From an uncultured Pseudodesulfovibrio sp. (GTDB lineage: Bacteria; Desulfobacterota; Desulfovibrionia; Desulfovibrionales; Desulfovibrionaceae): a DNA stretch of 64,000 bases. The stretch spans positions 1,557,518-1,621,517 of the forward strand of contig NZ_OY782498.1 in assembly GCF_963677845.1 (NCBI RefSeq). Direction: 5' to 3'. This document shows, piece by piece, positions 1 through 64,000 of this stretch. Below the pieces are notes generated by a model. The model was not told the origin of the DNA, ran no database searches, and saw nothing but the letters and a program-made list of their open reading frames with translations. Each line of letters begins with the position of its first letter. The stretch's first letter is position 1. Made by a program: the position numbers and the translations under genes.

Positions 1-24
1 ATCTTCAACAGTAATACGAGCCAT
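1..24 (-). CDS. rpoZ: RNA polymerase omega subunit, N-terminal fragment
   Basis: Only the first eight codons lie in the window; they read MARITVED on the minus strand, which matches the highly conserved omega N-terminus. A strong ribosome binding site (AAGGAG) stands just upstream of the ATG. Omega is a small subunit that helps assemble and stabilise RNA polymerase. The gene follows the DUF4340 gene on the same strand after about 43 bases, so the two may be cotranscribed. The identification rests on eight residues and on the known conservation of this start, so it is likely but not certain. Confidence 0.65.
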
Positions 25-67
25 GTTATTCTCCTTCTTCGTTACGAAGAGATAATTCCTCGATATT

Positions 68-1405
68 TCAAATTCTACCGGCTGGGAACATGCCCTGCAA
101 ATCTTTCAACAACCGGCTGGAAACCGGATAATACATCCCATCTCCATTCTTCATCCAGCACTGACCTTGAGGCAGCTTCGGGTCAGCGTAAAAGGTCATA
201 GCCTTCAACAACTGCCCGGCATCATCCAAAAGCCGACACTGCATGAGCTTTACAGCCGAAGCTGCCAAATTATTAAGCGGCAACGCTTCGAACTGTAACT
301 CAGTAAATCTCCAGAGCGACATGTCAATGCCGGGGATATCTTTTTCTCCCCCATGTACACGCCACCCTGAATCACTTCGTTCGACCACGTAACGATTACT
401 TCCGTGCTCAATAACAAAACTGGCTACTTCACCAATCTCTAAAGTAAAAACATTCCGTCCTTGAACATCAAACGCGCTACGCACCAACTGGCTGACACTT
501 TCCGCGTCAAGCAAAAAAGGTACTGTCAGCCAAGACGACCTGCCGATATACCGATTCGGATCGTCCTTAAAAGTAAAAAATTCTACAGAATGAGCCATGT
601 CATTCTGTTTGCTCCAAAGTCGAATCGTCAACGCAGCCATTCTTTGTTCAGTCACGACAGGATCAAGCATCAACTTTCCGGCCCGCAACAAAGCCAAGGC
701 ATGAATATACAACTTAATTTTTGATTCCGAGGCTTTTTTCCCCTTGAGATACCCCGGCAAGTTAAAAGTATACCCTTGCGCAGACTGCTCTACTAGCCAA
801 CTGGACCCAAAGGGCTGAACCAGTTGAATCTTATGAATTTCATTTTCATTAAAAGAAAAGACTCTAGTATCAATAAAATTCTCAGCCGGTTGCATCAGTT
901 CATCAAACGACTGCTTATCAAATGCGTATACCAATGCTGGATTTTCGGAATTCCAACCGTAAACAGTCCCAGACTCACAGGAGGTCAATCGAATCGTTAA
1001 CGATTCTCCACCCTTTTTGCCAAAAGTCAGTATCACTTTAAATTCTGGCTCTTCCAAACCGAACTCTTCAGGGCCACCTCGATCAAAACCACCAATGGAC
1101 CTATGTGGAGTCAGGTCAACAAGCATTGATTTATATGACAAAACTCGTCCGGTCAGTGCACGAGCCTTAATATTCCACGAAGCCCCCGGCACATGAATTT
1201 CCCATCCAGTCCCGACAGACACTAAGGTGTATGAACCGTCAGGGGTCTGAACATGTATCGACTCGACTGGATCGAGAGATCGAGACAACCATCGGGATAC
1301 AACCTGATTGGTATTTCCATAAGACGAATACCAATAAGCGCCTCCGGCCAGACCGACCACAAGTACCAAGGCTGCGAAATAGACGTATCGTTTCAAATCA
1401 GGCAT
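68..1405 (-). CDS. DUF4340 domain membrane-anchored protein
   Basis: A 445-residue protein with one N-terminal transmembrane helix (about residues 7-27), after which the whole chain is predicted to be outside the cytoplasm. The first part, with the pattern of short beta strands and a GWEIHVPG-like segment, resembles the DUF4340 family, a periplasmic domain often found with gliding or ABC-exporter gene clusters in other bacteria. No catalytic motif is visible and the function is unknown. The Shine-Dalgarno GGAGG is almost touching the ATG (one base between), which is unusually close, so the exact start is less sure. It precedes rpoZ on the same strand. Confidence 0.8.
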   Translation of the reverse strand: MPDLKRYVYFAALVLVVGLAGGAYWYSSYGNTNQVVSRWLSRSLDPVESIHVQTPDGSYTLVSVGTGWEIHVPGASWNIKARALTGRVLSYKSMLVDLTPHRSIGGFDRGGPEEFGLEEPEFKVILTFGKKGGESLTIRLTSCESGTVYGWNSENPALVYAFDKQSFDELMQPAENFIDTRVFSFNENEIHKIQLVQPFGSSWLVEQSAQGYTFNLPGYLKGKKASESKIKLYIHALALLRAGKLMLDPVVTEQRMAALTIRLWSKQNDMAHSVEFFTFKDDPNRYIGRSSWLTVPFLLDAESVSQLVRSAFDVQGRNVFTLEIGEVASFVIEHGSNRYVVERSDSGWRVHGGEKDIPGIDMSLWRFTELQFEALPLNNLAASAVKLMQCRLLDDAGQLLKAMTFYADPKLPQGQCWMKNGDGMYYPVSSRLLKDLQGMFPAGRI

Positions 1406-1570
1406 CCCTCCGCAAGGAACCCGTTATCAACAAAGGAAAGGGCACACCGCCACCGCTTTCGGTCGGAAAGCTTGTTAAATTGCCCCAGGAGCACTTGCAA
1501 GTCAAGGAAGAATACTCTATCTGCCTGACTTGGTCCGCCTTTCATAACAAAACCGGCAGGAGAAGAACAG

Positions 1571-2320
1571 ATGGCCTCATGGGGCAAACTCACCTTTGCA
1601 CAAAAAAACTGTGTTTCAGCCACAGGTAAACTCATGCAAAAGACCGAAATGGTCTCACCCAACGCACGAATCGGCCTTGCCATCTCTGGCGGGGTTGACA
1701 GTTTTCTCATGCTCAAGGTCATGATGATTCGTCAAGCAATAATGCCGTTTCCTGTTGAACTGATGGTTCTTCATATAAACCCAGGCTTTGACCTAGAATC
1801 TCATATGCCGCTTGTCGACTGGTGTGCTCAGAATGGCGTCCCTGCTCACATTGAACTGACTGACTTCGGTCCTCGCGCCCATACAAATGAAAACCGAAAA
1901 AACTCACCTTGCTTTTATTGCAGCATGCACCGCAGAAAAAGACTTTTCGAACTGTGTCGCGATTACAACCTCAGCCATTTGGCTTTTGGACACAATGCCG
2001 ACGACAATGTCATCACTTTTTTTATGAATATTATTCAAAACGGACGAGTTGCCGGTCTTTCAGCCAACGAACCTTTTTTTGACGGCAATCTTCAAGTCAT
2101 CAGACCAACCATGCTTCTAGAAAAAAAGACAGTAATTAGAGCGGCAAAACAATGGGAACTTCCTATTTGGGAAAACATCTGCCCATCCAATGGCGCTACA
2201 AAACGGGATGAAATCCATGATTGGCTGCGCACCATGTGGCAAGCCGACAAACGAATTAAAAACAATGTCTTCAATGCGATAACTCGCCAACAGGTTGACT
2301 TGACAAGTAAAAAAGTCTAG
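1571..2320 (+). CDS. TtcA-like PP-loop ATPase (tRNA thiolation family)
   Basis: A 249-residue PP-loop protein. The ATP-binding SGGVDS motif is at residues 39-44, a CFYC cysteine pair at 114-117, and a GHNADDN motif at about 140-146; these three in this order define the TtcA/TtuA group, which adenylates a tRNA base and inserts sulfur using an Fe-S cluster. A further cysteine in an ICPSNG segment near residue 209 could be the third cluster ligand; TtcA proper has a second CxxC there. I therefore call it TtcA-like without fixing the tRNA position. The start is supported by AGGAGA eight bases upstream. It stands alone, divergent from the DUF4340 gene. Confidence 0.8.
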   Translation: MASWGKLTFAQKNCVSATGKLMQKTEMVSPNARIGLAISGGVDSFLMLKVMMIRQAIMPFPVELMVLHINPGFDLESHMPLVDWCAQNGVPAHIELTDFGPRAHTNENRKNSPCFYCSMHRRKRLFELCRDYNLSHLAFGHNADDNVITFFMNIIQNGRVAGLSANEPFFDGNLQVIRPTMLLEKKTVIRAAKQWELPIWENICPSNGATKRDEIHDWLRTMWQADKRIKNNVFNAITRQQVDLTSKKV

Positions 2321-2384
2321 ACTAACAACATTCAAAGCTACATTCTGGCTTAAAAAAAACGACCTATAACGCACTGGAAAGGAA

Positions 2385-3290
2385 ATGCTTTTCAGAAAAT
2401 ATCATATAGTTGTCTTTAAGGACAAACAGGGTTCCTGCAAAAAATTCCAGCTTCGTGGCTGGCTTATCGCTACTCTTTTCTTCCTGATGGTCGGCATGGC
2501 CACCGGGAATGCTATTTTATGGAAGAAGTATGCACAGCATTCACGAGTTGAACAGGGACTGAATATTGCCGAAAAAACGGTTCAGGAACAAAAGACACAG
2601 CTCTTAAGTCTTTCACAAAAGATTTCCACGCTACAAAAGAATCTTGGACGTATTCGTGACTTTGATTCCAAATTGCGTGTCATGATAAATCTTGATCAAG
2701 GTGAAGGACAAGCAGCCGCTCCCAAGGGTGGATCTACCAACGAGAACTTTTCCAAGGGATACCTTCCTCTCTATCGTCAGGAACTCCTAGCTCGCAAAAT
2801 GCACGAATTCCTGCGTCAGTTAAATGTTGAAGCACGACTTGAAGAAGTACGCCAACAAGAAATCATGCATACCTTGCGTAGCAACAAGAACATACTTGAA
2901 GCCACGCCATCCATCTGGCCAACTTCCGGTTGGGTCACCTCTGGTTTTGCATGGCGCACATCGCCTTTCACCGGAAAACGAGAATTCCATAAAGGTATTG
3001 ATATTTCTGCACCTCGAGGCACACCGATTTACGCACCAGCCCGCGGCTCCATTACTTTCTCTGGTCGCGACAGTTCCTACGGATTAAACGTCCAATTAAA
3101 ACACAATTCTAGCCTAACGACACGCTATGCGCATATGTATCGCATTGCAGTTAAAAGCGGGCAGGAAGTTACTAGGGGCGAATTGATCGGCTACGTCGGT
3201 TCCACAGGACGAAGCACTGGTCCTCACCTCCATTATGAAGTCCGCCTGAATGGCGTTCCGGTTAATCCGAAACGGTACATTCTCAACTAG
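2385..3290 (+). CDS. M23 family metallopeptidase (membrane-anchored LytM/NlpD type)
   Basis: A 301-residue protein with a short cytoplasmic start, one transmembrane helix (about residues 26-46), a coiled-coil stretch (about 55-95) and a C-terminal M23 (LytM) domain. The zinc ligands are visible: HKGID supplies the first His and the Asp, and HLHYE supplies the HxH motif. Such proteins cut peptide cross-links in peptidoglycan or, when anchored with a coiled coil, regulate division or elongation. Here the active site looks complete, so an active endopeptidase is expected. A strong terminator follows, separating it from the flagellar operon. The preceding GGAAAGGAA supports the start. Confidence 0.88.
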   Translation: MLFRKYHIVVFKDKQGSCKKFQLRGWLIATLFFLMVGMATGNAILWKKYAQHSRVEQGLNIAEKTVQEQKTQLLSLSQKISTLQKNLGRIRDFDSKLRVMINLDQGEGQAAAPKGGSTNENFSKGYLPLYRQELLARKMHEFLRQLNVEARLEEVRQQEIMHTLRSNKNILEATPSIWPTSGWVTSGFAWRTSPFTGKREFHKGIDISAPRGTPIYAPARGSITFSGRDSSYGLNVQLKHNSSLTTRYAHMYRIAVKSGQEVTRGELIGYVGSTGRSTGPHLHYEVRLNGVPVNPKRYILN

Positions 3291-3313
3291 CGGTCACTAT
3301 CTTGTGAATTCAT

Positions 3314-3356
3314 CAGGCCCTTTTGGAATTCAATTTTCCAAAAGGGCCTGTCTTTT
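3314..3356 (+). terminator. rho-independent terminator after the M23 peptidase
   Basis: A 15-bp perfect stem (3314-3328 with 3336-3350) with a 7-base loop is followed by TCTTTT. It ends the M23 peptidase transcript 24 bases after the stop codon and before fliR. Confidence 0.88.
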
Positions 3357-3411
3357 GATAATCGCTTCCTGCCTGTTCCCAACTGGTGCAGGTTTTGCAA
3401 AGAGCTGACAT

Positions 3412-4200
3412 ATGGATATTTTCGGATTCAACCCGAGCGACATGCTCAGCTTTTTCCTCACGCTCTTCCGAATAAGTGTGGTCCTTTTTCTGATGCCTTT
3501 TTTCGGAGGGAATTCCACTCCAAAAACAGTCAAGGCTGCTCTCGTTCTCGTCTTATCAATGGCTGTTTGGCCACAGTTGTCTTTCCCTGGTACCCTGATG
3601 CCCACAGGCTGGAATATCGTCATCATGTTTATTGGAGAACTGGTGCTCGGACTCATTCTCGGGTTGGTCGTCAATTTTTTGTTTGCGGCTGTTCAACTTG
3701 GAGGTCAGATCATCGGCTTCCAAATGGGTTTTGCCATGGTTAACGTTGTGGACCCAATCACTGGCACCAGCAATGCTGTCACTGCACACTTTCTTTATAT
3801 GACAACCATGCTAACCTTTCTCGTCCTCAACGGACACCTCTACCTTCTTCAGGCTGTCGGGATGAGTTTTGAACATATTCCACCGGGTGGCCTCCTGCTC
3901 AACAATAATCTGGCTACTGATATCTTCCAATTTTCAAATCTTATGTTCACTTTGGCAATCAAAATAGCAGCACCAATCATGGCATCTCTTTTTCTGGTCG
4001 ATCTCGCATTGGCACTCATCTCAAGAGTCGCTCCACAAATGCATGTACTTATTCTTGGTTTCCCCATCAAAATTACTGTTGGTTTCTTCTTTTTAGGCTT
4101 CATTTTAACTCTCATGTCTACATATGTCGGCGACTTCCTTCAGACACTCAACCTCATGAACGAAACTATCATGAAATACGGATTGATCGACACCCAATAG
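3412..4200 (+). CDS. fliR: flagellar biosynthesis protein FliR
   Basis: A 262-residue polytopic membrane protein with about six hydrophobic segments, normal length for FliR. It shows family features such as an FFGG segment after the first helix and a GFQMGFAMVNVVDP stretch in the middle. FliR is part of the export gate of the flagellar type III secretion system, where it forms the core with FliP, FliQ and FlhB. It is the first gene of the flagellar run; flhB follows nine bases later. The Shine-Dalgarno is weak (AAGAG). A sigma-54-like element just upstream is discussed in the findings. Confidence 0.95.
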   Translation: MDIFGFNPSDMLSFFLTLFRISVVLFLMPFFGGNSTPKTVKAALVLVLSMAVWPQLSFPGTLMPTGWNIVIMFIGELVLGLILGLVVNFLFAAVQLGGQIIGFQMGFAMVNVVDPITGTSNAVTAHFLYMTTMLTFLVLNGHLYLLQAVGMSFEHIPPGGLLLNNNLATDIFQFSNLMFTLAIKIAAPIMASLFLVDLALALISRVAPQMHVLILGFPIKITVGFFFLGFILTLMSTYVGDFLQTLNLMNETIMKYGLIDTQ

Positions 4201-4209
4201 GGAGAGAAC

Positions 4210-5277
4210 ATGATAGGCCAAGAAGATCCAAGTAAAACAGAAAAAGCCTCAACAAAACGGCGAAACAAGCAGCGAGAGGAAGGTAACGTAGCCAAAGGGC
4301 AAGAAATTAGCAAAGTCATGGTTTTACTCGCTGGTGTTATCGCTATGCGTGTAATGATTGACTATTATCATGAAGAATTTATCGAAATATATAGATGGAC
4401 ATTCACTGAAGCCATCCTTTTGGAAGTAGACCAAAACGTCGCATACACCTTGTTTACCTGGGGTGTTCACAAAATGGCCATTCTGGTCATGCCATTCATA
4501 CTATTCATTGCTTTCGTAGCTTGGCTCACTGGACGCTTACAAGTAGGGTCCTTATGGACCATGACACCTCTCAAACCCAAATTTGCTAAAATTTTCAATA
4601 TTATAGGTGGCATAAAAAAAATACTACTCAGCCCAGAAACATTCATTAATCTGGCAAAAAGTATACTTCAAGCTCTAGCCGTTGGCATCGCACCTTACAT
4701 TGTAATCAAACAGGAACTTCCTAACCTTCTGCCACTTTTTCATGCAAGCACCTATGGCGTCATCGTTTTCATTTTATCTGCCGCATACAAAATGACCTGC
4801 TATGCACTAGTCCCTATGCTTATAATCGCTATCATCGATCTCTGGTATCAGCGTTGGAATTATGAAGAACAAATCAAAATGTCCAAAGAAGAAGTCAAAG
4901 ACGAAAGAAAACAGGCGGAAGGCGACCCAAAAGTCAAGATGCAGCAACGCAATAAAATGATGGAAATGATGGCCTCAAGGATGTTTCAGGATATCCCCAA
5001 AGCGGACGTTGTTATTACCAACCCCACACACTATGCCGTTGCCTTACAATACGATGCCATGGTCGCTCCAGCCCCTCTTGTTTTAGCCAAAGGCGTCAAC
5101 AAAGTTGCTGAACGAATCAAAGAAGTTGCACGAGAAAACAACATACCCATCCAACAGAACGTTCCCTTGGCACAGGCTTTGTATAAACAGGTGGAGATCG
5201 GGGAAACCATCCCGGAGGAACTGTTTCAAGCCGTGGCTGCGATTCTGGCAAAATTGGAAAAATTCAAGAATCGATAG
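4210..5277 (+). CDS. flhB: flagellar export gate protein FlhB
   Basis: A 355-residue protein with a basic N-terminus, four transmembrane helices and a cytoplasmic C-terminal domain. The autocleavage motif NPTH is present starting at Asn271, where FlhB cuts itself between Asn and Pro to switch export specificity from rod-hook to filament subunits. The linker before it is rich in Lys and Glu, as usual. Length and order (fliR-flhB-flhA) match the family. A GGGAGAG Shine-Dalgarno precedes the ATG. No anomalies are seen. Confidence 0.97.
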   Translation: MIGQEDPSKTEKASTKRRNKQREEGNVAKGQEISKVMVLLAGVIAMRVMIDYYHEEFIEIYRWTFTEAILLEVDQNVAYTLFTWGVHKMAILVMPFILFIAFVAWLTGRLQVGSLWTMTPLKPKFAKIFNIIGGIKKILLSPETFINLAKSILQALAVGIAPYIVIKQELPNLLPLFHASTYGVIVFILSAAYKMTCYALVPMLIIAIIDLWYQRWNYEEQIKMSKEEVKDERKQAEGDPKVKMQQRNKMMEMMASRMFQDIPKADVVITNPTHYAVALQYDAMVAPAPLVLAKGVNKVAERIKEVARENNIPIQQNVPLAQALYKQVEIGETIPEELFQAVAAILAKLEKFKNR

Positions 5278-5343
5278 GCACTTACACAAGGCAAACAGCA
5301 TCTCTGGCCCCAACGGGAAAACCATCCAAGAGGTGTCAAAAAC

Positions 5344-7443
5344 ATGGCTCAGCCTTCCAATAAATCAGCGATTCCCAAAATCGACTATTCGAAATTCTCA
5401 AAACAAGGTGATTTACTTCTGGCCGGCGGTGTTGTGACCATCCTCTTTGTGATGCTCATTCCCTTACCTACCCCGTTCATTGATTTCATGCTCACAGTGT
5501 CCATTTCACTGGGGTTGGTCATCTTGGTTACATCCATGTTCATGACGTCTCCACTTGAATTTTCCATATTTCCTTCCCTACTTCTGGTAACGACTTTGCT
5601 CAGATTAGCACTCAACGTTGCCACGACTCGTGCCATTCTTCTACACGGAGATGAAGGTACATCAGCCGCTGGATCAGTTATCCAAAGTTTTGGCGAATTC
5701 GTTGTCGGAGGTAACTATGTTATCGGAATCGTCATTTTTATGATCCTGTTCATCTTGAACAAGACAGTCATTGTCACCGGTACTACCCGTATTGCCGAAG
5801 TGGCTGCTCGTTTTACCCTTGATGCTATGCCCGGTAAACAAATGGCTGTTGAGGCTGACTTGAACGCCGGTCTTATTGATGAAGAAGAAGCCACTGAACG
5901 ACGGGATCACATGCGCCGCGAAGCTGATTTCTACGGCGCCATGGATGGTGCGGGAAAATTCGTTTCTGGAGATGTTAAGGCAGGACTTATGATTACTGTC
6001 ATCAATATCATCGGCGGCTTTCTCATCGGAGTTATTCAGAAAGACATGCCATGGATGGACGCAGCCCAAACATATACCCTCCTGACAATTGGTGATGGCC
6101 TTGTTGCCACGATTCCTTCCCTGATTATTTCCACCTCAGCGGGTATCATTGTCTCACGCGCAGCAGCAGAAGCCAAAATGGGTGAAGAATTCATCGGCCA
6201 GTTGTCTTTCCATCATCGCGCACTCAAACTGGTGTCCGGCATTTTGGTTATATTCGGCATCGTCCCTGGTATGCCCACGATTCCTTTCCTGACTCTGGCG
6301 ATCATCACCTATACCATCGGACATCTTTCCGCCAAACAACAAAGCGAAATCATCGGTGAAACGGAAGACCTCACACCGAAAGATATGCCCACACTTGATA
6401 CACCAGAAGAAGTTCAAGCGCTCCTCCCCCTCGACCAATTGGAACTGGAAGTTGGTTACGGACTCATTCCTTTGGTGGACGAAGAACAAAATGGCAATCT
6501 ACTTTCACGCATCCGCTCGATCCGTCGGCAATTCGCTCTAGATATGGGAGTGGTTGTTCCCTCCTTGCACTTGCGAGATAATTTACAACTCAAACCCGGT
6601 GAATATCGTGTGCTTATCAAAGGTAACCCCGTGGCCAGCGCCGAGCTGCTCATAGACCATTACCTTGCCATGGACCCGGGTGATGCCAAACAGCGTATCG
6701 AAGGTGTCGAAACCGTCGAGCCCGCCTTCAATCTTCCGGCAGTCTGGATTCCAGAAGCCCAGAAGGAAGAAGCCATGCTTGCAGGGTACACCGTGGTCGA
6801 TCCGTCTACAGTCATCGCTACACATTTAACTGAAGTTTTCAGACGCAACCTGCATGAATTCCTTGGTCGTCAGGAAACACAAGAACTCTTAGACAACCTT
6901 TCAAAGCGCGCCCCCAAGGCCGTGGAAAGTCTGGTGCCTGCCGTACTCAGTATCGGTGGCGTCCAAAAAGTCCTTCAAGCCCTCGTCCAGGAAAACGTTT
7001 CAATTCGCGATCTTCTCACTATCGTGGAAACTCTTGCCGACTATGGTGCAGCGACACAGGATCCTGTTCAGTTAACCGAATATGTTCGTGCGAAAATGGG
7101 ACGCACCATCGTCAAGCCTTATATGGGTGAAGAAGGAGTTCTACCTATCATCACCATGAGTCCACAGATTGATGAAATCTTAAGCAACGCAATGCGCCCA
7201 GCCGAACAAGGCGGCTATCTGGCCCTAGAGCCGGGCGTAGCTCAACAACTCATTCAGTCAATCAACCAATCAACGGAAGACGCCATGGTTGCCGATGGCC
7301 AGCCTATCCTGCTGGTTACTCCACAACTCAGAGCGCAACTCGCCCAATTGTTGACCAGATTCATACCGACCCTACCTGTCATATCTCAGGCCGAAATTCC
7401 CGCAGATGTCAAAATTCAGTCAGCCGCAACCGTTGAAATCTAG
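5344..7443 (+). CDS. flhA: flagellar export gate protein FlhA
   Basis: A 699-residue protein, typical FlhA length. The N-terminal half has eight hydrophobic segments, with the conserved FHIPEP-family loop between them (an RxAEVxARFxLDAMPGKQMA-like segment); the C-terminal half is the large cytoplasmic ring domain that docks chaperone-substrate complexes. FlhA uses proton motive force to drive flagellar export. It starts 66 bases after flhB and ends 9 bases before flhF, consistent with one operon. Confidence 0.97.
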   Translation: MAQPSNKSAIPKIDYSKFSKQGDLLLAGGVVTILFVMLIPLPTPFIDFMLTVSISLGLVILVTSMFMTSPLEFSIFPSLLLVTTLLRLALNVATTRAILLHGDEGTSAAGSVIQSFGEFVVGGNYVIGIVIFMILFILNKTVIVTGTTRIAEVAARFTLDAMPGKQMAVEADLNAGLIDEEEATERRDHMRREADFYGAMDGAGKFVSGDVKAGLMITVINIIGGFLIGVIQKDMPWMDAAQTYTLLTIGDGLVATIPSLIISTSAGIIVSRAAAEAKMGEEFIGQLSFHHRALKLVSGILVIFGIVPGMPTIPFLTLAIITYTIGHLSAKQQSEIIGETEDLTPKDMPTLDTPEEVQALLPLDQLELEVGYGLIPLVDEEQNGNLLSRIRSIRRQFALDMGVVVPSLHLRDNLQLKPGEYRVLIKGNPVASAELLIDHYLAMDPGDAKQRIEGVETVEPAFNLPAVWIPEAQKEEAMLAGYTVVDPSTVIATHLTEVFRRNLHEFLGRQETQELLDNLSKRAPKAVESLVPAVLSIGGVQKVLQALVQENVSIRDLLTIVETLADYGAATQDPVQLTEYVRAKMGRTIVKPYMGEEGVLPIITMSPQIDEILSNAMRPAEQGGYLALEPGVAQQLIQSINQSTEDAMVADGQPILLVTPQLRAQLAQLLTRFIPTLPVISQAEIPADVKIQSAATVEI

Positions 7444-7452
7444 GAACGCATT

Positions 7453-8526
7453 ATGAGAATGAAAACATTCAAAGCCGCCAATTCAACTGCTGCATTCGCC
7501 AAGGTTAAAGCCGACCTAGGAGAAGATGCAGTCATCCTTTCCAACAAGACTATTACGGATAATGGATGCAAATGCTGCGAAATCGTCGCTGCGGTTGAAC
7601 ACTCCCCGGTGGCTCCGAAAAGACAGGCCACCAGAGATCGCGTCGTTGATGACGCTTTGCAGGACACTGTCGGCTGGCAGCGAGAATGGAGTCAGATCAA
7701 AGGCCAGATTATGGCCTTGATGAAGCCTCAAATAGATTTGAATAGTCTTTCTCCAAAGCAAAAAATGGCTATGGAATATCTTGAACGAGAAGATGTTAAT
7801 GAGAAGGTTCTGGCCCGAATTTACTGTAACCTCCGGGACAACCCCACCCGATCCATAATGACGGCTTTGGATCCATTGCTCAAAGCAACGCCTTTTGAAC
7901 CGATAAATTGGGCTAACAAATTTCAAGCGTTCACCGGTCCCGGCGGCGCAGGTAAAACAACCAGCCTTGTCCGCTTGGCACTCAAAATAAAAAAAGAAAA
8001 CCCCAATACTCGTATATGTCTGGCAACCGCTGACGGTGGACGAGGTAAAGGACGGCTTGTCCTTAAACATTACGCAGAACTAAGTGGTCTCGCTTTTCGA
8101 GAAATTATTACTCGTGACGACTTCGCCCTTTTACAAAAGGAATCCGGGCAGTTTGACATGATACTTGTCGACCTTCCAGGCCTTCCGGGTAAGACAACAC
8201 TTGAAGAATGGGTTCATCTTTATGGCATGCAGAACTGCCCAGATATGTCTATACATCTTGTCTTGAATCCTTATTACAGCACTGCTCAATTTGAACGCTT
8301 CGTTGAAAAATATAAAAGTGAACAACTTGCAAGCGTTATCTGGACGAAACTCGATGAAGCCTGTACATTCGGATCAATACTGAACATGGCGTGCGCCAGC
8401 GGGCTACCGGTTTCCGCACTTTCGTACGGTGCCGGCCTGAGAAACAGCATCAAAGCTGCTTCGGAAGAAATGGTATGGCGGCTTTTGTTCATGCGCACCA
8501 TGCCCAACGGCGACATTCAACCTTAA
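7453..8526 (+). CDS. flhF: FlhF-like SRP-type GTPase with altered G2 and G3 motifs
   Basis: A 357-residue protein with the FlhF start (MRMKTF then a small basic domain) and an NG domain. The G1 loop GPGGAGKTT begins at residue 162 and the G4 TKLDE at residue 298, as in FtsY/Ffh/FlhF. However, the G2 region, usually DTYRIGA, reads ADGGRGKGR, and the G3 region, usually DTAGRS, reads DLPGLPGK near residue 240. FlhF places the flagellum at the pole and works with FlhG, the next gene. The changes at G2 and G3 suggest weak or lost GTP hydrolysis, or different control; this is an inference. Position between flhA and flhG fixes the identity. Confidence 0.93.
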   Translation: MRMKTFKAANSTAAFAKVKADLGEDAVILSNKTITDNGCKCCEIVAAVEHSPVAPKRQATRDRVVDDALQDTVGWQREWSQIKGQIMALMKPQIDLNSLSPKQKMAMEYLEREDVNEKVLARIYCNLRDNPTRSIMTALDPLLKATPFEPINWANKFQAFTGPGGAGKTTSLVRLALKIKKENPNTRICLATADGGRGKGRLVLKHYAELSGLAFREIITRDDFALLQKESGQFDMILVDLPGLPGKTTLEEWVHLYGMQNCPDMSIHLVLNPYYSTAQFERFVEKYKSEQLASVIWTKLDEACTFGSILNMACASGLPVSALSYGAGLRNSIKAASEEMVWRLLFMRTMPNGDIQP

Positions 8527-8544
8527 AGGAGATATAGATACGCC

Positions 8545-9372
8545 ATGAGTTCAAATTTACCTCTGGTTTTCTCAGTTACCTCCGGCAAGGGCGGCGTTGG
8601 CAAAACAAACATGTCTGTCAACCTTGCCTATTCGCTGAGTGCGGCCGGTAAAAATGTTGTACTTCTTGATGCAGACCTCGGTCTGGCAAATGTGGATGTC
8701 ATATTGGGCCTCGCGCCAGAGCACAATCTCTTTCATCTGTTTCACGAAGACATGAATCTCGAAACAATCCTATTCGAGACTCCTTACGGATTTCGCATTC
8801 TCCCGGCATCTTCCGGTGTCAGTGACATGGTTAGCCTCGACATGGGTCAAAAGCTTGACTTGCTGGATGCCATGGACACGCTTGAAGATAATGTCGATTA
8901 CCTCATTGTCGACACAGGTGCAGGCATCAACGACAATGTTCTGTACTTCAATCTGGCCGTGCAGGAACGCCTGTTAGTCATCACGCCGGAACCAACTTCG
9001 CTGACAGATGCATACGCACTTATCAAAGTTCTCAAGCTTCACCATGGAGTGGAAAAATTTCGTGTAGTAGTCAACATGGTCCAAAACAAAAAAACAGCAC
9101 ACGACGTCTATCTCAAACTTTTGGCAGCCTGTGACCACTTCCTTGACGGGATATCTCTGGATTTAGTCGGTTTCATCCCCTATGATCAAAATGTTCGCAA
9201 TTCGGTTATTGCTCAAACACCGTTTTGCCATAAATTTCCAAAAACTCCGGCTAGTGTCGCCGTAAAACAAACGGCACAGAAGATTAACGCTTGGAAGGTT
9301 ACACCTAACACAGATGGCAATATTAAATTCTTCTGGAAAAAACTCCTCTTCCAGGAACGATCCGTGGCTTGA
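8545..9372 (+). CDS. flhG: flagellar number regulator FlhG (FleN, MinD-like ATPase)
   Basis: A 275-residue MinD/ParA-family ATPase. The deviant Walker A motif SGKGGVGKTN is at residues 13-22, followed by LLDADLGLANVD and a DTGAGI switch. FlhG stimulates FlhF and restricts flagellar number, often also affecting the master regulator. The gene has a good GGAGAT ribosome site. Its last 59 bases overlap the start of fliA in another frame, so translation of the two is probably coupled. Confidence 0.95.
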   Translation: MSSNLPLVFSVTSGKGGVGKTNMSVNLAYSLSAAGKNVVLLDADLGLANVDVILGLAPEHNLFHLFHEDMNLETILFETPYGFRILPASSGVSDMVSLDMGQKLDLLDAMDTLEDNVDYLIVDTGAGINDNVLYFNLAVQERLLVITPEPTSLTDAYALIKVLKLHHGVEKFRVVVNMVQNKKTAHDVYLKLLAACDHFLDGISLDLVGFIPYDQNVRNSVIAQTPFCHKFPKTPASVAVKQTAQKINAWKVTPNTDGNIKFFWKKLLFQERSVA

Positions 9373-10099
9373 TCTGGAAAAGGGCGTCAAAGCTTGGGAC
9401 GATTTTTCCCCGAGAGATCGGGAAAACATCGTTCGCTTTTACGCGCCCAAAATCCGAATTCTTGCCTTACGGCTCAAAGCCAAACTGCCACAAAGCGTTG
9501 AACTTAACGAACTTATCAGCGCAGGAAGTCTTGGCCTGCTCGACGCTCTAGGTAAATTCAATCCCACTCTTGGCATCAAATTCGACACCTATTCAGAAAA
9601 TCGAATCAAGGGAGCCATGCTTGATGAACTCAGAAGAATGGACTGGTTTTCCAGAGGGTTACGTCAAAAAGTCAAAGTACTGGAAGACGCTACACGACAG
9701 ATTGAACATGAAACAGGTGCTCCTGCAACAGCTGAACAATTGCAAGACCATACTGGCATGTCTGAAAAAGAAGTCCGTCAAGGACTTGAGGCTCTTCATA
9801 ACCAAGTATGCCTAAGCCTCGACTCTTTTCAGGAAAATCTCATCGGTCAAAAAAATATGACTGACGACGAACCGTTTCAGTCAGCCGCATTTCAGGAGAT
9901 TGTTGACAAAGTAGCCAATCTCATTGAAGAATTGACGCCGCGAGAAAAATTGGTCATATCTTTATATTATGGTGAGGAGTTGAACATGAAAGAAACTGCC
10001 GAAGTTATGGATATAACCGAAGGTCGCGTCTCTCAACTTCACTCCCAAGCATTAAAAAAATTGAGAAAAACGTTCCGAGCTCGCTATGAATGCGAGTAG
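9314..10099 (+). CDS. fliA: flagellar sigma factor FliA (sigma-28)
   Basis: A 261-residue sigma-70-family factor of the FliA group, with regions 2 (core binding and -10 recognition; the DTYSENRIKGAMLDELR-like segment is diagnostic), 3 and 4 (C-terminal helix-turn-helix with VSQLHSQALKKLR). It directs late flagellar genes and is normally held by FlgM until the hook is complete. The only in-frame ATG before region 1 is at 9314, inside flhG, giving a 59-base overlap; its Shine-Dalgarno is poor, which fits reinitiation or coupling with flhG. No alternative start was found before the conserved region. Confidence 0.95.
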   Translation: MAILNSSGKNSSSRNDPWLDLEKGVKAWDDFSPRDRENIVRFYAPKIRILALRLKAKLPQSVELNELISAGSLGLLDALGKFNPTLGIKFDTYSENRIKGAMLDELRRMDWFSRGLRQKVKVLEDATRQIEHETGAPATAEQLQDHTGMSEKEVRQGLEALHNQVCLSLDSFQENLIGQKNMTDDEPFQSAAFQEIVDKVANLIEELTPREKLVISLYYGEELNMKETAEVMDITEGRVSQLHSQALKKLRKTFRARYECE

Positions 10100-10121
10100 A
10101 ACTCACGAAAGGAGATATTGA

Positions 10122-10502
10122 ATGGGTTACGATACCAACATGCGCGTTCTTGTGGTCGATGATTTCTCCACCATGCGAAAAATCATTAAGAATATTTTGC
10201 GTCAAATCGGCTTTACCAACATTGTCGAAGCTGATGACGGCTCAACCGCATGGGAAGTTCTCAATAAAGATAACATCGACTTTATCGTTTCTGACTGGAA
10301 CATGCCGACTATGTCCGGCATTGAACTGTTGCGTAAAGTTCGTGCGAGTGAAGAATATGCCGATATCCCCTTCTTGATGGTTACCGCTGAAGCACAGCAG
10401 GAAAACATCATTGAAGCGGTTCAAGCCAAGGTGTCCAATTATATCGTCAAGCCGTTCACTCCTGAAACCTTGGGCCAGAAGATCGACAAAATCTTCGCCT
10501 AA
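10122..10502 (+). CDS. cheY: chemotaxis response regulator CheY
   Basis: A 126-residue single receiver domain. Acidic pocket residues lie in VVDD (13-14), the phosphoacceptor is Asp58 in SDWNMP, with Thr88 and Lys110 as the usual switch residues. The SDWNMP and NYIVKPF segments match true CheY, which binds FliM at the motor switch when phosphorylated by CheA. It sits in the flagellar operon after fliA, as in related genomes, with a strong AAGGAG ribosome site. No cheA or cheZ is in this window. Confidence 0.93.
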   Translation: MGYDTNMRVLVVDDFSTMRKIIKNILRQIGFTNIVEADDGSTAWEVLNKDNIDFIVSDWNMPTMSGIELLRKVRASEEYADIPFLMVTAEAQQENIIEAVQAKVSNYIVKPFTPETLGQKIDKIFA

Positions 10503-10533
10503 ACGTCCAGCAACAGCCGGTTAGGCGTACACA

Positions 10534-11250
10534 ATGGTCTTGCTTGTTCCCGATGACACTGAAGATGTAACCAATGTTACTTCGACAGACGATCTTTCTG
10601 AGCAGCCGAAAGCGCAGCTTGATGATAGCGAGGCAAGCAGGGCCACGCAAAAAGTCGACCTTGACCTCGACGACGCTCCTTTTTTGGAAGACGAAGAAGA
10701 GGAAGAAGAAATAACGGATGTAGAGGAGGAAACTCCTCTACTTCAGGAAGATGACAGCGAACCAAAACCAGGACTTGCTGCTCTCTTAAAAAACAAACTG
10801 TTTCTCATCAGTTTTGGCGTCATTCTTATTCTTGTTGTCGTCATCATTATACTTCTCCTACGCGAACCAGACGCTCCCCCTCCCCCGCCTCCAACTCCAA
10901 TTGAAGAAATTCTACCAGAAGAAACACCTGTAGCCGTTGAAACACCGCAGATACTCATTCGGCTTGATCCTTTTCTCATCGAACAAAAAGATGAAGAAGG
11001 AAATATCAGATTTCTTGAAATACGTGTTTTGGTTTCTACCGAAGACGAAGGACTCTCCATGCAGTTCAAGCAGGAGACCTATGCCGTTAGAAACGCGTTG
11101 TTTTACTACCTGAAGAATAAGGATTTACAATTTTTATCCGATAAGAATAATAGTGATAAACTCAAAAGTGAATTATTGGCAATTATCAATCAATACATGG
11201 GATTTGGTCAGTTTGAGACACTGATGTTCGAACAATATCTTGTGAGGTAA
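10534..11250 (+). CDS. fliL: FliL family flagellar basal body protein with acidic N-terminal extension
   Basis: A 238-residue protein. Residues 1-80 are cytoplasmic and very acidic with a Glu-rich run, followed by one transmembrane helix (about 88-109), a six-proline stretch, and a periplasmic domain that ends with a hydrophobic segment and a basic last residue, as in FliL. FliL surrounds the stator units and supports torque. The position after cheY fits. The long acidic extension makes it longer than the common 150-180 residues. The Asp/Glu-rich part may bind partners on the cytoplasmic side, which is inference. Confidence 0.85.
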   Translation: MVLLVPDDTEDVTNVTSTDDLSEQPKAQLDDSEASRATQKVDLDLDDAPFLEDEEEEEEITDVEEETPLLQEDDSEPKPGLAALLKNKLFLISFGVILILVVVIIILLLREPDAPPPPPPTPIEEILPEETPVAVETPQILIRLDPFLIEQKDEEGNIRFLEIRVLVSTEDEGLSMQFKQETYAVRNALFYYLKNKDLQFLSDKNNSDKLKSELLAIINQYMGFGQFETLMFEQYLVR

Positions 11251-11253
11251 GCC

Positions 11254-11583
11254 ATGAGCCCGACTCCGCTGGATCTGCCGATTTTAATATCGCAACTGCC
11301 GTATGTGCAGAAGATCGCTCATGCGGAAAAAGCCAAACCTGAAATCCAGCAGTTATTGTTTGGCCCACTCATTCGTGAACAGGTAAAACGGCAGGAGGGG
11401 CTTGTTCAGCAGGTCGAAAAAAAGGCACAAACAGACCCAATCGACAGAGATGGCCGCAACAACGAGCAGCAACAAGCGGCATCTGAACGCAAAAAGAAAA
11501 ACACGGACGAAGAAGATTCACCTGAAAGTGGGTCTTCCAATGCTTCTCCTTGGGCTGGAAACATTGTCAACGTGAAGATTTAA
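11254..11583 (+). CDS. small hydrophilic protein of the flagellar operon, function unknown
   Basis: A 109-residue soluble protein that I do not recognise by function. The N-terminal third (with LPYVQKIAHAEKAKP) looks folded and helical; the rest is charged, rich in Lys, Glu and Gln, and probably disordered, ending in a short hydrophobic WAGNIVNVKI-like tail. It starts three bases after fliL and so is translated with it. It could be a chaperone, a small export substrate or an assembly factor; the context suggests a flagellar role but nothing proves it. Confidence 0.72.
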   Translation: MSPTPLDLPILISQLPYVQKIAHAEKAKPEIQQLLFGPLIREQVKRQEGLVQQVEKKAQTDPIDRDGRNNEQQQAASERKKKNTDEEDSPESGSSNASPWAGNIVNVKI

Positions 11584-11629
11584 CAGTATATTCTCCACTT
11601 CAAATAATTTCTCACAGAGGATGACCTCC

Positions 11630-12037
11630 ATGTCCGATCTGCTCATTATCCTGTTTTCTTTTAGCGAAGTCGTTCTGCTCGCCATCGTTATACTCTTTTT
11701 TTTGCGACTAAAAAAATCAGAAACCCTCTTATCCGGTCTTCAAGCTAATCAACAAGAATTCATCAAACGCCTTCAATTCAATACGCAATTAGAAAATGAA
11801 CTTGTTTCAACTTTTGAACAACGCCAACAAGAATTGGTTGCTCTCAATACTGAGCTTGAGAAAAAAGCAACATCCCTTCAAAAACTTGTTGATCTCGCCA
11901 ATGAATATTGTAAGTCACCGCAATTCATGCGAGAAATAATAATTCAAGGACATAGAGTCGGCAAGTCACCTGTTCAACTCGCCAAATCAACGGGGTTAAG
12001 CCTCGAAGAAATTGAACTCATCATTGACCAGTCCTGA
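11630..12037 (+). CDS. membrane-anchored coiled-coil protein with C-terminal helix-turn-helix-like segment
   Basis: A 135-residue protein. One N-terminal transmembrane helix (about residues 5-26) is followed by a coiled coil (about 30-90) and a C-terminal segment with GHRVGKSPVQLAKSTGLSL, which has the spacing of a helix-turn-helix (sequence of a DNA-binding type, though on a membrane protein it may be a protein contact). An earlier ATG at 11621 overlaps the AGAGG ribosome site, so the ATG at 11630, nine bases downstream of it, is the better start. Similar small proteins occur in flagellar operons of other bacteria. The function is unknown. Confidence 0.72.
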   Translation: MSDLLIILFSFSEVVLLAIVILFFLRLKKSETLLSGLQANQQEFIKRLQFNTQLENELVSTFEQRQQELVALNTELEKKATSLQKLVDLANEYCKSPQFMREIIIQGHRVGKSPVQLAKSTGLSLEEIELIIDQS

Positions 12038-12055
12038 ACGGAAAAACAGCAACCA

Positions 12056-12898
12056 ATGCGTATTAAAGGATATGGAAATGGAACGGGCGGCTTCGGTGGC
12101 GGTAGAGAGCGGTCTGATTCATTTCGTAATAAACATCGCCTTGGACAAAAAATCCGTGGGAAACTCATTAAGAATATCGCGGACAACATGGCTTGGGTCG
12201 ATTTCAATGGTAACCGCCTACTAGCACAATTGGCGAATCCTCACTCAGAAGGAAGTCTCCTTCTTTTTATCATCAAACAACTTAACCCTCAGATCATCCT
12301 AAAAGAACTTGGCGCCAATCACGCAGATGGAACGAATGCTTTAAATTTAGCAAACACTTTTGATACTACTCGCACCCTTTTTGAAAAAAAATTCTGGGCA
12401 ATTACAAAAGCATGCTCTCTTACTCAACCGTCACTTTCTTGCATTAATTTCATGAAAATTATTGCAACAAATTCTGAATTATTTGCTTGTTATATGGATG
12501 CTTCCAACTGTGCTCGATCCATATCTAACGCCTTACTAGATGCCAAGCGCGGGACAATTATATACCAACCCTGGCTTGCTTCAGAAAGTCATCGTCAAGT
12601 CACGCTGGTCAAAGAAACAAATCATCGTTCTAAGATGACGGAATCCATCGTGGAATTCGATCACCCAAGTATGGGACTTGTCCGCATAGAATTCTTCCAC
12701 AAAGCAAAAACAGTGGCATACAAACTTAAAATGCAACGCCCTCAACATAGCGCTGCACTTATGCGTTTTCTTTCCACTAAAAAACACCATGTAAATCAAT
12801 TGAACCTTCAACATCTGGGAATATCCAAACTCCCTCAAAGTGGACATGGGGGAATACTCGCTGAACTATTGTTTCGAACAGAAAACCTCATCAAGTAA
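12056..12898 (+). CDS. conserved hypothetical protein at the end of the flagellar operon
   Basis: A 280-residue protein without signal or transmembrane segment. The N-terminus is glycine-rich and basic, followed by a small beta-rich part (GKLIKNIADNMAWVDFNG) and then a mostly helical region. The beginning resembles the small barrel-like start seen in some flagellar hook-length-control-related proteins, but the match is weak and I do not assign that function. It lies 18 bases after the coiled-coil gene and is the last gene before a strong terminator. The ribosome site is weak. Confidence 0.68.
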   Translation: MRIKGYGNGTGGFGGGRERSDSFRNKHRLGQKIRGKLIKNIADNMAWVDFNGNRLLAQLANPHSEGSLLLFIIKQLNPQIILKELGANHADGTNALNLANTFDTTRTLFEKKFWAITKACSLTQPSLSCINFMKIIATNSELFACYMDASNCARSISNALLDAKRGTIIYQPWLASESHRQVTLVKETNHRSKMTESIVEFDHPSMGLVRIEFFHKAKTVAYKLKMQRPQHSAALMRFLSTKKHHVNQLNLQHLGISKLPQSGHGGILAELLFRTENLIK

Positions 12899-12947
12899 CT
12901 CAAAAGGACATGGAACGTAAAAAATAATAGAAATCTTTTTCCCAATC

Positions 12948-12981
12948 AAAAAGCCCCGGAGCATTTGCTCCGGGGCTTTTT
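12948..12981. terminator. bidirectional terminator between the flagellar operon and lpxC
   Basis: A 16-bp inverted repeat (12948-12963 with 12966-12981) with a GC-rich core (GCCCCGGAGC) and A- and T-runs on both sides. It can end transcription from the left (flagellar operon) and from the right (lpxC), which are convergent. Confidence 0.9.
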
Positions 12982-13002
12982 GATTTTCTTTAAAATCAAA
13001 GA

Positions 13003-13923
13003 CTAAGCAACGGCTGTAGCTGGTTCCAGAATATCGCCACCAAACACCTCCTCAGCAACACGAGGCTGAGTTAACACCTTCTCTTCCAAATACAAATCCC
13101 TATTTTCATCCAAATGACGCAGGAAGGAATTGTTTAATGCGTGACCAGAAGCGAACACTTCAAAATGACCACGAATCGGTGCACCAAAAATCGCCATATC
13201 ACCGACAAAATCCAGCACCTTATGACGAACAAATTCATCCTTGAAACGAAGACCTTCTGCGTTAAGAATACCATATTCATCAAGGACGACTGCATTGTCG
13301 AGAGACCCACCAAGAGCCAAACCGTTTGCATGCAGATAGTCGACTTCTTTCAAGAAACCGAACGTGCGAGCCTTGGCAACTTCCTTAGCGAATGTGTCAG
13401 GAGTAATTTCAAGTTCCATCTGTTGGCGGCCAATAAGAGGATGGGCAAAATCTATAATATAATCGATACGAAACCCATCATACGGACGAGCCTTGATGTA
13501 TTTACCATCTTGCTCAAATTCGATATTTTTCTTAATCGCCATGACCTTACGGGCCTTGCTCAATGTACGAATACCGGCCTGCTTAAGTAAATAAACAAAA
13601 GAAGCAGCACTACCATCCATGATGGGCAATTCGCGTCCTGAAACTTCGATTTGAATATTATCAATACCCATACCGTTAATTGCGGCCATGAGATGTTCGA
13701 CAGTAGCAACGGTTTCGCGACCATCACCCAGCACAGTAGCAAGACTGGTCTCAACAACCAAAGACGGAGCGGGAGTCAAAAAGGTGGAACCGGAACCATT
13801 GCGTAGAGCAAAGAGAATTCCAGTGTCCTCGGCCGCGGGACGCAACACCAACTCCACCTGCTTCCCGCTGTGAAGTCCAATGCCCGTACAACGGACCGAT
13901 TTATGTATAGTAGTCTGAGACAT
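13003..13923 (-). CDS. lpxC: UDP-3-O-acyl-N-acetylglucosamine deacetylase LpxC
   Basis: A 306-residue zinc deacetylase that catalyses the committed step of lipid A synthesis. The start has the TGIGLHSG motif, zinc-ligand regions include EHLMAAINGMGIDN and the HKVLDFVGD segment near residue 230, and a DNAVVLDEYG segment is present. Length is normal. The Shine-Dalgarno CCGGAGG is clear. It shows that the organism has lipopolysaccharide-type outer membrane. It is convergent with the flagellar operon; a 180-base AT-rich gap separates it from prmC and should contain its promoter, but I could not settle on one. Confidence 0.97.
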   Translation of the reverse strand: MSQTTIHKSVRCTGIGLHSGKQVELVLRPAAEDTGILFALRNGSGSTFLTPAPSLVVETSLATVLGDGRETVATVEHLMAAINGMGIDNIQIEVSGRELPIMDGSAASFVYLLKQAGIRTLSKARKVMAIKKNIEFEQDGKYIKARPYDGFRIDYIIDFAHPLIGRQQMELEITPDTFAKEVAKARTFGFLKEVDYLHANGLALGGSLDNAVVLDEYGILNAEGLRFKDEFVRHKVLDFVGDMAIFGAPIRGHFEVFASGHALNNSFLRHLDENRDLYLEEKVLTQPRVAEEVFGGDILEPATAVA

Positions 13924-14104
13924 TATTCCTCCGGTAATTAACCTAAATCATTACAAGCAAGAACAATGCCATCTAGCGATGCACTAGTAAACTATCAAAA
14001 AGATTGAATTAATTAAGAATACGTCTTTCTAAAACAGTGTTGCTTTCTCGCAACTAATTGTATTTTTACAACAACAATTTTTAACTATTGTTGCATTTAT
14101 ACGA

Positions 14105-14959
14105 TTATAATTTTTGAGCACTGACAATACGATCATGTCCAGCAAGGTCTTTGACCACCTTAACCTGCCCAAATTGCGGAAAGAGATTGAGTATTATTTT
14201 TTTCACGCTATCCCCTTGCCCACAACCAATCTCCATAAGAAAATGCCCACCGCTCTTCAATGCTGCAAGCATTCCCGGAAGCATTTTTCTGACATGGTTG
14301 AGACCATCACTACCACTGACCAAAGCCATGGTTGGCTCAAAACGAGTGACCTCGTGACTTGCCTTATCGAATTCAGCCAGTGTCACATAAGGAGGATTGG
14401 AGACAATAAGATCGAAAAACTCTTCACCGAGGTTATCCTGAGTAAAATCAGCATGACGAAAACGGATACGTTTTTCAACGCCATGTTGAATGGCATTCCT
14501 CTTAGCAACTGCCAATGCCGCGGGACTAAGGTCGATGGCCACACATTCAGATTTTAGGAAAAAAGAAGCAATGGTTACAGCAAGAATTCCTGAACCAGTT
14601 CCGAGATCAGCATAACTAAAACAAGCGTCTTTCTGATAGAGGGATTCAACCTCCTCAACTATATGCTCAGTTTCAGGCCGCGGTATCAAGACATCCGGCG
14701 TGACAAAAAAGTCCAAACCGTAAAATTCTTTTTCACCCAGAATATAAGCAACAGGCTCGCCTGCAGCCCGCCTTTCAACAAGTGCATAAATCTCTACGAA
14801 CTCTTCATCGGTCACGACTCGCTCTTGATCAATAATCAACGATAGACGTGAACAATCGAGGACATGTGCTATAAGTAGCTCAGCACTCAAACGAGGTGAA
14901 TCAACCTCGTTCAAACGAGTTTCGCACTCATTAAGAATAGATAAAATTGCGGGAGACAA
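14105..14959 (-). CDS. prmC: peptide chain release factor glutamine methyltransferase PrmC
   Basis: A 284-residue SAM-dependent methyltransferase with an N-terminal helical domain, the SAM-binding DLGTGSGILAV motif and the substrate-binding NPPYV motif. It methylates the Gln of the GGQ motif in release factors. It follows prfA, its substrate, after 22 bases, the usual pairing. The start codon is TTG at 14959; no better in-frame start is close by. An AT-rich inverted repeat (14072-14093) downstream may be a weak terminator. Confidence 0.95.
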   Translation of the reverse strand: MSPAILSILNECETRLNEVDSPRLSAELLIAHVLDCSRLSLIIDQERVVTDEEFVEIYALVERRAAGEPVAYILGEKEFYGLDFFVTPDVLIPRPETEHIVEEVESLYQKDACFSYADLGTGSGILAVTIASFFLKSECVAIDLSPAALAVAKRNAIQHGVEKRIRFRHADFTQDNLGEEFFDLIVSNPPYVTLAEFDKASHEVTRFEPTMALVSGSDGLNHVRKMLPGMLAALKSGGHFLMEIGCGQGDSVKKIILNLFPQFGQVKVVKDLAGHDRIVSAQKL

Positions 14960-14981
14960 TGTGAGAGTCCCGTATCAACTA

Positions 14982-16049
14982 TTAATCGCCTTGACGTTTC
15001 ATCGCCTCAGCCTGGTAATGGCTGATCAAGGCCTCGGTCAACTCCTGAAGTTCACCTTCCATGATTTGCGGCAACTTATGCAACGTCAAGTTGATACGAT
15101 GATCAGACACTCGTCCCTGCGGATAATTATACGTACGAATACGCTCGGAACGGTCACCAGAACCAACTTGACTGCGACGTGTTGCATCTTCTTCGGCTTT
15201 GGCCTTTTCCTGCTCCAACTGTAAAAGTCGAGAACGCAGGACTTTCATGGCCTTGGCCTTATTCTTATGCTGAGACTTCTCATCCTGACAAATAACGACC
15301 AATCCGGTCGGTACATGTGTAATGCGAATAGCGGAATCGGTAGTGTTGACCGACTGTCCACCTGGACCTGAAGCCCGAAACACGTCAACACGCAAGTCCT
15401 CATTACGGATATTTACATCTACTTCCTCGGCCTCAGCCATGATAGCCACGGTCACTGCGGAAGTATGAATACGTCCCTGAGACTCAGTTGCCGGTACACG
15501 CTGTACACGATGAGTGCCAGACTCATACTTGAGCTTACTGTATACCTTTTCACCAGAAATAGAAGCAATGACCTCCTTAAGTCCACCGGAACCTGTGGAG
15601 TTGGAGCTCATCTCCTCTACTTTCCATCTGTTATCCTCAGCGTAGCGAGAATACATACGATAAAGATTGGCAGCAAAAAGCGCGGCTTCATCGCCACCGG
15701 TACCTGCTCGAATTTCAAGAATGATATTCTTCTCATCCATGGGATCTTTTGGCAAAAGAAGTACTTTAAGTTGCGCTTCAAGCTTAGGAAGTTCCCCTTC
15801 AATTTCAGCAATCTCGGCCTTAGCCATCTCCTGAATGTCGGGATCCGAGTCGTGCAAAAGCTCCTGATTGTCAGTCAATTCCTGAGAAAATTCTTTGTAC
15901 TTGCGAAAGACTGTGACCATATCACCAAGGTCTGCATGTGCTTTGGAAACCTTTTTATACCGTTCCTGATCATTAAAAATATCAGGTTGGGCAAGCTCCT
16001 GTTCCAATTCTTCGTATTTAACTTCAATCTCTTCAAGCTTGCCGAACAT
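14982..16049 (-). CDS. prfA: peptide chain release factor 1
   Basis: A 355-residue class I release factor. It has the GGQ motif in [16 protein letters not shown], which reaches the peptidyl transferase centre, and a normal N-terminal helical domain. RF1 reads UAA and UAG. I chose the ATG at 16049, eight bases after GAGGAG; a GTG three codons upstream would lie directly on that site. The ATG comes two bases after the stop of the YqhQ-like gene, so the two are coupled. Confidence 0.96.
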
Positions 16050-16051
16050 AA

Positions 16052-16975
16052 TTAGCACTCCTCGGGATTAACAGCGCATTGCAAAGCGGCTATGGCAACT
16101 TCGATCTGACTGTCGTCTGGTTCCTTGGTCGTCAACAACTGCATCATGAGCCCAGGCCAGCACATAATTTTGCATAACGCATTCTTGCTATACTTACCGG
16201 CAAACTTAATCATTTCATAGGCAACGCAACTAACCGGAACCATGAGAAAAAGCTTCATGCCTACAATATACAAATGCTTAACCATAAAATTTTCTGGGGA
16301 ATAAAAGGTAAGCAGGTACGGAACTAGAACTGCATACAACAAGATGGAAACAACCAAGACAAAAAGTAAGAAAGCGGTTCCACAACGGGGATGCAACCGA
16401 CTATAAAAACGTGTGGAATCAGGGGTAAGCTTTTTACCATCTTCCCAAGTCCAAATAACCTTATGCTCCGCGCCATGATATTCAAAAACGCGACGAATGT
16501 CAGGGATGAGGGATATGGAAACGATATACCCCACAAAAACGAGCATTTTGATGAAACCATCCCATGCATGAAAACTCAAAGAATCAACATCGCCTGCCCA
16601 ACCGAGATATTCCATACCTACGGACAAAAAGTGGGGCAAAACCACAAACAGACCAAGTGCAGCTCCGAGGGCAATAACCATCGTCATGACGAGGTGCCAT
16701 GATGTTAATTCTCCACCCTCTTCCTCGTCGTCTGCGGCCTGCATAGCAGAATAATTAAGTGCCTTGATCCCATTAACCATAGTTTCCATAAGAACCGGAA
16801 AACCACGAAGAAAAGGCTTCTTGAGCAAGGGATGCTTCACCATGGTAAACCACGGCCTGACATCTGTGACGATTTCTCCATCTGATTTACGAATGGCAAT
16901 AGCCAGCTTATCTTTGGCGCGCATCATGACGCCTTCAATAACGGCCTGACCACCGACGGCCTGAGGAGCGGCCAT
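16052..16975 (-). CDS. DUF1385 family membrane protein (YqhQ-like)
   Basis: A 307-residue integral membrane protein. It begins with the family signature [16 protein letters not shown], has several transmembrane segments in its middle, and contains EYHGAEHKV and LHPRCGTAF segments typical of DUF1385 (YqhQ). The function is not established. The order rpmE-DUF1385-prfA-prmC is common in bacteria. The frame continues upstream to 17167, but the extra 64 codons cover a strong RNA hairpin and lack family similarity; the ATG at 16975 has GAGGA ten bases upstream. Confidence 0.9.
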
Positions 16976-17117
16976 CGTCAAAAGTCCTCGCAGATTCAAG
17001 TAGTTACCCTCCGCTAATGGGTGGTAGTATTGACAGATCGCAGGAAACCCCCTGCGAATCACACAGGCAACAGAATTAAGTATTCCCTGGAGATTGTAAA
17101 GCCCGTCATACAATAGA

Positions 17118-17156
17118 ATATGCCTTCGCAGGGTCTTCACCCTAACGAAGGCATAT
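17118..17156 (-). other. strong RNA hairpin in the leader between rpmE and the DUF1385 gene
   Basis: An 11-bp outer stem (17118-17128 with 17146-17156) is topped by a 5-bp inner stem and a 4-base loop, split by a 1/2 internal loop. On the minus-strand transcript it begins about 25 bases after the rpmE stop and is not followed by a U-run, so it is not a standard terminator. It may be a processing or stability element. Confidence 0.6.
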
Positions 17157-17181
17157 GCTTTCGGCACAAGGCCGGGAAAAG

Positions 17182-17406
17182 CTACTTTTTCTGAGCGAGG
17201 GAATTCAGATCGCCGTACTTCTTACGGAAACGATCAATACGGCCTGCGGTGTCAACAAAACGCTGCTTGCCTGTGTAAAAAGGATGGCAATTGGAGCAGA
17301 TTTCTACTTCCAGCTCTTCGCCCTTTGTGGTCAACAATTCAGACTCGTACCCGCAGTGGCAACGAATTTTTGCCTTGTAGGTCTTGGGATGAATATCGTT
17401 CTTCAT
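17182..17406 (-). CDS. rpmE: 50S ribosomal protein L31 (zinc-binding form)
   Basis: A 74-residue L31 protein with four cysteines, in CHCG near residue 18 and [10 protein letters not shown] near residue 38, forming the zinc site of the C+ type. The C+ form contrasts with the zinc-free paralogue some bacteria use under zinc limitation. AGGAGA precedes the ATG. It leads the rpmE-DUF1385-prfA-prmC gene string. Confidence 0.97.
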
Positions 17407-17589
17407 GACTATCTCCTGTCATTCTTTTTGCGTGGAACTCGGTCTTATACGCACTGGCCCACCGGTTGGCAAGTAAAAAATCAAGCCTTTTTCCAGACAA
17501 TGAAAGCATTTCATTTCTTTCGAGGACGCTTGAGACACTTACACCATATGATATTAAAGCTGCGTCGAACAGCCTCGAGAAAAATGAAA

Positions 17590-17611
17590 GGCGGACGCCG
17601 GAGCGTCCGCC
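17590..17611 (-). terminator. terminator after dsrC
   Basis: A 9-bp GC-rich perfect stem (17590-17598 with 17603-17611) with a CGGA-type loop is followed on the minus strand by TTTCATTTT. It lies 24 bases past the dsrC stop codon. Confidence 0.88.
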
Positions 17612-17635
17612 TTGATAATCAAGCTCTGGTGCGGA

Positions 17636-17953
17636 CTAAACGCAGCCGGTGGGCTTGGGCAGGCCAGCCATCTTACAGGCTCCCTTACCAGGTCCGGACG
17701 GGAACAGTTCGTAGATCTGCTTCAGTTTGAAGCCAGTGACCTTGGAAAGAATACGGACCATCGGTGCGATGCCGTTCTTCTTGTAGTAGTCCTGCAGGAA
17801 ATCGATGACTTTCTGGTGATCTTCGGTGATTTCCTTGATACCTTCAGACTCTTTTACGTAGTCAACCCACTGCGGGGTCCAGTCTTCAAATTTCTGCAGG
17901 AAACCGTCTTCATCAACTTCAAAAGAAGCACCTTCAAATTCAACTACAGCCAT
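17636..17953 (-). CDS. dsrC: DsrC, sulfur-carrier protein of dissimilatory sulfite reduction
   Basis: A 105-residue DsrC/TusE-family protein. The flexible C-terminal arm has both redox cysteines: the penultimate residue (GCV end) and another 11 residues earlier (GACKMAG). The presence of both defines true DsrC rather than TusE. DsrC forms a trisulfide with the sulfite-derived sulfur at DsrAB, later reduced through DsrMKJOP. As in other sulfate reducers it is encoded apart from dsrAB. It has its own terminator and AGGAGG ribosome site, consistent with very high expression. Confidence 0.96.
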   Translation of the reverse strand: MAVVEFEGASFEVDEDGFLQKFEDWTPQWVDYVKESEGIKEITEDHQKVIDFLQDYYKKNGIAPMVRILSKVTGFKLKQIYELFPSGPGKGACKMAGLPKPTGCV

Positions 17954-18049
17954 TGTATCCTCCTAATGGATGTTTTTCATGCTGTGCCCCCGAAACATTT
18001 CGAGGTAACCATATCCGTTTAAACAGCGATCCGCTGCTTAGATGCAATA

Positions 18050-18077
18050 TAAAAAATACACACGGCCTCAAACCGTG
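18050..18077 (-). terminator. terminator after the YcaO gene
   Basis: On the minus strand a 5-6 bp stem (GCACGG with CCGTG, 18061-18077) with a 7-base loop is followed by TGTATTTTTT. It separates the YcaO gene from dsrC, so dsrC must have its own promoter in the remaining 100 bases, which I could not pin down. Confidence 0.6.
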
Positions 18078-18167
18078 CAGGGACATTACGACCACGCATA
18101 CCCTTTGTCAAGCACAAGGCTCATTTCAATTCAAGAAATAAAGCCCCACTCTAACCATTCTAAATAA

Positions 18168-19895
18168 CTAAGATTCCAAGAGTTCATCTCGATGCTTGCG
18201 CGCGAAGTCCAGAGTCGAATCCATATCAAGTGCCGCATTCAAATAATCAAGGGCTTCAGAACGATTCCCCATGAACTTATGGCACAACCCCAAATTGGCA
18301 AGATCATGGGGTGAACCACTATCAATATCCAGTGAGGCCTGAAAGTTCTTCGCAGCCTCACTGTATCTTTCACTCTTGAAATGGGCAACGCCACGAAGAT
18401 TATAAAATTCTTTGCATTCCCGATCCAATTCGATAGCTCGATCGAGAGGTTCAATGGTTTCTTCCCATTCTTCCATCTGCGACAAAGCGTATGCCTGATA
18501 AAATGCAGCCAGAGCTCTCTCCTGGTCTGCGGGCTGAAAAGGCTCTGCTTCCTCAAACTGTGCAACTGCATACAAGGGGTCTCCCATGCGCAACGCTAAC
18601 AGCCCTCTGAAAAAAGGCAGGAAATACGCATCAGGATAAACCTCGGCTAACACCTCCAACCCTTCAGTCGCCTCATCAAAATCAACGTCTTCAGCGAGAA
18701 TTCGCCCAACAAATAAACCAATAGATCTATTGGGAGTCCGCTCTCGAAAATCAAAACCAGGGACAACATTATAGTTGGTGGTGACCATCAATTCAGGGTG
18801 TCGGGTGTCGACGGCATAAAGAGTATTCCCTTTGTCCCGCAATCCATTCGAAAGAGCCATCAATTCATTATATATATCTGAATCCTCAACAGTAGGCAGA
18901 GAATCCAAAGGCACGACAGGGCCTTCTTTGAGCCACTTGATCTGTTCAAGTTCAGTAAATTTTGACAACCCTGACGCTTCATACACCCGGCTGGTTTCAA
19001 AATCTCCCGCCAACTGAGCCACTTCGGTCACAGCCCTAATAGCCGCCTTGGCCGGAGAAGCTGCGGTACCAGCAGTGAACACGATTTCACTCAAAGCAGG
19101 AAACGTCTTTGGATCCCACGCCACAGCTGCAACCGTAGGCACAGGATACCCCATGGTAAAATCCTTGAGGATCAGTTTGACGCCGTTGCGCTCAAAACAC
19201 TCGACCAACCGAAGAAGAACTGTATCATCTAATGAAGCAGGATCAATAGTCGGGGTAGTTATCCGACTGCGATCGATCACGGCACAAACATGCCGTTCGA
19301 CCAATTCACAGGCTCCCTGACAGATGGATTCTTCAAAAGTGTTTCCGGCAGACGATCCGTTGAACTCGTTAAGTTTCTTGAACCAATCCAATGGAACATA
19401 CTCTGCCTGTCCAGTACTGACGTTCAACGCAGGATGAAACCGCCATTTCACTAGATCCATGAGACGAATCGCCTCCGGTTCGGAAATGTCTTCTTCAACG
19501 GACAAAATAACCTGTCGGATATCCATGATCGAATCAGACCACTTTGCAGCAGCTTCTGACCATGTCAGTTCAGTAAAATTAGTCGCGTCAGCCCAAAAAC
19601 TGAAATAGGAAAACCGTTCAACCAACTCCATAAGAGCAGAAGCTTCAGCCTGCTCAGGGGATGCCCCTTTACCCATCTGCTTACGAGTGGGCATAATTTC
19701 CCGCGCCTCTGGTCCGCACACACTGACAAAGACAGGGATACCGAGTCTCCCGGTATCAACTCGATCTGTCTCGCCAAGAACACCTTTGCACTTATCTGCC
19801 AAAGCCGCTTTAACTCGTGCCACAGTCTCCTGAGGGCTACAGGCCTTATCTTGATCAGTGGTAAATTCCTTCAGACATTCCTTGAGTTCAATCAC
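18168..19895 (-). CDS. YcaO-domain protein with C-terminal TPR repeats
   Basis: A 575-residue protein. The YcaO ATP-binding domain occupies residues about 30-400, with GKGASPEQAEASALMELVER and a second NTFEESICQGACELVERH segment that hold the conserved Mg-ATP glutamates. Residues about 410-575 are TPR repeats (for example LRGVAHFKSERYSEAAKNFQ). YcaO enzymes phosphorylate a backbone amide so that a heteroatom can be inserted, giving azolines or thioamides. No leader peptide or TfuA gene is seen nearby. The GTG start overlaps the upstream methyltransferase by four bases (GTGA), so both act together. DsrC is the next gene downstream. The substrate is unknown. Confidence 0.9.
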   Translation of the reverse strand: MIELKECLKEFTTDQDKACSPQETVARVKAALADKCKGVLGETDRVDTGRLGIPVFVSVCGPEAREIMPTRKQMGKGASPEQAEASALMELVERFSYFSFWADATNFTELTWSEAAAKWSDSIMDIRQVILSVEEDISEPEAIRLMDLVKWRFHPALNVSTGQAEYVPLDWFKKLNEFNGSSAGNTFEESICQGACELVERHVCAVIDRSRITTPTIDPASLDDTVLLRLVECFERNGVKLILKDFTMGYPVPTVAAVAWDPKTFPALSEIVFTAGTAASPAKAAIRAVTEVAQLAGDFETSRVYEASGLSKFTELEQIKWLKEGPVVPLDSLPTVEDSDIYNELMALSNGLRDKGNTLYAVDTRHPELMVTTNYNVVPGFDFRERTPNRSIGLFVGRILAEDVDFDEATEGLEVLAEVYPDAYFLPFFRGLLALRMGDPLYAVAQFEEAEPFQPADQERALAAFYQAYALSQMEEWEETIEPLDRAIELDRECKEFYNLRGVAHFKSERYSEAAKNFQASLDIDSGSPHDLANLGLCHKFMGNRSEALDYLNAALDMDSTLDFARKHRDELLES

Positions 19896-20617
19896 GCCTG
19901 TTTCCTCTTCATGCGGAACAAATTGACAACGTTCTCTTCACCAGTCTCTCTGTCCTTATACTTGGCGGCTGATTTCATCATGGAATACTGCTCATTTGCC
20001 ATGTCAAAGAACTTTCGGCCCTGCCGCTTTTGATCCATGGCAAGGACAATCTCGGCAGCCGAATCGTCAGACAGATGATTGCTCAAGAATTTCAACAAAG
20101 GCTCAAAAGCTGCCTCAGCATAAAGAACTTCGCACCCAATAATGTAATCAAAACGCTTTTCAACCGCATCTGCCGTGAAATCGACACGATGCAATGTGAG
20201 TTTATCATCTACCGCATTTTTCAACGCGTTAATCTTACTAAACAACAAAGCAAATGGATCTACATCGCTTACCGTTACTTGATGACCGAGCTTTGCCAAA
20301 ACAAGGCTGTTGACCGCCCCACCAGCACCTACTTCCAAAATGGAACAATCATCGGGGAAGGGGAACTTTGTCAGAGTGTAGCCAAGAATAAGACAGGAAG
20401 GCCATATCTTGGCCCATAAAGGCAAAGTTATTTTTTTTCCAGCCCGAGTCTTATCAATAAGTTTATCTAAATATTGCTGCATATTCTTGATCTGCAACAC
20501 TTCAAGAGACATACCACCCACGTTAACCGTCTCGAATTCGACTTCGCCGAACTCGCGCACAGCTATGTCAATAAGCGCACCAATAGGCTGGTCCAAATTA
20601 TGAACTATATCCGCCAC
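19892..20617 (-). CDS. class I SAM-dependent methyltransferase (METTL21/EFM7-like)
   Basis: A 241-residue Rossmann methyltransferase with LWAKIWPSC before motif I, motif I LEVGAGGAVNSLV and VSDVDPFAL in motif II. The W-A-x-x-W segment and overall layout resemble the protein lysine methyltransferase family (Methyltransf_16, METTL21-type). Its coupling to YcaO by a 4-base overlap suggests that it acts on the same protein or peptide as YcaO. The start is GTG at 20617 with GGAGGA upstream. The lysine target, if any, cannot be read from sequence. Confidence 0.85.
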   Translation of the reverse strand: MADIVHNLDQPIGALIDIAVREFGEVEFETVNVGGMSLEVLQIKNMQQYLDKLIDKTRAGKKITLPLWAKIWPSCLILGYTLTKFPFPDDCSILEVGAGGAVNSLVLAKLGHQVTVSDVDPFALLFSKINALKNAVDDKLTLHRVDFTADAVEKRFDYIIGCEVLYAEAAFEPLLKFLSNHLSDDSAAEIVLAMDQKRQGRKFFDMANEQYSMMKSAAKYKDRETGEENVVNLFRMKRKQA

Positions 20618-20654
20618 TTTTCCTCCGAATATGATTTGTCTCGGAAAACTGAGA

Positions 20655-21380
20655 CTACTGATCTACTTTATTGATCTTTTCCAGAACCCACAATGCACCC
20701 GAAACAGTGTCATCCCGAGAAAATTCCCAGACGACTCGCTGGTGAACAGGCTGTCCGCCCTCCCCAACCCTGAGCTGCGCATCATAAAACACTGTGGCCA
20801 TGGTCCGACCTTCTTCCGACTTCATTTCCATCATTTTTGCATTGAGCAACATGACCTCTGTAACACCCTGCCCAGCTTGACTTATGGCATCGTTGTAGAC
20901 TTCATCGGAAATAAAATCCCGAAGAGCCTGAAAATTCTGTTCGCCACTCGCCTGTTGAAATCGAGAATAGAAAACTTTGGCCCCTTCCAAGAATTCGGCT
21001 TCATCAAAACCATCCGCTCTTGCCGAAGGCGTCGCTGTAGGTGTGGTAGAAATCGAACGCTCATCATCCCCGGAACTGAGCATATCCCAAGTCTGACGCG
21101 CAGCCTCATGCCGATCCATGGGGCGAGCTGAACGCTTTGCCGGGCGCTCCGAAGAATCATCAGAGGTATCCTCGTTCTGGTCACGACTACCCCATGAATC
21201 AGAGCGGGTCTTATCACCACCGGAACGACGACGAAAGGATCTCACAAGAAAATAGGCTATGCCCGCAAGAAGCAAGATGTTCAGGATGCCACCGCCGCGA
21301 CTGGCAGGTGCCTCTTGAGCAAAGGCTGGCGAAACCATTACAAATAATGAGAAGACAACTCCAAGACAACGGAAGCTCAT
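20655..21380 (-). CDS. Tim44-like domain membrane protein
   Basis: A protein of 241 residues from the chosen start. It begins with a clear signal peptide ending AFA before QE, then a Gly-rich linker, a transmembrane helix (ILNILLLAGIAYFLV), a charged linker and a C-terminal Tim44-like domain of about 130 residues that binds small hydrophobic molecules or membrane lipids in other family members. An upstream extension of the frame (to 21461) lacks a signal peptide, so the ATG at 21380 is favoured, though its Shine-Dalgarno is weak. In bacteria the function is unknown. It lies 82 bases downstream of a receiver gene. Confidence 0.8.
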   Translation of the reverse strand: MSFRCLGVVFSLFVMVSPAFAQEAPASRGGGILNILLLAGIAYFLVRSFRRRSGGDKTRSDSWGSRDQNEDTSDDSSERPAKRSARPMDRHEAARQTWDMLSSGDDERSISTTPTATPSARADGFDEAEFLEGAKVFYSRFQQASGEQNFQALRDFISDEVYNDAISQAGQGVTEVMLLNAKMMEMKSEEGRTMATVFYDAQLRVGEGGQPVHQRVVWEFSRDDTVSGALWVLEKINKVDQ

Positions 21381-21461
21381 CCGCTCAACCCACTTCGACA
21401 ATGATACGAAAATATGTGTGTGCATAAACTGATATGTAATTGAGAATCCCGATCCAGGCAA

Positions 21462-21860
21462 TCACTCAATAAGAGCCAGGTCTCGAAGAACTGCATAGAG
21501 ACTTTCAACTTCAATAGGCTTGGGAAGATAGGCGGCCGCTCCGCCTTTGTAATAGGCTTTGACCACGGTCTTGGGATCATTAAGAGCGGTAATCATAATA
21601 ACTTTCGCTTCGTCGGAAGATCGAACTCCCGCATCCTGTTCGATAACACGGATGTCCTTCAAAGCCTGATGTCCATCTTTATTGGGCATCATAATATCCA
21701 TGCAGACCAAATCGTAAGGCGAATTTTCGTCAAGAGCCATTTTAAATAACTCGACACACTCAACCCCATCAGATGCGGTGTCACACTGCCCATAATCGGA
21801 CAGTAAGGCCGTCAACAATTTGCGGCTGGTAAATTCGTCTTCGACAATCAAAATACGCAT
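21462..21860 (-). CDS. single-domain response regulator
   Basis: A 132-residue receiver domain alone. It has the acidic pair VEDE at the start, the phosphoacceptor Asp in CMDIMMPN, the Thr in MITA and the Lys in LPKP. It has no output domain, so it must act through a partner, as CheY- or Spo0F-type proteins do. No histidine kinase is adjacent. The Ala-rich GGAAAYLPKPIE segment is a normal receiver feature. AGGGAG precedes the ATG. The target is unknown. Confidence 0.9.
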   Translation of the reverse strand: MRILIVEDEFTSRKLLTALLSDYGQCDTASDGVECVELFKMALDENSPYDLVCMDIMMPNKDGHQALKDIRVIEQDAGVRSSDEAKVIMITALNDPKTVVKAYYKGGAAAYLPKPIEVESLYAVLRDLALIE

Positions 21861-22045
21861 GAATTCTCCCTTCTCTCAAGTGGATTATTTCGACCTCAAG
21901 AGAAACAAAGGGACCATAGTCTGTAAAAAGGACAAACACAAGAAGATGATTTTGGACGACTCTACACTGCAAAGACTTGCCTCACAGACGATTGGCACGT
22001 AGGAAGATGCACCGGTTACATAAGCTATCTGGAGGAAAATTAATA

Positions 22046-22375
22046 ATGACATTTTCGGAATTGCCCTTTTTGCTTACCAATTTTTTTGATTTTCTTGATA
22101 GCCCTGCATGGAGAGCTTGGCCCTTCAATTCAGGATATGGTGAAAACCTTCTCCCAGCTATTGCCCGCCTCGCGTTTATTACACTTATAATGGGTGCCAT
22201 TCTTCTTTTTCTCCGTTTCCTTTTCGGCCCGGGTGGGCCACTCAGAGACAAAGAACTGGAGCAGGAAGCAATGGAAGAAACCGCAAAGGAGCGAGCTGAA
22301 ACCGAGGAGTTATTCGCTCAAGGTGAAATCACGGAAATGGAATATAAAATACGCATGAACCACCTTAAAGACTGA
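22046..22375 (+). CDS. small membrane protein with SHOCT-like C-terminus
   Basis: A 109-residue protein with one strong transmembrane helix (about residues 38-58), then charged helix and a C-terminal SHOCT-like segment (LFAQGEITEMEYKIRMNHL), a short helical motif often found at the end of membrane proteins. GGAGGA precedes the ATG at 22046; the upstream frame to 21977 has no family features. It ends two bases before the HD gene, so the two are one unit. The function is unknown. Confidence 0.8.
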   Translation: MTFSELPFLLTNFFDFLDSPAWRAWPFNSGYGENLLPAIARLAFITLIMGAILLFLRFLFGPGGPLRDKELEQEAMEETAKERAETEELFAQGEITEMEYKIRMNHLKD

Positions 22376-22377
22376 TC

Positions 22378-23160
22378 ATGCCCCTGTCCGACCATCAAGC
22401 GTCACTCACCGCTTTTGCAAACAGCCATTTGAACGGTGAAATGGACCACGATTACCACATCAGACTTAAGCTTGAACACTCTCTGCGTGTGTATAAAAAT
22501 GCCAAAACAATTATTGCAGACGAAGGCATACCCGGCCATATAGCGAACATGGCAACGCTGGCAGCCCTATTTCACGATATTGGCCGCTTTCCCCAATATT
22601 CCATATACGGCACATTCAAAGATGCCGAGTCCATAAACCATGGCCGATTGGGTGTTTTAACCCTTCGAAACCTGAAGCTTCCGTATGCAACGCCTAGGAA
22701 AGAACTCAGACTCATTCGAGCAGCCATAGGCCTCCATAACATTAAAATTCTTCGCGACACCACGCCACAACCATTGGCAACCATTGCAAATATAGTCAGA
22801 GATGCAGACAAGATAGATATCTTCTCAGTCATCTTGGATCACCTCGGTCCACAAGCGGAATCCAAGCCAGTGGTAATCCATAGCCTCATCCAAGACCCAA
22901 CCAAATACTCCGACGATGTTTACCAAGCGACACTCGCAGGAGAGATTGGAGACTACAACCTTTTACGATACAGTAATGATTTTATTCTTCTTCTAATTGG
23001 CTGGCTTTTTGTCCTTCACTACCCTACTTCAGTCCGGCTTCTCGCTGAACTAGGCCTTATTGATCAAGCTTTCTTAATTTTACCTAAAGACAATAAAATT
23101 CAAGCTCTTAAAGAAAAATCTCATATATTCATGCGTTATAAAAACACGCGAACCCCTTGA
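22378..23160 (+). CDS. HD-domain phosphohydrolase family protein
   Basis: A 260-residue HD-superfamily protein. The metal-binding ligands are visible: His in LEHSLRVYKN, HD in LFHDIGRFPQ, a His in NHGRLG, and Asp in RDADKIDIF. HD proteins of this type cleave phosphate esters of nucleotides or cyclic nucleotides; there is no GYP motif, so it is not a classical c-di-GMP phosphodiesterase. The substrate is unknown. It is translationally coupled to the small membrane protein upstream. Confidence 0.85.
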   Translation: MPLSDHQASLTAFANSHLNGEMDHDYHIRLKLEHSLRVYKNAKTIIADEGIPGHIANMATLAALFHDIGRFPQYSIYGTFKDAESINHGRLGVLTLRNLKLPYATPRKELRLIRAAIGLHNIKILRDTTPQPLATIANIVRDADKIDIFSVILDHLGPQAESKPVVIHSLIQDPTKYSDDVYQATLAGEIGDYNLLRYSNDFILLLIGWLFVLHYPTSVRLLAELGLIDQAFLILPKDNKIQALKEKSHIFMRYKNTRTP

Positions 23161-23210
23161 TATGATTATCATGAAGCCGTAGGTTGTTTCAAAGGAGTAC
23201 AGGAGCAACC

Positions 23211-24323
23211 ATGCCGCAAAAAAAAGACAGCAAGGCATTCGGCATATATAACAGGATACTTATCCTGACCAATGTCGAAGTACATGCCAAACGCGATTTA
23301 AATACCATAAAAAGCTTTGGTCCCAAAGACGTTCAGGTGTTCACATCCGGCGCCCCAGCCATCGATTACCTCTCCGAACATTCCGTTGATCTAATTTTCT
23401 GTGACTCATCATTAAATGACATGAGCGGTCTCAAATTTGCTCAAACAGTCAACACCAACATGAGCGGGCGCCCTCTGCCCATTATCATGGTCACATTGGA
23501 AAATCGCCGAGATTACGTCTTGGACTCCATTGCTGCCGGTTGTATTGGCTACATACTCCGCCCCTATTCCCTTGATACTTTTGAAAAATATCTTATTCTT
23601 GCCGATCAATTGGATAGTTATCCAGAAATTGAAGAAATGGAACTCAAAGAAGCGCAAGAAATGGTTGAACGTGGTAATTTCGACGAAGCCATTGAAGCCT
23701 TTGAAGAACTTATTTCGTATCAGGATGAAGCCCAGAAATACTACGACATGGGCTGTCAATTCATGGTTCAGGCCAAGTATGGCAAGGCTATTGTATCCTT
23801 CAAAAAGGCGGTCAAGATCAACGACCTATTTGCTGAGGCATACAAAGGATTGGCCGAGGCATATAAAGGTCGCGGAGACATGGAGTCTTTCAAAAAGTTT
23901 CTCCGCAGGGCGGCAGATGTCCATGCCCAGTTCGATAATTTGGAAGAAACCAAAACTCTTTTCATCGAAATTCTCAAATACGATTCAGATACACCCAATC
24001 CCTTCAATTCCCTGGGAGTAACCTTGCGGAAACAGGGCGACTATCCGGGGGCAATTCACGCCTATCGTCAAGCTCTTGAGCTCACTCCCCACGATGAGAA
24101 CATCCATTTCAACATGGCAAAAGCTTTGTATTTTATGGGGAAACTAGAAGACGCATCAACTGAAGTCAGCGCCGCTCTCTCGATGAATCCGGAATTTCAC
24201 GAGGCCAACAAGCTCTTTCAACGCATTCATGGACAGCCTTGGACCCCGCCTAAAGGGAATAAAGTTAAAAACCGTACCGTCCACGAAGGGGTCAAAGAAT
24301 CAGCCAAGGACCTCGGCCCTTAA
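23211..24323 (+). CDS. response regulator receiver plus TPR protein
   Basis: A 370-residue protein. Residues about 15-135 form a receiver domain (FCDSSLNDMSG with Asp as phosphoacceptor, then VTLENRRDYV and ILRPYS near the end); the usual Lys of the switch is replaced by Arg in ILRPYS. The rest is TPR repeats, with a short duplication in two neighbouring segments reading AEAYKGLAEAYKGRG (residues about 213-227). It probably scaffolds other proteins according to phosphorylation state. The start at 23211 has a strong AAGGAG and AGGAG upstream; a TTG start at 23184 is less likely. Confidence 0.88.
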   Translation: MPQKKDSKAFGIYNRILILTNVEVHAKRDLNTIKSFGPKDVQVFTSGAPAIDYLSEHSVDLIFCDSSLNDMSGLKFAQTVNTNMSGRPLPIIMVTLENRRDYVLDSIAAGCIGYILRPYSLDTFEKYLILADQLDSYPEIEEMELKEAQEMVERGNFDEAIEAFEELISYQDEAQKYYDMGCQFMVQAKYGKAIVSFKKAVKINDLFAEAYKGLAEAYKGRGDMESFKKFLRRAADVHAQFDNLEETKTLFIEILKYDSDTPNPFNSLGVTLRKQGDYPGAIHAYRQALELTPHDENIHFNMAKALYFMGKLEDASTEVSAALSMNPEFHEANKLFQRIHGQPWTPPKGNKVKNRTVHEGVKESAKDLGP

Positions 24324-24406
24324 CAAAGCTTCATCCTTCAACTTTACATTCTCTTTCAGGTGATTATTGTATTCACGCAACACATCAAATACCCCCTGGA
24401 GGTATT

Positions 24407-25306
24407 ATGTCGAATACAATGTACGATGTTACCATTCTTGGCTCTGGCCCAGGTGGCTTGCAGGCTGCAATTCACGCTTCTCGCAAAAAAGCCAAAGTCC
24501 TTATGCTGGGCCGAATAGACAACAGCAGCCTGTATTGGGCGCATGTTGAAAACTATTGCTGTCAACTCAAGATATCCGGTGAGGAAATCCTTCGAACAGG
24601 ACGCCAACAGGCAGAAAGTTTCGGTGCGTTATTCCGTGATGAAGACGTTCTTTCCATCAATCCCATAGACAATACTTACTCAATAAAACTGGAATCCGGT
24701 GACACCGTATTATCCAAGACTATCATTATTGCCACCGGTTCTAGCCGTAACAAACTCAAGGTCCCAGGTGAAAAGGAACTGCTTGGTAAAGGCGTCAGCT
24801 ATTGCGTGGATTGTGATGCAGGTTTTTACAGGAATGAAGTTGTTGCTGTGACTGGATGCCGAAGTGCGGCGGCACATGGAGCCGTCACTTTAACTAATTT
24901 CGCAACTAAAGTTCATCTGTATTGTGAAAAACTCGATGTAGCCGATGGTTTGCGTGAGCAACTCGAGGCAACTGGAGTCATTGTCCATGAAGGTGTTCAA
25001 ATAAAGAAGATTCAAGGCGAAAACGCTGTACAATCGATCCTGCTTGATGACGGCTCCACACTGGAAGTCAGCGGAGTTTTTATTGAACTAGGCGCCAAGG
25101 GAGTCTTGGAACTCACCTCAATACTCGGCGTACAACTTGATGAATCGATGAAATATATAGACGCTGACAAAAAACAACGCACCAACATTGCAGGCATCTA
25201 TGGTGCTGGAGATATCTGCGGCCCACCTCTTCAAATGGCAAAAGCCGTGGGTGAAGGCTGTGTGGCCGGAATAGAAGCCGCAAACTACGCAAAAAGTATG
25301 TCGTAA
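24407..25306 (+). CDS. thioredoxin-reductase-like flavoprotein with CVDC active site and no NADPH motifs
   Basis: A 299-residue two-domain flavoprotein. The FAD-binding GSGPGG is at residues about 13-18 and the redox pair CVDC (instead of the usual CATC) lies near residue 138. The second FAD segment GIYGAGD near the C-terminus is present. The NADPH-binding GGGxSA motif is replaced by GCRSAAAHGA and the HRR motif by YCEKLD, so NADPH binding looks lost. Known ferredoxin-dependent flavin thioredoxin reductases in anaerobes also lack these motifs; whether this is one is inference. No thioredoxin gene is next to it. GGAGG supports the start. Confidence 0.88.
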   Translation: MSNTMYDVTILGSGPGGLQAAIHASRKKAKVLMLGRIDNSSLYWAHVENYCCQLKISGEEILRTGRQQAESFGALFRDEDVLSINPIDNTYSIKLESGDTVLSKTIIIATGSSRNKLKVPGEKELLGKGVSYCVDCDAGFYRNEVVAVTGCRSAAAHGAVTLTNFATKVHLYCEKLDVADGLREQLEATGVIVHEGVQIKKIQGENAVQSILLDDGSTLEVSGVFIELGAKGVLELTSILGVQLDESMKYIDADKKQRTNIAGIYGAGDICGPPLQMAKAVGEGCVAGIEAANYAKSMS

Positions 25307-25313
25307 AATAATA

Positions 25314-25345
25314 GAATCGGGTGCAGACTTCAATGCACCCGATTC
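25314..25345. terminator. hairpin terminator between the flavoprotein and the PilZ gene
   Basis: A perfect 12-bp stem (25314-25325 with 25334-25345) with an 8-base loop. On the minus strand it is followed by TATTATTTT, on the plus strand by CCCCT, so it is a better terminator for the convergent PilZ gene than for the flavoprotein gene. Confidence 0.72.
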
Positions 25346-25388
25346 TCCCCTAAAAAAACAGACCGAAATTCGAACGAATTCACCCATT

Positions 25389-26018
25389 CTACATTGGGGG
25401 CAACACACAACAAATATGCCCACCAATAAAACCAGATAAACGTTTGCGTGCGTCCGGCTCGTCATTATTAAACTGGAGAACCGCATACCGTTCCCCACTC
25501 TTCATGAAGGCTTTAAGCACCGTGCACCCTATAGAATAGCTTTCTTCACTCGTATCAAAGGGGTGAAAGGAAAGCCGAACAGGCCTCCCCAGCTCTTCTG
25601 GAAAATCCGTCAACCCGCCATTCATATAACGTACTCTGGAGCAACTCGCCGACATATCTTCAACAACAGCTTGGGCAGCTTTGTCTCCTTCAACGACAAT
25701 GGCAGGATATGAACACGAACACCTTGGTTCTCCACGGTCCTCGGCATCAAAAACAGACTCAGGCCCCGTTAATTTTACAGTAGCTTCACAACCTCCGCTC
25801 ACACAAAGAACTCGAGAAGAAAAACCAAGTAAATGACCATCAAAGACATATCGAACAAGGGCGAAAGCATGGATTCTCACCCGTTTGACAACGCTGTCAG
25901 GAACAGTGACCTTAACCACAAGATCACCTTTGGTCGTCACATCAGACACCACGCCCAAAAAACGATCCTCAAAGGTGGAAAACTCCAAGATTACTCTATC
26001 ACCGGATGCGATATCCAT
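25389..26018 (-). CDS. PilZ-domain protein (YcgR-like, flagellar brake type)
   Basis: A 209-residue protein from the chosen ATG at 26018, which has AAAGGA eight bases upstream. Residues 1-90 form an N-terminal beta-barrel like that of YcgR, and residues 95-200 a PilZ domain with the c-di-GMP-binding RxxxR (in DRGEPRCS). The second motif DxSxxG reads DMSASC, with the Gly changed to Cys. YcgR-type proteins bind c-di-GMP and slow or stop the flagellar motor. c-di-GMP binding is likely but the second motif is not canonical. No neighbour suggests its target. Confidence 0.82.
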   Translation of the reverse strand: MDIASGDRVILEFSTFEDRFLGVVSDVTTKGDLVVKVTVPDSVVKRVRIHAFALVRYVFDGHLLGFSSRVLCVSGGCEATVKLTGPESVFDAEDRGEPRCSCSYPAIVVEGDKAAQAVVEDMSASCSRVRYMNGGLTDFPEELGRPVRLSFHPFDTSEESYSIGCTVLKAFMKSGERYAVLQFNNDEPDARKRLSGFIGGHICCVLPPM

Positions 26019-26052
26019 TGTGTCCATCCTTTCACACATTCAGAAATATTTC

Positions 26053-26376
26053 ATGGCAATCTTGCAAGCAATTATATATATTAAATCCATGCTCAAAAAC
26101 ATGGGAATTCTTGCGTGGATCGGTTGCCTGATTACTCTTGCCTACCAAAGTGTGTCTTGGGCTATTTCTGCGGTTTGGCCATCTGTAACACTTCTTGATG
26201 TCCTCCGTTCCTTCTTTGGCCTTGATCTACTAAGCTTTGTCACCAACCTGCCTCTGGATATGGCCGCCAAAGCGGTCTACATATGCTTTACCACACAGCT
26301 GACCCTTTTCTTCTGGTGGATGGGAGTCGCACTGTTCGTGACTCAACTCCTCACGCAAATCTTCATCAGAAAATAG
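26053..26376 (+). CDS. small membrane protein, hypothetical
   Basis: A roughly 107-residue protein, mostly hydrophobic, with two or three likely transmembrane helices and a basic C-terminal end. I do not recognise it. Neither the ATG at 26053 nor the one at 26089 has a good ribosome binding site, so the start is uncertain. It lies divergent from the PilZ gene and upstream of the decaheme cytochrome. Confidence 0.5.
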   Translation: MAILQAIIYIKSMLKNMGILAWIGCLITLAYQSVSWAISAVWPSVTLLDVLRSFFGLDLLSFVTNLPLDMAAKAVYICFTTQLTLFFWWMGVALFVTQLLTQIFIRK

Positions 26377-26504
26377 CGCGCACGGCACTGGAAACGCCCT
26401 TCCGAAATCATTTCTTAGGCCATACCATTTAATTATGGAGTGGACTTTTCACACCCTTTTCAGCTATGAAATAGTATTACGCCTAAAATCCAGAGGTTTA
26501 TGCA

Positions 26505-27242
26505 TTGCAGAAACGGTATTTTCCCATCGCCATCGTGACAGGTGTCCTCTTTCTGATTGCCATCGGAGGCTACATAATTCCGGCTAGTTCCGAAGGTCCT
26601 CCTATACGCGCCCTGCTCGACAACAAGGGTGGAAAAGTTATTCTCAACCACTCAAGTCATATACAAACCATGCAGGAAGACTGTGGAGTGTGCCATCACA
26701 CGACTGGCGGCGATCAAAATCCTCCGGCATGTGCTGATTGCCATGCCAAAAAATTTGATGAAGCCTTTGCCGCTAACCATCAAAAAGCATTAAACGACAC
26801 ATTATGTATTTCTTGTCATCATCCCCATGCCAGCATCGACAATTTCTCCCATGACGACCACGCTGACGACTACTCGGAAGGAGATTGTCAATCCTGTCAC
26901 CATGATCCGTCCATTGAATCAGAACCTCAAGCCTGCTCGAACTGTCACATGGATGGCAGTAACAGTGTGCTCAACCTCAAAGAAGCCACACACACCAGAT
27001 GCGCAAATTGCCACGACGACATGTATAAAGACGGCATCAAAGGATGTTCCAATTGTCACACTCGGTCCACAGATATGATGAAACCGGAACAACAGAGGTG
27101 TGAAAGCTGTCATGAAACACCTGTCGACCAGCTTATTCCAACCACAATGAACGCATTTCACACTCAATGCATGGGGTGTCACGAAGACAATGGCACAGGA
27201 CCGTTCGGCGACGAAGCTTGTTACCAATGCCATATGAAATAG
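26505..27242 (+). CDS. decaheme c-type cytochrome encoded with the Rnf operon
   Basis: A 245-residue protein with an N-terminal signal or anchor helix (about residues 7-27) and exactly ten CxxCH heme motifs from about residue 65 to the end, so it should carry ten c-type hemes and face the periplasm. The start codon is TTG at 26505 with AGAGG upstream, while the ATG five bases earlier is out of frame. The gene leads the rnfCDGEAB cluster, ending 14 bases before rnfC. In Desulfovibrio such a cytochrome is known to be associated with Rnf and connects it to periplasmic cytochromes. The anchor may stay uncleaved. Confidence 0.93.
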   Translation: MQKRYFPIAIVTGVLFLIAIGGYIIPASSEGPPIRALLDNKGGKVILNHSSHIQTMQEDCGVCHHTTGGDQNPPACADCHAKKFDEAFAANHQKALNDTLCISCHHPHASIDNFSHDDHADDYSEGDCQSCHHDPSIESEPQACSNCHMDGSNSVLNLKEATHTRCANCHDDMYKDGIKGCSNCHTRSTDMMKPEQQRCESCHETPVDQLIPTTMNAFHTQCMGCHEDNGTGPFGDEACYQCHMK

Positions 27243-27256
27243 GGGATCACTACCAT

Positions 27257-28465
27257 ATGACCAAATTCAACTTCAGCCTCAAATCCGGCGACACAGGTCC
27301 CCTTATCAAAGCATCCAGCCCAGACATGCTGCAGATTCCCATAGATGGCATGACCCCTGTCATGGCAGTTGGAGATCAGGTGCTGGGAGGGACAAAAGTA
27401 GCCATTGCCAATGCTGACGACGAAGGCGATATGCACTCGCCGCTGGCCGGGGTCATTCGAGAAATTCAACCCTACGCCATGCTTATTGAAGTTCGAGGAA
27501 ATGAACGAATTAAACCACATGAACCATGTGTTGATAGTGGGGACCAACTCCGTTCCTGGCTCAAGGACAAAGGAGTCTGCACTCGCCACCTCATCAAAAC
27601 CGCGACACTGATCATCAACGCAGTTCCACCGGAGCCGGGTATATCAATATATGACCCACTACTCCGCGATTACCGAAAGACATTGGAACTCGGTCTTGAA
27701 ACTGTTCAGAAAATAGTTGAACCGAACAAAATGTTTCTCGTGGCAGCCAAAGGCAATCGGGCCAATGCGTTTGCCAACTGTACGGTCATGCACGTCGCTC
27801 CCATTTATCCCAACGGACTTGATCCGCTGATCATCAAGACTGTTACAGGACAAGAGGTGCTTCCGGGCATGCTCCCGGATAATGGCACCATTCTATCTGT
27901 GAAAGACCTTTACTTCATAGGTCGTGTCATGGAGACAGGTCGTCCGGTTACGGAAACTGTCATGACCATCAATGGGAATAACCATCTTGTCGCTGTGGGA
28001 ACACCTGTCGGCTTTCTCGCTGCCAAAGCCGACATTACCGTGCACCCCGGTGACAGGGTAGTCATTGGTGGCCCACTCCGAGGACTGGCCGCTGTCAATC
28101 TTGAACAGGGAGTGGATAAAGATGCTTCAGGACTTCATATCCTCCGCCAGAGCGAAGGAATGAAAGCCACCGACAATTTCTGTTTGGGATGTGGTGAATG
28201 CGAACGCCATTGCCCTGCCCGAATCATGCCCGGTCTCATCAGCCGGTGTGCCGAATTCAAACAGTTCAAACGAGCTGAAGCATACCACATTCATTCCTGC
28301 ATGGAATGTGGCCTATGCGGTTACTGGTGCACGGCGGGACGCCCTCTACTACAATACATCCGACTGGCAAAATATGAATTAGCCCTGCTGGCGGGAGCCG
28401 TACAACCTCCTCGCCCTACACCTGAAGAAATCCAAAAGGGACAATCAGGAGACGAGCCATGCTAA
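27257..28465 (+). CDS. rnfC: Rnf complex subunit RnfC without the NADH/FMN loop
   Basis: A 402-residue protein. It begins with the RnfC-type sandwich domain and ends with two 4Fe-4S motifs (CLGCGECERHC and CMECGLCGYWC). In normal RnfC the Nqo1-like domain carries a glycine-rich GLGGAGFPT-type loop for NADH and FMN and a GAECEP motif; here the equivalent stretch reads LRSWLKDKGV then NAVPPEPGIS, so both are absent or degraded. The protein therefore probably passes electrons through its Fe-S clusters without using NADH itself. The ATG at 27257 has AGGGGA upstream. The last codons overlap rnfD by seven bases. Confidence 0.92.
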   Translation: MTKFNFSLKSGDTGPLIKASSPDMLQIPIDGMTPVMAVGDQVLGGTKVAIANADDEGDMHSPLAGVIREIQPYAMLIEVRGNERIKPHEPCVDSGDQLRSWLKDKGVCTRHLIKTATLIINAVPPEPGISIYDPLLRDYRKTLELGLETVQKIVEPNKMFLVAAKGNRANAFANCTVMHVAPIYPNGLDPLIIKTVTGQEVLPGMLPDNGTILSVKDLYFIGRVMETGRPVTETVMTINGNNHLVAVGTPVGFLAAKADITVHPGDRVVIGGPLRGLAAVNLEQGVDKDASGLHILRQSEGMKATDNFCLGCGECERHCPARIMPGLISRCAEFKQFKRAEAYHIHSCMECGLCGYWCTAGRPLLQYIRLAKYELALLAGAVQPPRPTPEEIQKGQSGDEPC

Positions 28466-29439
28466 AACAACTCCAACCTATCTTGACAGTATCGGCCCCT
28501 CCTCATGTTCATTGCGGCAGAACCATCAAGCGATACATGCTCGAAACAGTGCTTGCGTTGTTACCTGCAGCAATCATGGCTGTCATAATCTTCGGCATGG
28601 ATGCTCTCAGGATCATGGCGTTATCCTGCTCTGTGGCAGTCGCAACGGAATGCATCTGCAATAGAGTTATGAAACGGGAACAATCAGTGGACGACCTCAG
28701 CGGTCTGCTGACAGGTCTCCTCTTTGCATTTCTGCTTCCTGCCTCAGCACCATGGTGGTTGGTCTTCATCGGTTCGGCTTCAGGCATCATCCTTGGCAAA
28801 ATGATCTTCGGAGGACTCGGAGGCAACCCGCTGAGTGCCCCCCTTGTAGGATGGGCATTATGCCGCATCTCATGGGCAGACTTCATGGACACCAACGCGG
28901 CCATGTTGAATTCGATACTTCCAGCACCGCTCCAACAACTCAAACATTTTGGTTTGGAATCAATCCAATCAATCGATTTGAGCTCGTTACTTCTCGGACA
29001 ACAACTTGGTGGACTGGGTGAAATTCATATCGCAGCCCTGCTCGCTGGCGGTATTTTCCTGCTCGCACGTCGCCACATCCGCTGGTACATTCCAACAGGA
29101 TTCATCATTGGCTTGCTGGCAACGGCTTGGATTTATCAAATCATCGACCCGACCATGTATGCATCACCTATTTTCCATCTGCTTGCGGGGGGCTCAATTT
29201 TTGGAGCATTCTTTCTTGCAACAGATGCAGCATCGACTCCCGTGGGGTTGGTTCCGTCCCTGCTTTTCGGTCTTATCGCTGGTGCAATGGTCATCGTCAT
29301 CCGTGTATATGGCATTTATCCAGACGGAGTTCCCTTTGCTATCCTATTAGCCAATCTGTTCACTCCACTGCTTGACCGCATACGCCCCAAACCATTCGGC
29401 GGCTCATACTCTTTTGAAGACACGGAGGACGCAGCATGA
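28459..29439 (+). CDS. rnfD: Rnf complex membrane subunit RnfD
   Basis: A 326-residue protein of about nine or ten transmembrane helices, as expected for the RnfD/NqrB family. An ATDAAST segment near residue 257 fits the region where FMN is bound covalently to Thr in the family, though I cannot be sure that the exact consensus is kept. RnfD helps to conduct ions. The start overlaps rnfC and the end overlaps rnfG by four bases (ATGA), so the operon is tightly coupled. Confidence 0.94.
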   Translation: MLKQLQPILTVSAPPHVHCGRTIKRYMLETVLALLPAAIMAVIIFGMDALRIMALSCSVAVATECICNRVMKREQSVDDLSGLLTGLLFAFLLPASAPWWLVFIGSASGIILGKMIFGGLGGNPLSAPLVGWALCRISWADFMDTNAAMLNSILPAPLQQLKHFGLESIQSIDLSSLLLGQQLGGLGEIHIAALLAGGIFLLARRHIRWYIPTGFIIGLLATAWIYQIIDPTMYASPIFHLLAGGSIFGAFFLATDAASTPVGLVPSLLFGLIAGAMVIVIRVYGIYPDGVPFAILLANLFTPLLDRIRPKPFGGSYSFEDTEDAA

Positions 29440-30014
29440 AAGAAATGATCAAGATGATTCTTGTGCTGTCACTTATTTGCGGCCTCTCCGGCCTGACGTT
29501 GGCAACCGTCCGGCAGGCTACCAGCCAACGCATTGAAGAACAGGTCATGACATATGTTCAAGGCCCTGCTCTGGCACAAATATTCACAGATTATGACAAT
29601 AATCCGGTCAAAGATCGCAAAGTCTTTAATTTTCCCGATGGTTCCATCACCGTTTTTCCAGCCATAAAAAACGGCACCTTGACCGGAATAGCTCTTGAAA
29701 CTTTCGGCAAAGGCTACGGCGGTGATATCGGCGTCATGGTCGGATTCAATCTCGACGGCACTATGCTGAAAGGTATAGGCATCACTACTCTCAAAGAAAC
29801 ACCCGGTCTTGGCGCACGCGTGGTCGAACCAGACTACCGCGACCAATTCAAGGGGCATACCACGACATCCCTCGCCTTGAAAAAACAGGGAGGCGATATC
29901 GCAGCCATCTCCGGCGCGACTATTTCGTCAACTGGCACAGTGGCTGCTGTCAACGACGCAATACAGATATTCACAAAAATCAAAGACAAACTCCCCACAG
30001 CTTGGGAATCGTAG
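29436..30014 (+). CDS. rnfG: Rnf complex subunit RnfG (covalent FMN)
   Basis: A 192-residue protein with one N-terminal transmembrane helix and a periplasmic FMN-binding domain. The attachment motif SGATISST is clear near residue 167; the ATI-S-S/T Thr carries FMN by a phosphoester bond after transfer by the ApbE flavin transferase. No apbE gene is in this window, so it must be elsewhere. RnfG receives electrons between RnfC/RnfB and the membrane subunits. Its ATG overlaps the rnfD stop. Confidence 0.95.
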   Translation: MKEMIKMILVLSLICGLSGLTLATVRQATSQRIEEQVMTYVQGPALAQIFTDYDNNPVKDRKVFNFPDGSITVFPAIKNGTLTGIALETFGKGYGGDIGVMVGFNLDGTMLKGIGITTLKETPGLGARVVEPDYRDQFKGHTTTSLALKKQGGDIAAISGATISSTGTVAAVNDAIQIFTKIKDKLPTAWES

Positions 30015-30023
30015 GATATTGTC

Positions 30024-30698
30024 ATGAGCATGTGGAAAGAATTCTCCAAAGGCCTGTGGCGCGATCTGCCCCCTTTCAAGCTGGTACTTGGCCTCTGTCC
30101 GGTGCTAGCTGTGACCAAAACAGCATACAACGGCTTCGGCATGGGAATGGCCGTCATATTTGTCCTTGCCCTGTCCAACCTGTTCGTCTCGTTGCTCCGC
30201 AAAGTCATTCCAGCCAAAGTACGCATCGCCTGCTTCATCGTGGTGGCAGCATCGCTGGTTGTCTGCGTGGAATTGCTCATGCAGGCATATGCTTACCCAC
30301 TATATCTACAACTCGGCATCTTCGTCCCTCTCATCGTTGTCAACTGCATCATTCTGGGACGAGCCGAAGCATTCGCTTCCAAAAACCCAGTCCATCTGGC
30401 TGTTGCTGATGGTCTTGGCATGGGCGTAGGATTCACTCTCTCACTGACTTTCCTTGGCTCCATCCGTGAACTCTTCGGGTACGGTACATGGTTCGGCCTG
30501 CATATCATGGGGGACTGGTTTGAACCGTTCACCTTCATGGTCGAGGCCCCCGGTGCCTTCGTCTGTCTCGGACTCGTATTAGCTGGCATGAATGCACTGA
30601 CCAACTGGCAACGCAAGACCAAAGGACTGGAAGCCATCGAAGGACCAGTCCACGACTGTAAGACCTGCGGCATGTGTTCAACGAAACCGGGAATGTAG
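30024..30698 (+). CDS. rnfE: Rnf complex membrane subunit RnfE with Cys-rich tail
   Basis: A 224-residue protein with six hydrophobic segments, member of the RnfA/RnfE/NqrD/NqrE group. RnfA and RnfE pack with opposite topologies and bind an Fe-S cluster between them. The very end carries a CKTCGMC segment, a CxxCxxC pattern not required for the family, which could bind metal or pass electrons. It lies nine bases after rnfG. Confidence 0.94.
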   Translation: MSMWKEFSKGLWRDLPPFKLVLGLCPVLAVTKTAYNGFGMGMAVIFVLALSNLFVSLLRKVIPAKVRIACFIVVAASLVVCVELLMQAYAYPLYLQLGIFVPLIVVNCIILGRAEAFASKNPVHLAVADGLGMGVGFTLSLTFLGSIRELFGYGTWFGLHIMGDWFEPFTFMVEAPGAFVCLGLVLAGMNALTNWQRKTKGLEAIEGPVHDCKTCGMCSTKPGM

Positions 30699-30707
30699 GG
30701 AGAAACC

Positions 30708-31283
30708 ATGGACTACTTCGTACTCATTATCGCCGCCATATTCGTCAACAACATCGTGTTGGCGCAGTATCTGGGTAACTGCCCGTTCATTGGCACATCC
30801 AAAGAATCAAGTGTAGCTATCGGCATGGGACTGGCCGTCGTCTTCGTGGCCGCCATGGCCGCATGTATCACATGGTGTGTCCAAAAATTCATGCTCACAC
30901 CTAATGATCTGGGATATCTTCAAACCATCGCCTTTATTCTTGTTATCGCTGCACTGGTTCAATTCGTAGAAATGTTCCTGAAAAAAGCAATACCACCACT
31001 CTATAAATCACTTGGTATCTTCCTGCCACTCATCACCACCAACTGCGCAGTGCTCGGTATCGCTATCATCTGTCAACGTGAAGAATATTCTTTCGTTGAA
31101 ACCCTGATATTCTCAATAGCATCAGGCTTCGGTTTCATGCTTGCACTCGTCGTGCTGGCTGGTATTCGTGAACGTCTCGACCTTGCACGTGTCCCGGTAG
31201 CGATGAAAGGCACCCCGCTTGGTTTGATTATGGCCGGCCTCATGTCTTTGGCATTCTTTGCCTTCAAGGGCATGGCTTCATAG
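30708..31283 (+). CDS. rnfA: Rnf complex membrane subunit RnfA
   Basis: A 191-residue membrane protein with six hydrophobic segments and the conserved NNIVLAQYLGNCPFIGTS start of RnfA/NqrE, including the conserved Cys that helps bind the Fe-S cluster in the RnfA-RnfE pair, and a TNCAVLG segment with a second one. Normal length. It starts 9 bases after rnfE and ends 12 bases before rnfB. Confidence 0.95.
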   Translation: MDYFVLIIAAIFVNNIVLAQYLGNCPFIGTSKESSVAIGMGLAVVFVAAMAACITWCVQKFMLTPNDLGYLQTIAFILVIAALVQFVEMFLKKAIPPLYKSLGIFLPLITTNCAVLGIAIICQREEYSFVETLIFSIASGFGFMLALVVLAGIRERLDLARVPVAMKGTPLGLIMAGLMSLAFFAFKGMAS

Positions 31284-31295
31284 GAGTATTGAAAT

Positions 31296-33398
31296 ATGAT
31301 CACAGCTTCCGTACTCGTCCTTCTCGGTATCGGCTTTACTGCCGCTGTCATTCTGGCCGTGGCCTCCAAGGTACTCTATGTTTATGAAGACCCACGCATC
31401 GCTCAAGTTGAATCAGTCCTTGCTGGTGCCAATTGTGGCGGTTGCGGATATCCCGGTTGTGCCGGAGCCGCTCAAGGCGTTGTCGAAGGCAAAGCCGGTG
31501 CCACTGTCTGTGTCATTGGTGGCGATGAAGTGGTTGCGAACGTTGCCGCTATTATGGGGCTTGAATTCTCCTCCATGGAAAAACAAATAGCCTTTGTGGA
31601 CTGTACTGGCGGCACTCGCGCCGAAGATGTGTACATATACGAAGGGGCCAAAGACTGTCGCGCACAGCATCTACTCTACAGCGGCTCAAAGATGTGTCCT
31701 GAAGGATGTCTTGGTTACGGCACCTGTGTAACAGCCTGTCAATTTGGCGCTATCGAAATGGGGCCCAATGGTTATCCAGTCGTTGATCCGAACCTCTGCA
31801 CCGCCTGCGGTGGTTGCGAACAGGTCTGCCCGCGCGGTGTCATAACAATATGGGGTATGACTGCGCGCATCATGCACCTCAACGAAACTACGGATTGTCT
31901 GGCTCCTTGTCGCCAACGCTGCCCCGGCCAAATCAACATCCCACGCTATATTGAACAGGTGTCACGCGGCGACTATGCTGGTGCCTTGGAAACCATCCGT
32001 GAGCGCATTCCCATGCCGCTCTCAATCGGACGAGTCTGTCCTCATCCCTGCGAAGGCGTCTGTCGTCGTGGTCATGTGGATGAGCCTGTGGGCATCAACA
32101 TGATAAAAAGATTTGCCGCAGACTGGGAAATGAACTCAGGGCAACGGCTCTCTATTTCCTGTGCACCTGATACTGGCCGCAAAATCGCTGTAGTAGGTGG
32201 CGGCCCAGCCGGACTGTCCTGTGCCTTTTTCCTACGCCGTCTTGGACACAGTCCAACCATTTTTGAATCCATGCCAGCCCTTGGAGGACAGCTTCGTTAC
32301 GGCATCCCGGAATACCGATTGCCAAAGGATGTTCTTGATTGGGAGATACAGGGTATCATCGACCTCGGCATTGACGTTGAATACGAAAATTTTTTCGGTA
32401 CAGACTTTACGCTGAACTCATTAAAAGAAGACGGCTACGAAGCAGTCTTTCTCGGAATTGGCGCATGGATGAACATGAACCTGCGCATTGAAAACGAGGA
32501 AGCCAAAGGAGTTGAAACCGGCACAGAATTCTTAACCAAGGTCGGCCTTGGAATTGAAACTGGTGTCGGCAAAAAGGTCGTGGTCATCGGCGGCGGCAAC
32601 ACAGCCATCGACGCAGCCCGGACCGGTGTCCGACTCGGTGCGGACGTGACTCTTATGTACCGACGCACTCGAGATGAAATGCCAGCCAACATCGAAGAAA
32701 TCATCGGTGCAGAAGAAGAAAACGTTAAATATCTCTTCCTGGCTGCCCCCACACGCATTGTTACCGACGACTCCGATCACGTCACTCATGTTGAATATAT
32801 TGAAATGGAACTGGGAGAACCTGACGACTCAGGTAGACGTCGTCCAATTCCCATAGAAGGATCTGAAACGCTCATTGAAGCCGATACCGTATATACTGCC
32901 ATCGGCCAAAAGCCAGAACTCTCCTGCCTGTACGAAAATGGAACATGTGACCTTGAAGAAACACGTTGGCGCACATTAGGCGCCGATTCAGACACTCTCC
33001 AAACAGCTCTCCCACATGTCTTCACCGGCGGAGACATGCATACCGGCCCCGCGCTGGTAATCACTGCGCTTGGTGAAGGCAGAAAAGCGGCTCGCTCAAT
33101 CCACCAGTATCTCAATGAAGGCGCTCCGCATATCTCGGTCAACACCCAACGTGAAATGATCGATTACACAATGTTCACCAACGTCCCTGATGTTGGTCTG
33201 CGCGACCGCTCAAAAATGCCAAACCTCATTGAATGTGATGAACGAACCTGCACGTTCAAGGAGATTGAAGGCGCAATAAGTGAAGTCGAAGCAAAACATG
33301 AAACCTGTCGCTGCTTACGCTGTGGCTTGACCTGTTACAACCGAGATCTCGTCGATGGACAGGAATGCATTGCTGAAGAGTGTGTGAAAAATCCGTAA
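31296..33398 (+). CDS. rnfB: RnfB fused to a GltD-like FAD/NAD(P)H oxidoreductase
   Basis: A 700-residue protein where RnfB alone is usually under 350. Residues 1-25 are the membrane anchor; 47-72 hold the RnfB four-cysteine cluster (C47, C50, C55, C72); 134-178 hold two ferredoxin-type 4Fe-4S motifs (C134, C138, C144, C148 and C168, C171, C174, C178). From about residue 187 on the chain is a GltD/NfnB-like module: Cys-rich segment (CLAPCRQRCPG), FAD-binding GGGPAGL at 301-307, pyridine nucleotide-binding GGGNTAID at 432-439 and YRRTRDEMPA at 455-464, a motif seen in NADPH-using relatives. The tail has CRCLRCGLTC. I infer NAD(P)H is oxidised or formed on this subunit instead of RnfC. Confidence 0.93.
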   Translation: MITASVLVLLGIGFTAAVILAVASKVLYVYEDPRIAQVESVLAGANCGGCGYPGCAGAAQGVVEGKAGATVCVIGGDEVVANVAAIMGLEFSSMEKQIAFVDCTGGTRAEDVYIYEGAKDCRAQHLLYSGSKMCPEGCLGYGTCVTACQFGAIEMGPNGYPVVDPNLCTACGGCEQVCPRGVITIWGMTARIMHLNETTDCLAPCRQRCPGQINIPRYIEQVSRGDYAGALETIRERIPMPLSIGRVCPHPCEGVCRRGHVDEPVGINMIKRFAADWEMNSGQRLSISCAPDTGRKIAVVGGGPAGLSCAFFLRRLGHSPTIFESMPALGGQLRYGIPEYRLPKDVLDWEIQGIIDLGIDVEYENFFGTDFTLNSLKEDGYEAVFLGIGAWMNMNLRIENEEAKGVETGTEFLTKVGLGIETGVGKKVVVIGGGNTAIDAARTGVRLGADVTLMYRRTRDEMPANIEEIIGAEEENVKYLFLAAPTRIVTDDSDHVTHVEYIEMELGEPDDSGRRRPIPIEGSETLIEADTVYTAIGQKPELSCLYENGTCDLEETRWRTLGADSDTLQTALPHVFTGGDMHTGPALVITALGEGRKAARSIHQYLNEGAPHISVNTQREMIDYTMFTNVPDVGLRDRSKMPNLIECDERTCTFKEIEGAISEVEAKHETCRCLRCGLTCYNRDLVDGQECIAEECVKNP

Positions 33399-33405
33399 AA
33401 AACAG

Positions 33406-33434
33406 TTGCAAACTGAAAACGTTACAGATATACA
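33406..33434 (+). promoter_or_regulatory. predicted sigma-70 promoter for tRNA-Val
   Basis: A -35 box TTGCAA (33406-33411) and a -10 box TATACA (33429-33434) are separated by 17 bases. The start would be at about 33441, 32 bases before the tRNA. It begins 7 bases after the rnfB stop, so the tRNA gets its own transcript. Confidence 0.55.
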
Positions 33435-33472
33435 TTTGCTCCCTTGAGACAAAAGTCACAGGGCAAAAAAAA

Positions 33473-33549
33473 GGGCGATTAACTCAGCTGGTCAGAGTGC
33501 CATCCTCACACGGTGGAAGTCACAGGTTCAAATCCCGTATCGCCCACCA
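33473..33549 (+). tRNA. tRNA-Val (anticodon CAC)
   Basis: A 77-base cloverleaf with encoded CCA. The acceptor stem (33473-33479 with 33539-33545) is perfect, the D stem (ACTC/GAGT) and anticodon stem (CCATC/GGTGG with one T-G pair) form, and the 7-base anticodon loop holds CAC at 33507-33509, which reads GUG. The T loop is TTCAAAT. The T stem (ACAGG/CCCGT) has an A-C mismatch at the third pair (33524 with 33536). It lies between a promoter and a strong terminator. Confidence 0.93.
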
Positions 33550-33562
33550 CTTTGTACTAAAT

Positions 33563-33599
33563 AAAACGGGTGCTTAGAGATTCTAAGCACCCGTTTTTT
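33563..33599 (+). terminator. terminator after tRNA-Val
   Basis: A 13-bp stem (33566-33578 with 33582-33594) and a three-base loop, followed by a run of six T, 14 bases after the tRNA. Confidence 0.9.
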
Positions 33600-33697
33600 G
33601 TTGCACAATAGTTCCCGCCCACTATATAATCATTTTCTTGAAACGAACCCGCTTCAACCAGAACAGACTTCACTCCATCAGAAAGGTATATATCTCC

Positions 33698-35830
33698 ATG
33701 ATTGACACACATATTCAAACGATATCCCGCGAACTCTCTCTCAAGCCACATCACGTCAAAGCTGTTGCAGCACTTCTTGATGAAGGGGCGACTGTGCCTT
33801 TCATTTCTCGGTATCGTAAAGAAGCAACCGGCACCATGGATGAAGTTGGAGTGGCCGGAGTCCGAGACAGGTTGATCGAATTGGCAGAACTTGACAAACG
33901 ACGTGAGGCAATACTCTCCTCTTTACTTGAAAGAGACCTCCTTTCCGACAACCTCAAACAGGCTATCGATCAAGCCAAAGACAAAACTCGGCTGGAAGAT
34001 ATATACCTACCCCACCGTCCCAAACGACGGACACGGGCGGCCATGGCCAAAGAACGAGGACTGGAACCTTTGGCAAACACACTTTTCAGCCAACGAGGCA
34101 TCGATCCTAAACGTGAAGCTGAACGGTATGTAAATCAAAACAAAGACGTGGCCCATGTTGAAGCGGCACTGGCAGGAGCTCGCGATATCATTGCTGAAAA
34201 CATCAATGAAAATCCAAAAGCGCGAGCAGCCATGCGTATTTTGTTCGTTAAACGTGGCCGCTTTGTTTCTCAAGTCGCCAAAGGTAAAGAAGAAGCCGGA
34301 GCAACCTACCGAGACTGGTTTGACTGGGATGAACCCTTGGCGCGAATTCCCGGTCATCGAGCGCTTGCCATGTTTCGAGGTGAAAATGAAAAGCTGCTCA
34401 AACTCTCTTTACGCCCACCTGAAGAGGAAGCCACAGGACTCATGCGCAAATCTGTTTTGCGCGGCAATGGCGCAGATTCCCGCGAAGTAGGTATCGCTCT
34501 TGATGATTGTTATAAACGTTTGCTCGGCCCATCCATGGAAAACGAAGTGCGAGCTGAAGTCAAAAAACGGGCAGACACTGAGGCTATCGGCGTCTTTGCA
34601 GCGAATCTACGAGAATTGTTGCTGGCTGCTCCACTTGGACAAAAACGCGTATTGGCACTCGACCCTGGATTTCGTACCGGGGCCAAACTCACAGTCCTTA
34701 ACGCTCAAGGCGCACTGAAAGAACACACAACCATTTTTCCCACCGGATCAAAAAGACAACAGGAAGAAGCTGGCGCAACCCTCCAAACGTTATGTTCCAA
34801 ACACGCTGTTGAAGCGATTGCTATTGGCAACGGCACTGCAGGCCGTGAAACTGAAACCTTTGTCCAAAGTTTGAACCTTGGTATCCCGGCCGTTCTTGTC
34901 AACGAAGCAGGGGCTTCCATCTATTCGGCTTCGGAAGTCGCTCGTCGAGAATTTCCCGATCTTGATCTGACCGTTCGCGGTTCGGCATCCATAGGACGCA
35001 GACTTATGGACCCACTGGCTGAACTGGTCAAGATTGATCCCAAATCCATTGGTGTAGGCCAATATCAACATGATGTTGATCAGACGGCTCTCAAAAAAGG
35101 CCTCGACGACGTGGTGGAACGATGTGTCAACTCGGTTGGGGTAGACTTGAATACGGCAAGTCGGGAATTACTTGCTTCCGTTTCTGGGTTAGGACCTGTT
35201 CTGGCTGAAAATATCGTCAATTATCGCGACGAGAATGGCCCGTTTACCTCTCGGCGAGAGCTGCTCAAGGTTAAACGACTTGGACCAAAGGCATTTGAAC
35301 AGGCTGCCGGGTTTCTACGCGTTAAAGGTAAAGAAATACTGGATGGCAGCGCAGTTCACCCCGAACGATATAAATTAGTTAAACAAATGGCCAAAGACGC
35401 GAATTGCACCGTTGCAGACCTGATAAATGATACAACGGTTCGTGAACGGATAAAGATTGATGATTACATCTCTGAAGAAGTAGGGCTACCTACACTGCGA
35501 GACATCATGGACGAACTCACCAAGCCGGGGCGGGATCCTCGTGCCGAATTCAGTGCATTTTCATTTGCCGAAGGAATTAACGATATCAAGGACCTGCACG
35601 AAGGCATGAAGTTGCCCGGAATCGTCACCAATGTCACAAAATTCGGCGCATTTGTAGACATTGGTGTACACCGTGATGGCCTTGTTCACATTAGCCAACT
35701 GGCCGACAAATTTATCCGAGATCCTTCAGAAATTGTAGCCGCTAGCCGCGAGGTCACTGTCACCGTCATCGGCGTTGATGAGAAACGCGGACGCATAAAC
35801 CTGAGCATGAAAACGCGTACGGAAGCGTAA
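33698..35830 (+). CDS. tex: Tex family S1 RNA-binding protein
   Basis: A 710-residue protein from the ATG at 33698 with the typical order of Tex: N-terminal helical domain, YqgF-like RNase H fold (RVLALDPGFRTGAKL near residue 325), helix-hairpin-helix motifs (about residues 490-550) and a C-terminal S1 domain (about 635-705, LPGIVTNVTKFGAFVDIG). Tex is a transcription accessory factor that binds nucleic acid and is related to eukaryotic Spt6. The 20 codons of frame upstream of 33698 have no family features. Confidence 0.95.
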   Translation: MIDTHIQTISRELSLKPHHVKAVAALLDEGATVPFISRYRKEATGTMDEVGVAGVRDRLIELAELDKRREAILSSLLERDLLSDNLKQAIDQAKDKTRLEDIYLPHRPKRRTRAAMAKERGLEPLANTLFSQRGIDPKREAERYVNQNKDVAHVEAALAGARDIIAENINENPKARAAMRILFVKRGRFVSQVAKGKEEAGATYRDWFDWDEPLARIPGHRALAMFRGENEKLLKLSLRPPEEEATGLMRKSVLRGNGADSREVGIALDDCYKRLLGPSMENEVRAEVKKRADTEAIGVFAANLRELLLAAPLGQKRVLALDPGFRTGAKLTVLNAQGALKEHTTIFPTGSKRQQEEAGATLQTLCSKHAVEAIAIGNGTAGRETETFVQSLNLGIPAVLVNEAGASIYSASEVARREFPDLDLTVRGSASIGRRLMDPLAELVKIDPKSIGVGQYQHDVDQTALKKGLDDVVERCVNSVGVDLNTASRELLASVSGLGPVLAENIVNYRDENGPFTSRRELLKVKRLGPKAFEQAAGFLRVKGKEILDGSAVHPERYKLVKQMAKDANCTVADLINDTTVRERIKIDDYISEEVGLPTLRDIMDELTKPGRDPRAEFSAFSFAEGINDIKDLHEGMKLPGIVTNVTKFGAFVDIGVHRDGLVHISQLADKFIRDPSEIVAASREVTVTVIGVDEKRGRINLSMKTRTEA

Positions 35831-35899
35831 GAAAATAGCCATAAAAATGAGCTAACCCCAATCCTACTCATTCGCTCTTTAAAAAATTACAAACATTCA

Positions 35900-35928
35900 A
35901 AAGGACACTTGATTACCAAGTGTCCTTT
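35900..35928. terminator. bidirectional terminator between tex and the unknown gene at 35961
   Basis: A 12-bp perfect stem (35900-35911 with 35917-35928) with a 5-base loop. It carries TTTTG on the minus side, stronger for the minus-strand gene than for tex. Confidence 0.75.
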
Positions 35929-35960
35929 CTTACGTACTCTCGTACTCATTCCAACAGAAA

Positions 35961-36536
35961 CTATTCAAATATCACACGAATCCCGACTTTATCTTTCATC
36001 GTACGAATAGACTCAATAAATTCGTTCCCATTTTTGCTGTCTGCCTCAGTGATCATATCTTTTTTCTCTCCGAGAAAATCAACTAAGACCGATGGAGCAA
36101 CCAATATTCCACGTCCAAGTATATCGATACCGGTTTCTACGGCCAATGTACTAAAGATCTTCATGGATACTGTAATTGGCACAGCACGAATTGCCTTTAC
36201 TTCTTTCTGCGCAGAAATTTCGCTACGAAAACTTTTATACGGATTATCACGCCCCATAACTATACCGACAATACCGGGCATAGCACCACCAAGAGCAAAT
36301 CTGTCTCTATCCTTAATAAAAACATTATCAATATCATCAACCGGTCTGTTGTTTCTAAAAATAGTCCGCACTTTCTGTTCAATGAAATCATCTTCATATC
36401 CCAAGACGTCATGCAAAAGATTTCTCACGGACATCCCGGATTTTCCCTGAAGAAAAAAACCTTTCTGTAACAAAAAATTCCAACCGGATGCAGCCCCGGA
36501 CATCATTTTTATAGTCATGAAAGCAACATTATTCAT
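35961..36536 (-). CDS. conserved protein of unknown function, divergent from the aldehyde oxidoreductase
   Basis: A 191-residue soluble protein without signal peptide or clear domain. It has LLHDVLGYEDDF and a RNNRPVDDIDNVF segment, and its first residues (MNNVAFMTIKMMSGAASGWNFLLQKG) are small and hydrophobic. I do not recognise the family. The ATG at 36536 follows GTGGGG by seven bases; a GTG start at 36548 is possible. It is divergent from the tungsten aldehyde oxidoreductase gene, sharing 181 bases of upstream region, and could belong to the same locus, but nothing shows it. Confidence 0.7.
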   Translation of the reverse strand: MNNVAFMTIKMMSGAASGWNFLLQKGFFLQGKSGMSVRNLLHDVLGYEDDFIEQKVRTIFRNNRPVDDIDNVFIKDRDRFALGGAMPGIVGIVMGRDNPYKSFRSEISAQKEVKAIRAVPITVSMKIFSTLAVETGIDILGRGILVAPSVLVDFLGEKKDMITEADSKNGNEFIESIRTMKDKVGIRVIFE

Positions 36537-36614
36537 TATTTTCCCCACCTTGGATAAACATCTGTTTCATCGACAACTACATTATGTCCAACAGAACACA
36601 ATCGACTGTTTTTT

Positions 36615-36644
36615 TTGACATTATTTCTTGAAGAGGTGTATGAA
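36615..36644 (+). promoter_or_regulatory. predicted promoter of the aldehyde oxidoreductase gene
   Basis: A perfect TTGACA (36615-36620) is followed after 18 bases by TATGAA (36639-36644). Transcription would start near 36651 and leave a leader of about 67 bases. The leader contains an inverted repeat TGCGT-N8-ACGCA (36671-36688) and an AATATTAA element (36691-36698). Confidence 0.6.
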
Positions 36645-36717
36645 AGTCTTGTTAGACAGTTTACCATTATTGCGTCAACACGAACGCATCAATATTAACA
36701 AAGCAGAGGGTAATACA

Positions 36718-38445
36718 ATGCCTCAGATTCTCAGAATCAACTGCCGAACCAAAGAATACAGCTTTGATGAAGTCGGCCCTTACGTCAATCTTGGTGGTCG
36801 TGCTCTGACCTCCCGTCTCATCAACAAAGAAGTTCCTGCCGACTGCCATCCGCTGTCCGCAGACAACAAGTTGGTCTTCGCTACTGGCCTGCTGGGCGGT
36901 TCCACTGCTGCCAACTCCGGTCGTGTGTCTGTTGGTACCAAATCTCCACTGACCGGCGGTATCAAGGAATCCAACTCCGGCGGCCTGTTTGCCCACAAGA
37001 TGCCAAAAATGGATCTGCTGGCGATTGTCCTTGAAGACAAGCCTGCCGAAGAAGCACCCTTTTCCACTTTGTTCATCACTGACGGGAAAGTCGAATTCCG
37101 TGATGCTACCGATATTGTCGGAATGGACAACTACCCTGCACATGACAAACTGCTTGAACAGTATGGCGACAAACTGTGCGCAGCCATGATCGGCCCTGCT
37201 GGTGAAACAGTTCGTCAGACAGCGACCATTCAGTTCACAGATCCTTATAAGCGTCCTGCACGTTCTGCTGGCCGCGGCGGCACCGGCGCTGTCATGGGCT
37301 CCAAGAAAATTAAGGCTATCGTACTTGATCCCGAATTTGCCAAAAAGGTCACCCCTGTCGACAACGACAACTTTAAAACCGCTCGCTCCACCTGGGTCAG
37401 TATTCTCAAGGGCCATCCGGTCACTTCTGAAGGACTTCCCGGTTTTGGTACCGCAGTGCTTGTAAACGTTGTTAACGAAGCAGGCGCTCTGCCCACCAAA
37501 AACTTCCGTTACGGTCAATGTGAACACGCTGCAGATATCTCCGGCGAAAAAATGGCCGAGATCATCGAATCCCGTAAAGGCAAAACCACTGAAGGCTGTC
37601 ATGCAGGTTGCATCATCCAGTGCTCTCAGCAGTACAACGATGCCGATGGTAATTATCTGACTTCCGGTTTCGAATACGAGACCATTTGGGCCTTCGGTGC
37701 AAACGCACTGATCAAGGATTTTGACGACATCGCCACCATGGACCGCATTTGCGACGATAAAGGTATGGATACCATCGAAGCAGGAAACACTATTGCTGTA
37801 GCCATGGACGGCGGCATCATCCCCTGGGGCGACGGCAAAGCTGCTATTGAATTGCTCAAGAAAGTCGGTACCAACGACCCCATGGGCATGATCATCGGTA
37901 ACGGTGTTGAGTTTGCTGGCGGCGCATTCGGTGTTGACCGTCTGCCCACTGTCAAACGCCAGTCCATGCCCGCCTATGACCCTCGTGCGGTCAAGGGTGT
38001 TGGCGTGACCTACGCAACGACTGCTATGGGCGCTGACCACACCGCCGGATATGGTGTTACTGCGAACCTGCTGGGTGTCGGTGGTTCTATCGACGGTCTC
38101 AAGAAAGAAGGCAATATTGAGTTGTCCAAAAATCTTCAGGTCGCTACTGCTGCCATCGATTCCATGGGCTTCTGCCTGTTCGTAGCATTCGCCGTGCTGG
38201 ATTCCGACAACGGTGTCCAGACCATGGCCGACCTTGTTCAGTCCTGGACCGGCAACACCTTCACCCCTGACGATCTGATCGCCCTTGGTGTCGGCGCCAT
38301 GAAAGATGAGCAGGCGTTCAACGAACGTGCCGGCTTCACTAAGGCAGACGACAAACTGCCCCGTTTCTTCGAAACCGATCCGCTTCCGCCTCACAATGTC
38401 ACTTGGGATTACGACGAAGACGAGCTTCAAGCCGCCAAAGTCTAA
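36718..38445 (+). CDS. tungsten-containing aldehyde:ferredoxin oxidoreductase
   Basis: A 575-residue protein of the AOR family. The ligands of the 4Fe-4S cluster are C294, C297 and C301 (CHAGCIIQC) plus C486, and the GRGGTGAVMGSKKIKAI and GADHTAG segments bind the tungsten-bispterin cofactor. It oxidises aldehydes to acids and reduces ferredoxin. The first in-frame Met is 30 codons earlier, but the ATG at 36718 has AGAGGG eight bases upstream and fits the family start. The next genes (MoaD-like, ThiF-like, regulator, tupABC, mobB) give it a complete tungsten supply. Confidence 0.95.
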   Translation: MPQILRINCRTKEYSFDEVGPYVNLGGRALTSRLINKEVPADCHPLSADNKLVFATGLLGGSTAANSGRVSVGTKSPLTGGIKESNSGGLFAHKMPKMDLLAIVLEDKPAEEAPFSTLFITDGKVEFRDATDIVGMDNYPAHDKLLEQYGDKLCAAMIGPAGETVRQTATIQFTDPYKRPARSAGRGGTGAVMGSKKIKAIVLDPEFAKKVTPVDNDNFKTARSTWVSILKGHPVTSEGLPGFGTAVLVNVVNEAGALPTKNFRYGQCEHAADISGEKMAEIIESRKGKTTEGCHAGCIIQCSQQYNDADGNYLTSGFEYETIWAFGANALIKDFDDIATMDRICDDKGMDTIEAGNTIAVAMDGGIIPWGDGKAAIELLKKVGTNDPMGMIIGNGVEFAGGAFGVDRLPTVKRQSMPAYDPRAVKGVGVTYATTAMGADHTAGYGVTANLLGVGGSIDGLKKEGNIELSKNLQVATAAIDSMGFCLFVAFAVLDSDNGVQTMADLVQSWTGNTFTPDDLIALGVGAMKDEQAFNERAGFTKADDKLPRFFETDPLPPHNVTWDYDEDELQAAKV

Positions 38446-38466
38446 AAAGCTCCTATTAAAAATAAA

Positions 38467-38497
38467 AGGCCGGGAATCTATTCTCGGCCTTTTTTTC
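38467..38497 (+). terminator. terminator after the aldehyde oxidoreductase
   Basis: A 10-bp stem with one G-T pair (38467-38476 with 38481-38490) and TCTA loop, followed by a run of T to 38497. It separates the oxidoreductase from the MoaD-like gene. Confidence 0.88.
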
Positions 38498-38502
38498 GCC
38501 TG

Positions 38503-38531
38503 TTGACCCACTCACTTCAAATGACTAGATT
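38503..38531 (+). promoter_or_regulatory. possible promoter directly before the MoaD-like gene
   Basis: TTGACC (38503-38508) and TAGATT (38526-38531) are 17 bases apart. The predicted transcription start would fall on the start codon at 38538, so the mRNA would be leaderless, or one of the two assignments is wrong. Confidence 0.35.
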
Positions 38532-38537
38532 GGACAT

Positions 38538-38765
38538 ATGGGAATAGAACTCAAATGTTTTGCAACGTTGGCTAAGTTCCTGCCTGAAAATGGCGACGAT
38601 TACCCGATTGAAACGGGGGAGACCGTCAGGTCACTCGTCGGCAAACTCGGCATGCCTGAAAAAGATGTAACACTCATATTCATTAATGCGGTCCGCTCCA
38701 ATCTGGATAGCGAAATCAATAATGGTGACAGAGTTGGCCTGTTCCCACCGGTCGGCGGAGGTTAA
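38538..38765 (+). CDS. MoaD/ThiS-family sulfur carrier protein
   Basis: A 75-residue ubiquitin-fold protein ending in GGG (PPVGGG), the Gly-Gly tail that is adenylated and thiocarboxylated in MoaD and ThiS. As it lies between an AOR and a ThiF-like enzyme, it is most likely the sulfur carrier for the pterin of the tungsten cofactor. No other molybdopterin synthase subunit is in the window. The start is weakly supported (TGGACAT before ATG). Confidence 0.88.
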   Translation: MGIELKCFATLAKFLPENGDDYPIETGETVRSLVGKLGMPEKDVTLIFINAVRSNLDSEINNGDRVGLFPPVGGG

Positions 38766-38768
38766 ACC

Positions 38769-39605
38769 GTGACAGGGATTTTGGACAACATTCGCGCGTA
38801 TGCCAAAAGCTCTCTACTCCCTTGGGGAATAACAGGTTCCATAATATCCAATGAGGCCGTCTCTATGCTGGCCCAGCAATATCTCGTGTCGGGTCATGTT
38901 GTTGAGTGTCAAGCATTAACAGAGGGAATTTACCCACTCAGATACCTTAGAAACCTGCAGTCCATTACGATCGAAGGACAACAACGCCTTCTGAAATCAA
39001 CCGTTGCACAAGTTGGCCTTGGTGGACTTGGCGGCAACCTACTCGAACAATTCCTGCGAATGGGCATCGGAACCATTCATGCTGCGGATGGCGACCACTT
39101 TGAGGAAAGTAATCTTAATCGACAACAACTATCCACACTGGGTAACCTCAACCAATCCAAAGCGCATGTTGCAACCCAAAGAGCCGAAGCAATCAATCCA
39201 TCAGTAGAATTCTCTGCAACAGAAAAATTTCTGAACGTAGACTCCTTACCCGACTTCCTGTCTGAAGCCGATATTGTTATTGATGCTTTGGGAGGGCTGG
39301 AAACACGCCTTCACCTGCAAAAAGCTGCTGCTAAAGCCAAAGCACCTCTTATCACAGGAGCTTTAGCCGGATGGACAGGGTATGTTAGCGTTGTTATGCC
39401 TAATGAAATTGGTCCGGCAGACATCATGGGCGTCGACAACGAAGCAGAACGCATACTTGGCTGCCCTGCCCCTTCCGTCACGTTGATAGCGTCACTTATG
39501 ACGACTGAAGCGATAAAAATCCTTACCGACAACCACTCAACGTTACAGGGGAAAATGCTTGTCATAGACCTTGCCTCGTCCACCTTTGAAACAGTCTCTC
39601 TGTAA
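38769..39605 (+). CDS. ThiF/MoeB/HesA-family adenylyltransferase
   Basis: A 278-residue E1-like enzyme with the ATP-binding GLGGLGGNLLEQ motif near residue 83, a DGDHFEESNLNRQ segment, and a Cys near residue 238 (LGCPAPSV). It should adenylate the C-terminal Gly of the MoaD-like protein encoded 4 bases upstream. The zinc CxxC pairs of MoeB are missing. The start is GTG at 38769 with GGAGG upstream. An N-terminal 60-residue extension before the ATP-binding domain is also visible. Confidence 0.9.
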   Translation: MTGILDNIRAYAKSSLLPWGITGSIISNEAVSMLAQQYLVSGHVVECQALTEGIYPLRYLRNLQSITIEGQQRLLKSTVAQVGLGGLGGNLLEQFLRMGIGTIHAADGDHFEESNLNRQQLSTLGNLNQSKAHVATQRAEAINPSVEFSATEKFLNVDSLPDFLSEADIVIDALGGLETRLHLQKAAAKAKAPLITGALAGWTGYVSVVMPNEIGPADIMGVDNEAERILGCPAPSVTLIASLMTTEAIKILTDNHSTLQGKMLVIDLASSTFETVSL

Positions 39606-39641
39606 TTTATCGGTGCCGTATCACAAGCGATTATGCTTCCG

Positions 39642-39672
39642 TTGACTTAATATTAAAGTTCCTGCATATACT
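39642..39672 (+). promoter_or_regulatory. candidate promoter and operator of the ModE-type regulator
   Basis: TTGACT (39642-39647) and TATACT (39667-39672) are 19 bases apart, a rather long spacer. The palindrome TTAATATTAA (39647-39656) lies directly after the -35 box, as an operator should. A related AATATTAA sits in the leader of the aldehyde oxidoreductase (36691-36698). Regulation by the neighbouring regulator is an inference. Confidence 0.45.
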
Positions 39673-39733
39673 TTTTTGAACAACAATTCATGAGAACAAT
39701 CACTTAGTTAATATATAGCCTTGGCACTTTACC

Positions 39734-40120
39734 ATGACAAAAGAACTAGATACAACACTTCGTCTTCGCATATGGCTTGAACAAAAAGACAAGACCTATA
39801 TTGGCATTGGAAGCACGCTGCTGCTCAAACATGTCGAAGATCTCGGCTCTCTTCGAAAGGCGGCCGAAGCACTCGGGATGTCTTACAGGCGGGCTTGGGG
39901 AAAACTCAAAAATGCTGAAGAACGCATAGGCCAACCTCTGGTTGAAAAAACCAAAGGTATGGGACAACGATTCAACCTATCTCCTTACGGCAAAGAGTTG
40001 ATGGAAAAATTTCTCAATTTTTATCTCGATGTCGAAGACTATGCCACCAAACGGGCTGGAGAACTCCTGGAAATGGATGTCAAAAAGTCCGGCGAATTCT
40101 ATCGTGACGACACGCAATAG
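39734..40120 (+). CDS. ModE N-terminal-type HTH regulator without metal-binding domain
   Basis: A 128-residue protein of the ModE winged-helix type (GSLRKAAEALGMSYRRAWGK near residue 37, then EERIGQPLVEKTKG). ModE proper carries two TOBE domains that bind molybdate or tungstate; they are absent here. Single-domain regulators of this type in Desulfovibrio are known to control tungstate uptake and tungstoenzyme genes, so it is a good candidate for the regulator of tupABC and the AOR. How it senses the metal is not evident. There is no clear Shine-Dalgarno before the ATG. Confidence 0.87.
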   Translation: MTKELDTTLRLRIWLEQKDKTYIGIGSTLLLKHVEDLGSLRKAAEALGMSYRRAWGKLKNAEERIGQPLVEKTKGMGQRFNLSPYGKELMEKFLNFYLDVEDYATKRAGELLEMDVKKSGEFYRDDTQ

Positions 40121-40212
40121 AAACAACCTAGCTACAACCAACTAATTTTTTTTAATAAAATAGTCATCACGTTGTAAAACTATCAAACAAAACCCTACCT
40201 TTGGAGGACACA

Positions 40213-41037
40213 ATGAAACGTTTACTTCTCATCTCTCTCTCGCTCGTACTCTCTGTCGCCCTGGCTGTGCCTGCTCTGGCCGGGAAAACACTGATGATGG
40301 CAACAACAACGAGTACCGCCAACACCGGTTTGCTGGATGAATTAATCGTTCCACAATTCTTGAAAGACACTGGCGTTGAAATTAAATTTGTTGCAGTCGG
40401 CACAGGTAAAGCCTTGAAAATGGCTGAAAACTGCGATGTCGATGTTGTTCTGGTTCACGCCCCCGCTTCTGAAAAAGCATACATGGACAAAGGCGTTCTT
40501 ATCGACCGCACTGAAGTCATGTACAACGATTTCGTTATTATCGGCCCCGCATCTGATCCTGCAGGCGTCAAGGGCATGAGTGTTGCCGAAGCACTGAAGA
40601 CCATCGCCACCAAGAAGGCTTCCTTTGCTAGCCGAGGTGACAACTCCGGTACCAACAAAAAAGAACTTTCCTTGTGGAAGGCAGCTGGTATGGCTGTTCC
40701 CGAAAAAGACGCATGGTATGTCCAGACTGGTCAGGGCATGCTTCCGACAATCAATATCGCCAATGAAAAGTCAGGCTACACCATGACAGACCGGGGCACC
40801 TTCATCAAATATGCAGACAACAATGGTGGCAACCCGCCGCTGATCGTTCTGGTAGAAGGCGACAAGGTTCTGTTCAATCAATACAGTGCGTTGGCCGTGA
40901 ATCCCGAACACTGCAAAGATGCTCAGTATGATCTGGCCAAGCAGTATATTGCATGGATGGCCTCCCCTGAGACTCAGAAAGCCATTGGCAATTTCAAGCT
41001 TTTGGGCAAGAAGCTTTTCATTCCCAACGCAAAGTAG
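40213..41037 (+). CDS. tupA: tungstate ABC transporter substrate-binding protein TupA
   Basis: A 274-residue periplasmic protein with a clean signal peptide ending ALA before GKT. The TTTSTANTGLL segment at the mature N-terminus is the TupA signature that binds the oxyanion. A further SRGDNSGTN segment is part of the site. It should deliver tungstate with high affinity to TupBC. The ATG at 40213 follows GGAGG; the in-frame ATG four codons earlier is less likely. The preceding 90 bases are AT-rich and hold the tup promoter. Confidence 0.94.
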   Translation: MKRLLLISLSLVLSVALAVPALAGKTLMMATTTSTANTGLLDELIVPQFLKDTGVEIKFVAVGTGKALKMAENCDVDVVLVHAPASEKAYMDKGVLIDRTEVMYNDFVIIGPASDPAGVKGMSVAEALKTIATKKASFASRGDNSGTNKKELSLWKAAGMAVPEKDAWYVQTGQGMLPTINIANEKSGYTMTDRGTFIKYADNNGGNPPLIVLVEGDKVLFNQYSALAVNPEHCKDAQYDLAKQYIAWMASPETQKAIGNFKLLGKKLFIPNAK

Positions 41038-41054
41038 ATAGAGTAAGCTAATCC

Positions 41055-41084
41055 ACCGGGGGAACGGACTCCCGTTCCCCCGGT
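41055..41084 (+). other. stable hairpin between tupA and tupB
   Basis: A 13-bp GC-rich stem (41055-41067 with 41072-41084) and a 4-base loop, with no T-run after it. Such hairpins after binding-protein genes stabilise the upstream mRNA, so that the binding protein is made in excess over the permease; the effect here is inferred. Confidence 0.7.
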
Positions 41085-41100
41085 CAAAAAAGGATTGTGA

Positions 41101-41796
41101 ATGGACTATCTGCTTCAAGGTTTTCTTCAAGGTTTTGTTCTCCTCTTTACTGGCGACCCTGAAACGTATTCCGCAATTTGGGCGACAGTAGGTGCATCCT
41201 CTCTATCAATGTTTTTCAGTCTTGCCATTGGCGTTCCGCTCGGTTTCTTTCTCGGCCACAAAACATTCATCGGGAAGCGAATTCTTCGAACTATCGTAGA
41301 CACGCTGCTGTCATTCCCCACGGTCGTCATTGGTTTATTGGTCTATGCTTTCCTGACAAGACACGGCCCTCTAGGTGGGACCGGTCTCCTTTTTTCCATA
41401 CCAGGAGTTGCCATAGGACAAACCTTGCTTGGCCTGCCCATTATCATCGCCATGACCGCAAACGCGGTGGAAGGATTGGACAAAAGACTCCCCATGACAC
41501 TCATCACTCTTGGAGCCGATCCCCGACAAATTCTCTGGGCCACTGTTATGGAAGCACGATTTTCCATTATGCTCGCCGCCATGGCCGCCTATGGCCGCAT
41601 CGTGTCGGAAGTCGGCATATCTATGCTTGTGGGTGGCAACATCAAATGGCACACGCGAACCATCACCACAGCTATTGCTCTGGAAACAGGTAAAGGAGAG
41701 TTTGCCGTAGGGATCGCACTCGGCATTGTCCTGCTTGCTGTAGCCCTGCTTGTCAATGTCGCGGCCACTGGCCTTAAAAAGAAGGCTGTCCAATGA
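41101..41796 (+). CDS. tupB: tungstate ABC transporter permease TupB
   Basis: A 231-residue integral membrane protein with five hydrophobic segments and the EAxxxG-type coupling loop (LGADPRQILWATVMEARFSIMLAAMAAYGRIVSEVG). It is a member of the binding-protein-dependent permeases and pairs with TupC. It starts after the stable hairpin and ends overlapping tupC by four bases (ATGA). Confidence 0.93.
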   Translation: MDYLLQGFLQGFVLLFTGDPETYSAIWATVGASSLSMFFSLAIGVPLGFFLGHKTFIGKRILRTIVDTLLSFPTVVIGLLVYAFLTRHGPLGGTGLLFSIPGVAIGQTLLGLPIIIAMTANAVEGLDKRLPMTLITLGADPRQILWATVMEARFSIMLAAMAAYGRIVSEVGISMLVGGNIKWHTRTITTAIALETGKGEFAVGIALGIVLLAVALLVNVAATGLKKKAVQ

Positions 41797-42449
41797 GCAA
41801 GTCCTTAATTTCACTACATAATATTCGACAAATATTTTCTGGCCGACAGGTTCTCAGCATCGACGAACTCGACATCAATCAAGGCGATATCATCGGGCTG
41901 GCTGGTCCAAATGGCTCCGGAAAATCAACGTTGCTTCGCATACTCGCTTTTCTCGATGCCCCATCCTCCGGCACTCTCTCTTTTATGGGAACAAAAACTT
42001 CTACTAAACCGGGCGCAGTGCACCGCCAAGTCACATTGCTTGTTCAGGAACCGTATCTGCTTAAACGCACGGTCCATGCAAATGTCGCTTACGGACTTAG
42101 AGTCCGTAAAAAGTCAGACATTACAACGAAGGTACATAACGCTCTAATTGAAGTCGGCTTGTCCCCGGAATCCTTTTCATCAAGGCATTGGTTTGAGCTC
42201 TCTGGCGGCGAGGCTCAACGCGTGGCACTGGCCGCCCGCCTGGTCCTCAAACCCAAAGTACTTCTTATGGATGAACCCACAGCCAGTCTTGATGCCAAAA
42301 GCGCTACTCTTATTCGACAGGCTGCACTTAAAGCTCGCACAAACAACGGGACAAGCCTCGTCGTTGCCAGTCACGATCTCGACTGGCTCGGCAAGGTCAG
42401 CGATCGTATTATTCATCTTGAACACGGATCTATTGTTGAGACATCATAG
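41793..42449 (+). CDS. tupC: tungstate ABC transporter ATP-binding protein TupC
   Basis: A 218-residue ATPase with Walker A GPNGSGKST (residues about 38-46), signature LSGGEAQRV, Walker B VLLMDEPTASLD and the switch His in ASHDLDW. It lacks the TOBE domain of ModC, as is normal for TupC. It overlaps tupB by four bases. Confidence 0.94.
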   Translation: MSKSLISLHNIRQIFSGRQVLSIDELDINQGDIIGLAGPNGSGKSTLLRILAFLDAPSSGTLSFMGTKTSTKPGAVHRQVTLLVQEPYLLKRTVHANVAYGLRVRKKSDITTKVHNALIEVGLSPESFSSRHWFELSGGEAQRVALAARLVLKPKVLLMDEPTASLDAKSATLIRQAALKARTNNGTSLVVASHDLDWLGKVSDRIIHLEHGSIVETS

Positions 42450-42470
42450 CTTTCCCCACGGAGATACACC

Positions 42471-43178
42471 ATGAAAGCAATATCCATCGTTGGACCTAAA
42501 AATTCCGGCAAAACAACACTTGGCCTTGAACTGGCTCGTCACTTCAAGGCTTCAGGCCTGACTGTCGCTGCTGCAAAATTCAGCCATCACGGATTTGACT
42601 GGGCTGACACAGACACAACTCAATATGCAGAAATCTGTGACGCTGTAGCTGGTCTCAGCCCCAAGGAAGCATTCGTCAATTGGACCGACCAACGGTTTCT
42701 CCCTGACATCCTCCCCCTCCTGACCGCCGACGTTCTCATTGTCGAAGGAGGTAAATCGCTAGGATATCTTCCACGCATCCTCTGTTTGAATGGCGACCTT
42801 GCTGACGGAACGGATTGGCTCATTCCCGACCTTGCCGTAGCCACTTACGGCGACACGAAACTTGATGGTATCACCGCTTATGACACCATTGATTCTCTCG
42901 CCGAAACCGTACTCGAAAAAGGATTTTTCCTGCCCGGCATGGATTGTAAAACATGTGGCAGGCCTGATTGTCATACTTTGGCTGCCGAAATCGTGGCCGG
43001 GAAGGCAACCACCAAGGCATGTCTCGCCATGCACAACTCCATCGAAGTAGACATAAACGGCTCTGCGGTAGGAATGAAACCTTTTGTCGAAGATATTATT
43101 TCCGCCTCTATCCGAGAAATGATCAGAACGCTCAAGGGATACTCTCCGGGCAAAGCAACAATCAAACTGGACGTTTAA
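42471..43178 (+). CDS. mobB: MobB-like protein of molybdopterin guanine dinucleotide synthesis
   Basis: A 235-residue protein. The N-terminal P-loop GPKNSGKTT is at residues about 7-15, followed by HHGFDWADTD, as in MobB, a GTP-binding helper of MobA in attaching GMP to the pterin. The C-terminal third has a cysteine cluster (CKTCGRPDCHTLAAEIV, then another Cys), which could bind an Fe-S cluster or metal and is not part of the E. coli protein. It lies right after tupC, so it is likely part of the tungsten locus. Confidence 0.87.
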   Translation: MKAISIVGPKNSGKTTLGLELARHFKASGLTVAAAKFSHHGFDWADTDTTQYAEICDAVAGLSPKEAFVNWTDQRFLPDILPLLTADVLIVEGGKSLGYLPRILCLNGDLADGTDWLIPDLAVATYGDTKLDGITAYDTIDSLAETVLEKGFFLPGMDCKTCGRPDCHTLAAEIVAGKATTKACLAMHNSIEVDINGSAVGMKPFVEDIISASIREMIRTLKGYSPGKATIKLDV

Positions 43179-43181
43179 TTC

Positions 43182-43646
43182 ATGCGTATAGTTCTTTTCG
43201 AGCCGGAAATCCCTCCCAATACCGGCAATATCGCTCGATTGTGCGCAGCGACCAAAACACCGTTGCACCTCATTGAACCGTTGGGATTCTCTGTAGACAA
43301 TAAGCACCTCAAACGAGCCGGTCTCGATTACTGGCCCCACGTGGATGTTACTGTACACCCGGATTTCAACGACTTCATGAACCAGATTCAGCCTTCTCGC
43401 CTTGTCATGGCCAGTGCAAAAGCCTCAACACCATACCATCGCTTTGAATTCATGGCAGACGATGCCATTATTCTGGGACCGGAAACTCGTGGGCTCACAC
43501 CCGAATTCATGAACGGACACCCTCGAATTCGTATCCCAATATGGGGAGAAGTCAGAAGTCTAAATCTGTCAACAGCTACGGGCATCCTTCTTTTCGAAGC
43601 ACTGCGGCAAACCGATGGGATCATGGAAGACATATCCATATCTTGA
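43182..43646 (+). CDS. trmL: tRNA (cytidine(34)-2'-O)-methyltransferase TrmL
   Basis: A 154-residue SPOUT methyltransferase with PPNTGNIARLCAAT near the start, GPETRGL, and the knot motif RSLNLSTATGILLFEALRQ. TrmL methylates the wobble base ribose of tRNA-Leu isoacceptors. Normal length. It follows mobB after three bases but its function is unrelated to it. Confidence 0.94.
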   Translation: MRIVLFEPEIPPNTGNIARLCAATKTPLHLIEPLGFSVDNKHLKRAGLDYWPHVDVTVHPDFNDFMNQIQPSRLVMASAKASTPYHRFEFMADDAIILGPETRGLTPEFMNGHPRIRIPIWGEVRSLNLSTATGILLFEALRQTDGIMEDISIS

Positions 43647-43729
43647 ATTTTACATCCACGCCCTGTACTGTGCTTTTGCTAAACAACACACACAACTTTC
43701 AACCCGAACACTTGGGATAGAATATACCT

Positions 43730-44746
43730 ATGAAACTTCTCGTCACAGGCGGCTGCGGCTTCATTGGGACAAACTTTGTCCGACTCATGCTCGCCAAGCA
43801 TCCAGACTGGTCTATCATCAATCTGGACAAGCTTACCTATGCCGGAAACAGACTCAACCTCATGGACCTTGAACAAAATGAAGACCGCTACTCGTTTGTT
43901 CAAGGAGACATCTGTAACCGTGAACTAATCATGGACCTCCTTGCAGACAAATCCATTGATGCCGTTGTCAACTTTGCTGCAGAATCCCACGTGGACCGTT
44001 CCATAAACGATCCGTCTCCTTTTGTGACAACCAATGTGGGTGGGGCACAAAATCTCATGGAATGCGCACGCCAAAGAGATATCGGTCGTTTCGTCCACGT
44101 ATCAACAGATGAGGTTTATGGAACTCTAGGTAAAACCGGTAAGTTTACCGAGACCACACCGCTCGCACCAAACAGTCCGTATTCATCAAGCAAGGCCGGA
44201 GCCGATCTTATGGCCCGTGCATACTTCGAGACCTATGGATTTCCTATTCTGATCACCCGGTGCTCCAATAATTATGGACCATATCAATTCCCGGAGAAAC
44301 TCATTCCGCTCATGTTTCTCAATGCCAAAGCGGACAAATCACTTCCTGTGTATGGCGATGGAATGAATGTCCGCGACTGGATTTATGTTGATGATCATTG
44401 CCTCGGAGTTGAACTGACCCTGACCAAAGGACGCGAAGGACAGGCGTACAACTTCGGAGGAGATGCCGAAGAAGCTAACATCACAGTGGTCAAAACGTTA
44501 TTATCCCTTCTGGGAAAACCAGAATCACTGATCACCTATGTCACAGATAGGCCCGGGCACGACAAACGTTATGCCATGGACTTTTCCCTGGCTCAGCAGG
44601 AACTCGGTTTTGCACCTACACTGAATTTCGCGGACGGTCTAAAACGAACTCTTGATTGGTACGAAGCCAACACGGAATGGCTTAAACAAGTCCAAAACGG
44701 TGAATACCGCACATTCATGGACACATGGTACGAGGAACGGGCCTAA
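43730..44746 (+). CDS. rfbB: dTDP-glucose 4,6-dehydratase RfbB
   Basis: A 338-residue short-chain-dehydrogenase-type enzyme with NAD-binding GGCGFIGTNF, a STDEVYG segment and the catalytic YSSSK. It converts dTDP-glucose into the 4-keto-6-deoxy intermediate of dTDP-rhamnose synthesis. The stop codon shares its last base with the start of rfbD. The rfbA and rfbC genes of the pathway are not in this window. Confidence 0.95.
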   Translation: MKLLVTGGCGFIGTNFVRLMLAKHPDWSIINLDKLTYAGNRLNLMDLEQNEDRYSFVQGDICNRELIMDLLADKSIDAVVNFAAESHVDRSINDPSPFVTTNVGGAQNLMECARQRDIGRFVHVSTDEVYGTLGKTGKFTETTPLAPNSPYSSSKAGADLMARAYFETYGFPILITRCSNNYGPYQFPEKLIPLMFLNAKADKSLPVYGDGMNVRDWIYVDDHCLGVELTLTKGREGQAYNFGGDAEEANITVVKTLLSLLGKPESLITYVTDRPGHDKRYAMDFSLAQQELGFAPTLNFADGLKRTLDWYEANTEWLKQVQNGEYRTFMDTWYEERA

Positions 44747-45627
44747 TGGACATAAAAGGACAGACCATTGCTATTCTCGGTGGAAAGACGGGGCTACTCG
44801 GTCAAGCTTTATGTCATGCCTTTACAGAGGCGGGCGCACGACCAATAGCCCTTTCCAGTAAAGATTGTAATGTTCTTGATCCTCAATCCGTGGAAATTAT
44901 ACTGGACAAAGAAGACCCGGATATTCTCATTAATGCGACGGCTTACACACAGGTAGACCTAGCAGAAGAAGAACAGGATAAGGCTTTTGCTCTCAATGCA
45001 ACCGCCCCTCCTCTTCTGGCAACATTAGCGGCAAGACGATCCATACCTTTTGTCCACTACAGCACAGACTTTGTCTTTAAAGGGGACAAGACCTCACCTT
45101 ATACTGAATATGACGAAACCAGCGCCTTTTCCGTATATGGCATCAGTAAGGCAGATGGCGAGCGAGGACTCCTTAAACTAGGTTATGAGCGCACACTCAT
45201 CATACGAATTTCTTGGTTGTTCGGCCCAGGTAGAATCAACTTTGTCGAAAAAATTCTTGGCTTGTGTGACTCCCACGAGACCCTGACAGTCGTCGAAGAC
45301 CAGTTCGGTTCTCCTTCCTATGCACCGGATATTGCAACCGGCACCATCAAACTGTTGAAAAAAGATGCCACAGGAATCTTCCATCTCTCCAACTCCGGCC
45401 AAACCTCATGGCATGGATTGGCTAGCATGGCCACAACCTTGGCAGGGAAAAAAAATACAATAACGCCCGTACCCTCCAGCGAATACCCAACCAAGGCTGT
45501 TCGTCCACGGTACTCCGTATTAGACATATCCAAATACACACGGACAACCGGCATGACGCCCCGAAGATGGGAAGACGCTTTAAAAGAATATGTTCAGAAT
45601 GAATTAGGCATGCAACCCGAAGCGTAG
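44746..45627 (+). CDS. rfbD: dTDP-4-dehydrorhamnose reductase RfbD
   Basis: A 293-residue reductase with nucleotide-binding GGKTGLLGQAL, HYSTDFVFKG and catalytic YGISK. It performs the last step of dTDP-L-rhamnose synthesis, for lipopolysaccharide or other surface glycans. The ATG at 44746 overlaps the rfbB stop (TAATG), so it is translated with rfbB. The SulP transporter gene is convergent, with only eight bases between. Confidence 0.93.
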   Translation: MDIKGQTIAILGGKTGLLGQALCHAFTEAGARPIALSSKDCNVLDPQSVEIILDKEDPDILINATAYTQVDLAEEEQDKAFALNATAPPLLATLAARRSIPFVHYSTDFVFKGDKTSPYTEYDETSAFSVYGISKADGERGLLKLGYERTLIIRISWLFGPGRINFVEKILGLCDSHETLTVVEDQFGSPSYAPDIATGTIKLLKKDATGIFHLSNSGQTSWHGLASMATTLAGKKNTITPVPSSEYPTKAVRPRYSVLDISKYTRTTGMTPRRWEDALKEYVQNELGMQPEA

Positions 45628-45635
45628 CAGGAAGT

Positions 45636-48359
45636 TTACCGCATCAAATCCCGTACCCGCATATTCGCGTCAATCAAACGTTCCGACAAAAGGTTGATCA
45701 GGAAACGGTTGATAGCGGTCACAAGTCGAGGTGCCCGGCTCTCTATGGCATCAAGTTTTGCCAAAGTCATACGGTACAAGACACAGTTCTCTGCAGCTCG
45801 AATAGTGGCGGAACGCGGTGCCAAAGTATAAATTCCCATTTCGCCAAACACGGCTCCAGGACCGACTTTTTTCAACCGTATTATCTTACCACCTTCCAGC
45901 TCTAACTCAACATCCAGTCGACCTGATTCGACAAAAAACATTGAGTCCGAGATATCCCCTTGTCGAAATACGGCTTCACCAGGTTTTGCCACTTCTCTTT
46001 TGAGAACCTTCATCAAAGCCGGAATATATTTTGTTTCTGGAAATACGGGAGCCAGAAGTTCCGGCAGGTTCAACTGTTTAAGTTCCAGCATATTTTCCGC
46101 ATCAAGCACACGGTTCTCACACCATTCCAATGCGTAATCCAGATTAAGAAAAGACTTGAAAACACCTTCCTGATCACCCACAAGCCCAATTGCTTCTAAA
46201 TGCTCTTCTAGTTCCAAGGGAGCACTGGTTATAATAAGCTCCATATCATACCTAGCGACGAGAAGACGCAACTTTTCAAATCCTATACCGGCAGCCGACG
46301 CAAAACCATTTACCAACTTGAAATCCAAAATAAGGAATTCTACTGGCAACTGATTTCGATCGTCGATTCGAAAATGTATATCCTTAAGCAAGCGCTCCAT
46401 CGATCCTAAAAAAAGGAATCCTTGCAAACGCATGATGTGAATATGATCCCCATACTCCTTCAATGTCCGTTTTTGGAGGGAGGCACGATCAACGTTGCTG
46501 TTGTGATTGGCACCGGACAGGATATTACGAACAACCCCATCCTTGCTAGCCCTACTCACTGTAACCATAAGGGCTAACGCCACACCAAAACCTATTCCCT
46601 CCAACAACCCCAGGCACAATGTCGCCAAAAAGGTCAACCAAAGAAGCCAGATATCTGATCGACCGGTAAAAGCCGTCCGAGTCCGAAACATCCAGTCACG
46701 AATCAAGTCAAGGCCAGCATAGACAAGTAATCCTTCAGGGACAAAACGTGGGATCAAGGGGAGGACAACGTCTGCACAACAAAAACCAACACCACACACC
46801 AAACCGGCTACAATGCCAACAACAGGACCGCGGCCACCCGATGCATAACTGCCACAGCTTCGTCCATACGTAAGAGAAGCGGGCATCCCACCACACAGAC
46901 CGGATATAATATTGGTCAAACCAAGAGCACGATACTCCATATTGAGATCACTTTCCCGGCCCCGCAATATTTCCAATCGAGTTGTTCGGTACATGACGGT
47001 CAAAACGGCCAGTACAACCATGGCACCTATATACAAACTGTTGGCCTTAATGACAGCCCACTGAATATTCTTGAAAAAGAACTCTGAATTCAAAACTTGA
47101 AGAGGATAGACCATCTTCGGCCCTTCAGGAAAGTCAACAGGGGCCGCCAAAACCTTGAGCGCATCAGTTCCTCCCCAAATACCTGCCGCGTACCCTGCCC
47201 CCGATGCCACAAGAATCATGGCCACCAAAAAGAGCGAATGTTTGGTCCGACACAGTGCGAAAAAAAGCACTACTCCAAAAATAAGACTGGGACCAATAGT
47301 TCGAAGCACTCCGCCGGCATCAACCCCATTTACCAAAGAGGTGATGACGGTATATGAGTTACTCCAATCAAGCCCAATGCGACCAATCCAATCAAATGCC
47401 CCCAAAAGCACCATAACACCAACCGCACCAATGACACCGCCGATGATTTGCAATGGGATATATCGAATATATTCACCCAATCGAAATTTCGAAAGAACAA
47501 GCAGACTCACCCCAATAAGCATGGCCGCGAATGCAACACCGGCTAAAAGAGTCGGAAGAACAAGCTCGGCAGACTCCATAGCCATGGTTCGATACATGCT
47601 CCCAACAAATAAAAAAACGACGGCTGTCAATACCGTTTCCGGGCCGACCAGCCCAAAAGGAATTCTCGAAAAAAAGGCGTTAAAAACACTTCCAACAATC
47701 ACACCTGTAAGAGCTGTGCCAATAACATATGGTAAGAAATCATATGTCCCGGCATTGGCTGAAGCGAGCAAGGAAAGAGCATAAACAAAAAACAGCGCCA
47801 AAACACCTGAGACTATCCCGGCATACAGATTGAGAGTAAAAGACCCTCTGAATAATCGCCACTGGTCAGGATCGCGTATAAGATCAAGGCTCTCAGCCCC
47901 ACCATCTTCGCCATCAAATTTTGCATCCCACACTTGCGCTTCTTCAACGTCGGCAAGATCACTGACATCGATATCACTTTCATCAATTTCCAACACATCA
48001 GCCACAGGAATAAAGGGTGTCCCACATTTGGAACACACTCCTTTATGTCCGGCACCCTGTATATGTCCGCACTTGGCACAAACCACATCATCTGGATCAT
48101 CCAAATCCACCTGTACATCTTGTTTGTCGAGATTAATGGACTCTATGGGCGTCCCGTCACTGCCGAGCGACTCCGGGATGCCGGTTGTGACCAGAGATTC
48201 ATCCTCTTCAAACTTCACATCATATGGAATTTCTTCCTCGGGAAGTTGCTCAAGAATAACTACACCATGCCCACAATCAGGACACTTGGCCTTTTTACCG
48301 GTCAATTTGGCCGGAACTTCTCTTTCATAGCCACACGAATCACATTTGAAAATCGCCAC
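45636..48359 (-). CDS. SulP-family anion transporter with zinc ribbons, STAS and cyclic-nucleotide-binding domains
   Basis: A 907-residue multidomain protein. Residues 1-35 form a zinc ribbon (C6, C9, C26, C29), a second CxxC-N-CxxC lies near residues 93-113; both precede the transporter. From about 180 to 590 there are ten or more hydrophobic segments of the SulP family, then a STAS domain (about 625-745). At the C-terminus (about 765-900) is a cyclic-nucleotide-binding domain with the FGEMGIYTLAPRSATIRA cassette, in which the Arg that holds the phosphate is kept. It probably imports sulfate or bicarbonate under control by a cyclic nucleotide. The substrate cannot be told from sequence. Confidence 0.9.
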   Translation of the reverse strand: MAIFKCDSCGYEREVPAKLTGKKAKCPDCGHGVVILEQLPEEEIPYDVKFEEDESLVTTGIPESLGSDGTPIESINLDKQDVQVDLDDPDDVVCAKCGHIQGAGHKGVCSKCGTPFIPVADVLEIDESDIDVSDLADVEEAQVWDAKFDGEDGGAESLDLIRDPDQWRLFRGSFTLNLYAGIVSGVLALFFVYALSLLASANAGTYDFLPYVIGTALTGVIVGSVFNAFFSRIPFGLVGPETVLTAVVFLFVGSMYRTMAMESAELVLPTLLAGVAFAAMLIGVSLLVLSKFRLGEYIRYIPLQIIGGVIGAVGVMVLLGAFDWIGRIGLDWSNSYTVITSLVNGVDAGGVLRTIGPSLIFGVVLFFALCRTKHSLFLVAMILVASGAGYAAGIWGGTDALKVLAAPVDFPEGPKMVYPLQVLNSEFFFKNIQWAVIKANSLYIGAMVVLAVLTVMYRTTRLEILRGRESDLNMEYRALGLTNIISGLCGGMPASLTYGRSCGSYASGGRGPVVGIVAGLVCGVGFCCADVVLPLIPRFVPEGLLVYAGLDLIRDWMFRTRTAFTGRSDIWLLWLTFLATLCLGLLEGIGFGVALALMVTVSRASKDGVVRNILSGANHNSNVDRASLQKRTLKEYGDHIHIMRLQGFLFLGSMERLLKDIHFRIDDRNQLPVEFLILDFKLVNGFASAAGIGFEKLRLLVARYDMELIITSAPLELEEHLEAIGLVGDQEGVFKSFLNLDYALEWCENRVLDAENMLELKQLNLPELLAPVFPETKYIPALMKVLKREVAKPGEAVFRQGDISDSMFFVESGRLDVELELEGGKIIRLKKVGPGAVFGEMGIYTLAPRSATIRAAENCVLYRMTLAKLDAIESRAPRLVTAINRFLINLLSERLIDANMRVRDLMR

Positions 48360-48632
48360 TGTCTACCACCAGAAACCATAAAGATGTACGGTAGGGCCGA
48401 ACCTCTACTCCGATAAGGACATTGTCTCAGTCTTTTAAGTACATACGTGAACCACTGCACGCACGCAAGCTGTGCATTATTTTTTGCCGAAGAACTTTTT
48501 TCAAAAAAGACATCGCAAAGTATAAAGTTCTCCATTTTAGCGTCGATAAGATGTGTACGAGTAAGGTGTAATGTGCACACGGACCGTGCCGACTCACCCG
48601 TTAAAAGCGATTTCCCATGGAAGGGACGCACC

Positions 48633-49535
48633 ATGAAGCCAAACACCATTTCGATAATAATTTCCGATTTGGAAACACACAGCAGTCTCATGCGACTGCT
48701 CCATTCCATTTCTCGACAGTCCACAGGACTTGAAGACATGGAAATCATCGTGATTGGCAACGGCGAACACGCTCCTTCCGATCCATCCTTGTGGCAAGCC
48801 GTCACAGGCATCGATGCAATACGTCTTGAAGAAATGGACGACGCCATCACCCCTTCAGCAGCCAAAAACATTGCAGCGGAGCAGGCTACTGGCGATAAAC
48901 TCTTATTTCTTCAGCCAGACTACCGTCTTGACCCCAAATATATAACTACAGCCCTATCTGTTTTTGACGACCATCCTGAAACGGATATTATGTACTCGGA
49001 CTATATTCGACTTGCTCCGTCTGACAAATCAGGACGGCCCGGTATTGTTCAACTCCCCTCCTTTCGGGAAGGATTACTTCAGGCGAGAGGTTTTCTCGGG
49101 CCAGCAGTCTTGCTGACACGTAAAGCTTGGGAAAGCGTCCAGGGCTTCAGGGAAAACACTGTATATTCCGATTGGGATTTATGGGTACAGACCGCACTGG
49201 CTGGGAATCATTTCTACCATGTTAATTACCCTCTAGCCTCCTGTGAACATCGTAAAACTTCATTCAGAGAACGCGCTGAAGATGGTCGATGCAAAGCCAT
49301 GATCGTCATCAATAACCAAGCTTTTTTTCACAAACATACAGTACGTTGGGCACTCTCTTACCTTCGTGGTGAATCTTGGGCTGAAGCTTATAGTTTCATG
49401 ACCATTCCAGGCCCCATTGATGTTACGCGAATGATGCACGATCACGCAGTAAAGACGATGGGTGTGGATATTATGACCAGAAAAGCTGTTCAACAATTCG
49501 ATCATGCAGTGACTAACACCAAAGTTGCCCTATAA
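48633..49535 (+). CDS. family 2 glycosyltransferase-like protein
   Basis: A 300-residue protein with GT-A fold features: a start like SIIISDLETHSSLMRLLHSI, a DYR segment (LFLQPDYRLDP) and a SDWDLWVQ segment in the acceptor half. It should transfer a sugar to a surface glycan; the donor and acceptor are unknown. The ATG at 48633 has GGAAGGG upstream; the 62 codons before it have no family features. The 273-base gap before the gene shows no other gene and presumably contains its promoter and that of the SulP gene. Confidence 0.85.
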   Translation: MKPNTISIIISDLETHSSLMRLLHSISRQSTGLEDMEIIVIGNGEHAPSDPSLWQAVTGIDAIRLEEMDDAITPSAAKNIAAEQATGDKLLFLQPDYRLDPKYITTALSVFDDHPETDIMYSDYIRLAPSDKSGRPGIVQLPSFREGLLQARGFLGPAVLLTRKAWESVQGFRENTVYSDWDLWVQTALAGNHFYHVNYPLASCEHRKTSFRERAEDGRCKAMIVINNQAFFHKHTVRWALSYLRGESWAEAYSFMTIPGPIDVTRMMHDHAVKTMGVDIMTRKAVQQFDHAVTNTKVAL

Positions 49536-49536
49536 A

Positions 49537-49566
49537 AAAAGGCCGCCCGAAATCGGACGGCCTTTT
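49537..49566. terminator. bidirectional terminator between the glycosyltransferase and the aminotransferase gene
   Basis: A stem AAAAGGCCG (49537-49545) pairs with CGGCCTTTT (49558-49566), with a CCGA/TCGG inner stem. It has an A-run upstream and a T-run downstream, and lies between two convergent genes. Confidence 0.85.
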
Positions 49567-49586
49567 CATGTTTCTTCATTCAATCT

Positions 49587-50528
49587 CTACAACTGTATTC
49601 CACACTCCACCAAATCCAACTTGAGCAATTCTCGAAGTCGCTTTGCGACAGGACCAGGCTTAACATCATGAATAGGCTTGTCGTTATACCGAACAACCGG
49701 GATTGCATCACCAGTCGTCCCGACAATAATGACCTCTTTGGCCATCAGTATCTCTTCTTCACGAATTCCCCGGAAGATGACAGAGATATCATCCTTAATG
49801 AGATCAACGGCTCGTAACATCGTCGTACCGGGCAAGGCATTCGTGAACTCAGGGATAATCAATTTACCATCTTCATTGACGATACAAACATTTTCAACAG
49901 CCCCTTCGGCCAGAAAACCTTCATCGTCGTAACAAAACGGATAATCGTACCCTTTCTCAGTAGCCTCACGCTTCATCAAAACATTGGGCAAATAATCAAT
50001 TGATTTGATGGTTGCCAAATAAGACTGCTTGGCCGGAACCGATGTCTTGAAGGCAGTCACACCATTCTCATAGGCCGACTCTGGCTTGATGTAGAGATCA
50101 TAAGCCACCACGTAAAGGCTCGTTTCAGGGCACTCAGCCGGATCTACACCGAAGCCCCCCGGTCCACGTCCGATCATCACCCGTGCCATTCCGGTCCCTC
50201 GACCTCCAGCGCGGCAAACTTCCACGACCAAGTCGCTAATTTGTTCCCAAGAGCACGGAGGCTCCATGAAGATTGATTCACAAGAACGCTTCATGCGTTC
50301 CATGTGCGCATCAAGCTGATACAGCTTGCCGCCAACAAACTTCATAACCTCAAAAATACCATCACCACGATGCACCAAGTGGTCATCCCATGGCATGAGC
50401 ATTACTTCAGGATTCAGGCAAATCATGCCTACGCTATGATCATAAAAGGCGTGAACCTTACCACTGACGGGCCGATCAACGGCTGTCAGGGCATCAATAT
50501 AACCTTTGGAATCAGTGACTTTTACCAC
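49587..50528 (-). CDS. class IV aminotransferase (branched-chain type)
   Basis: A 313-residue PLP enzyme of fold type IV. The PLP Lys is expected in ATIKSIDYLPNVLMKREA, the GAVENVCIV segment and the TTGDAIPVV segment fit branched-chain aminotransferases; D-amino-acid or aminodeoxychorismate lyases are also in the family. The start is GTG at 50528 with AAGGA upstream. It lies 12 bases downstream of asd in the same direction. I use ilvE-like and do not name the gene because substrate specificity is unclear. Confidence 0.85.
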   Translation of the reverse strand: MVKVTDSKGYIDALTAVDRPVSGKVHAFYDHSVGMICLNPEVMLMPWDDHLVHRGDGIFEVMKFVGGKLYQLDAHMERMKRSCESIFMEPPCSWEQISDLVVEVCRAGGRGTGMARVMIGRGPGGFGVDPAECPETSLYVVAYDLYIKPESAYENGVTAFKTSVPAKQSYLATIKSIDYLPNVLMKREATEKGYDYPFCYDDEGFLAEGAVENVCIVNEDGKLIIPEFTNALPGTTMLRAVDLIKDDISVIFRGIREEEILMAKEVIIVGTTGDAIPVVRYNDKPIHDVKPGPVAKRLRELLKLDLVECGIQL

Positions 50529-50540
50529 AACAAAATCCTT

Positions 50541-51566
50541 TTAGGGTACGCGCACCAGATCACGTTCAATCAATGTCTCAGCAATCTGGACAGTGTTCAA
50601 TGCGGCACCCTTACGAATGTTGTCAGAAACAACCCACATATTGATGCCATTCTCAATGGTCTCATCCTCACGGATACGGCCGACATACGTCGCATCGTCA
50701 CCCGCTGCATTGACAGGCATGGGGTAGGCGTTCTTCTCTGGATAATCTTCAATAACGATACCAGGGGCTTTTGCCAACAACGCACGGACATCATCCGCGC
50801 TCAGTTTTTCCTCGGTTTCGATATTCACAGCTTCGGAGTGACCATAAAAAACAGGGACACGCACACAGGTGGCAGTCACCTTAATGGTCGGATCGCCCAT
50901 AATCTTAACAGTCTCATGGACCATTTTCATTTCTTCTTTAGTATATCCGTTGTCCATAAAGACATCGATATGTGGCAGGCAGTTGAAGGCAATCTGATGC
51001 GGATATACATCTGCAACAACAGGCTGACCAGACAGAAGTCGACGCACCTGATTTTCCAGTTCTTCAATAGCCTTCTGGCCTGTACCGGACACAGCTTGAT
51101 ATGTGGAAACAACGACACGCTTAATCCGCGCTTCATCGTGAATAGGCTTGAGAGCAACCATCATCTGAATAGTCGAACAATTGGGGTTGGCAATAATTCC
51201 CTTATGCCAATCAAGATCCTGCGGATTCACTTCGGGAACCACTAAAGGACACTCGTCGTCCATACGCCAGGCAGCAGAATTATCCACCACTACACAGCCG
51301 GCTTTGGCTGCAATGGGAGCGAATTTCTTACTGGTCGCGCCACCGGCGGAAAAGAGTGCCAGATCGACGCCGTCAAAAGAATCTTCGGTTAATTCTACAA
51401 CAGACAATTCCTCACCCTTGCAGGTCACTTTCTTGCCAACACTTCTCGACGAAGCCATGGGGATGACCTTGCTATATGGGAAATCACGCTGTTCCAACAC
51501 CTGTAACATTTCCTGACCGACTGCGCCCGTTGCGCCGCATACGGCCACTACCAGATTCTTATTCAT
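50541..51566 (-). CDS. asd: aspartate-semialdehyde dehydrogenase
   Basis: A 341-residue NADP-dependent enzyme with GATGAVGQEM at the N-terminus and the catalytic Cys in ANPNCSTIQ. It makes aspartate semialdehyde for Lys, Thr, Met and diaminopimelate synthesis. It is between metF (15 bases upstream) and the aminotransferase gene. Length and motifs are normal. Confidence 0.97.
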   Translation of the reverse strand: MNKNLVVAVCGATGAVGQEMLQVLEQRDFPYSKVIPMASSRSVGKKVTCKGEELSVVELTEDSFDGVDLALFSAGGATSKKFAPIAAKAGCVVVDNSAAWRMDDECPLVVPEVNPQDLDWHKGIIANPNCSTIQMMVALKPIHDEARIKRVVVSTYQAVSGTGQKAIEELENQVRRLLSGQPVVADVYPHQIAFNCLPHIDVFMDNGYTKEEMKMVHETVKIMGDPTIKVTATCVRVPVFYGHSEAVNIETEEKLSADDVRALLAKAPGIVIEDYPEKNAYPMPVNAAGDDATYVGRIREDETIENGINMWVVSDNIRKGAALNTVQIAETLIERDLVRVP

Positions 51567-51581
51567 ACTCTACTCCCAACT

Positions 51582-52454
51582 CTAAAACTTTAAATTCTGT
51601 CCAATTTCGAGACAAGCCTTGGTCTGATTCAGCGTGTATAAATGAACGCCCGGTGCTCCACCATCAAGAAGTTCTTGGGCCTGCTTTGTGGCATAATCGA
51701 TACCCAAACGATACACGGCGTCATCTCCGCCATCTTCGTGAGCTTTTTCAAGACTACTCAGGAACTTCCCGGGAATAGCAGCACCACACAATCCCAAAAT
51801 AAACTTGGCGGACTTAAGCGTCATGATAGGCAGGATGCCTGGAATAACAGGCACATAAGATCCAAGAGCTTTGAGTCTTTCAACGTAATCGAAATAAACA
51901 CGATTATCGAAAAACAACTGCGTTACCAAGAATTGCGCTCCCATTTGAACCTTCTTGTTAACCATTTCTAAATCAGATTGAATGGAAGGTGACTCAAAAT
52001 GAGGTTCTGGGTAAGCTGCCCCGCCGACGCACATCTCTGGATAATGCGATTTGATATATTTGATAACATCCGTTGCGTGTCTGAATTCCTGAGAATCAAA
52101 ATCGAAGTTTTCCACTCCACGCGGGGGATCACCACGCAAGGCCAAAACATTCTGGATATCAGCATCACGAAGGCTTCTTAGAAAATCATCTAGCTTATCG
52201 GCCGATGCTCCAACGCTGGTCAAATGGGTAATCGGCTCAATCCCATGATCCCGTTTCATTCGGGTGGCAATTTCCAACGTGTTATCCTGAGTCCCACCAC
52301 CCGCACCATAGGTGACGGATGCAAACAAGGGATTCAGGACCTTGAGCTGATCAACAACCTCAAAAAATTGAGGCCAAATTTCCTTTTCCTTGGGGGGGAA
52401 AAACTCTAAAGAGATGAAAGGGGACTGCCCTTCGATCAAATCACAAACTCGCAA
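51582..52454 (-). CDS. metF: 5,10-methylenetetrahydrofolate reductase
   Basis: A 290-residue TIM-barrel flavoprotein with SLEFFPPK near residue 16, LRGDPP near residue 106 and an ITQLFFDN-type segment (VTQLFFD). It provides methyl-tetrahydrofolate for methionine synthesis and the Wood-Ljungdahl pathway. The start is TTG at 52454, with GGAG seven bases upstream. It leads the metF-asd-aminotransferase string. Confidence 0.95.
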   Translation of the reverse strand: MRVCDLIEGQSPFISLEFFPPKEKEIWPQFFEVVDQLKVLNPLFASVTYGAGGGTQDNTLEIATRMKRDHGIEPITHLTSVGASADKLDDFLRSLRDADIQNVLALRGDPPRGVENFDFDSQEFRHATDVIKYIKSHYPEMCVGGAAYPEPHFESPSIQSDLEMVNKKVQMGAQFLVTQLFFDNRVYFDYVERLKALGSYVPVIPGILPIMTLKSAKFILGLCGAAIPGKFLSSLEKAHEDGGDDAVYRLGIDYATKQAQELLDGGAPGVHLYTLNQTKACLEIGQNLKF

Positions 52455-52576
52455 TGCTTTTCTCCTTCAACGGTATTTGCATAAAGGCACCCTTCTCAGG
52501 GTAAGAGAAATTACATACTCTTTCTCGCCACAACCTTCAATGGAGAAATAGGGGGAATTCCCGCTCAGTCATTTTG

Positions 52577-52969
52577 TTATCGGGAATGAAGAGCGTCAAC
52601 GATAACAATATCGGCAGGAAGATAGTCCAAAGTAGGAGGATTAGACGGACTCACCCAGGCGAACTGTTGTTTTTCCTTCATTTCTAAACAACCAGAATAG
52701 CAATGAATATGATAAAAATACAAACAGACCACAAATTCATCATACTCATGCTCAAGGTCGCGCCAGTATTCAAACTCAGTCGGAGTAACGCCGAGTTCTT
52801 CCTGAAACTCACGGACCAAAGCGTCTTCACGTGACTCATTCTTTTCTATCTTGCCGCCCGGAAACTCCCACCAGCCTGCCATACGCGCACCTTCAGGACG
52901 CTGAACGGCAAGATACTCCCCGTCACGCCAAATAATACCGGCCACAACTTCCAGACGAGGCTTCATCAT
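52577..52969 (-). CDS. Nudix hydrolase of the MutT type
   Basis: A 130-residue Nudix protein. The Nudix box GGKIEKNESREDALVREFQEELG is complete, and the W-EFPGGK segment before it is like MutT, which hydrolyses 8-oxo-dGTP to keep it out of DNA. Its ATG overlaps the stop of the ABC-F gene by four bases (ATGA). Confidence 0.9.
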   Translation of the reverse strand: MMKPRLEVVAGIIWRDGEYLAVQRPEGARMAGWWEFPGGKIEKNESREDALVREFQEELGVTPTEFEYWRDLEHEYDEFVVCLYFYHIHCYSGCLEMKEKQQFAWVSPSNPPTLDYLPADIVIVDALHSR

Positions 52970-54942
52970 TCATCACCCACTTCTGGCGTAATGGCTTCAA
53001 TCTTTTCTTCAAGTTCTCCCATACGCAACATTAAATTTTCCGCCCACTCAGAAGCTTCCTTATACGCATTATTCAGCTTGAGTGCTTCTTCCGGCTTCTC
53101 ATATGTAGCAGGATCATTCATTTTTTCTTCAAGGTCGGCCTGTTCATCAAGCACTTTTTCTAAATCGCCCTCAAGCTTGTCATACTCTTTCTTTAGTGGC
53201 TTAAGGGTGCGATACAGGCGATTGCGCTCTTCTGCCTGACGACGCTTCTCTTCCTTGGAGAGTTTACGTTTTTCACCACGTACTTCTCCAGAATCACACG
53301 CAGCCTGTTCGGCACGGCAGGCCTCTTCCTGTTTGCTCTTGGCATGGTACGCCTCAAATCCACCGAGATGTTGAGTTATACCATCCTTATCCAAAGCCCA
53401 TATTTCTTCGGCGACTTCGTTGAGCAGATATCTATCATGCGCCACAAAAAGCAAAGTGCCTGCATAATCCTTGAGCGCACGAATAAGCCCTTCACGAGTC
53501 TCAATATCAAGATGGTTTGTTGGCTCATCAAGGACCAAAAAATTGGATCGTGACAAAAACAAGGTAGCGAGTAGAAGCCTACTTTTCTCTCCGCCGGATA
53601 ACCCTTTAATTTTACGCTCAAAAAAAGACTCACCCAACAAAAACAAACCAAGCACACTCATGACCTGTTCTTCAGTCAAATTTGAATCAGACAATCGTCT
53701 GATTTCACCAATGACAGAATTATCAAGATTAAGAATTTCATGCTGGTGCTGGCTAAAATAGCCAAGATCCGTACCGCTACCGACTTTGACATGGCCTGCT
53801 GTAGGCGTCAAAGAACCGGTTATCAGTTTAAGCAACGTGGATTTACCAGCACCATTGGGGGCAACAACTGCGACTTTCTTGCCACGAAAAAGTTGAAAAT
53901 CGAGCTTCGGCCACACAGATTCAACACCGTCGTAATGAAATTCAAGATCAACTGCCGAGGCCGGAACTTTATCCCCGCGCTTGGGCTCTGGCAGGCGAAA
54001 ATTCAAACTTTTTCCCCGATGGGAAGCAGCCTGAGCTTCTTTGATTTGATTCAATTCCTGCTCAAGTTTTTCCACCTTTTTCAACTTGCTCTGCGCTTGT
54101 GCAGCCTTGCGAGCCTTCACACGAAATTTATTAATATATTTATATTCATTGTCAATTCGAGCCGACAGCTTGTCCGCTTCTTTCTGACGTTGAGACCGAT
54201 TCTCTTCGTCCCAAACCAAAAACTCATCAAAAGAACCTTTACGAAAAACAGGCTTGCCTGTGCCAAGAAACAAAACATGTGTGCCGACACGATTAAGAAA
54301 AATTTTGTCGTGAACGACAAAGGCCAATGTGCCACGAAAGCCGAGAAGGTACTCCTCCAACCATTCCACAGCTTCAAGATCGAGATGGTTGGTCGGTTCA
54401 TCAAGAAGAAGGATATCTGCGCCCTGCAAAAGTACTCTGCCGAGTTTCGCACGCTCACGCCATCCACCGGACAATTCTCCAATATTTTTGAACAAGTCTT
54501 CATCACTAAAACCTAAGCCGGTCAAGATGGCTCGCGCCTTGTGATCCGGATTATATCCGTACCGCTCCTCGAATTCAGCCTGACGATGGGACAATTTTTC
54601 TATCCGCGCATTATCATTGGCAGCAACAGCCTTTTCCCATTCTTCCCAAAACTCGTTCCACGACGGCAGTGCAGACAGGACCCAAGACAACAATTGATGT
54701 TCTAAAACCGTCCCAGTCATTTCCTGCGCAACATATCCAACCTGCGCCCCTTTGGACAACGTTAACTGTCCTGCATCCGGTTCAAGCTTTCCGGCCAAGA
54801 CCTTGAGCAACGTACTTTTCCCGCATCCATTAGGACCAGTCAGGGCAAGACGCATGCCCGGTGTGACCTCAAAGGCTACATCAGAAAAAACAGGTTCTCC
54901 ACCATAGGATTTGCCAAGACTTTGAACAGTAATTCGCGACAT
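52966..54942 (-). CDS. ABC-F family ATPase
   Basis: A 658-residue protein with two ABC domains and no transmembrane segments. It has two Walker A (GPNGCGKST and APNGAGKST), two LSGG signatures and the Walker B sequences LLLDEPTNHLD and LVLDEPTNHLD. The inter-domain linker and a C-terminal coiled coil (about 560-650) are typical of the Uup/EttA group, which act on the ribosome at the E site. The coiled coil suggests Uup type. A 4-base overlap joins it to the Nudix gene. Confidence 0.94.
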   Translation of the reverse strand: MSRITVQSLGKSYGGEPVFSDVAFEVTPGMRLALTGPNGCGKSTLLKVLAGKLEPDAGQLTLSKGAQVGYVAQEMTGTVLEHQLLSWVLSALPSWNEFWEEWEKAVAANDNARIEKLSHRQAEFEERYGYNPDHKARAILTGLGFSDEDLFKNIGELSGGWRERAKLGRVLLQGADILLLDEPTNHLDLEAVEWLEEYLLGFRGTLAFVVHDKIFLNRVGTHVLFLGTGKPVFRKGSFDEFLVWDEENRSQRQKEADKLSARIDNEYKYINKFRVKARKAAQAQSKLKKVEKLEQELNQIKEAQAASHRGKSLNFRLPEPKRGDKVPASAVDLEFHYDGVESVWPKLDFQLFRGKKVAVVAPNGAGKSTLLKLITGSLTPTAGHVKVGSGTDLGYFSQHQHEILNLDNSVIGEIRRLSDSNLTEEQVMSVLGLFLLGESFFERKIKGLSGGEKSRLLLATLFLSRSNFLVLDEPTNHLDIETREGLIRALKDYAGTLLFVAHDRYLLNEVAEEIWALDKDGITQHLGGFEAYHAKSKQEEACRAEQAACDSGEVRGEKRKLSKEEKRRQAEERNRLYRTLKPLKKEYDKLEGDLEKVLDEQADLEEKMNDPATYEKPEEALKLNNAYKEASEWAENLMLRMGELEEKIEAITPEVGDE

Positions 54943-55044
54943 GAATTATAATACCTCTTTAATGCTTGGATAAGGGAATATATTGACCGGTGCAGATTGG
55001 CAAGACCGTTTTGACCAGCCCTCTTGTTCAGGCTATAAAGTCAT

Positions 55045-55308
55045 ATGCAACACTGGTACGTATATCTCATGCGCTGTGCTGACGACAGCCTCTACTGCGG
55101 CATTACAACCGATATCGATCGGCGCTTAAAAGAACATAACGCGGGAACTGCATCAAAATACACCCGTCCACGACGGCCTGTAAAAATTGCTGCCTGCGGA
55201 AAAGTGTCTGACAAGAGCAGTGCATTGAAACTGGAAATAGAAATCAAAAAACAACATCGCAACCATAAAATTGGCCATCTCAAAGCTTCAACAAATGCGG
55301 TACAATAA
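55045..55308 (+). CDS. GIY-YIG endonuclease-superfamily protein
   Basis: An 87-residue UPF0213-type protein. The GIY-YIG core (WYVYLMR ... SLYCGITTDIDRRLKEHN) with the usual Tyr, Gly, Arg and His is visible. These short stand-alone proteins are thought to act in DNA repair, but the function is not known. The ribosome site is weak. It is divergent from the ABC-F gene. Confidence 0.87.
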   Translation: MQHWYVYLMRCADDSLYCGITTDIDRRLKEHNAGTASKYTRPRRPVKIAACGKVSDKSSALKLEIEIKKQHRNHKIGHLKASTNAVQ

Positions 55309-55406
55309 GGTGACACCTTTTCTTCAAACAACTCAAGAGGGTTGCCAACAATCAAAATCATAGGTAATCAAAAAAATTAACCCATAAAACAATCTACAAA
55401 TTATCT

Positions 55407-55646
55407 ATGTTAGATTCCAATACATTATATATGATTCTGGCTATGGCCGGATTTGTTCTCATTGCAATTATCGTGGTCCATCACCACAATTGCTCTGATC
55501 TTATCAGACACAAACGTGCCGAGGTCAAAGGCATTACAAAACGACTTGGATACAAAATAGACACGCTTGAGCAGGAAGCCATAGACCTCAAAACACAAAT
55601 TGAAGAAATCGATGAACAGATCGACACCTTGAAGGTACAGGACTGA
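55407..55646 (+). CDS. small membrane coiled-coil protein, hypothetical
   Basis: A 79-residue protein with one N-terminal transmembrane helix (about residues 8-24) and a heptad-rich C-terminal half. It is followed after two bases by a similarly built gene. No family is recognised. The start has no clear Shine-Dalgarno, so it may begin elsewhere, but the pairing with the next gene supports the coding call. Confidence 0.62.
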   Translation: MLDSNTLYMILAMAGFVLIAIIVVHHHNCSDLIRHKRAEVKGITKRLGYKIDTLEQEAIDLKTQIEEIDEQIDTLKVQD

Positions 55647-55648
55647 TC

Positions 55649-56116
55649 ATGACCATCCCTCTCATTCTCCTAGGCCTGATCGTTCTCATCTTCACTCTTC
55701 TGCTACGGACTATAAGCCAATACAAAATTTCCAACCTGAATACCCTTTCCAATGAACAACAAAAAATACAGTCAAAATATGACTTCATGGTCAAACACAG
55801 AAAAGAATTAAAAGCTCAGCTGGAAAAAAAGACCCAACGTCTGACTCGACTCAGAAACAATCAAGAAGGCGTCCGAATCATTTCGTCAGATGACTTGAAT
55901 TTTGAAGATATCGATGACACTGAAAAAATAAGTCGTTACCTTCTGCAAAATGGCAAAATAAGTCTTGAACAAAATGAACGCGCTCTCAAAAAAATGGAGA
56001 TCCTTAAAATGGACTTCCTTGCCGTTTGCCTAGCCCTCGGTTTTGTTGATATGGAAACAGGAAAACAAGCTCTCAAGGCAAACAATATCCAACTGAAATC
56101 ATCACATAAAGTATAA
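55649..56116 (+). CDS. membrane coiled-coil protein, hypothetical
   Basis: A 155-residue protein with an N-terminal transmembrane helix (about residues 3-22), a coiled coil (about 30-70) and a helical C-terminal part (DDTEKISRYLLQNGKISLEQNERALKK then DFLAVCLALGFV). The latter could bind another protein. It lies two bases after the smaller coiled-coil gene, so the pair is probably an operon. The function is unknown. A terminator follows. Confidence 0.7.
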   Translation: MTIPLILLGLIVLIFTLLLRTISQYKISNLNTLSNEQQKIQSKYDFMVKHRKELKAQLEKKTQRLTRLRNNQEGVRIISSDDLNFEDIDDTEKISRYLLQNGKISLEQNERALKKMEILKMDFLAVCLALGFVDMETGKQALKANNIQLKSSHKV

Positions 56117-56121
56117 AAAAG

Positions 56122-56152
56122 AAAAGGCCGCGTCTCAATGACACGGCCTTTT
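56122..56152. terminator. bidirectional terminator between the coiled-coil pair and leuB
   Basis: AAAAGGCCG (56122-56130) pairs with CGGCCTTTT (56144-56152) around a 13-base loop. T-runs exist on both sides, and the neighbouring genes are convergent. Confidence 0.85.
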
Positions 56153-56173
56153 CACTCTTCGAAATTATATTCT

Positions 56174-57241
56174 CTACATATTCGCAAGTACGGCTTCAGC
56201 CATCGCGATACATCCAACGGATTTGCAACCTTCCTGCCAAATGTCACCAGTCCGGTATCCCTGTTCCAAAGTCTTCTCCACTGCCTGCTCGATGCAATCA
56301 GCCTCTTCCGTCATATCAAATGAATGACGGAGCATCATGGACACAGACAAAATGGTCGCCAAAGGATTGGCCTTATCCTGACCGGCAATGTCCGGGGCAG
56401 AGCCATGGATCGGTTCGTATAAACCGGGATTGGCCTCACCAAGAGAAGCAGACGGCAGCATACCGATAGAACCGGTAATCGCAGCGGCCTCATCAGACAG
56501 GATATCGCCGAACAGGTTACCGGTGACAATCACGTCGAACTGAGACGGGTCACGCACCAACTGCATGGCAGCGTTGTCCACATACATGTGAGACAACTCG
56601 ATATCCGGATAATTCTTATGCTCATCAATAACGATTTCGCGCCAGACTCGTGAAACATCCAACACGTTGGCCTTGTCCACGGAACAAACGCGGCTTGAGC
56701 GCTTACGGGCGGCTTCAAAAGCCACACGGGCAATGCGACGGATTTCATGCTCATAATATGTCATGGTGTTGTAGCCAAAACGCTCACCATCTTTTTCGCC
56801 ATCAAAACGCGGTTCACCAAAATAAATGCCACCAGTCAACTCACGCACAACCATGACGTCCAACCCTTTGGCCACGATATCCGGACGCAAATAACAAGCG
56901 TCAGCCAACTGCTTAAACAAATTGGCGGGACGTACGTTGGCGAACAAGCCCAATTCTTTACGAATGCCGAGCAACCCTTTCTCAGGGCGAATGGACGGAT
57001 CAATGGTATCCCATTTAGGCCCCCCCACCGCGCCAAGCAATACGGCATCAGCGTCCTTGCATTTGGCAATTGTTTCGTCTGGCAGGGGAACGCCATCAGC
57101 ATCAATTGCGCATCCACCAATCAGGGCCTCGGTGGTTTCAAAAGTCTGCCCGTATTTCTCACCGACCTTATCCAAAACACGCAAGGCTTGAGTAACTATT
57201 TCCTGCCCTATGCCGTCACCCGGCAAAACACATATTTTCAT
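56174..57241 (-). CDS. leuB: 3-isopropylmalate dehydrogenase
   Basis: A 355-residue NAD-dependent enzyme with [10 protein letters not shown] at the N-terminus, GAVGGPKWD, the [14 protein letters not shown] substrate segment and the [17 protein letters not shown] nucleotide-binding segment. It performs the oxidative decarboxylation in leucine synthesis. It is the last gene of leuACDB, 21 bases after leuD. Confidence 0.97.
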
Positions 57242-57262
57242 CGATCTCTCCGATACTTATCG

Positions 57263-57754
57263 TTAGGCCAATTTCTTCTTGACGTATTCCACGAGTCCAC
57301 CGACATCCAAAATTTCTTGCATAAACGGCGGAACGGCGGCGGCCTGTACGGTTTCGCCTGTGGTGATATTTCTGATTACACCAGTGGTGGTATCAACTTC
57401 GATTTCATCGGTATCATTGAATTTCTCAATATCATCACCGATCTCAAGCAACACCAGGCCCATATTGAAACCGTTACGGTAGAAAATCCGGGCAAAACTA
57501 TGAGCAAGAACCACAGGAATTCCTGCGCCCAAAATGGAAATAGGGGCATGCTCACGAGAGGAGCCACAACCGAAGTTCACGCCTCCGACCATAACGTCGT
57601 TTTCTTTGACTCGTTTGACCCAACCGGCCTCCAAGCCTTCCATACAGTTCTCACCGAGCACCTTGGAATCGGTGGTCACCAAGAAGCGAGCGGGAATGAT
57701 GGCATCTGTATCTATATGGTCGCCCACTTTATGAGCAGTTCCGGTAACTTTCAT
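57263..57754 (-). CDS. leuD: 3-isopropylmalate dehydratase small subunit
   Basis: A 163-residue protein with the HTDAIIPAR-type start ([10 protein letters not shown]) and [10 protein letters not shown], both signatures of the short (archaeal-type) small subunit. It forms the isomerase with LeuC. The open frame runs upstream to 57949 inside leuC, but the ATG at 57754 follows AGGAGGGGG and fits the family. Length agrees with the short LeuD group. Confidence 0.95.
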
Positions 57755-57767
57755 TTTATTCCCCCTC

Positions 57768-59027
57768 CTACAACTTTCCGGGGTTGGTGATCTCACCCAC
57801 AATGGCACTTGCAGCGGCCACAGCGGGATTGGACAAGAATACTTCCGCTTCGAGAGACCCCATACGTCCCTTGAAGTTGCGATTGGTAGTCGCGATACAC
57901 CGTTCGCCGCCAGCCAAAATACCCATATGGCCGCCCAGACAGGGACCACAGGTCGGAGGACCTACAATACAGCCTGAATCCATAAATACTTCCATCAAAC
58001 CTTCACGCATACACGCTTTCCAAATGGCAGGAGTGGCAGGCAAAATAATGCAACGCACCTTGGGATCAACTTTGCGACCTTTCAAAATGGCTGCAGCCAC
58101 ACGCATATCTTCGATACGACCATTGGTGCAGGAACCGATGACCGCCTGATGAATCTGCAAACCACTGGTCTCATCAACGGATTTCACATTGTCCGGCAAA
58201 TGCGGGCAAGCAACCTGCGGTGCCATATCTGTGACGTCAATATTCAGCACGCGTTCATATTCAGCATCAGCATCCGGTGCCATCAATTCTCCGCCAGAAA
58301 ATCCAGCTGTCTTGGCGTATTCCATTGTTTTCTCGTCCACTGGGAACAATCCAACCTTGCCGCCGGCCTCAATGGCCATGTTGGCAATCGTCATACGCCC
58401 TTCGATGGACATGTTGTCCACAACTTCACCGGAGTATTCAAGCGCCTTGTAAAGCGCACCGGCAACCCCAAGCTGCCCAATTTGATTCAGCACGAAATCC
58501 TTGGCACTGACATGTTCACTTGGTGTACCGGTAATATTCACCTTGATAGTCGGTGGCACTTTGAACCATGTTTCCCCCAGAGCCATTGCCGCACCGATGT
58601 CCGTCGATCCCATGCCGGTGGCAAATGCGCCAAGTCCACCATAAGTGCATGTGTGGGAATCTGCCCCCACCACCACATTACCAGGACCGACAATGCCCTT
58701 CTCTGGCAGCAACGCATGTTCCACGCCGACTTCACCACATTCATAGTAATGGGTCACACCCAATTCTTCAGCGAACTCACGAACAACCTTCACCTGTTCA
58801 GCAGAATCAATATCTTTATTTGGAGTGAAATGATCACAAACCAACGAAATTTTGTCCTGATCAAACACTTTTTTTGCACCCATAGCCTTGAAAGACTTGA
58901 TGGCCAAAGGCGCAGTAATGTCGTTGGCCAGCACCATATCTACCGCACACTGGACAATCTGTCCGGCACCGGTAATTTCTTGGTCTGTGTGTTTCTGTAA
59001 TATTTTTTCAGCTAAAGTCTGACCCAT
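57768..59027 (-). CDS. leuC: 3-isopropylmalate dehydratase large subunit
   Basis: A 419-residue aconitase-family protein with Cys ligands of the 4Fe-4S cluster in GSCTNGR and in a [12 protein letters not shown] segment near the C-terminus. The 419-residue size is the short, archaeal-type large subunit, which pairs with the short LeuD next to it. It starts 3 bases after leuA. Confidence 0.96.
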
Positions 59028-59030
59028 GGT

Positions 59031-60563
59031 CTATCTCTCCTCTTTGGCTTTTTCCATGCGATTCAATGCGTTGATCATAGCGAGAGCACTCGCCTTGACC
59101 ACATCGGCGTCATTGGCGCGCCCAACGGACCGAGTCCCATCGTGCGCGATACGAACGGCCACGCTTGCCAAGGCGTCGGACCCTTCGGTTACGGCGTTCA
59201 CCGAGTATACTTCAAGTTTCGGAGCCACACCTACCATTGAGTAGATGGACTGGAACACCGCGTCAATGGAACCTTCTCCAAAACTGCTGTTTCGTTTGAC
59301 TTCGGCCTCACCTTTGGCGCCAAATTCCATGACAGCGGCAGCATGTGGCGGAACATCACCAGTACCGGAAAACACTGACATATCAATCAAACGGAACCTA
59401 TCTTTACGACGATATACGGATTCAAGAATCAAAGCTTCAACATCTTCATCAAAAACCTGCTCCTTTTTATCGGCCAAGTCCTTAACGGCCTTGAAAAGCA
59501 CCTGAATCTGTTCCTCGTCCAAAGTGTATCCCAGTTCTTCGGCTTTATTCTTGACCGCGTGCGAACCGGAATGTTTGCCAATGACAATATCATTACTTGT
59601 CCGGCCAATGGAATCCGGGGTCATAATCTCATACGTCAAACGATTCTTGATGACGCCATCCTGATGAATACCGGATTCATGAGCAAAAGCGTTGGCACCC
59701 ACAATTGCCTTGTTGGGCGGAATGGGCATGCCTATAATCTGCGACAAACGACGGCAGGAAGGATACAATTGCTCGGTTTTAATATTGGTCTCGACATTGT
59801 ACAACTCCTTACGGGTGTTGATCGCCATGACCAAATCTTCCAAGGCAGCATTCCCCGCCCGTTCACCAATCCCAAGCACAGTGCATTCAACCTGACGAGC
59901 ACCTGCTTTGACCGCAGCCAAAGTGTTCGCCACAGCAGAACCAAGATCGTTGTGGCAATGAACAGACAGGATGGCCTTGTCTACATTTTTCACGTTATCC
60001 TTCAAATGTTTAATCAAATCATAATACTCAAAGGGCTGAGTGTATCCCACAGTATCCGGGATATTAACGACTGTAGCACCGGCCTCAATGGCAACCTCAG
60101 TTACCTTAACCAAAAAATCCCAGTCCGAACGAGATGCGTCCTCAGCGGAGAACTCCACATTATCCGTATACTGCTTGGCGTGCCTGACGGCTTTGTCGAT
60201 CATGACGATCACTTCATCGGCAGTCTTGCCCAACTTATGTTTCATATGAATTTCACTGGTAGCGAGAAATGTGTGGATCCGAGGATTTTTCGCATCCTTC
60301 ACAGCTTCCCAGCAACGGTCGATATCTCCAACAACGGCCCGGCACAGTCCAGCAACCTGCACAGTGTCCACAGCTCGAGCAATGGCTTGGACCGCCTCAA
60401 AATCGCCTTGACTGGCAATAGGAAATCCTGCTTCGATGACATCAACACCCAATGTTTCAAGCTGTTGGGCCATGCGGATTTTCTCATCCTGATTCATGGT
60501 TGCGCCAGGTGACTGCTCGCCGTCACGCAAGGTGGTATCAAAAACGTACACTCTGTCTGCCAT
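59031..60563 (-). CDS. leuA: 2-isopropylmalate synthase
   Basis: A 510-residue enzyme that condenses acetyl-CoA with 2-oxoisovalerate, the first step of leucine synthesis. The DTTLRDGEQSPG motif at the N-terminus and the HCHNDLG motif contain metal and substrate residues; the C-terminal 120 residues (YSVNAVTEGSDALA) form the leucine feedback domain. The ATG at 60563 has GGAGGA upstream; the longer frame to 60638 lacks family features. It is preceded by a good promoter and by the pssA terminator, so the leu genes form a separate unit. Confidence 0.97.
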   Translation of the reverse strand: MADRVYVFDTTLRDGEQSPGATMNQDEKIRMAQQLETLGVDVIEAGFPIASQGDFEAVQAIARAVDTVQVAGLCRAVVGDIDRCWEAVKDAKNPRIHTFLATSEIHMKHKLGKTADEVIVMIDKAVRHAKQYTDNVEFSAEDASRSDWDFLVKVTEVAIEAGATVVNIPDTVGYTQPFEYYDLIKHLKDNVKNVDKAILSVHCHNDLGSAVANTLAAVKAGARQVECTVLGIGERAGNAALEDLVMAINTRKELYNVETNIKTEQLYPSCRRLSQIIGMPIPPNKAIVGANAFAHESGIHQDGVIKNRLTYEIMTPDSIGRTSNDIVIGKHSGSHAVKNKAEELGYTLDEEQIQVLFKAVKDLADKKEQVFDEDVEALILESVYRRKDRFRLIDMSVFSGTGDVPPHAAAVMEFGAKGEAEVKRNSSFGEGSIDAVFQSIYSMVGVAPKLEVYSVNAVTEGSDALASVAVRIAHDGTRSVGRANDADVVKASALAMINALNRMEKAKEER

Positions 60564-60585
60564 GGTGTCCTCCGATTCTTCCCCT

Positions 60586-60615
60586 TTTATAGGGGGATTC
60601 AGTCTATGATTGCAA
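60586..60615 (-). promoter_or_regulatory. predicted promoter of the leu genes
   Basis: On the minus strand TTGCAA (60610-60615) and TATAAA (60586-60591) are 18 bases apart. The transcription start would be near 60579, giving a leader of only about 15 bases, so there is no room for a leucine attenuator. The -10 box is inside a small CCCC-TATAAAA-GGGG inverted repeat. Confidence 0.58.
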
Positions 60616-60624
60616 ATATAGAAA

Positions 60625-60653
60625 ATCGCCAAACGCACCGAATGCGTGGCGAT
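60625..60653 (-). terminator. terminator after pssA
   Basis: A 7-bp outer stem (60625-60631 with 60647-60653) and a 4-bp inner stem (CGCA/TGCG) with a two-base bulge, followed on the minus strand by TTTTC. It separates pssA from the leu genes. Confidence 0.72.
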
Positions 60654-60695
60654 AAGGGTCAGTACGACGTACCAATATGGGAGTGAGGGGATGAG

Positions 60696-61469
60696 CTAGT
60701 TGAGCTCTTCTTCCTTTGAACTATCCCTATGTAGTCGTTTGTTTCTGCGGGATAGTAGGAAAATAGTGTAGAGAGGGCCGGAAATAATATAGCCCAAGAA
60801 AATAACGAAGCCGAGAACCTTGGGGCGCGATGCGACCAAAGAAAAAATCAAAATAGCCGTGACCATCCAGCTAAAAGGATGGGCCTTAAAAGAACTGAGT
60901 TCCTTGAAGGAATAGAAACGAACTGTGCTAACCATAAAGAAAGACAGCACATACACTAATACCAATGCACCGGTGGGCATAACCGAATGAATATACTCTG
61001 CGGGGACATATTCGGAAAAGAGCACCAGAGTGGCAAGGGTGCAGGCTGCCGCGGGGATGGGCAGACCTACAAAGTGTTTCTTGGAAGTAGTGGCGGCCTG
61101 AACATTAAAACGGGCCAACCGAAGGGCTCCACACGCCATGAACAGGAAAGCGGCCATAAGACCGAGTCTGCCATAGTCATTCAGTACCCAAAGATATGTC
61201 ATGACTGCCGGGACCACACCAAAGGCCACCAAGTCAGCCAAGGAATCCAACTGGACTCCAAACTCACTGGTGGTATGGGTGATACGCGCGACCTTCCCGT
61301 CCAATCCATCGAACACACAGCTTGCCAGGATGCACAGGGCACAGGAGGCAAAGTCCCCCTGAATAGCCCATGTCAATCCCAGAAAACCAATAAACAAGCT
61401 GGCCGTAGTCAGCAGGTTCGGCAGGAGGTAGACGCTCTTGTGGCGCGGCAATTTTCTTTCTTTAACCAT
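60696..61469 (-). CDS. pssA: CDP-diacylglycerol-serine O-phosphatidyltransferase
   Basis: A 257-residue membrane enzyme of the CDP-alcohol phosphatidyltransferase family, with the signature DGLDGKVARITHTTSEFGVQLDSLADLVAFG (DGx2ARx8Gx3Dx3D pattern). It makes phosphatidylserine from CDP-diacylglycerol and serine. It is 32 bases downstream of psd, which decarboxylates the product. Several hydrophobic helices fit type II PssA. Confidence 0.95.
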   Translation of the reverse strand: MVKERKLPRHKSVYLLPNLLTTASLFIGFLGLTWAIQGDFASCALCILASCVFDGLDGKVARITHTTSEFGVQLDSLADLVAFGVVPAVMTYLWVLNDYGRLGLMAAFLFMACGALRLARFNVQAATTSKKHFVGLPIPAAACTLATLVLFSEYVPAEYIHSVMPTGALVLVYVLSFFMVSTVRFYSFKELSSFKAHPFSWMVTAILIFSLVASRPKVLGFVIFLGYIISGPLYTIFLLSRRNKRLHRDSSKEEELN

Positions 61470-61501
61470 GACAATCTTCTGTTCTGTTTTCTGGAGTAAG
61501 C

Positions 61502-62143
61502 CTAACGCTTTTCAGCCAGAGGAGTTTCGCCTGCGACGACCTTCTGACCGACGCTGACAGTTGGTACATAGCCATCAGGCATGTAAAGGTCAACTCTTGA
61601 TCCAAACTTGATCAAACCATACCGTTCACCGCGTTTGAGCTTATCGCCGGGTTCAGCCCAGCAGACGATACGTCGAGCAATGAGGCCGGCAATCTGAACC
61701 ATGGTAAACCGCTGATTGCCCTTGCCGGTGATAACCACAACGTTACGTTCGTTGTCTTTGCTTGCTTTGTCAAAGGAAGCATTAAAAAACTTGCCGGGAA
61801 TGTAACGGATGACTTCAACCTTGCCGCTGACCGGCATACGGTTCACATGCACATTGAACACATTCATAAAGATGGCGATAACTTGACGCTCTTCGCCGGA
61901 AATCGGATCGGTTTCACGTGTGACCTTGATCACTTTGCCGTCTGCAGGAGAACACACTGCCTCGGCATTCTCTGGACCAACCCGTTCGGGATCGCGAAAA
62001 AAATGACCAATAAAACACGTCAGGCCAAGCCCGATAATAGCCATGGGCCAGCAATCTATCAAAGCAAAGATCAAAGTGGTAAACGCAGAAATGATAATAT
62101 AAGGCAGCCCTTCGAGAGCAACACCGACAGAAGGTTTCAACAT
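61502..62143 (-). CDS. psd: phosphatidylserine decarboxylase proenzyme, short form
   Basis: A 213-residue protein of the PSD-A (short) type with two N-terminal hydrophobic segments and the self-processing Gly-Ser (KFGSRVDLY) near residue 187, where the serine becomes the pyruvoyl prosthetic group. It turns phosphatidylserine into phosphatidylethanolamine, downstream of PssA in the pathway. It is the first gene of the psd-pssA string. Confidence 0.95.
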   Translation of the reverse strand: MLKPSVGVALEGLPYIIISAFTTLIFALIDCWPMAIIGLGLTCFIGHFFRDPERVGPENAEAVCSPADGKVIKVTRETDPISGEERQVIAIFMNVFNVHVNRMPVSGKVEVIRYIPGKFFNASFDKASKDNERNVVVITGKGNQRFTMVQIAGLIARRIVCWAEPGDKLKRGERYGLIKFGSRVDLYMPDGYVPTVSVGQKVVAGETPLAEKR

Positions 62144-62289
62144 GATTTGTCATGCTCCTTTGCGTATTTTTTTCAAATTCTTATCTGCCACACAGTCAAA
62201 CTGCAAGGTTTGTTTTACAATATTCCAACCAAAACGTATATACTCTACATGATATATCAAATTACTATAAGCCTGCAACTGGCCTCTCC

Positions 62290-63156
62290 ATGACATGGTT
62301 CCTGCTTTCTATATCCGCCGCTTTTCTGATGGCCTCAAACTCGGCCTATATGAAAAAATTCTTCTCCGACGTTTCTCCGTGGGAGATGAGTATCATCCCG
62401 TTTTTCTATATTGTCCCCTTATGTGCCGTGGGCCTGCTCTTCATCGAAATACCAGATATCGGCCCAGAATTTCTTCCCGCCTTGGCCTGGGTCCTCCCTA
62501 TACTTATGGTCGCCATCATCCTGCATTTCCGGGCCATTCACATGTCGCCACTTTCTCTTACCCTGCCCTTCCTGAGCTTCACACCGGTCTTCGTCTTATT
62601 TACCGGCGACATAATACTGGATGAAAAACTCAGCACACTCGGTGTAGTCGGAATGCTGCTCGTCGTCGCTGGTGGTTATATTCTGAATCTCGACAGCGCA
62701 AAGAACGATCTATTCGGCCCCGTGAAAGCCATCTTCAAAGAGCGTGGCTCAGCGATTATGCTCGTTGTGGCAGCCCTGTACGGATTGAGTTCCGTCGGTG
62801 GTAAAGTTTTGATTCTCAATTCCTCCCCCATGTTCACGGGCATGGTCCTGTTCGGACTATACGGGGTTCTACTTACCACCCTACTCGTGGCTATGGGCAA
62901 AGCATCATTTAAAGTGCTCCTCCGCAAACCGCTTTTGGGGATGGGAACTGGAATGATCGTTTTTGCAGAAATACTTTGTCATAACCTCGCCATGTCCATG
63001 GTAGCCGCAGCCTACATGATCACCATCAAACGTATGGCCGGAATATTCTCAGTTTTCTATGGGTGGATATTATTTAAAGAACACGGCATCCGTTACCGAT
63101 TTGCCGGCACAGCAATAATGACCGCCGGAGCAGCCGTTATTGCGTTATATGGATAA
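62290..63156 (+). CDS. EamA-family (DMT) transporter
   Basis: A 289-residue protein with about ten transmembrane helices and the internal duplication of the drug/metabolite transporter family (EamA). The substrate cannot be told. The frame extends upstream to 62152, but the ATG at 62290 starts directly before the first helix; it has no obvious Shine-Dalgarno. It is divergent from psd and convergent with the chemoreceptor. Confidence 0.88.
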   Translation: MTWFLLSISAAFLMASNSAYMKKFFSDVSPWEMSIIPFFYIVPLCAVGLLFIEIPDIGPEFLPALAWVLPILMVAIILHFRAIHMSPLSLTLPFLSFTPVFVLFTGDIILDEKLSTLGVVGMLLVVAGGYILNLDSAKNDLFGPVKAIFKERGSAIMLVVAALYGLSSVGGKVLILNSSPMFTGMVLFGLYGVLLTTLLVAMGKASFKVLLRKPLLGMGTGMIVFAEILCHNLAMSMVAAAYMITIKRMAGIFSVFYGWILFKEHGIRYRFAGTAIMTAGAAVIALYG

Positions 63157-63189
63157 AAGACATCAACCCCATCACTTAATCAGACAAAG

Positions 63190-63224
63190 AATAAGGCCGC
63201 CCGGATAATCCAAACGGCCTTATT
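63190..63224. terminator. bidirectional terminator between the EamA and chemoreceptor genes
   Basis: AATAAGGCCG (63190-63199) pairs with CGGCCTTATT (63215-63224) over a 15-base loop; T-rich sequence follows on both sides and the genes converge. Confidence 0.83.
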
Positions 63225-63242
63225 TTATTCTTAATCTTATTG

Positions 63243-64000
63243 TTAAAACTTTTCAAAACCTTCGTCATCGTTATCCATGGATATGACGACCCCCGAGGAT
63301 GTCGCGGGAGCATCAACCCGAGAAGACCTGGAAGCCTGAGGTAAGGATTGACGAGGAGCGACATTCGCTACGACATACTGTTGCCCCATATTGCCTGCGT
63401 TGAAAAAGCTCATAGCATCCTGCAGTTGGACACTATGACCGTTAAGCTGCTCACTCGTAGAGGAAAGCTCCTCGGCAGCTGCTGCTGTCTGCTGAATGTT
63501 TGAATCCAGCATCGATACAGCTTCGTTAATCTGGGTAGCGTTTTCGTTTTGATCAATACTGGCGGAAGCTATTTCTTGCACCAATTCGGCTGTTTTCTGA
63601 ATATCCGGGACAAGCCTTTTCAACATTTCACCAGCTTTATCTGCCACGGAAACACTTGATGTAGAAAGTTCACTGATCTCAGCTGCGGCCTGTCCACTTC
63701 TCTCAGCTAACTTTCGTACTTCTGCGGCCACGACAGCGAACCCCTTTCCATGTTCACCAGCTCGTGCGGCCTCAATCGCAGCATTCAATGCCAACAAATT
63801 AGTCTGTCGCGCAATTTCTTCGATGATAGAAATCTTTTCAGCAATATTCGTCATCGCAACCATTGCCTCGGAAACAGCATCACCACTTACTTGAGCATCA
63901 GAAGAAGCTTGGCGGGCAATATCCTCAGTTCGTTGAGCATTATTGGTATTTTGAGATATATTATTGGCCATCTCTTCCATTGACGATGATATTTCTTCTA
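63243..64000 (-). CDS. methyl-accepting chemotaxis protein, C-terminal part
   Basis: The frame is open past the right edge of the window, so at least 252 C-terminal residues are here. They include the signalling hairpin ([31 protein letters not shown]) that contacts CheA and CheW, then an adaptation helix and a disordered tail ending in DDEGFEKF. The ligand-binding and membrane parts are outside the window. The tail with its aromatic residues could act as a docking site for the CheR/CheB enzymes, which is inference. Confidence 0.95.

Follow-up and report, generated by a model that had tools for sequence, protein, structure and literature searches.

Among the complexes by which anaerobes conserve energy, Rnf is one of the main ones, and it is commonly regarded as a ferredoxin:NAD+ enzyme; that of Methanosarcina acetivorans is an archaeal ferredoxin enzyme with a plain RnfB. 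In M. acetivorans a gene for a multiheme cytochrome, MmcA, adjoins rnf, and electron exit to MmcA has been proposed (PMC6703419). The closest described layout is the Tol2-type Rnf, or Rnf2, of Desulfobacula toluolica Tol2 and Desulfococcus multivorans, which has an RnfB of ~700 residues with NAD sites, an RnfC without the NADH domain and a clustered cytochrome gene (PMC5109826, section 23). According to that section, an RnfC of this type needs a partner other than NAD, described there as yet to be identified. Rnf2 was reported there for Desulfobacteraceae, and PMC11887813 assigns the Rnf1 type to Desulfovibrionaceae.

Another related system is dhcA-rnfCDGEABF of Desulfovibrio vulgaris and Desulfovibrio alaskensis, in which a decaheme cytochrome likewise comes first (PMC4841214). 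In D. alaskensis, vesicle assays of ferredoxin to NAD+ coupling were unsuccessful (PMC4841214). The same paper cites Price 2014 for a cytochrome mutant whose fitness was unimpaired on ethanol, formate and H2, substrates on which rnf mutants fail. For two-subunit Nqr/Rnf-like complexes, whose RnfD-like subunit also lacks the RnfD/NqrB flavinylation site, a purely outward flow of electrons from NAD(P)H has been proposed (PMC11334425). Unlike the operon considered here, these complexes consist of only two subunits and carry the NAD domain on the RnfD-like one.

Operon Organization and Genome Context

The window is a 64,000-nucleotide stretch from an uncultured Pseudodesulfovibrio sp. (contig NZ_OY782498.1). 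Positions 26505-33398 form one operon encoding a decaheme cytochrome, RnfC, D, G, E and A, and a fused RnfB (Table 1). All seven genes lie on a single strand where the original prediction had placed them, separated by at most 14 bases or overlapping slightly, and the cytochrome is the first gene, as claimed. It holds 10 CxxCH by motif count and a hydrophobic N-terminal segment resembling a signal or anchor. The best family E-value per gene lies between 1e-20, for the cytochrome, and 4e-143, for RnfB, well beyond what chance would give. All six Rnf subunits (A, B, C, D, G, E) are present; RnfA, D, E and G score above their TIGR subfamily cut-offs, and RnfC (169 against 245.95 bits, in a single stretch starting at position 153 of TIGR01945) and RnfB (65.9 against 68.7) fall below.

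Table 1. Features of the rnf operon, in positions of the window
Feature	Position	Strand	Basis
Decaheme c-type cytochrome, 245 aa, TTG start	26505..27242	+	Pfam Cytochrom_CIII 1.7e-19
RnfC, 402 aa, without Nqo1-type NADH/FMN loop, two 4Fe-4S motifs kept	27257..28465	+	profiles, alignments, AF2
RnfD, 326 aa	28459..29439	+	TIGR01946 253.5 bits, cut-off 207.05
RnfD Ala156, threonine missing at covalent FMN site	28924..28926	+	alignment to 7zc6_D Thr153, survey
RnfG, 192 aa, FMN-bind domain	29436..30014	+	NCBIfam RnfG_DVU2794 298.5 bits
RnfG Thr162 in SGAT, FMN attachment site kept	29919..29921	+	alignment, survey
RnfE, 224 aa; Cys25, Cys108 conserved	30024..30698	+	TIGR01948 235.6 bits, cut-off 213.4
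RnfA, 191 aa; Cys25, Cys113 conserved	30708..31283	+	TIGR01943 255.8 bits, cut-off 229.3
RnfB fused to NfnB/GltD-like flavoprotein, 700 aa	31296..33398	+	domain profiles, structure search
RnfB part: membrane helix, FdI-type cluster, 2[4Fe-4S] ferredoxin segment	31296..31865	+	RnfB models, residues 1-~190
NfnB/GltD-like module, ~residues 197-610	31884..33125	+	Fer4_20, Pyr_redox_2; PRK12771, PRK12814, gltA models
FAD motif GGGPAGL, residues 301-307	32196..32216	+	glycine motif in 75/75 fused RnfBs
NAD(P) motifs GGGNTAID and YRRTRDEMPA, residues 432-464	32589..32687	+	motif reading
C-terminal Cys triad 673, 676, 680, possible extra Fe-S ligands	33312..33335	+	each Cys in 75/75

The overall layout is already known: the ~700-residue RnfB combines an Fe-S part with an NAD-binding region, and RnfC lacks the NADH-ubiquinone-oxidoreductase domain, as in Rnf2. 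The rearrangement had been described before, in section 23 of PMC5109826. What differs is the host: in Pseudodesulfovibrio and its relatives, the fused RnfB occurs together with a decaheme cytochrome. The gene order is that of D. vulgaris and D. alaskensis, and RnfG falls in NCBIfam RnfG_DVU2794. The D. vulgaris RnfC (DVU_2792) is listed at 43.5 kDa and its RnfB at 30.9 kDa; the latter is therefore not fused, unlike RnfB here. An apbE/rnfF gene comes after the D. vulgaris operon, whereas the sole ApbE found in this genome lies ~0.22 Mb away.

The genome contains a second complete operon (L003) of like design. A second rnfC with an NADH site had been named as evidence that would count against the prediction; the RnfC of L003 also lacks the loop, and a TIGR01945 profile search of the genome found no third long RnfC. 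The NuoF-type FMN/NADH domain PF01512 has no match in the whole genome at E ≤ 0.001. Elsewhere in the genome, a separate GltD match adjoins a DHODB_Fe-S match (C1:3545685-3547305).

RnfC and the Membrane Subunits

Structures of Rnf from Clostridium tetanomorphum, Acetobacterium woodii and Azotobacter vinelandii (7zc6, 9eri, 8ahx) share with the operon the RnfC fold, the Fe-S sites and the FMN threonine of RnfG. Against these structures, both the NADH/FMN loop of RnfC and the covalent-FMN threonine of RnfD are missing. Alignment bears out the original prediction on RnfC: the eight cysteines of its Fe-S motifs are present, GAECEP is replaced by AVPPEP, and a GLGGATFP-type loop is absent from RnfC, also when sought elsewhere in the protein. 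Good alignment to 7zc6, 8ahx and 9eri begins only at residue 154, 109 and 118, respectively, and the stretch N-terminal of it aligns weakly to the solved chains. Relative to 7zc6_C, ~35 residues are gone between 81 and 154, the loop stretch, in addition to 13 at the N-terminus. A trace of PF01512 in RnfC stays below threshold (20.5 bits against a cut-off of 31.2). The AF2 model (pLDDT 90.5) has RnfC chains as its top five fold matches, with TM 0.76-0.79 on the query. SLBB gives no Pfam match in RnfC at E ≤ 0.01, yet TIGR01945, the solved chains and the fold search span the region. RnfC is probably still redox-active, because its eight Fe-S cysteines are invariant in 26/26 aligned loopless RnfCs.

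In C. tetanomorphum RnfD, Thr153 is the covalent FMN site (PMC9588780). The excerpts of PMC5109826 and PMC11887813 that describe Rnf2 make no mention of a loss of this site, which is possibly unreported before.

The RnfB Fusion

The predicted FAD/NAD(P) module of RnfB is present and looks intact in its motifs. It matches NfnL (5jca) with TMt 0.80, and its nearest solved chains are those of NfnABC (9bov, 9n5u) and Stn (8oh5); with these transhydrogenases it shares the FAD/NAD(P) module at 34-40% identity. It differs from them in being fused to a membrane-anchored RnfB, in an operon that encodes no NfnA partner, and in its Fe-S ligand pattern: it carries Cx3Cx3CP instead of the NfnB motif RCx2Cx4Cx3CPV (PMC6405883). 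The 14 cysteines up to residue 178 are kept in 75/75 fused RnfBs. In contrast to the solved Rnf complexes, the NfnB-like module takes the place where plain RnfBs run on into a further ferredoxin segment, leaving the direct ferredoxin role of the original prediction uncertain.

Conservation Across Relatives

Gene content, motif presence or absence and conservation were observed directly. RnfC is loopless in 163 of 171 non-duplicate loci with an RnfC-like ORF. Most loci were gathered with a cytochrome-type RnfC query, and the counts are not independent because the rows are related. Where the RnfD of a loop-bearing operon spans the site, the RnfD threonine occurs in 6/6 (4 + 2 from two surveys). 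It occurs in only 7/162 loopless rows (a further 2/162 are gaps), three of the seven lacking the following proline. The RnfG threonine, by comparison, is kept in 156/159 rows (4 of them loop-bearing), and the iron-site cysteines, RnfA Cys25/113 and RnfE Cys25/108, in 99-100% of 156 rows.

A cytochrome with at least 4 CxxCH accompanies 134 of the 152 loopless loci that hold D, G, E and A, and none of the six loop-bearing operons. Loss of the RnfD threonine is not strictly tied to the cytochrome, since 13 of 19 loopless rows scored cytochrome-free also lack it. That scoring is only approximate: L118, L146 and L150 start near a contig edge, and the profile search overlooked a 4-CxxCH ORF at L237.

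Proposed Electron Path and Alternatives

The losses in RnfC and RnfD suggest that electrons now exit the cell interior rather than return to it. We give an even chance to the complex being a cytochrome-linked Tol2/Rnf2-type Rnf that moves NAD(P)H electrons to a periplasmic cytochrome; the cofactors, path, direction and NADP preference are those we infer. The NfnB-like module of RnfB would exchange electrons with NAD(P)H on an FAD, NADPH being the likelier partner. Electrons would then pass from the RnfB Fe-S clusters through the RnfA/RnfE iron site to the FMN of RnfG at the periplasmic face, and from there to the decaheme cytochrome and the pool of cytochrome c3 in the periplasm. The return leg of canonical Rnf, from RnfD FMN through RnfC Fe-S/FMN to NAD+, would be degenerate because RnfC lacks the NADH/FMN loop and RnfD the covalent-FMN threonine; judged by motifs, the route RnfG-RnfD-RnfC-NAD looks disabled and the outward leg intact. 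On this reading the complex would connect NAD(P)H in the cytosol across the membrane with carriers in the periplasm, in principle in either direction. The two-subunit complexes offer a possible precedent for outward-only flow (PMC11334425), and the D. alaskensis vesicle result counts for exit to the cytochrome (PMC4841214). Somewhat short of an even chance is the wider proposal that in sulfate reducers with a cytochrome-linked Rnf the whole return leg decayed together. This would have turned a cytosol-to-cytosol loop into a conduit toward cytochromes of the periplasm, fed by cytosolic NAD(P)H where RnfB is fused and by ferredoxin where it is plain.

FMN might sit on RnfD without a covalent bond, which would weaken this reading. 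Exit purely at RnfG does not explain the invariant RnfC cysteines, and the fitness of the D. alaskensis cytochrome mutant counts against it (PMC4841214). Both would suit an exchange of the cytosolic sites, in which NAD(P)H delivers its electrons to RnfB, a soluble carrier, in the simplest case ferredoxin, binds at the RnfC Fe-S clusters, and the enzyme remains an ion-coupled NAD(P)H:ferredoxin oxidoreductase with the cytochrome as an accessory tap. The otherwise intact RnfC fold, the retention of RnfD and the need for an RnfC partner other than NAD (PMC5109826) agree with such an exchange. It is nevertheless unlikely, if worth serious attention: without the RnfD threonine, the established path between RnfG and RnfC is weakened, and a cytochrome was found at most loopless loci.

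The kinship of the RnfB module with bifurcating NfnABC and Stn agrees with the three-way exchange of the original prediction, here read as a GltD-type FAD bifurcating or confurcating among NAD(P)H, ferredoxin at the RnfB clusters and, via the membrane, the cytochrome. However, neither GltD nor DPD, which belong to the same family, is known to bifurcate, and the lack of NfnA in the operon, the altered Fe-S pattern and the missing further ferredoxin segment make this rather improbable. Very improbable is a conventional ferredoxin:NAD+ Rnf, with the RnfB module as an add-on and an RnfC whose NADH binding cannot be recognized from its sequence. Family models still label the proteins as Rnf subunits, and Desulfovibrio papers treat Rnf as a ferredoxin:NAD+ enzyme (PMC4841214) or offer this as one of two options; the shortened RnfC, the genome-wide lack of PF01512 matches and the loss of the RnfD FMN site all speak against it.

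If decay of the return leg is true, cytochrome-linked Rnf with a plain RnfB has no recognizable NAD site and is not a ferredoxin:NAD+ oxidoreductase. Should the RnfC NADH and RnfD FMN sites both be missing class-wide, the ferredoxin:NAD+ reaction does not apply to these sulfate reducers. The complex then becomes a concrete, testable candidate for the connection of the periplasmic hydrogen/formate cytochrome network with NAD(P)H and ferredoxin in the cytosol.

Distribution of the RnfB Fusion

In a tree of RnfB N-domains, in which Tol2 is not included by name, one branch (support 90, not starred) separates 64 fused from 46 plain RnfBs. The original prediction had the pyridine nucleotide site moved from RnfC to RnfB. 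A single event of this kind is not borne out, as the RnfC loop is absent as often with a plain RnfB (72 loci) as with a fused one (70). A moved site also fits poorly with fused RnfBs beside a 5-heme cytochrome, where the NAD(P) motif is degenerate (YRR absent) in 17/19; next to a 10-heme cytochrome, YRR is kept in 37/37.

Operon architecture and genomic context

The seven rnf genes of the window look like a single operon, running in the order decaheme cytochrome, RnfC, RnfD, RnfG, RnfE, RnfA and a 700-residue RnfB fusion; the cytochrome heads the operon, as had been claimed. The genome consists of one contig of 3.70 Mb, on which the window occupies C1:1557518-1621517. Among the best 80 of 407 relatives, the nearest with a name is Pseudodesulfovibrio sp. 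isolate OB3 (locus L132), whose RnfC is 94% identical, which makes Pseudodesulfovibrio the probable genus. Elsewhere in the genome lies another complete operon with this layout, comprising a 10-heme cytochrome, an RnfC lacking the Nqo1-type NADH/FMN loop ("loopless"), RnfD, RnfG, RnfE, RnfA and a 702-residue fused RnfB that shares 62% identity with its counterpart in the window. One ApbE was found in this genome, approximately 12 kb from the second operon. Three other genes of the window, named from the look of their translations, are listed in the table.

Locations of the rnf operons and associated genes
Feature	Location	Strand	Remarks
rnf operon, seven genes	window 26505-33398	+	gene spacing ≤14 bases or short overlaps
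Second complete rnf operon	L003:3355-10212 (G000:C1)	minus	same genome
Aldehyde:ferredoxin-oxidoreductase-like gene	window 36628-38445
MoeB/HesA-like gene	window 38769-39605		after the oxidoreductase-like gene
ModE-like regulator	window 39734-40120		after the MoeB/HesA-like gene
Fused RnfB paralogues beside 5-heme cytochromes	L051, L053, L054, L057-L060, L068, L070, L098, L103, L104, L107, L128, L130, L147, L157
GltD-like protein, family f44	L224:7970; L225:2361

Loss of the NADH site in RnfC

The RnfC of the window keeps the fold of its family: its predicted structure has a pLDDT of 90.5, and the top five Foldseek matches are RnfC chains (TM 0.76-0.79 on the query). The eight cysteines of its two 4Fe-4S clusters are invariant in 26/26 aligned sequences. 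The loop-bearing RnfC of L121 has the sequence GLGGATFP...NGAEWEP; the corresponding stretch of the window protein is shorter and ends in NAVPPEP. Aligned to 7zc6_C, the window protein is offset by 13 residues over its residues 33-81 and by 48 at residue 154, a deficit of about 35 residues between these points. The original prediction of an RnfC that retains both 4Fe-4S motifs without the Nqo1-type loop is therefore borne out. Both rnf-operon RnfCs of the genome are loopless, and PF01512 had no match there at E ≤ 0.001.

Of the 247 genomes searched from the order, 155 matched the window RnfC used as query. The survey comprised 80 regions around selected matches of the order, 80 loci of named genomes (the best 80 of 407 relatives), 36 loci of other Desulfobacterota chosen from a search matching 212 of 297 genomes plus one further search, and both operons of the window's genome. 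From these 198 loci, 10 without an RnfC ORF were removed, as were 17 duplicates, defined by identity over the last 250 residues (rows that differed slightly stayed in), leaving 171. The loop is absent from 163 and present in eight, counts that are descriptive because the loci were gathered mostly through a cytochrome-type query and the rows are related. Of the loopless loci, 152 also encode D, G, E and A; among these, RnfB is fused to the module in 70, plain in 72 and undetected in 10, and the numbers accompanied by a cytochrome with at least four CxxCH motifs are 62, 64 and eight, respectively. Some loci scored as lacking a cytochrome start near a contig edge. The four loop-bearing loci that encode the same four subunits all have a plain RnfB and no cytochrome, as do two additional loop-bearing operons (L281, L282).

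A TIGR01945 search of the 247 genomes matched 164 at E ≤ 1e-12, 11 of them above the curated cut-off. Among the best 30 loci, rnfD lies beside rnfC in 13, three of which have the loop; the remaining 17 (L262-L268, L270-L279) encode loop-bearing RnfC-like proteins, mostly with GAGGAG[LF]P, and no rnfD in the fetched stretch. No such protein was found in the window's genome. In other families of the order, loci L118-L120 and L122-L125 encode a loopless RnfC with a plain RnfB (L125 is a short stretch without RnfB); no multiheme cytochrome was found in these loci, of which L118 starts near a contig edge.

The RnfB fusion and its descent

Residues 1-190 of the fusion form the RnfB part, with a membrane helix, an FdI-type cluster and one 2[4Fe-4S] segment, and its 14 cysteines are kept in 75/75 non-redundant fused proteins. 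The GltD/NfnB-like module reported earlier is present at residues ~197-610. By sequence comparison it starts at the point where plain RnfBs run on into a further ferredoxin segment, and its nearest solved relatives are NfnABC, Stn and NfnL. In the predicted structure of the fusion protein, residues 92-140 and 678-700 are weakly modelled. The FAD glycines occur in all 75 proteins. All 37 fused RnfBs beside a 10-heme cytochrome have the YRR of the NAD(P) site, and 17 of the 19 beside a 5-heme cytochrome lack it; the remaining 19 are divided (12 have it, seven do not). The 5-heme class consists of paralogues with a degenerate NAD(P) motif (e.g., GDTNTAMD, no YRR) that keep the FAD and Fe-S motifs; judged by these motifs, their module may have stopped using NAD(P)H. 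Since NfnB binds NADPH, as a passage of PMC6405883 states, NADPH would by analogy be the likelier partner of the RnfB module.

Descent was examined with quick LG+G4 tree searches. In the core tree, built from 109 rows (C-terminal part of RnfC plus RnfD, RnfG, RnfE and RnfA) and rooted at the midpoint, the loci that combine a plain RnfB with a cytochrome fall within the fused ones, and a single clade of all fused rows versus plain is rejected (delta lnL 940, p-AU 5e-5). A single branch of the RnfB-N tree (support 90, not starred) sets the fused rows apart. In the Desulfovibrio/Desulfomicrobium/Halodesulfovibrio group a plain RnfB may have replaced a fused one or may have been re-derived; the RnfB-N data do not reject Desulfovibrionaceae/Desulfomicrobium fused and plain rows as one clade (p-AU 0.625). 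The original prediction that the NAD(P)H site moved from RnfC to RnfB does not stand as one event: loopless loci with plain RnfB (72) against fused (70) speak against coupling the loss in RnfC to the gain of the module. L245, counted as plain, probably represents a fused gene that has been disrupted.

Flavin sites and a proposed route of electrons

In Clostridium tetanomorphum RnfD, the covalent FMN sits on Thr153, according to a passage of PMC9588780; pairwise alignment puts Ala156 there in the window RnfD. Threonine occupies this site in 4/4 loop-bearing survey rows that cover it versus 7/162 loopless rows. Among loopless rows with a cytochrome it occurs in 1/62 fused, 0/64 plain and 0/17 without a found RnfB (two being gaps); among those with no cytochrome, in 3/8 plain, 3/8 fused and 0/3 with neither. 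Two further loop-bearing operons of Desulfovibrionaceae (L252, L253) read SSATPL, bringing the loop-bearing total to 6/6; the RnfD of L121/L251, truncated where its contig stops, lies outside this count. An internal contrast comes from the host genomes of these two operons (G149 for L252, G082 for L253), each of which also holds a loopless fused operon (L053 and L051, respectively). The FMN threonine of RnfG is kept in 156/159 rows (two Ser, one gap), as are the iron-site cysteines of RnfA and RnfE in the survey. The components of the outward leg are thus conserved, whereas the return route (RnfG-RnfD-RnfC-NAD) has lost two sites, the RnfC loop and the RnfD threonine.

The best-supported mechanism is a route from NAD(P)H to the decaheme cytochrome. 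NAD(P)H would reduce the FAD of the RnfB module, from which electrons would pass through the RnfB clusters to the RnfA/E iron, and onward via the RnfG FMN to the cytochrome. The main difficulty for this exit is the full conservation of the RnfC clusters, which favors some role for RnfC and keeps alive a swap of polarity, in which NAD(P)H enters at RnfB, a soluble carrier (most simply ferredoxin) docks at the RnfC clusters and the cytochrome is an accessory tap. A simple exit through the cytochrome is also disfavored by the cytochrome mutant of Desulfovibrio alaskensis, which a section of PMC4841214 describes as lacking a phenotype; this species is known here from papers rather than sequences.

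Relation to described Rnf complexes

A larger RnfB with NAD-binding sites and an RnfC without the NADH domain, needing another partner, have already been described (PMC5109826, section 23), and a portion of PMC10920352 raises the possibility that the Rnf of D. vulgaris works between ferredoxin and cytochrome c3; D. alaskensis G20 and D. vulgaris were compared through papers only. Among 288 genomes of the family, a published rnfC primer for G20 matched once with one mismatch, in G093 and away from the rnfC of that genome. The loss of the RnfD threonine is possibly an unreported correlate of loopless RnfC: no statement of it was found in the sulfate-reducer literature covered, which is a partial set and leaves the 2025 RNF/NQR review PMC12174285 outside. 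It sharpens the mechanism of an Rnf kind already described. In the Desulfovibrionaceae loci of the survey, the operon ends with a GltD-type protein that has an RnfB N-terminal domain (44 rows; in L141 and L146 this fusion is split between two ORFs), and the earlier published "loss" in this family may therefore be this fusion.

A fused RnfB and an rnfCDGEA cluster lie apart in genomes G282, G490, G472, G471 and G283, all five from Desulfobacterota (L212, L214, L217, L218, L219 and L239, L240, L242, L243, L244), an arrangement that might be mistaken for loss of rnfB. The fetched stretches around the clusters gave no RnfB match, L243 and L244 ending near a contig edge. In genomes of family f44, an rnf operon encodes a plain RnfB and a loopless RnfC, and a GltD-like protein of ~595-600 residues whose RnfB part is only partial lies away from it.
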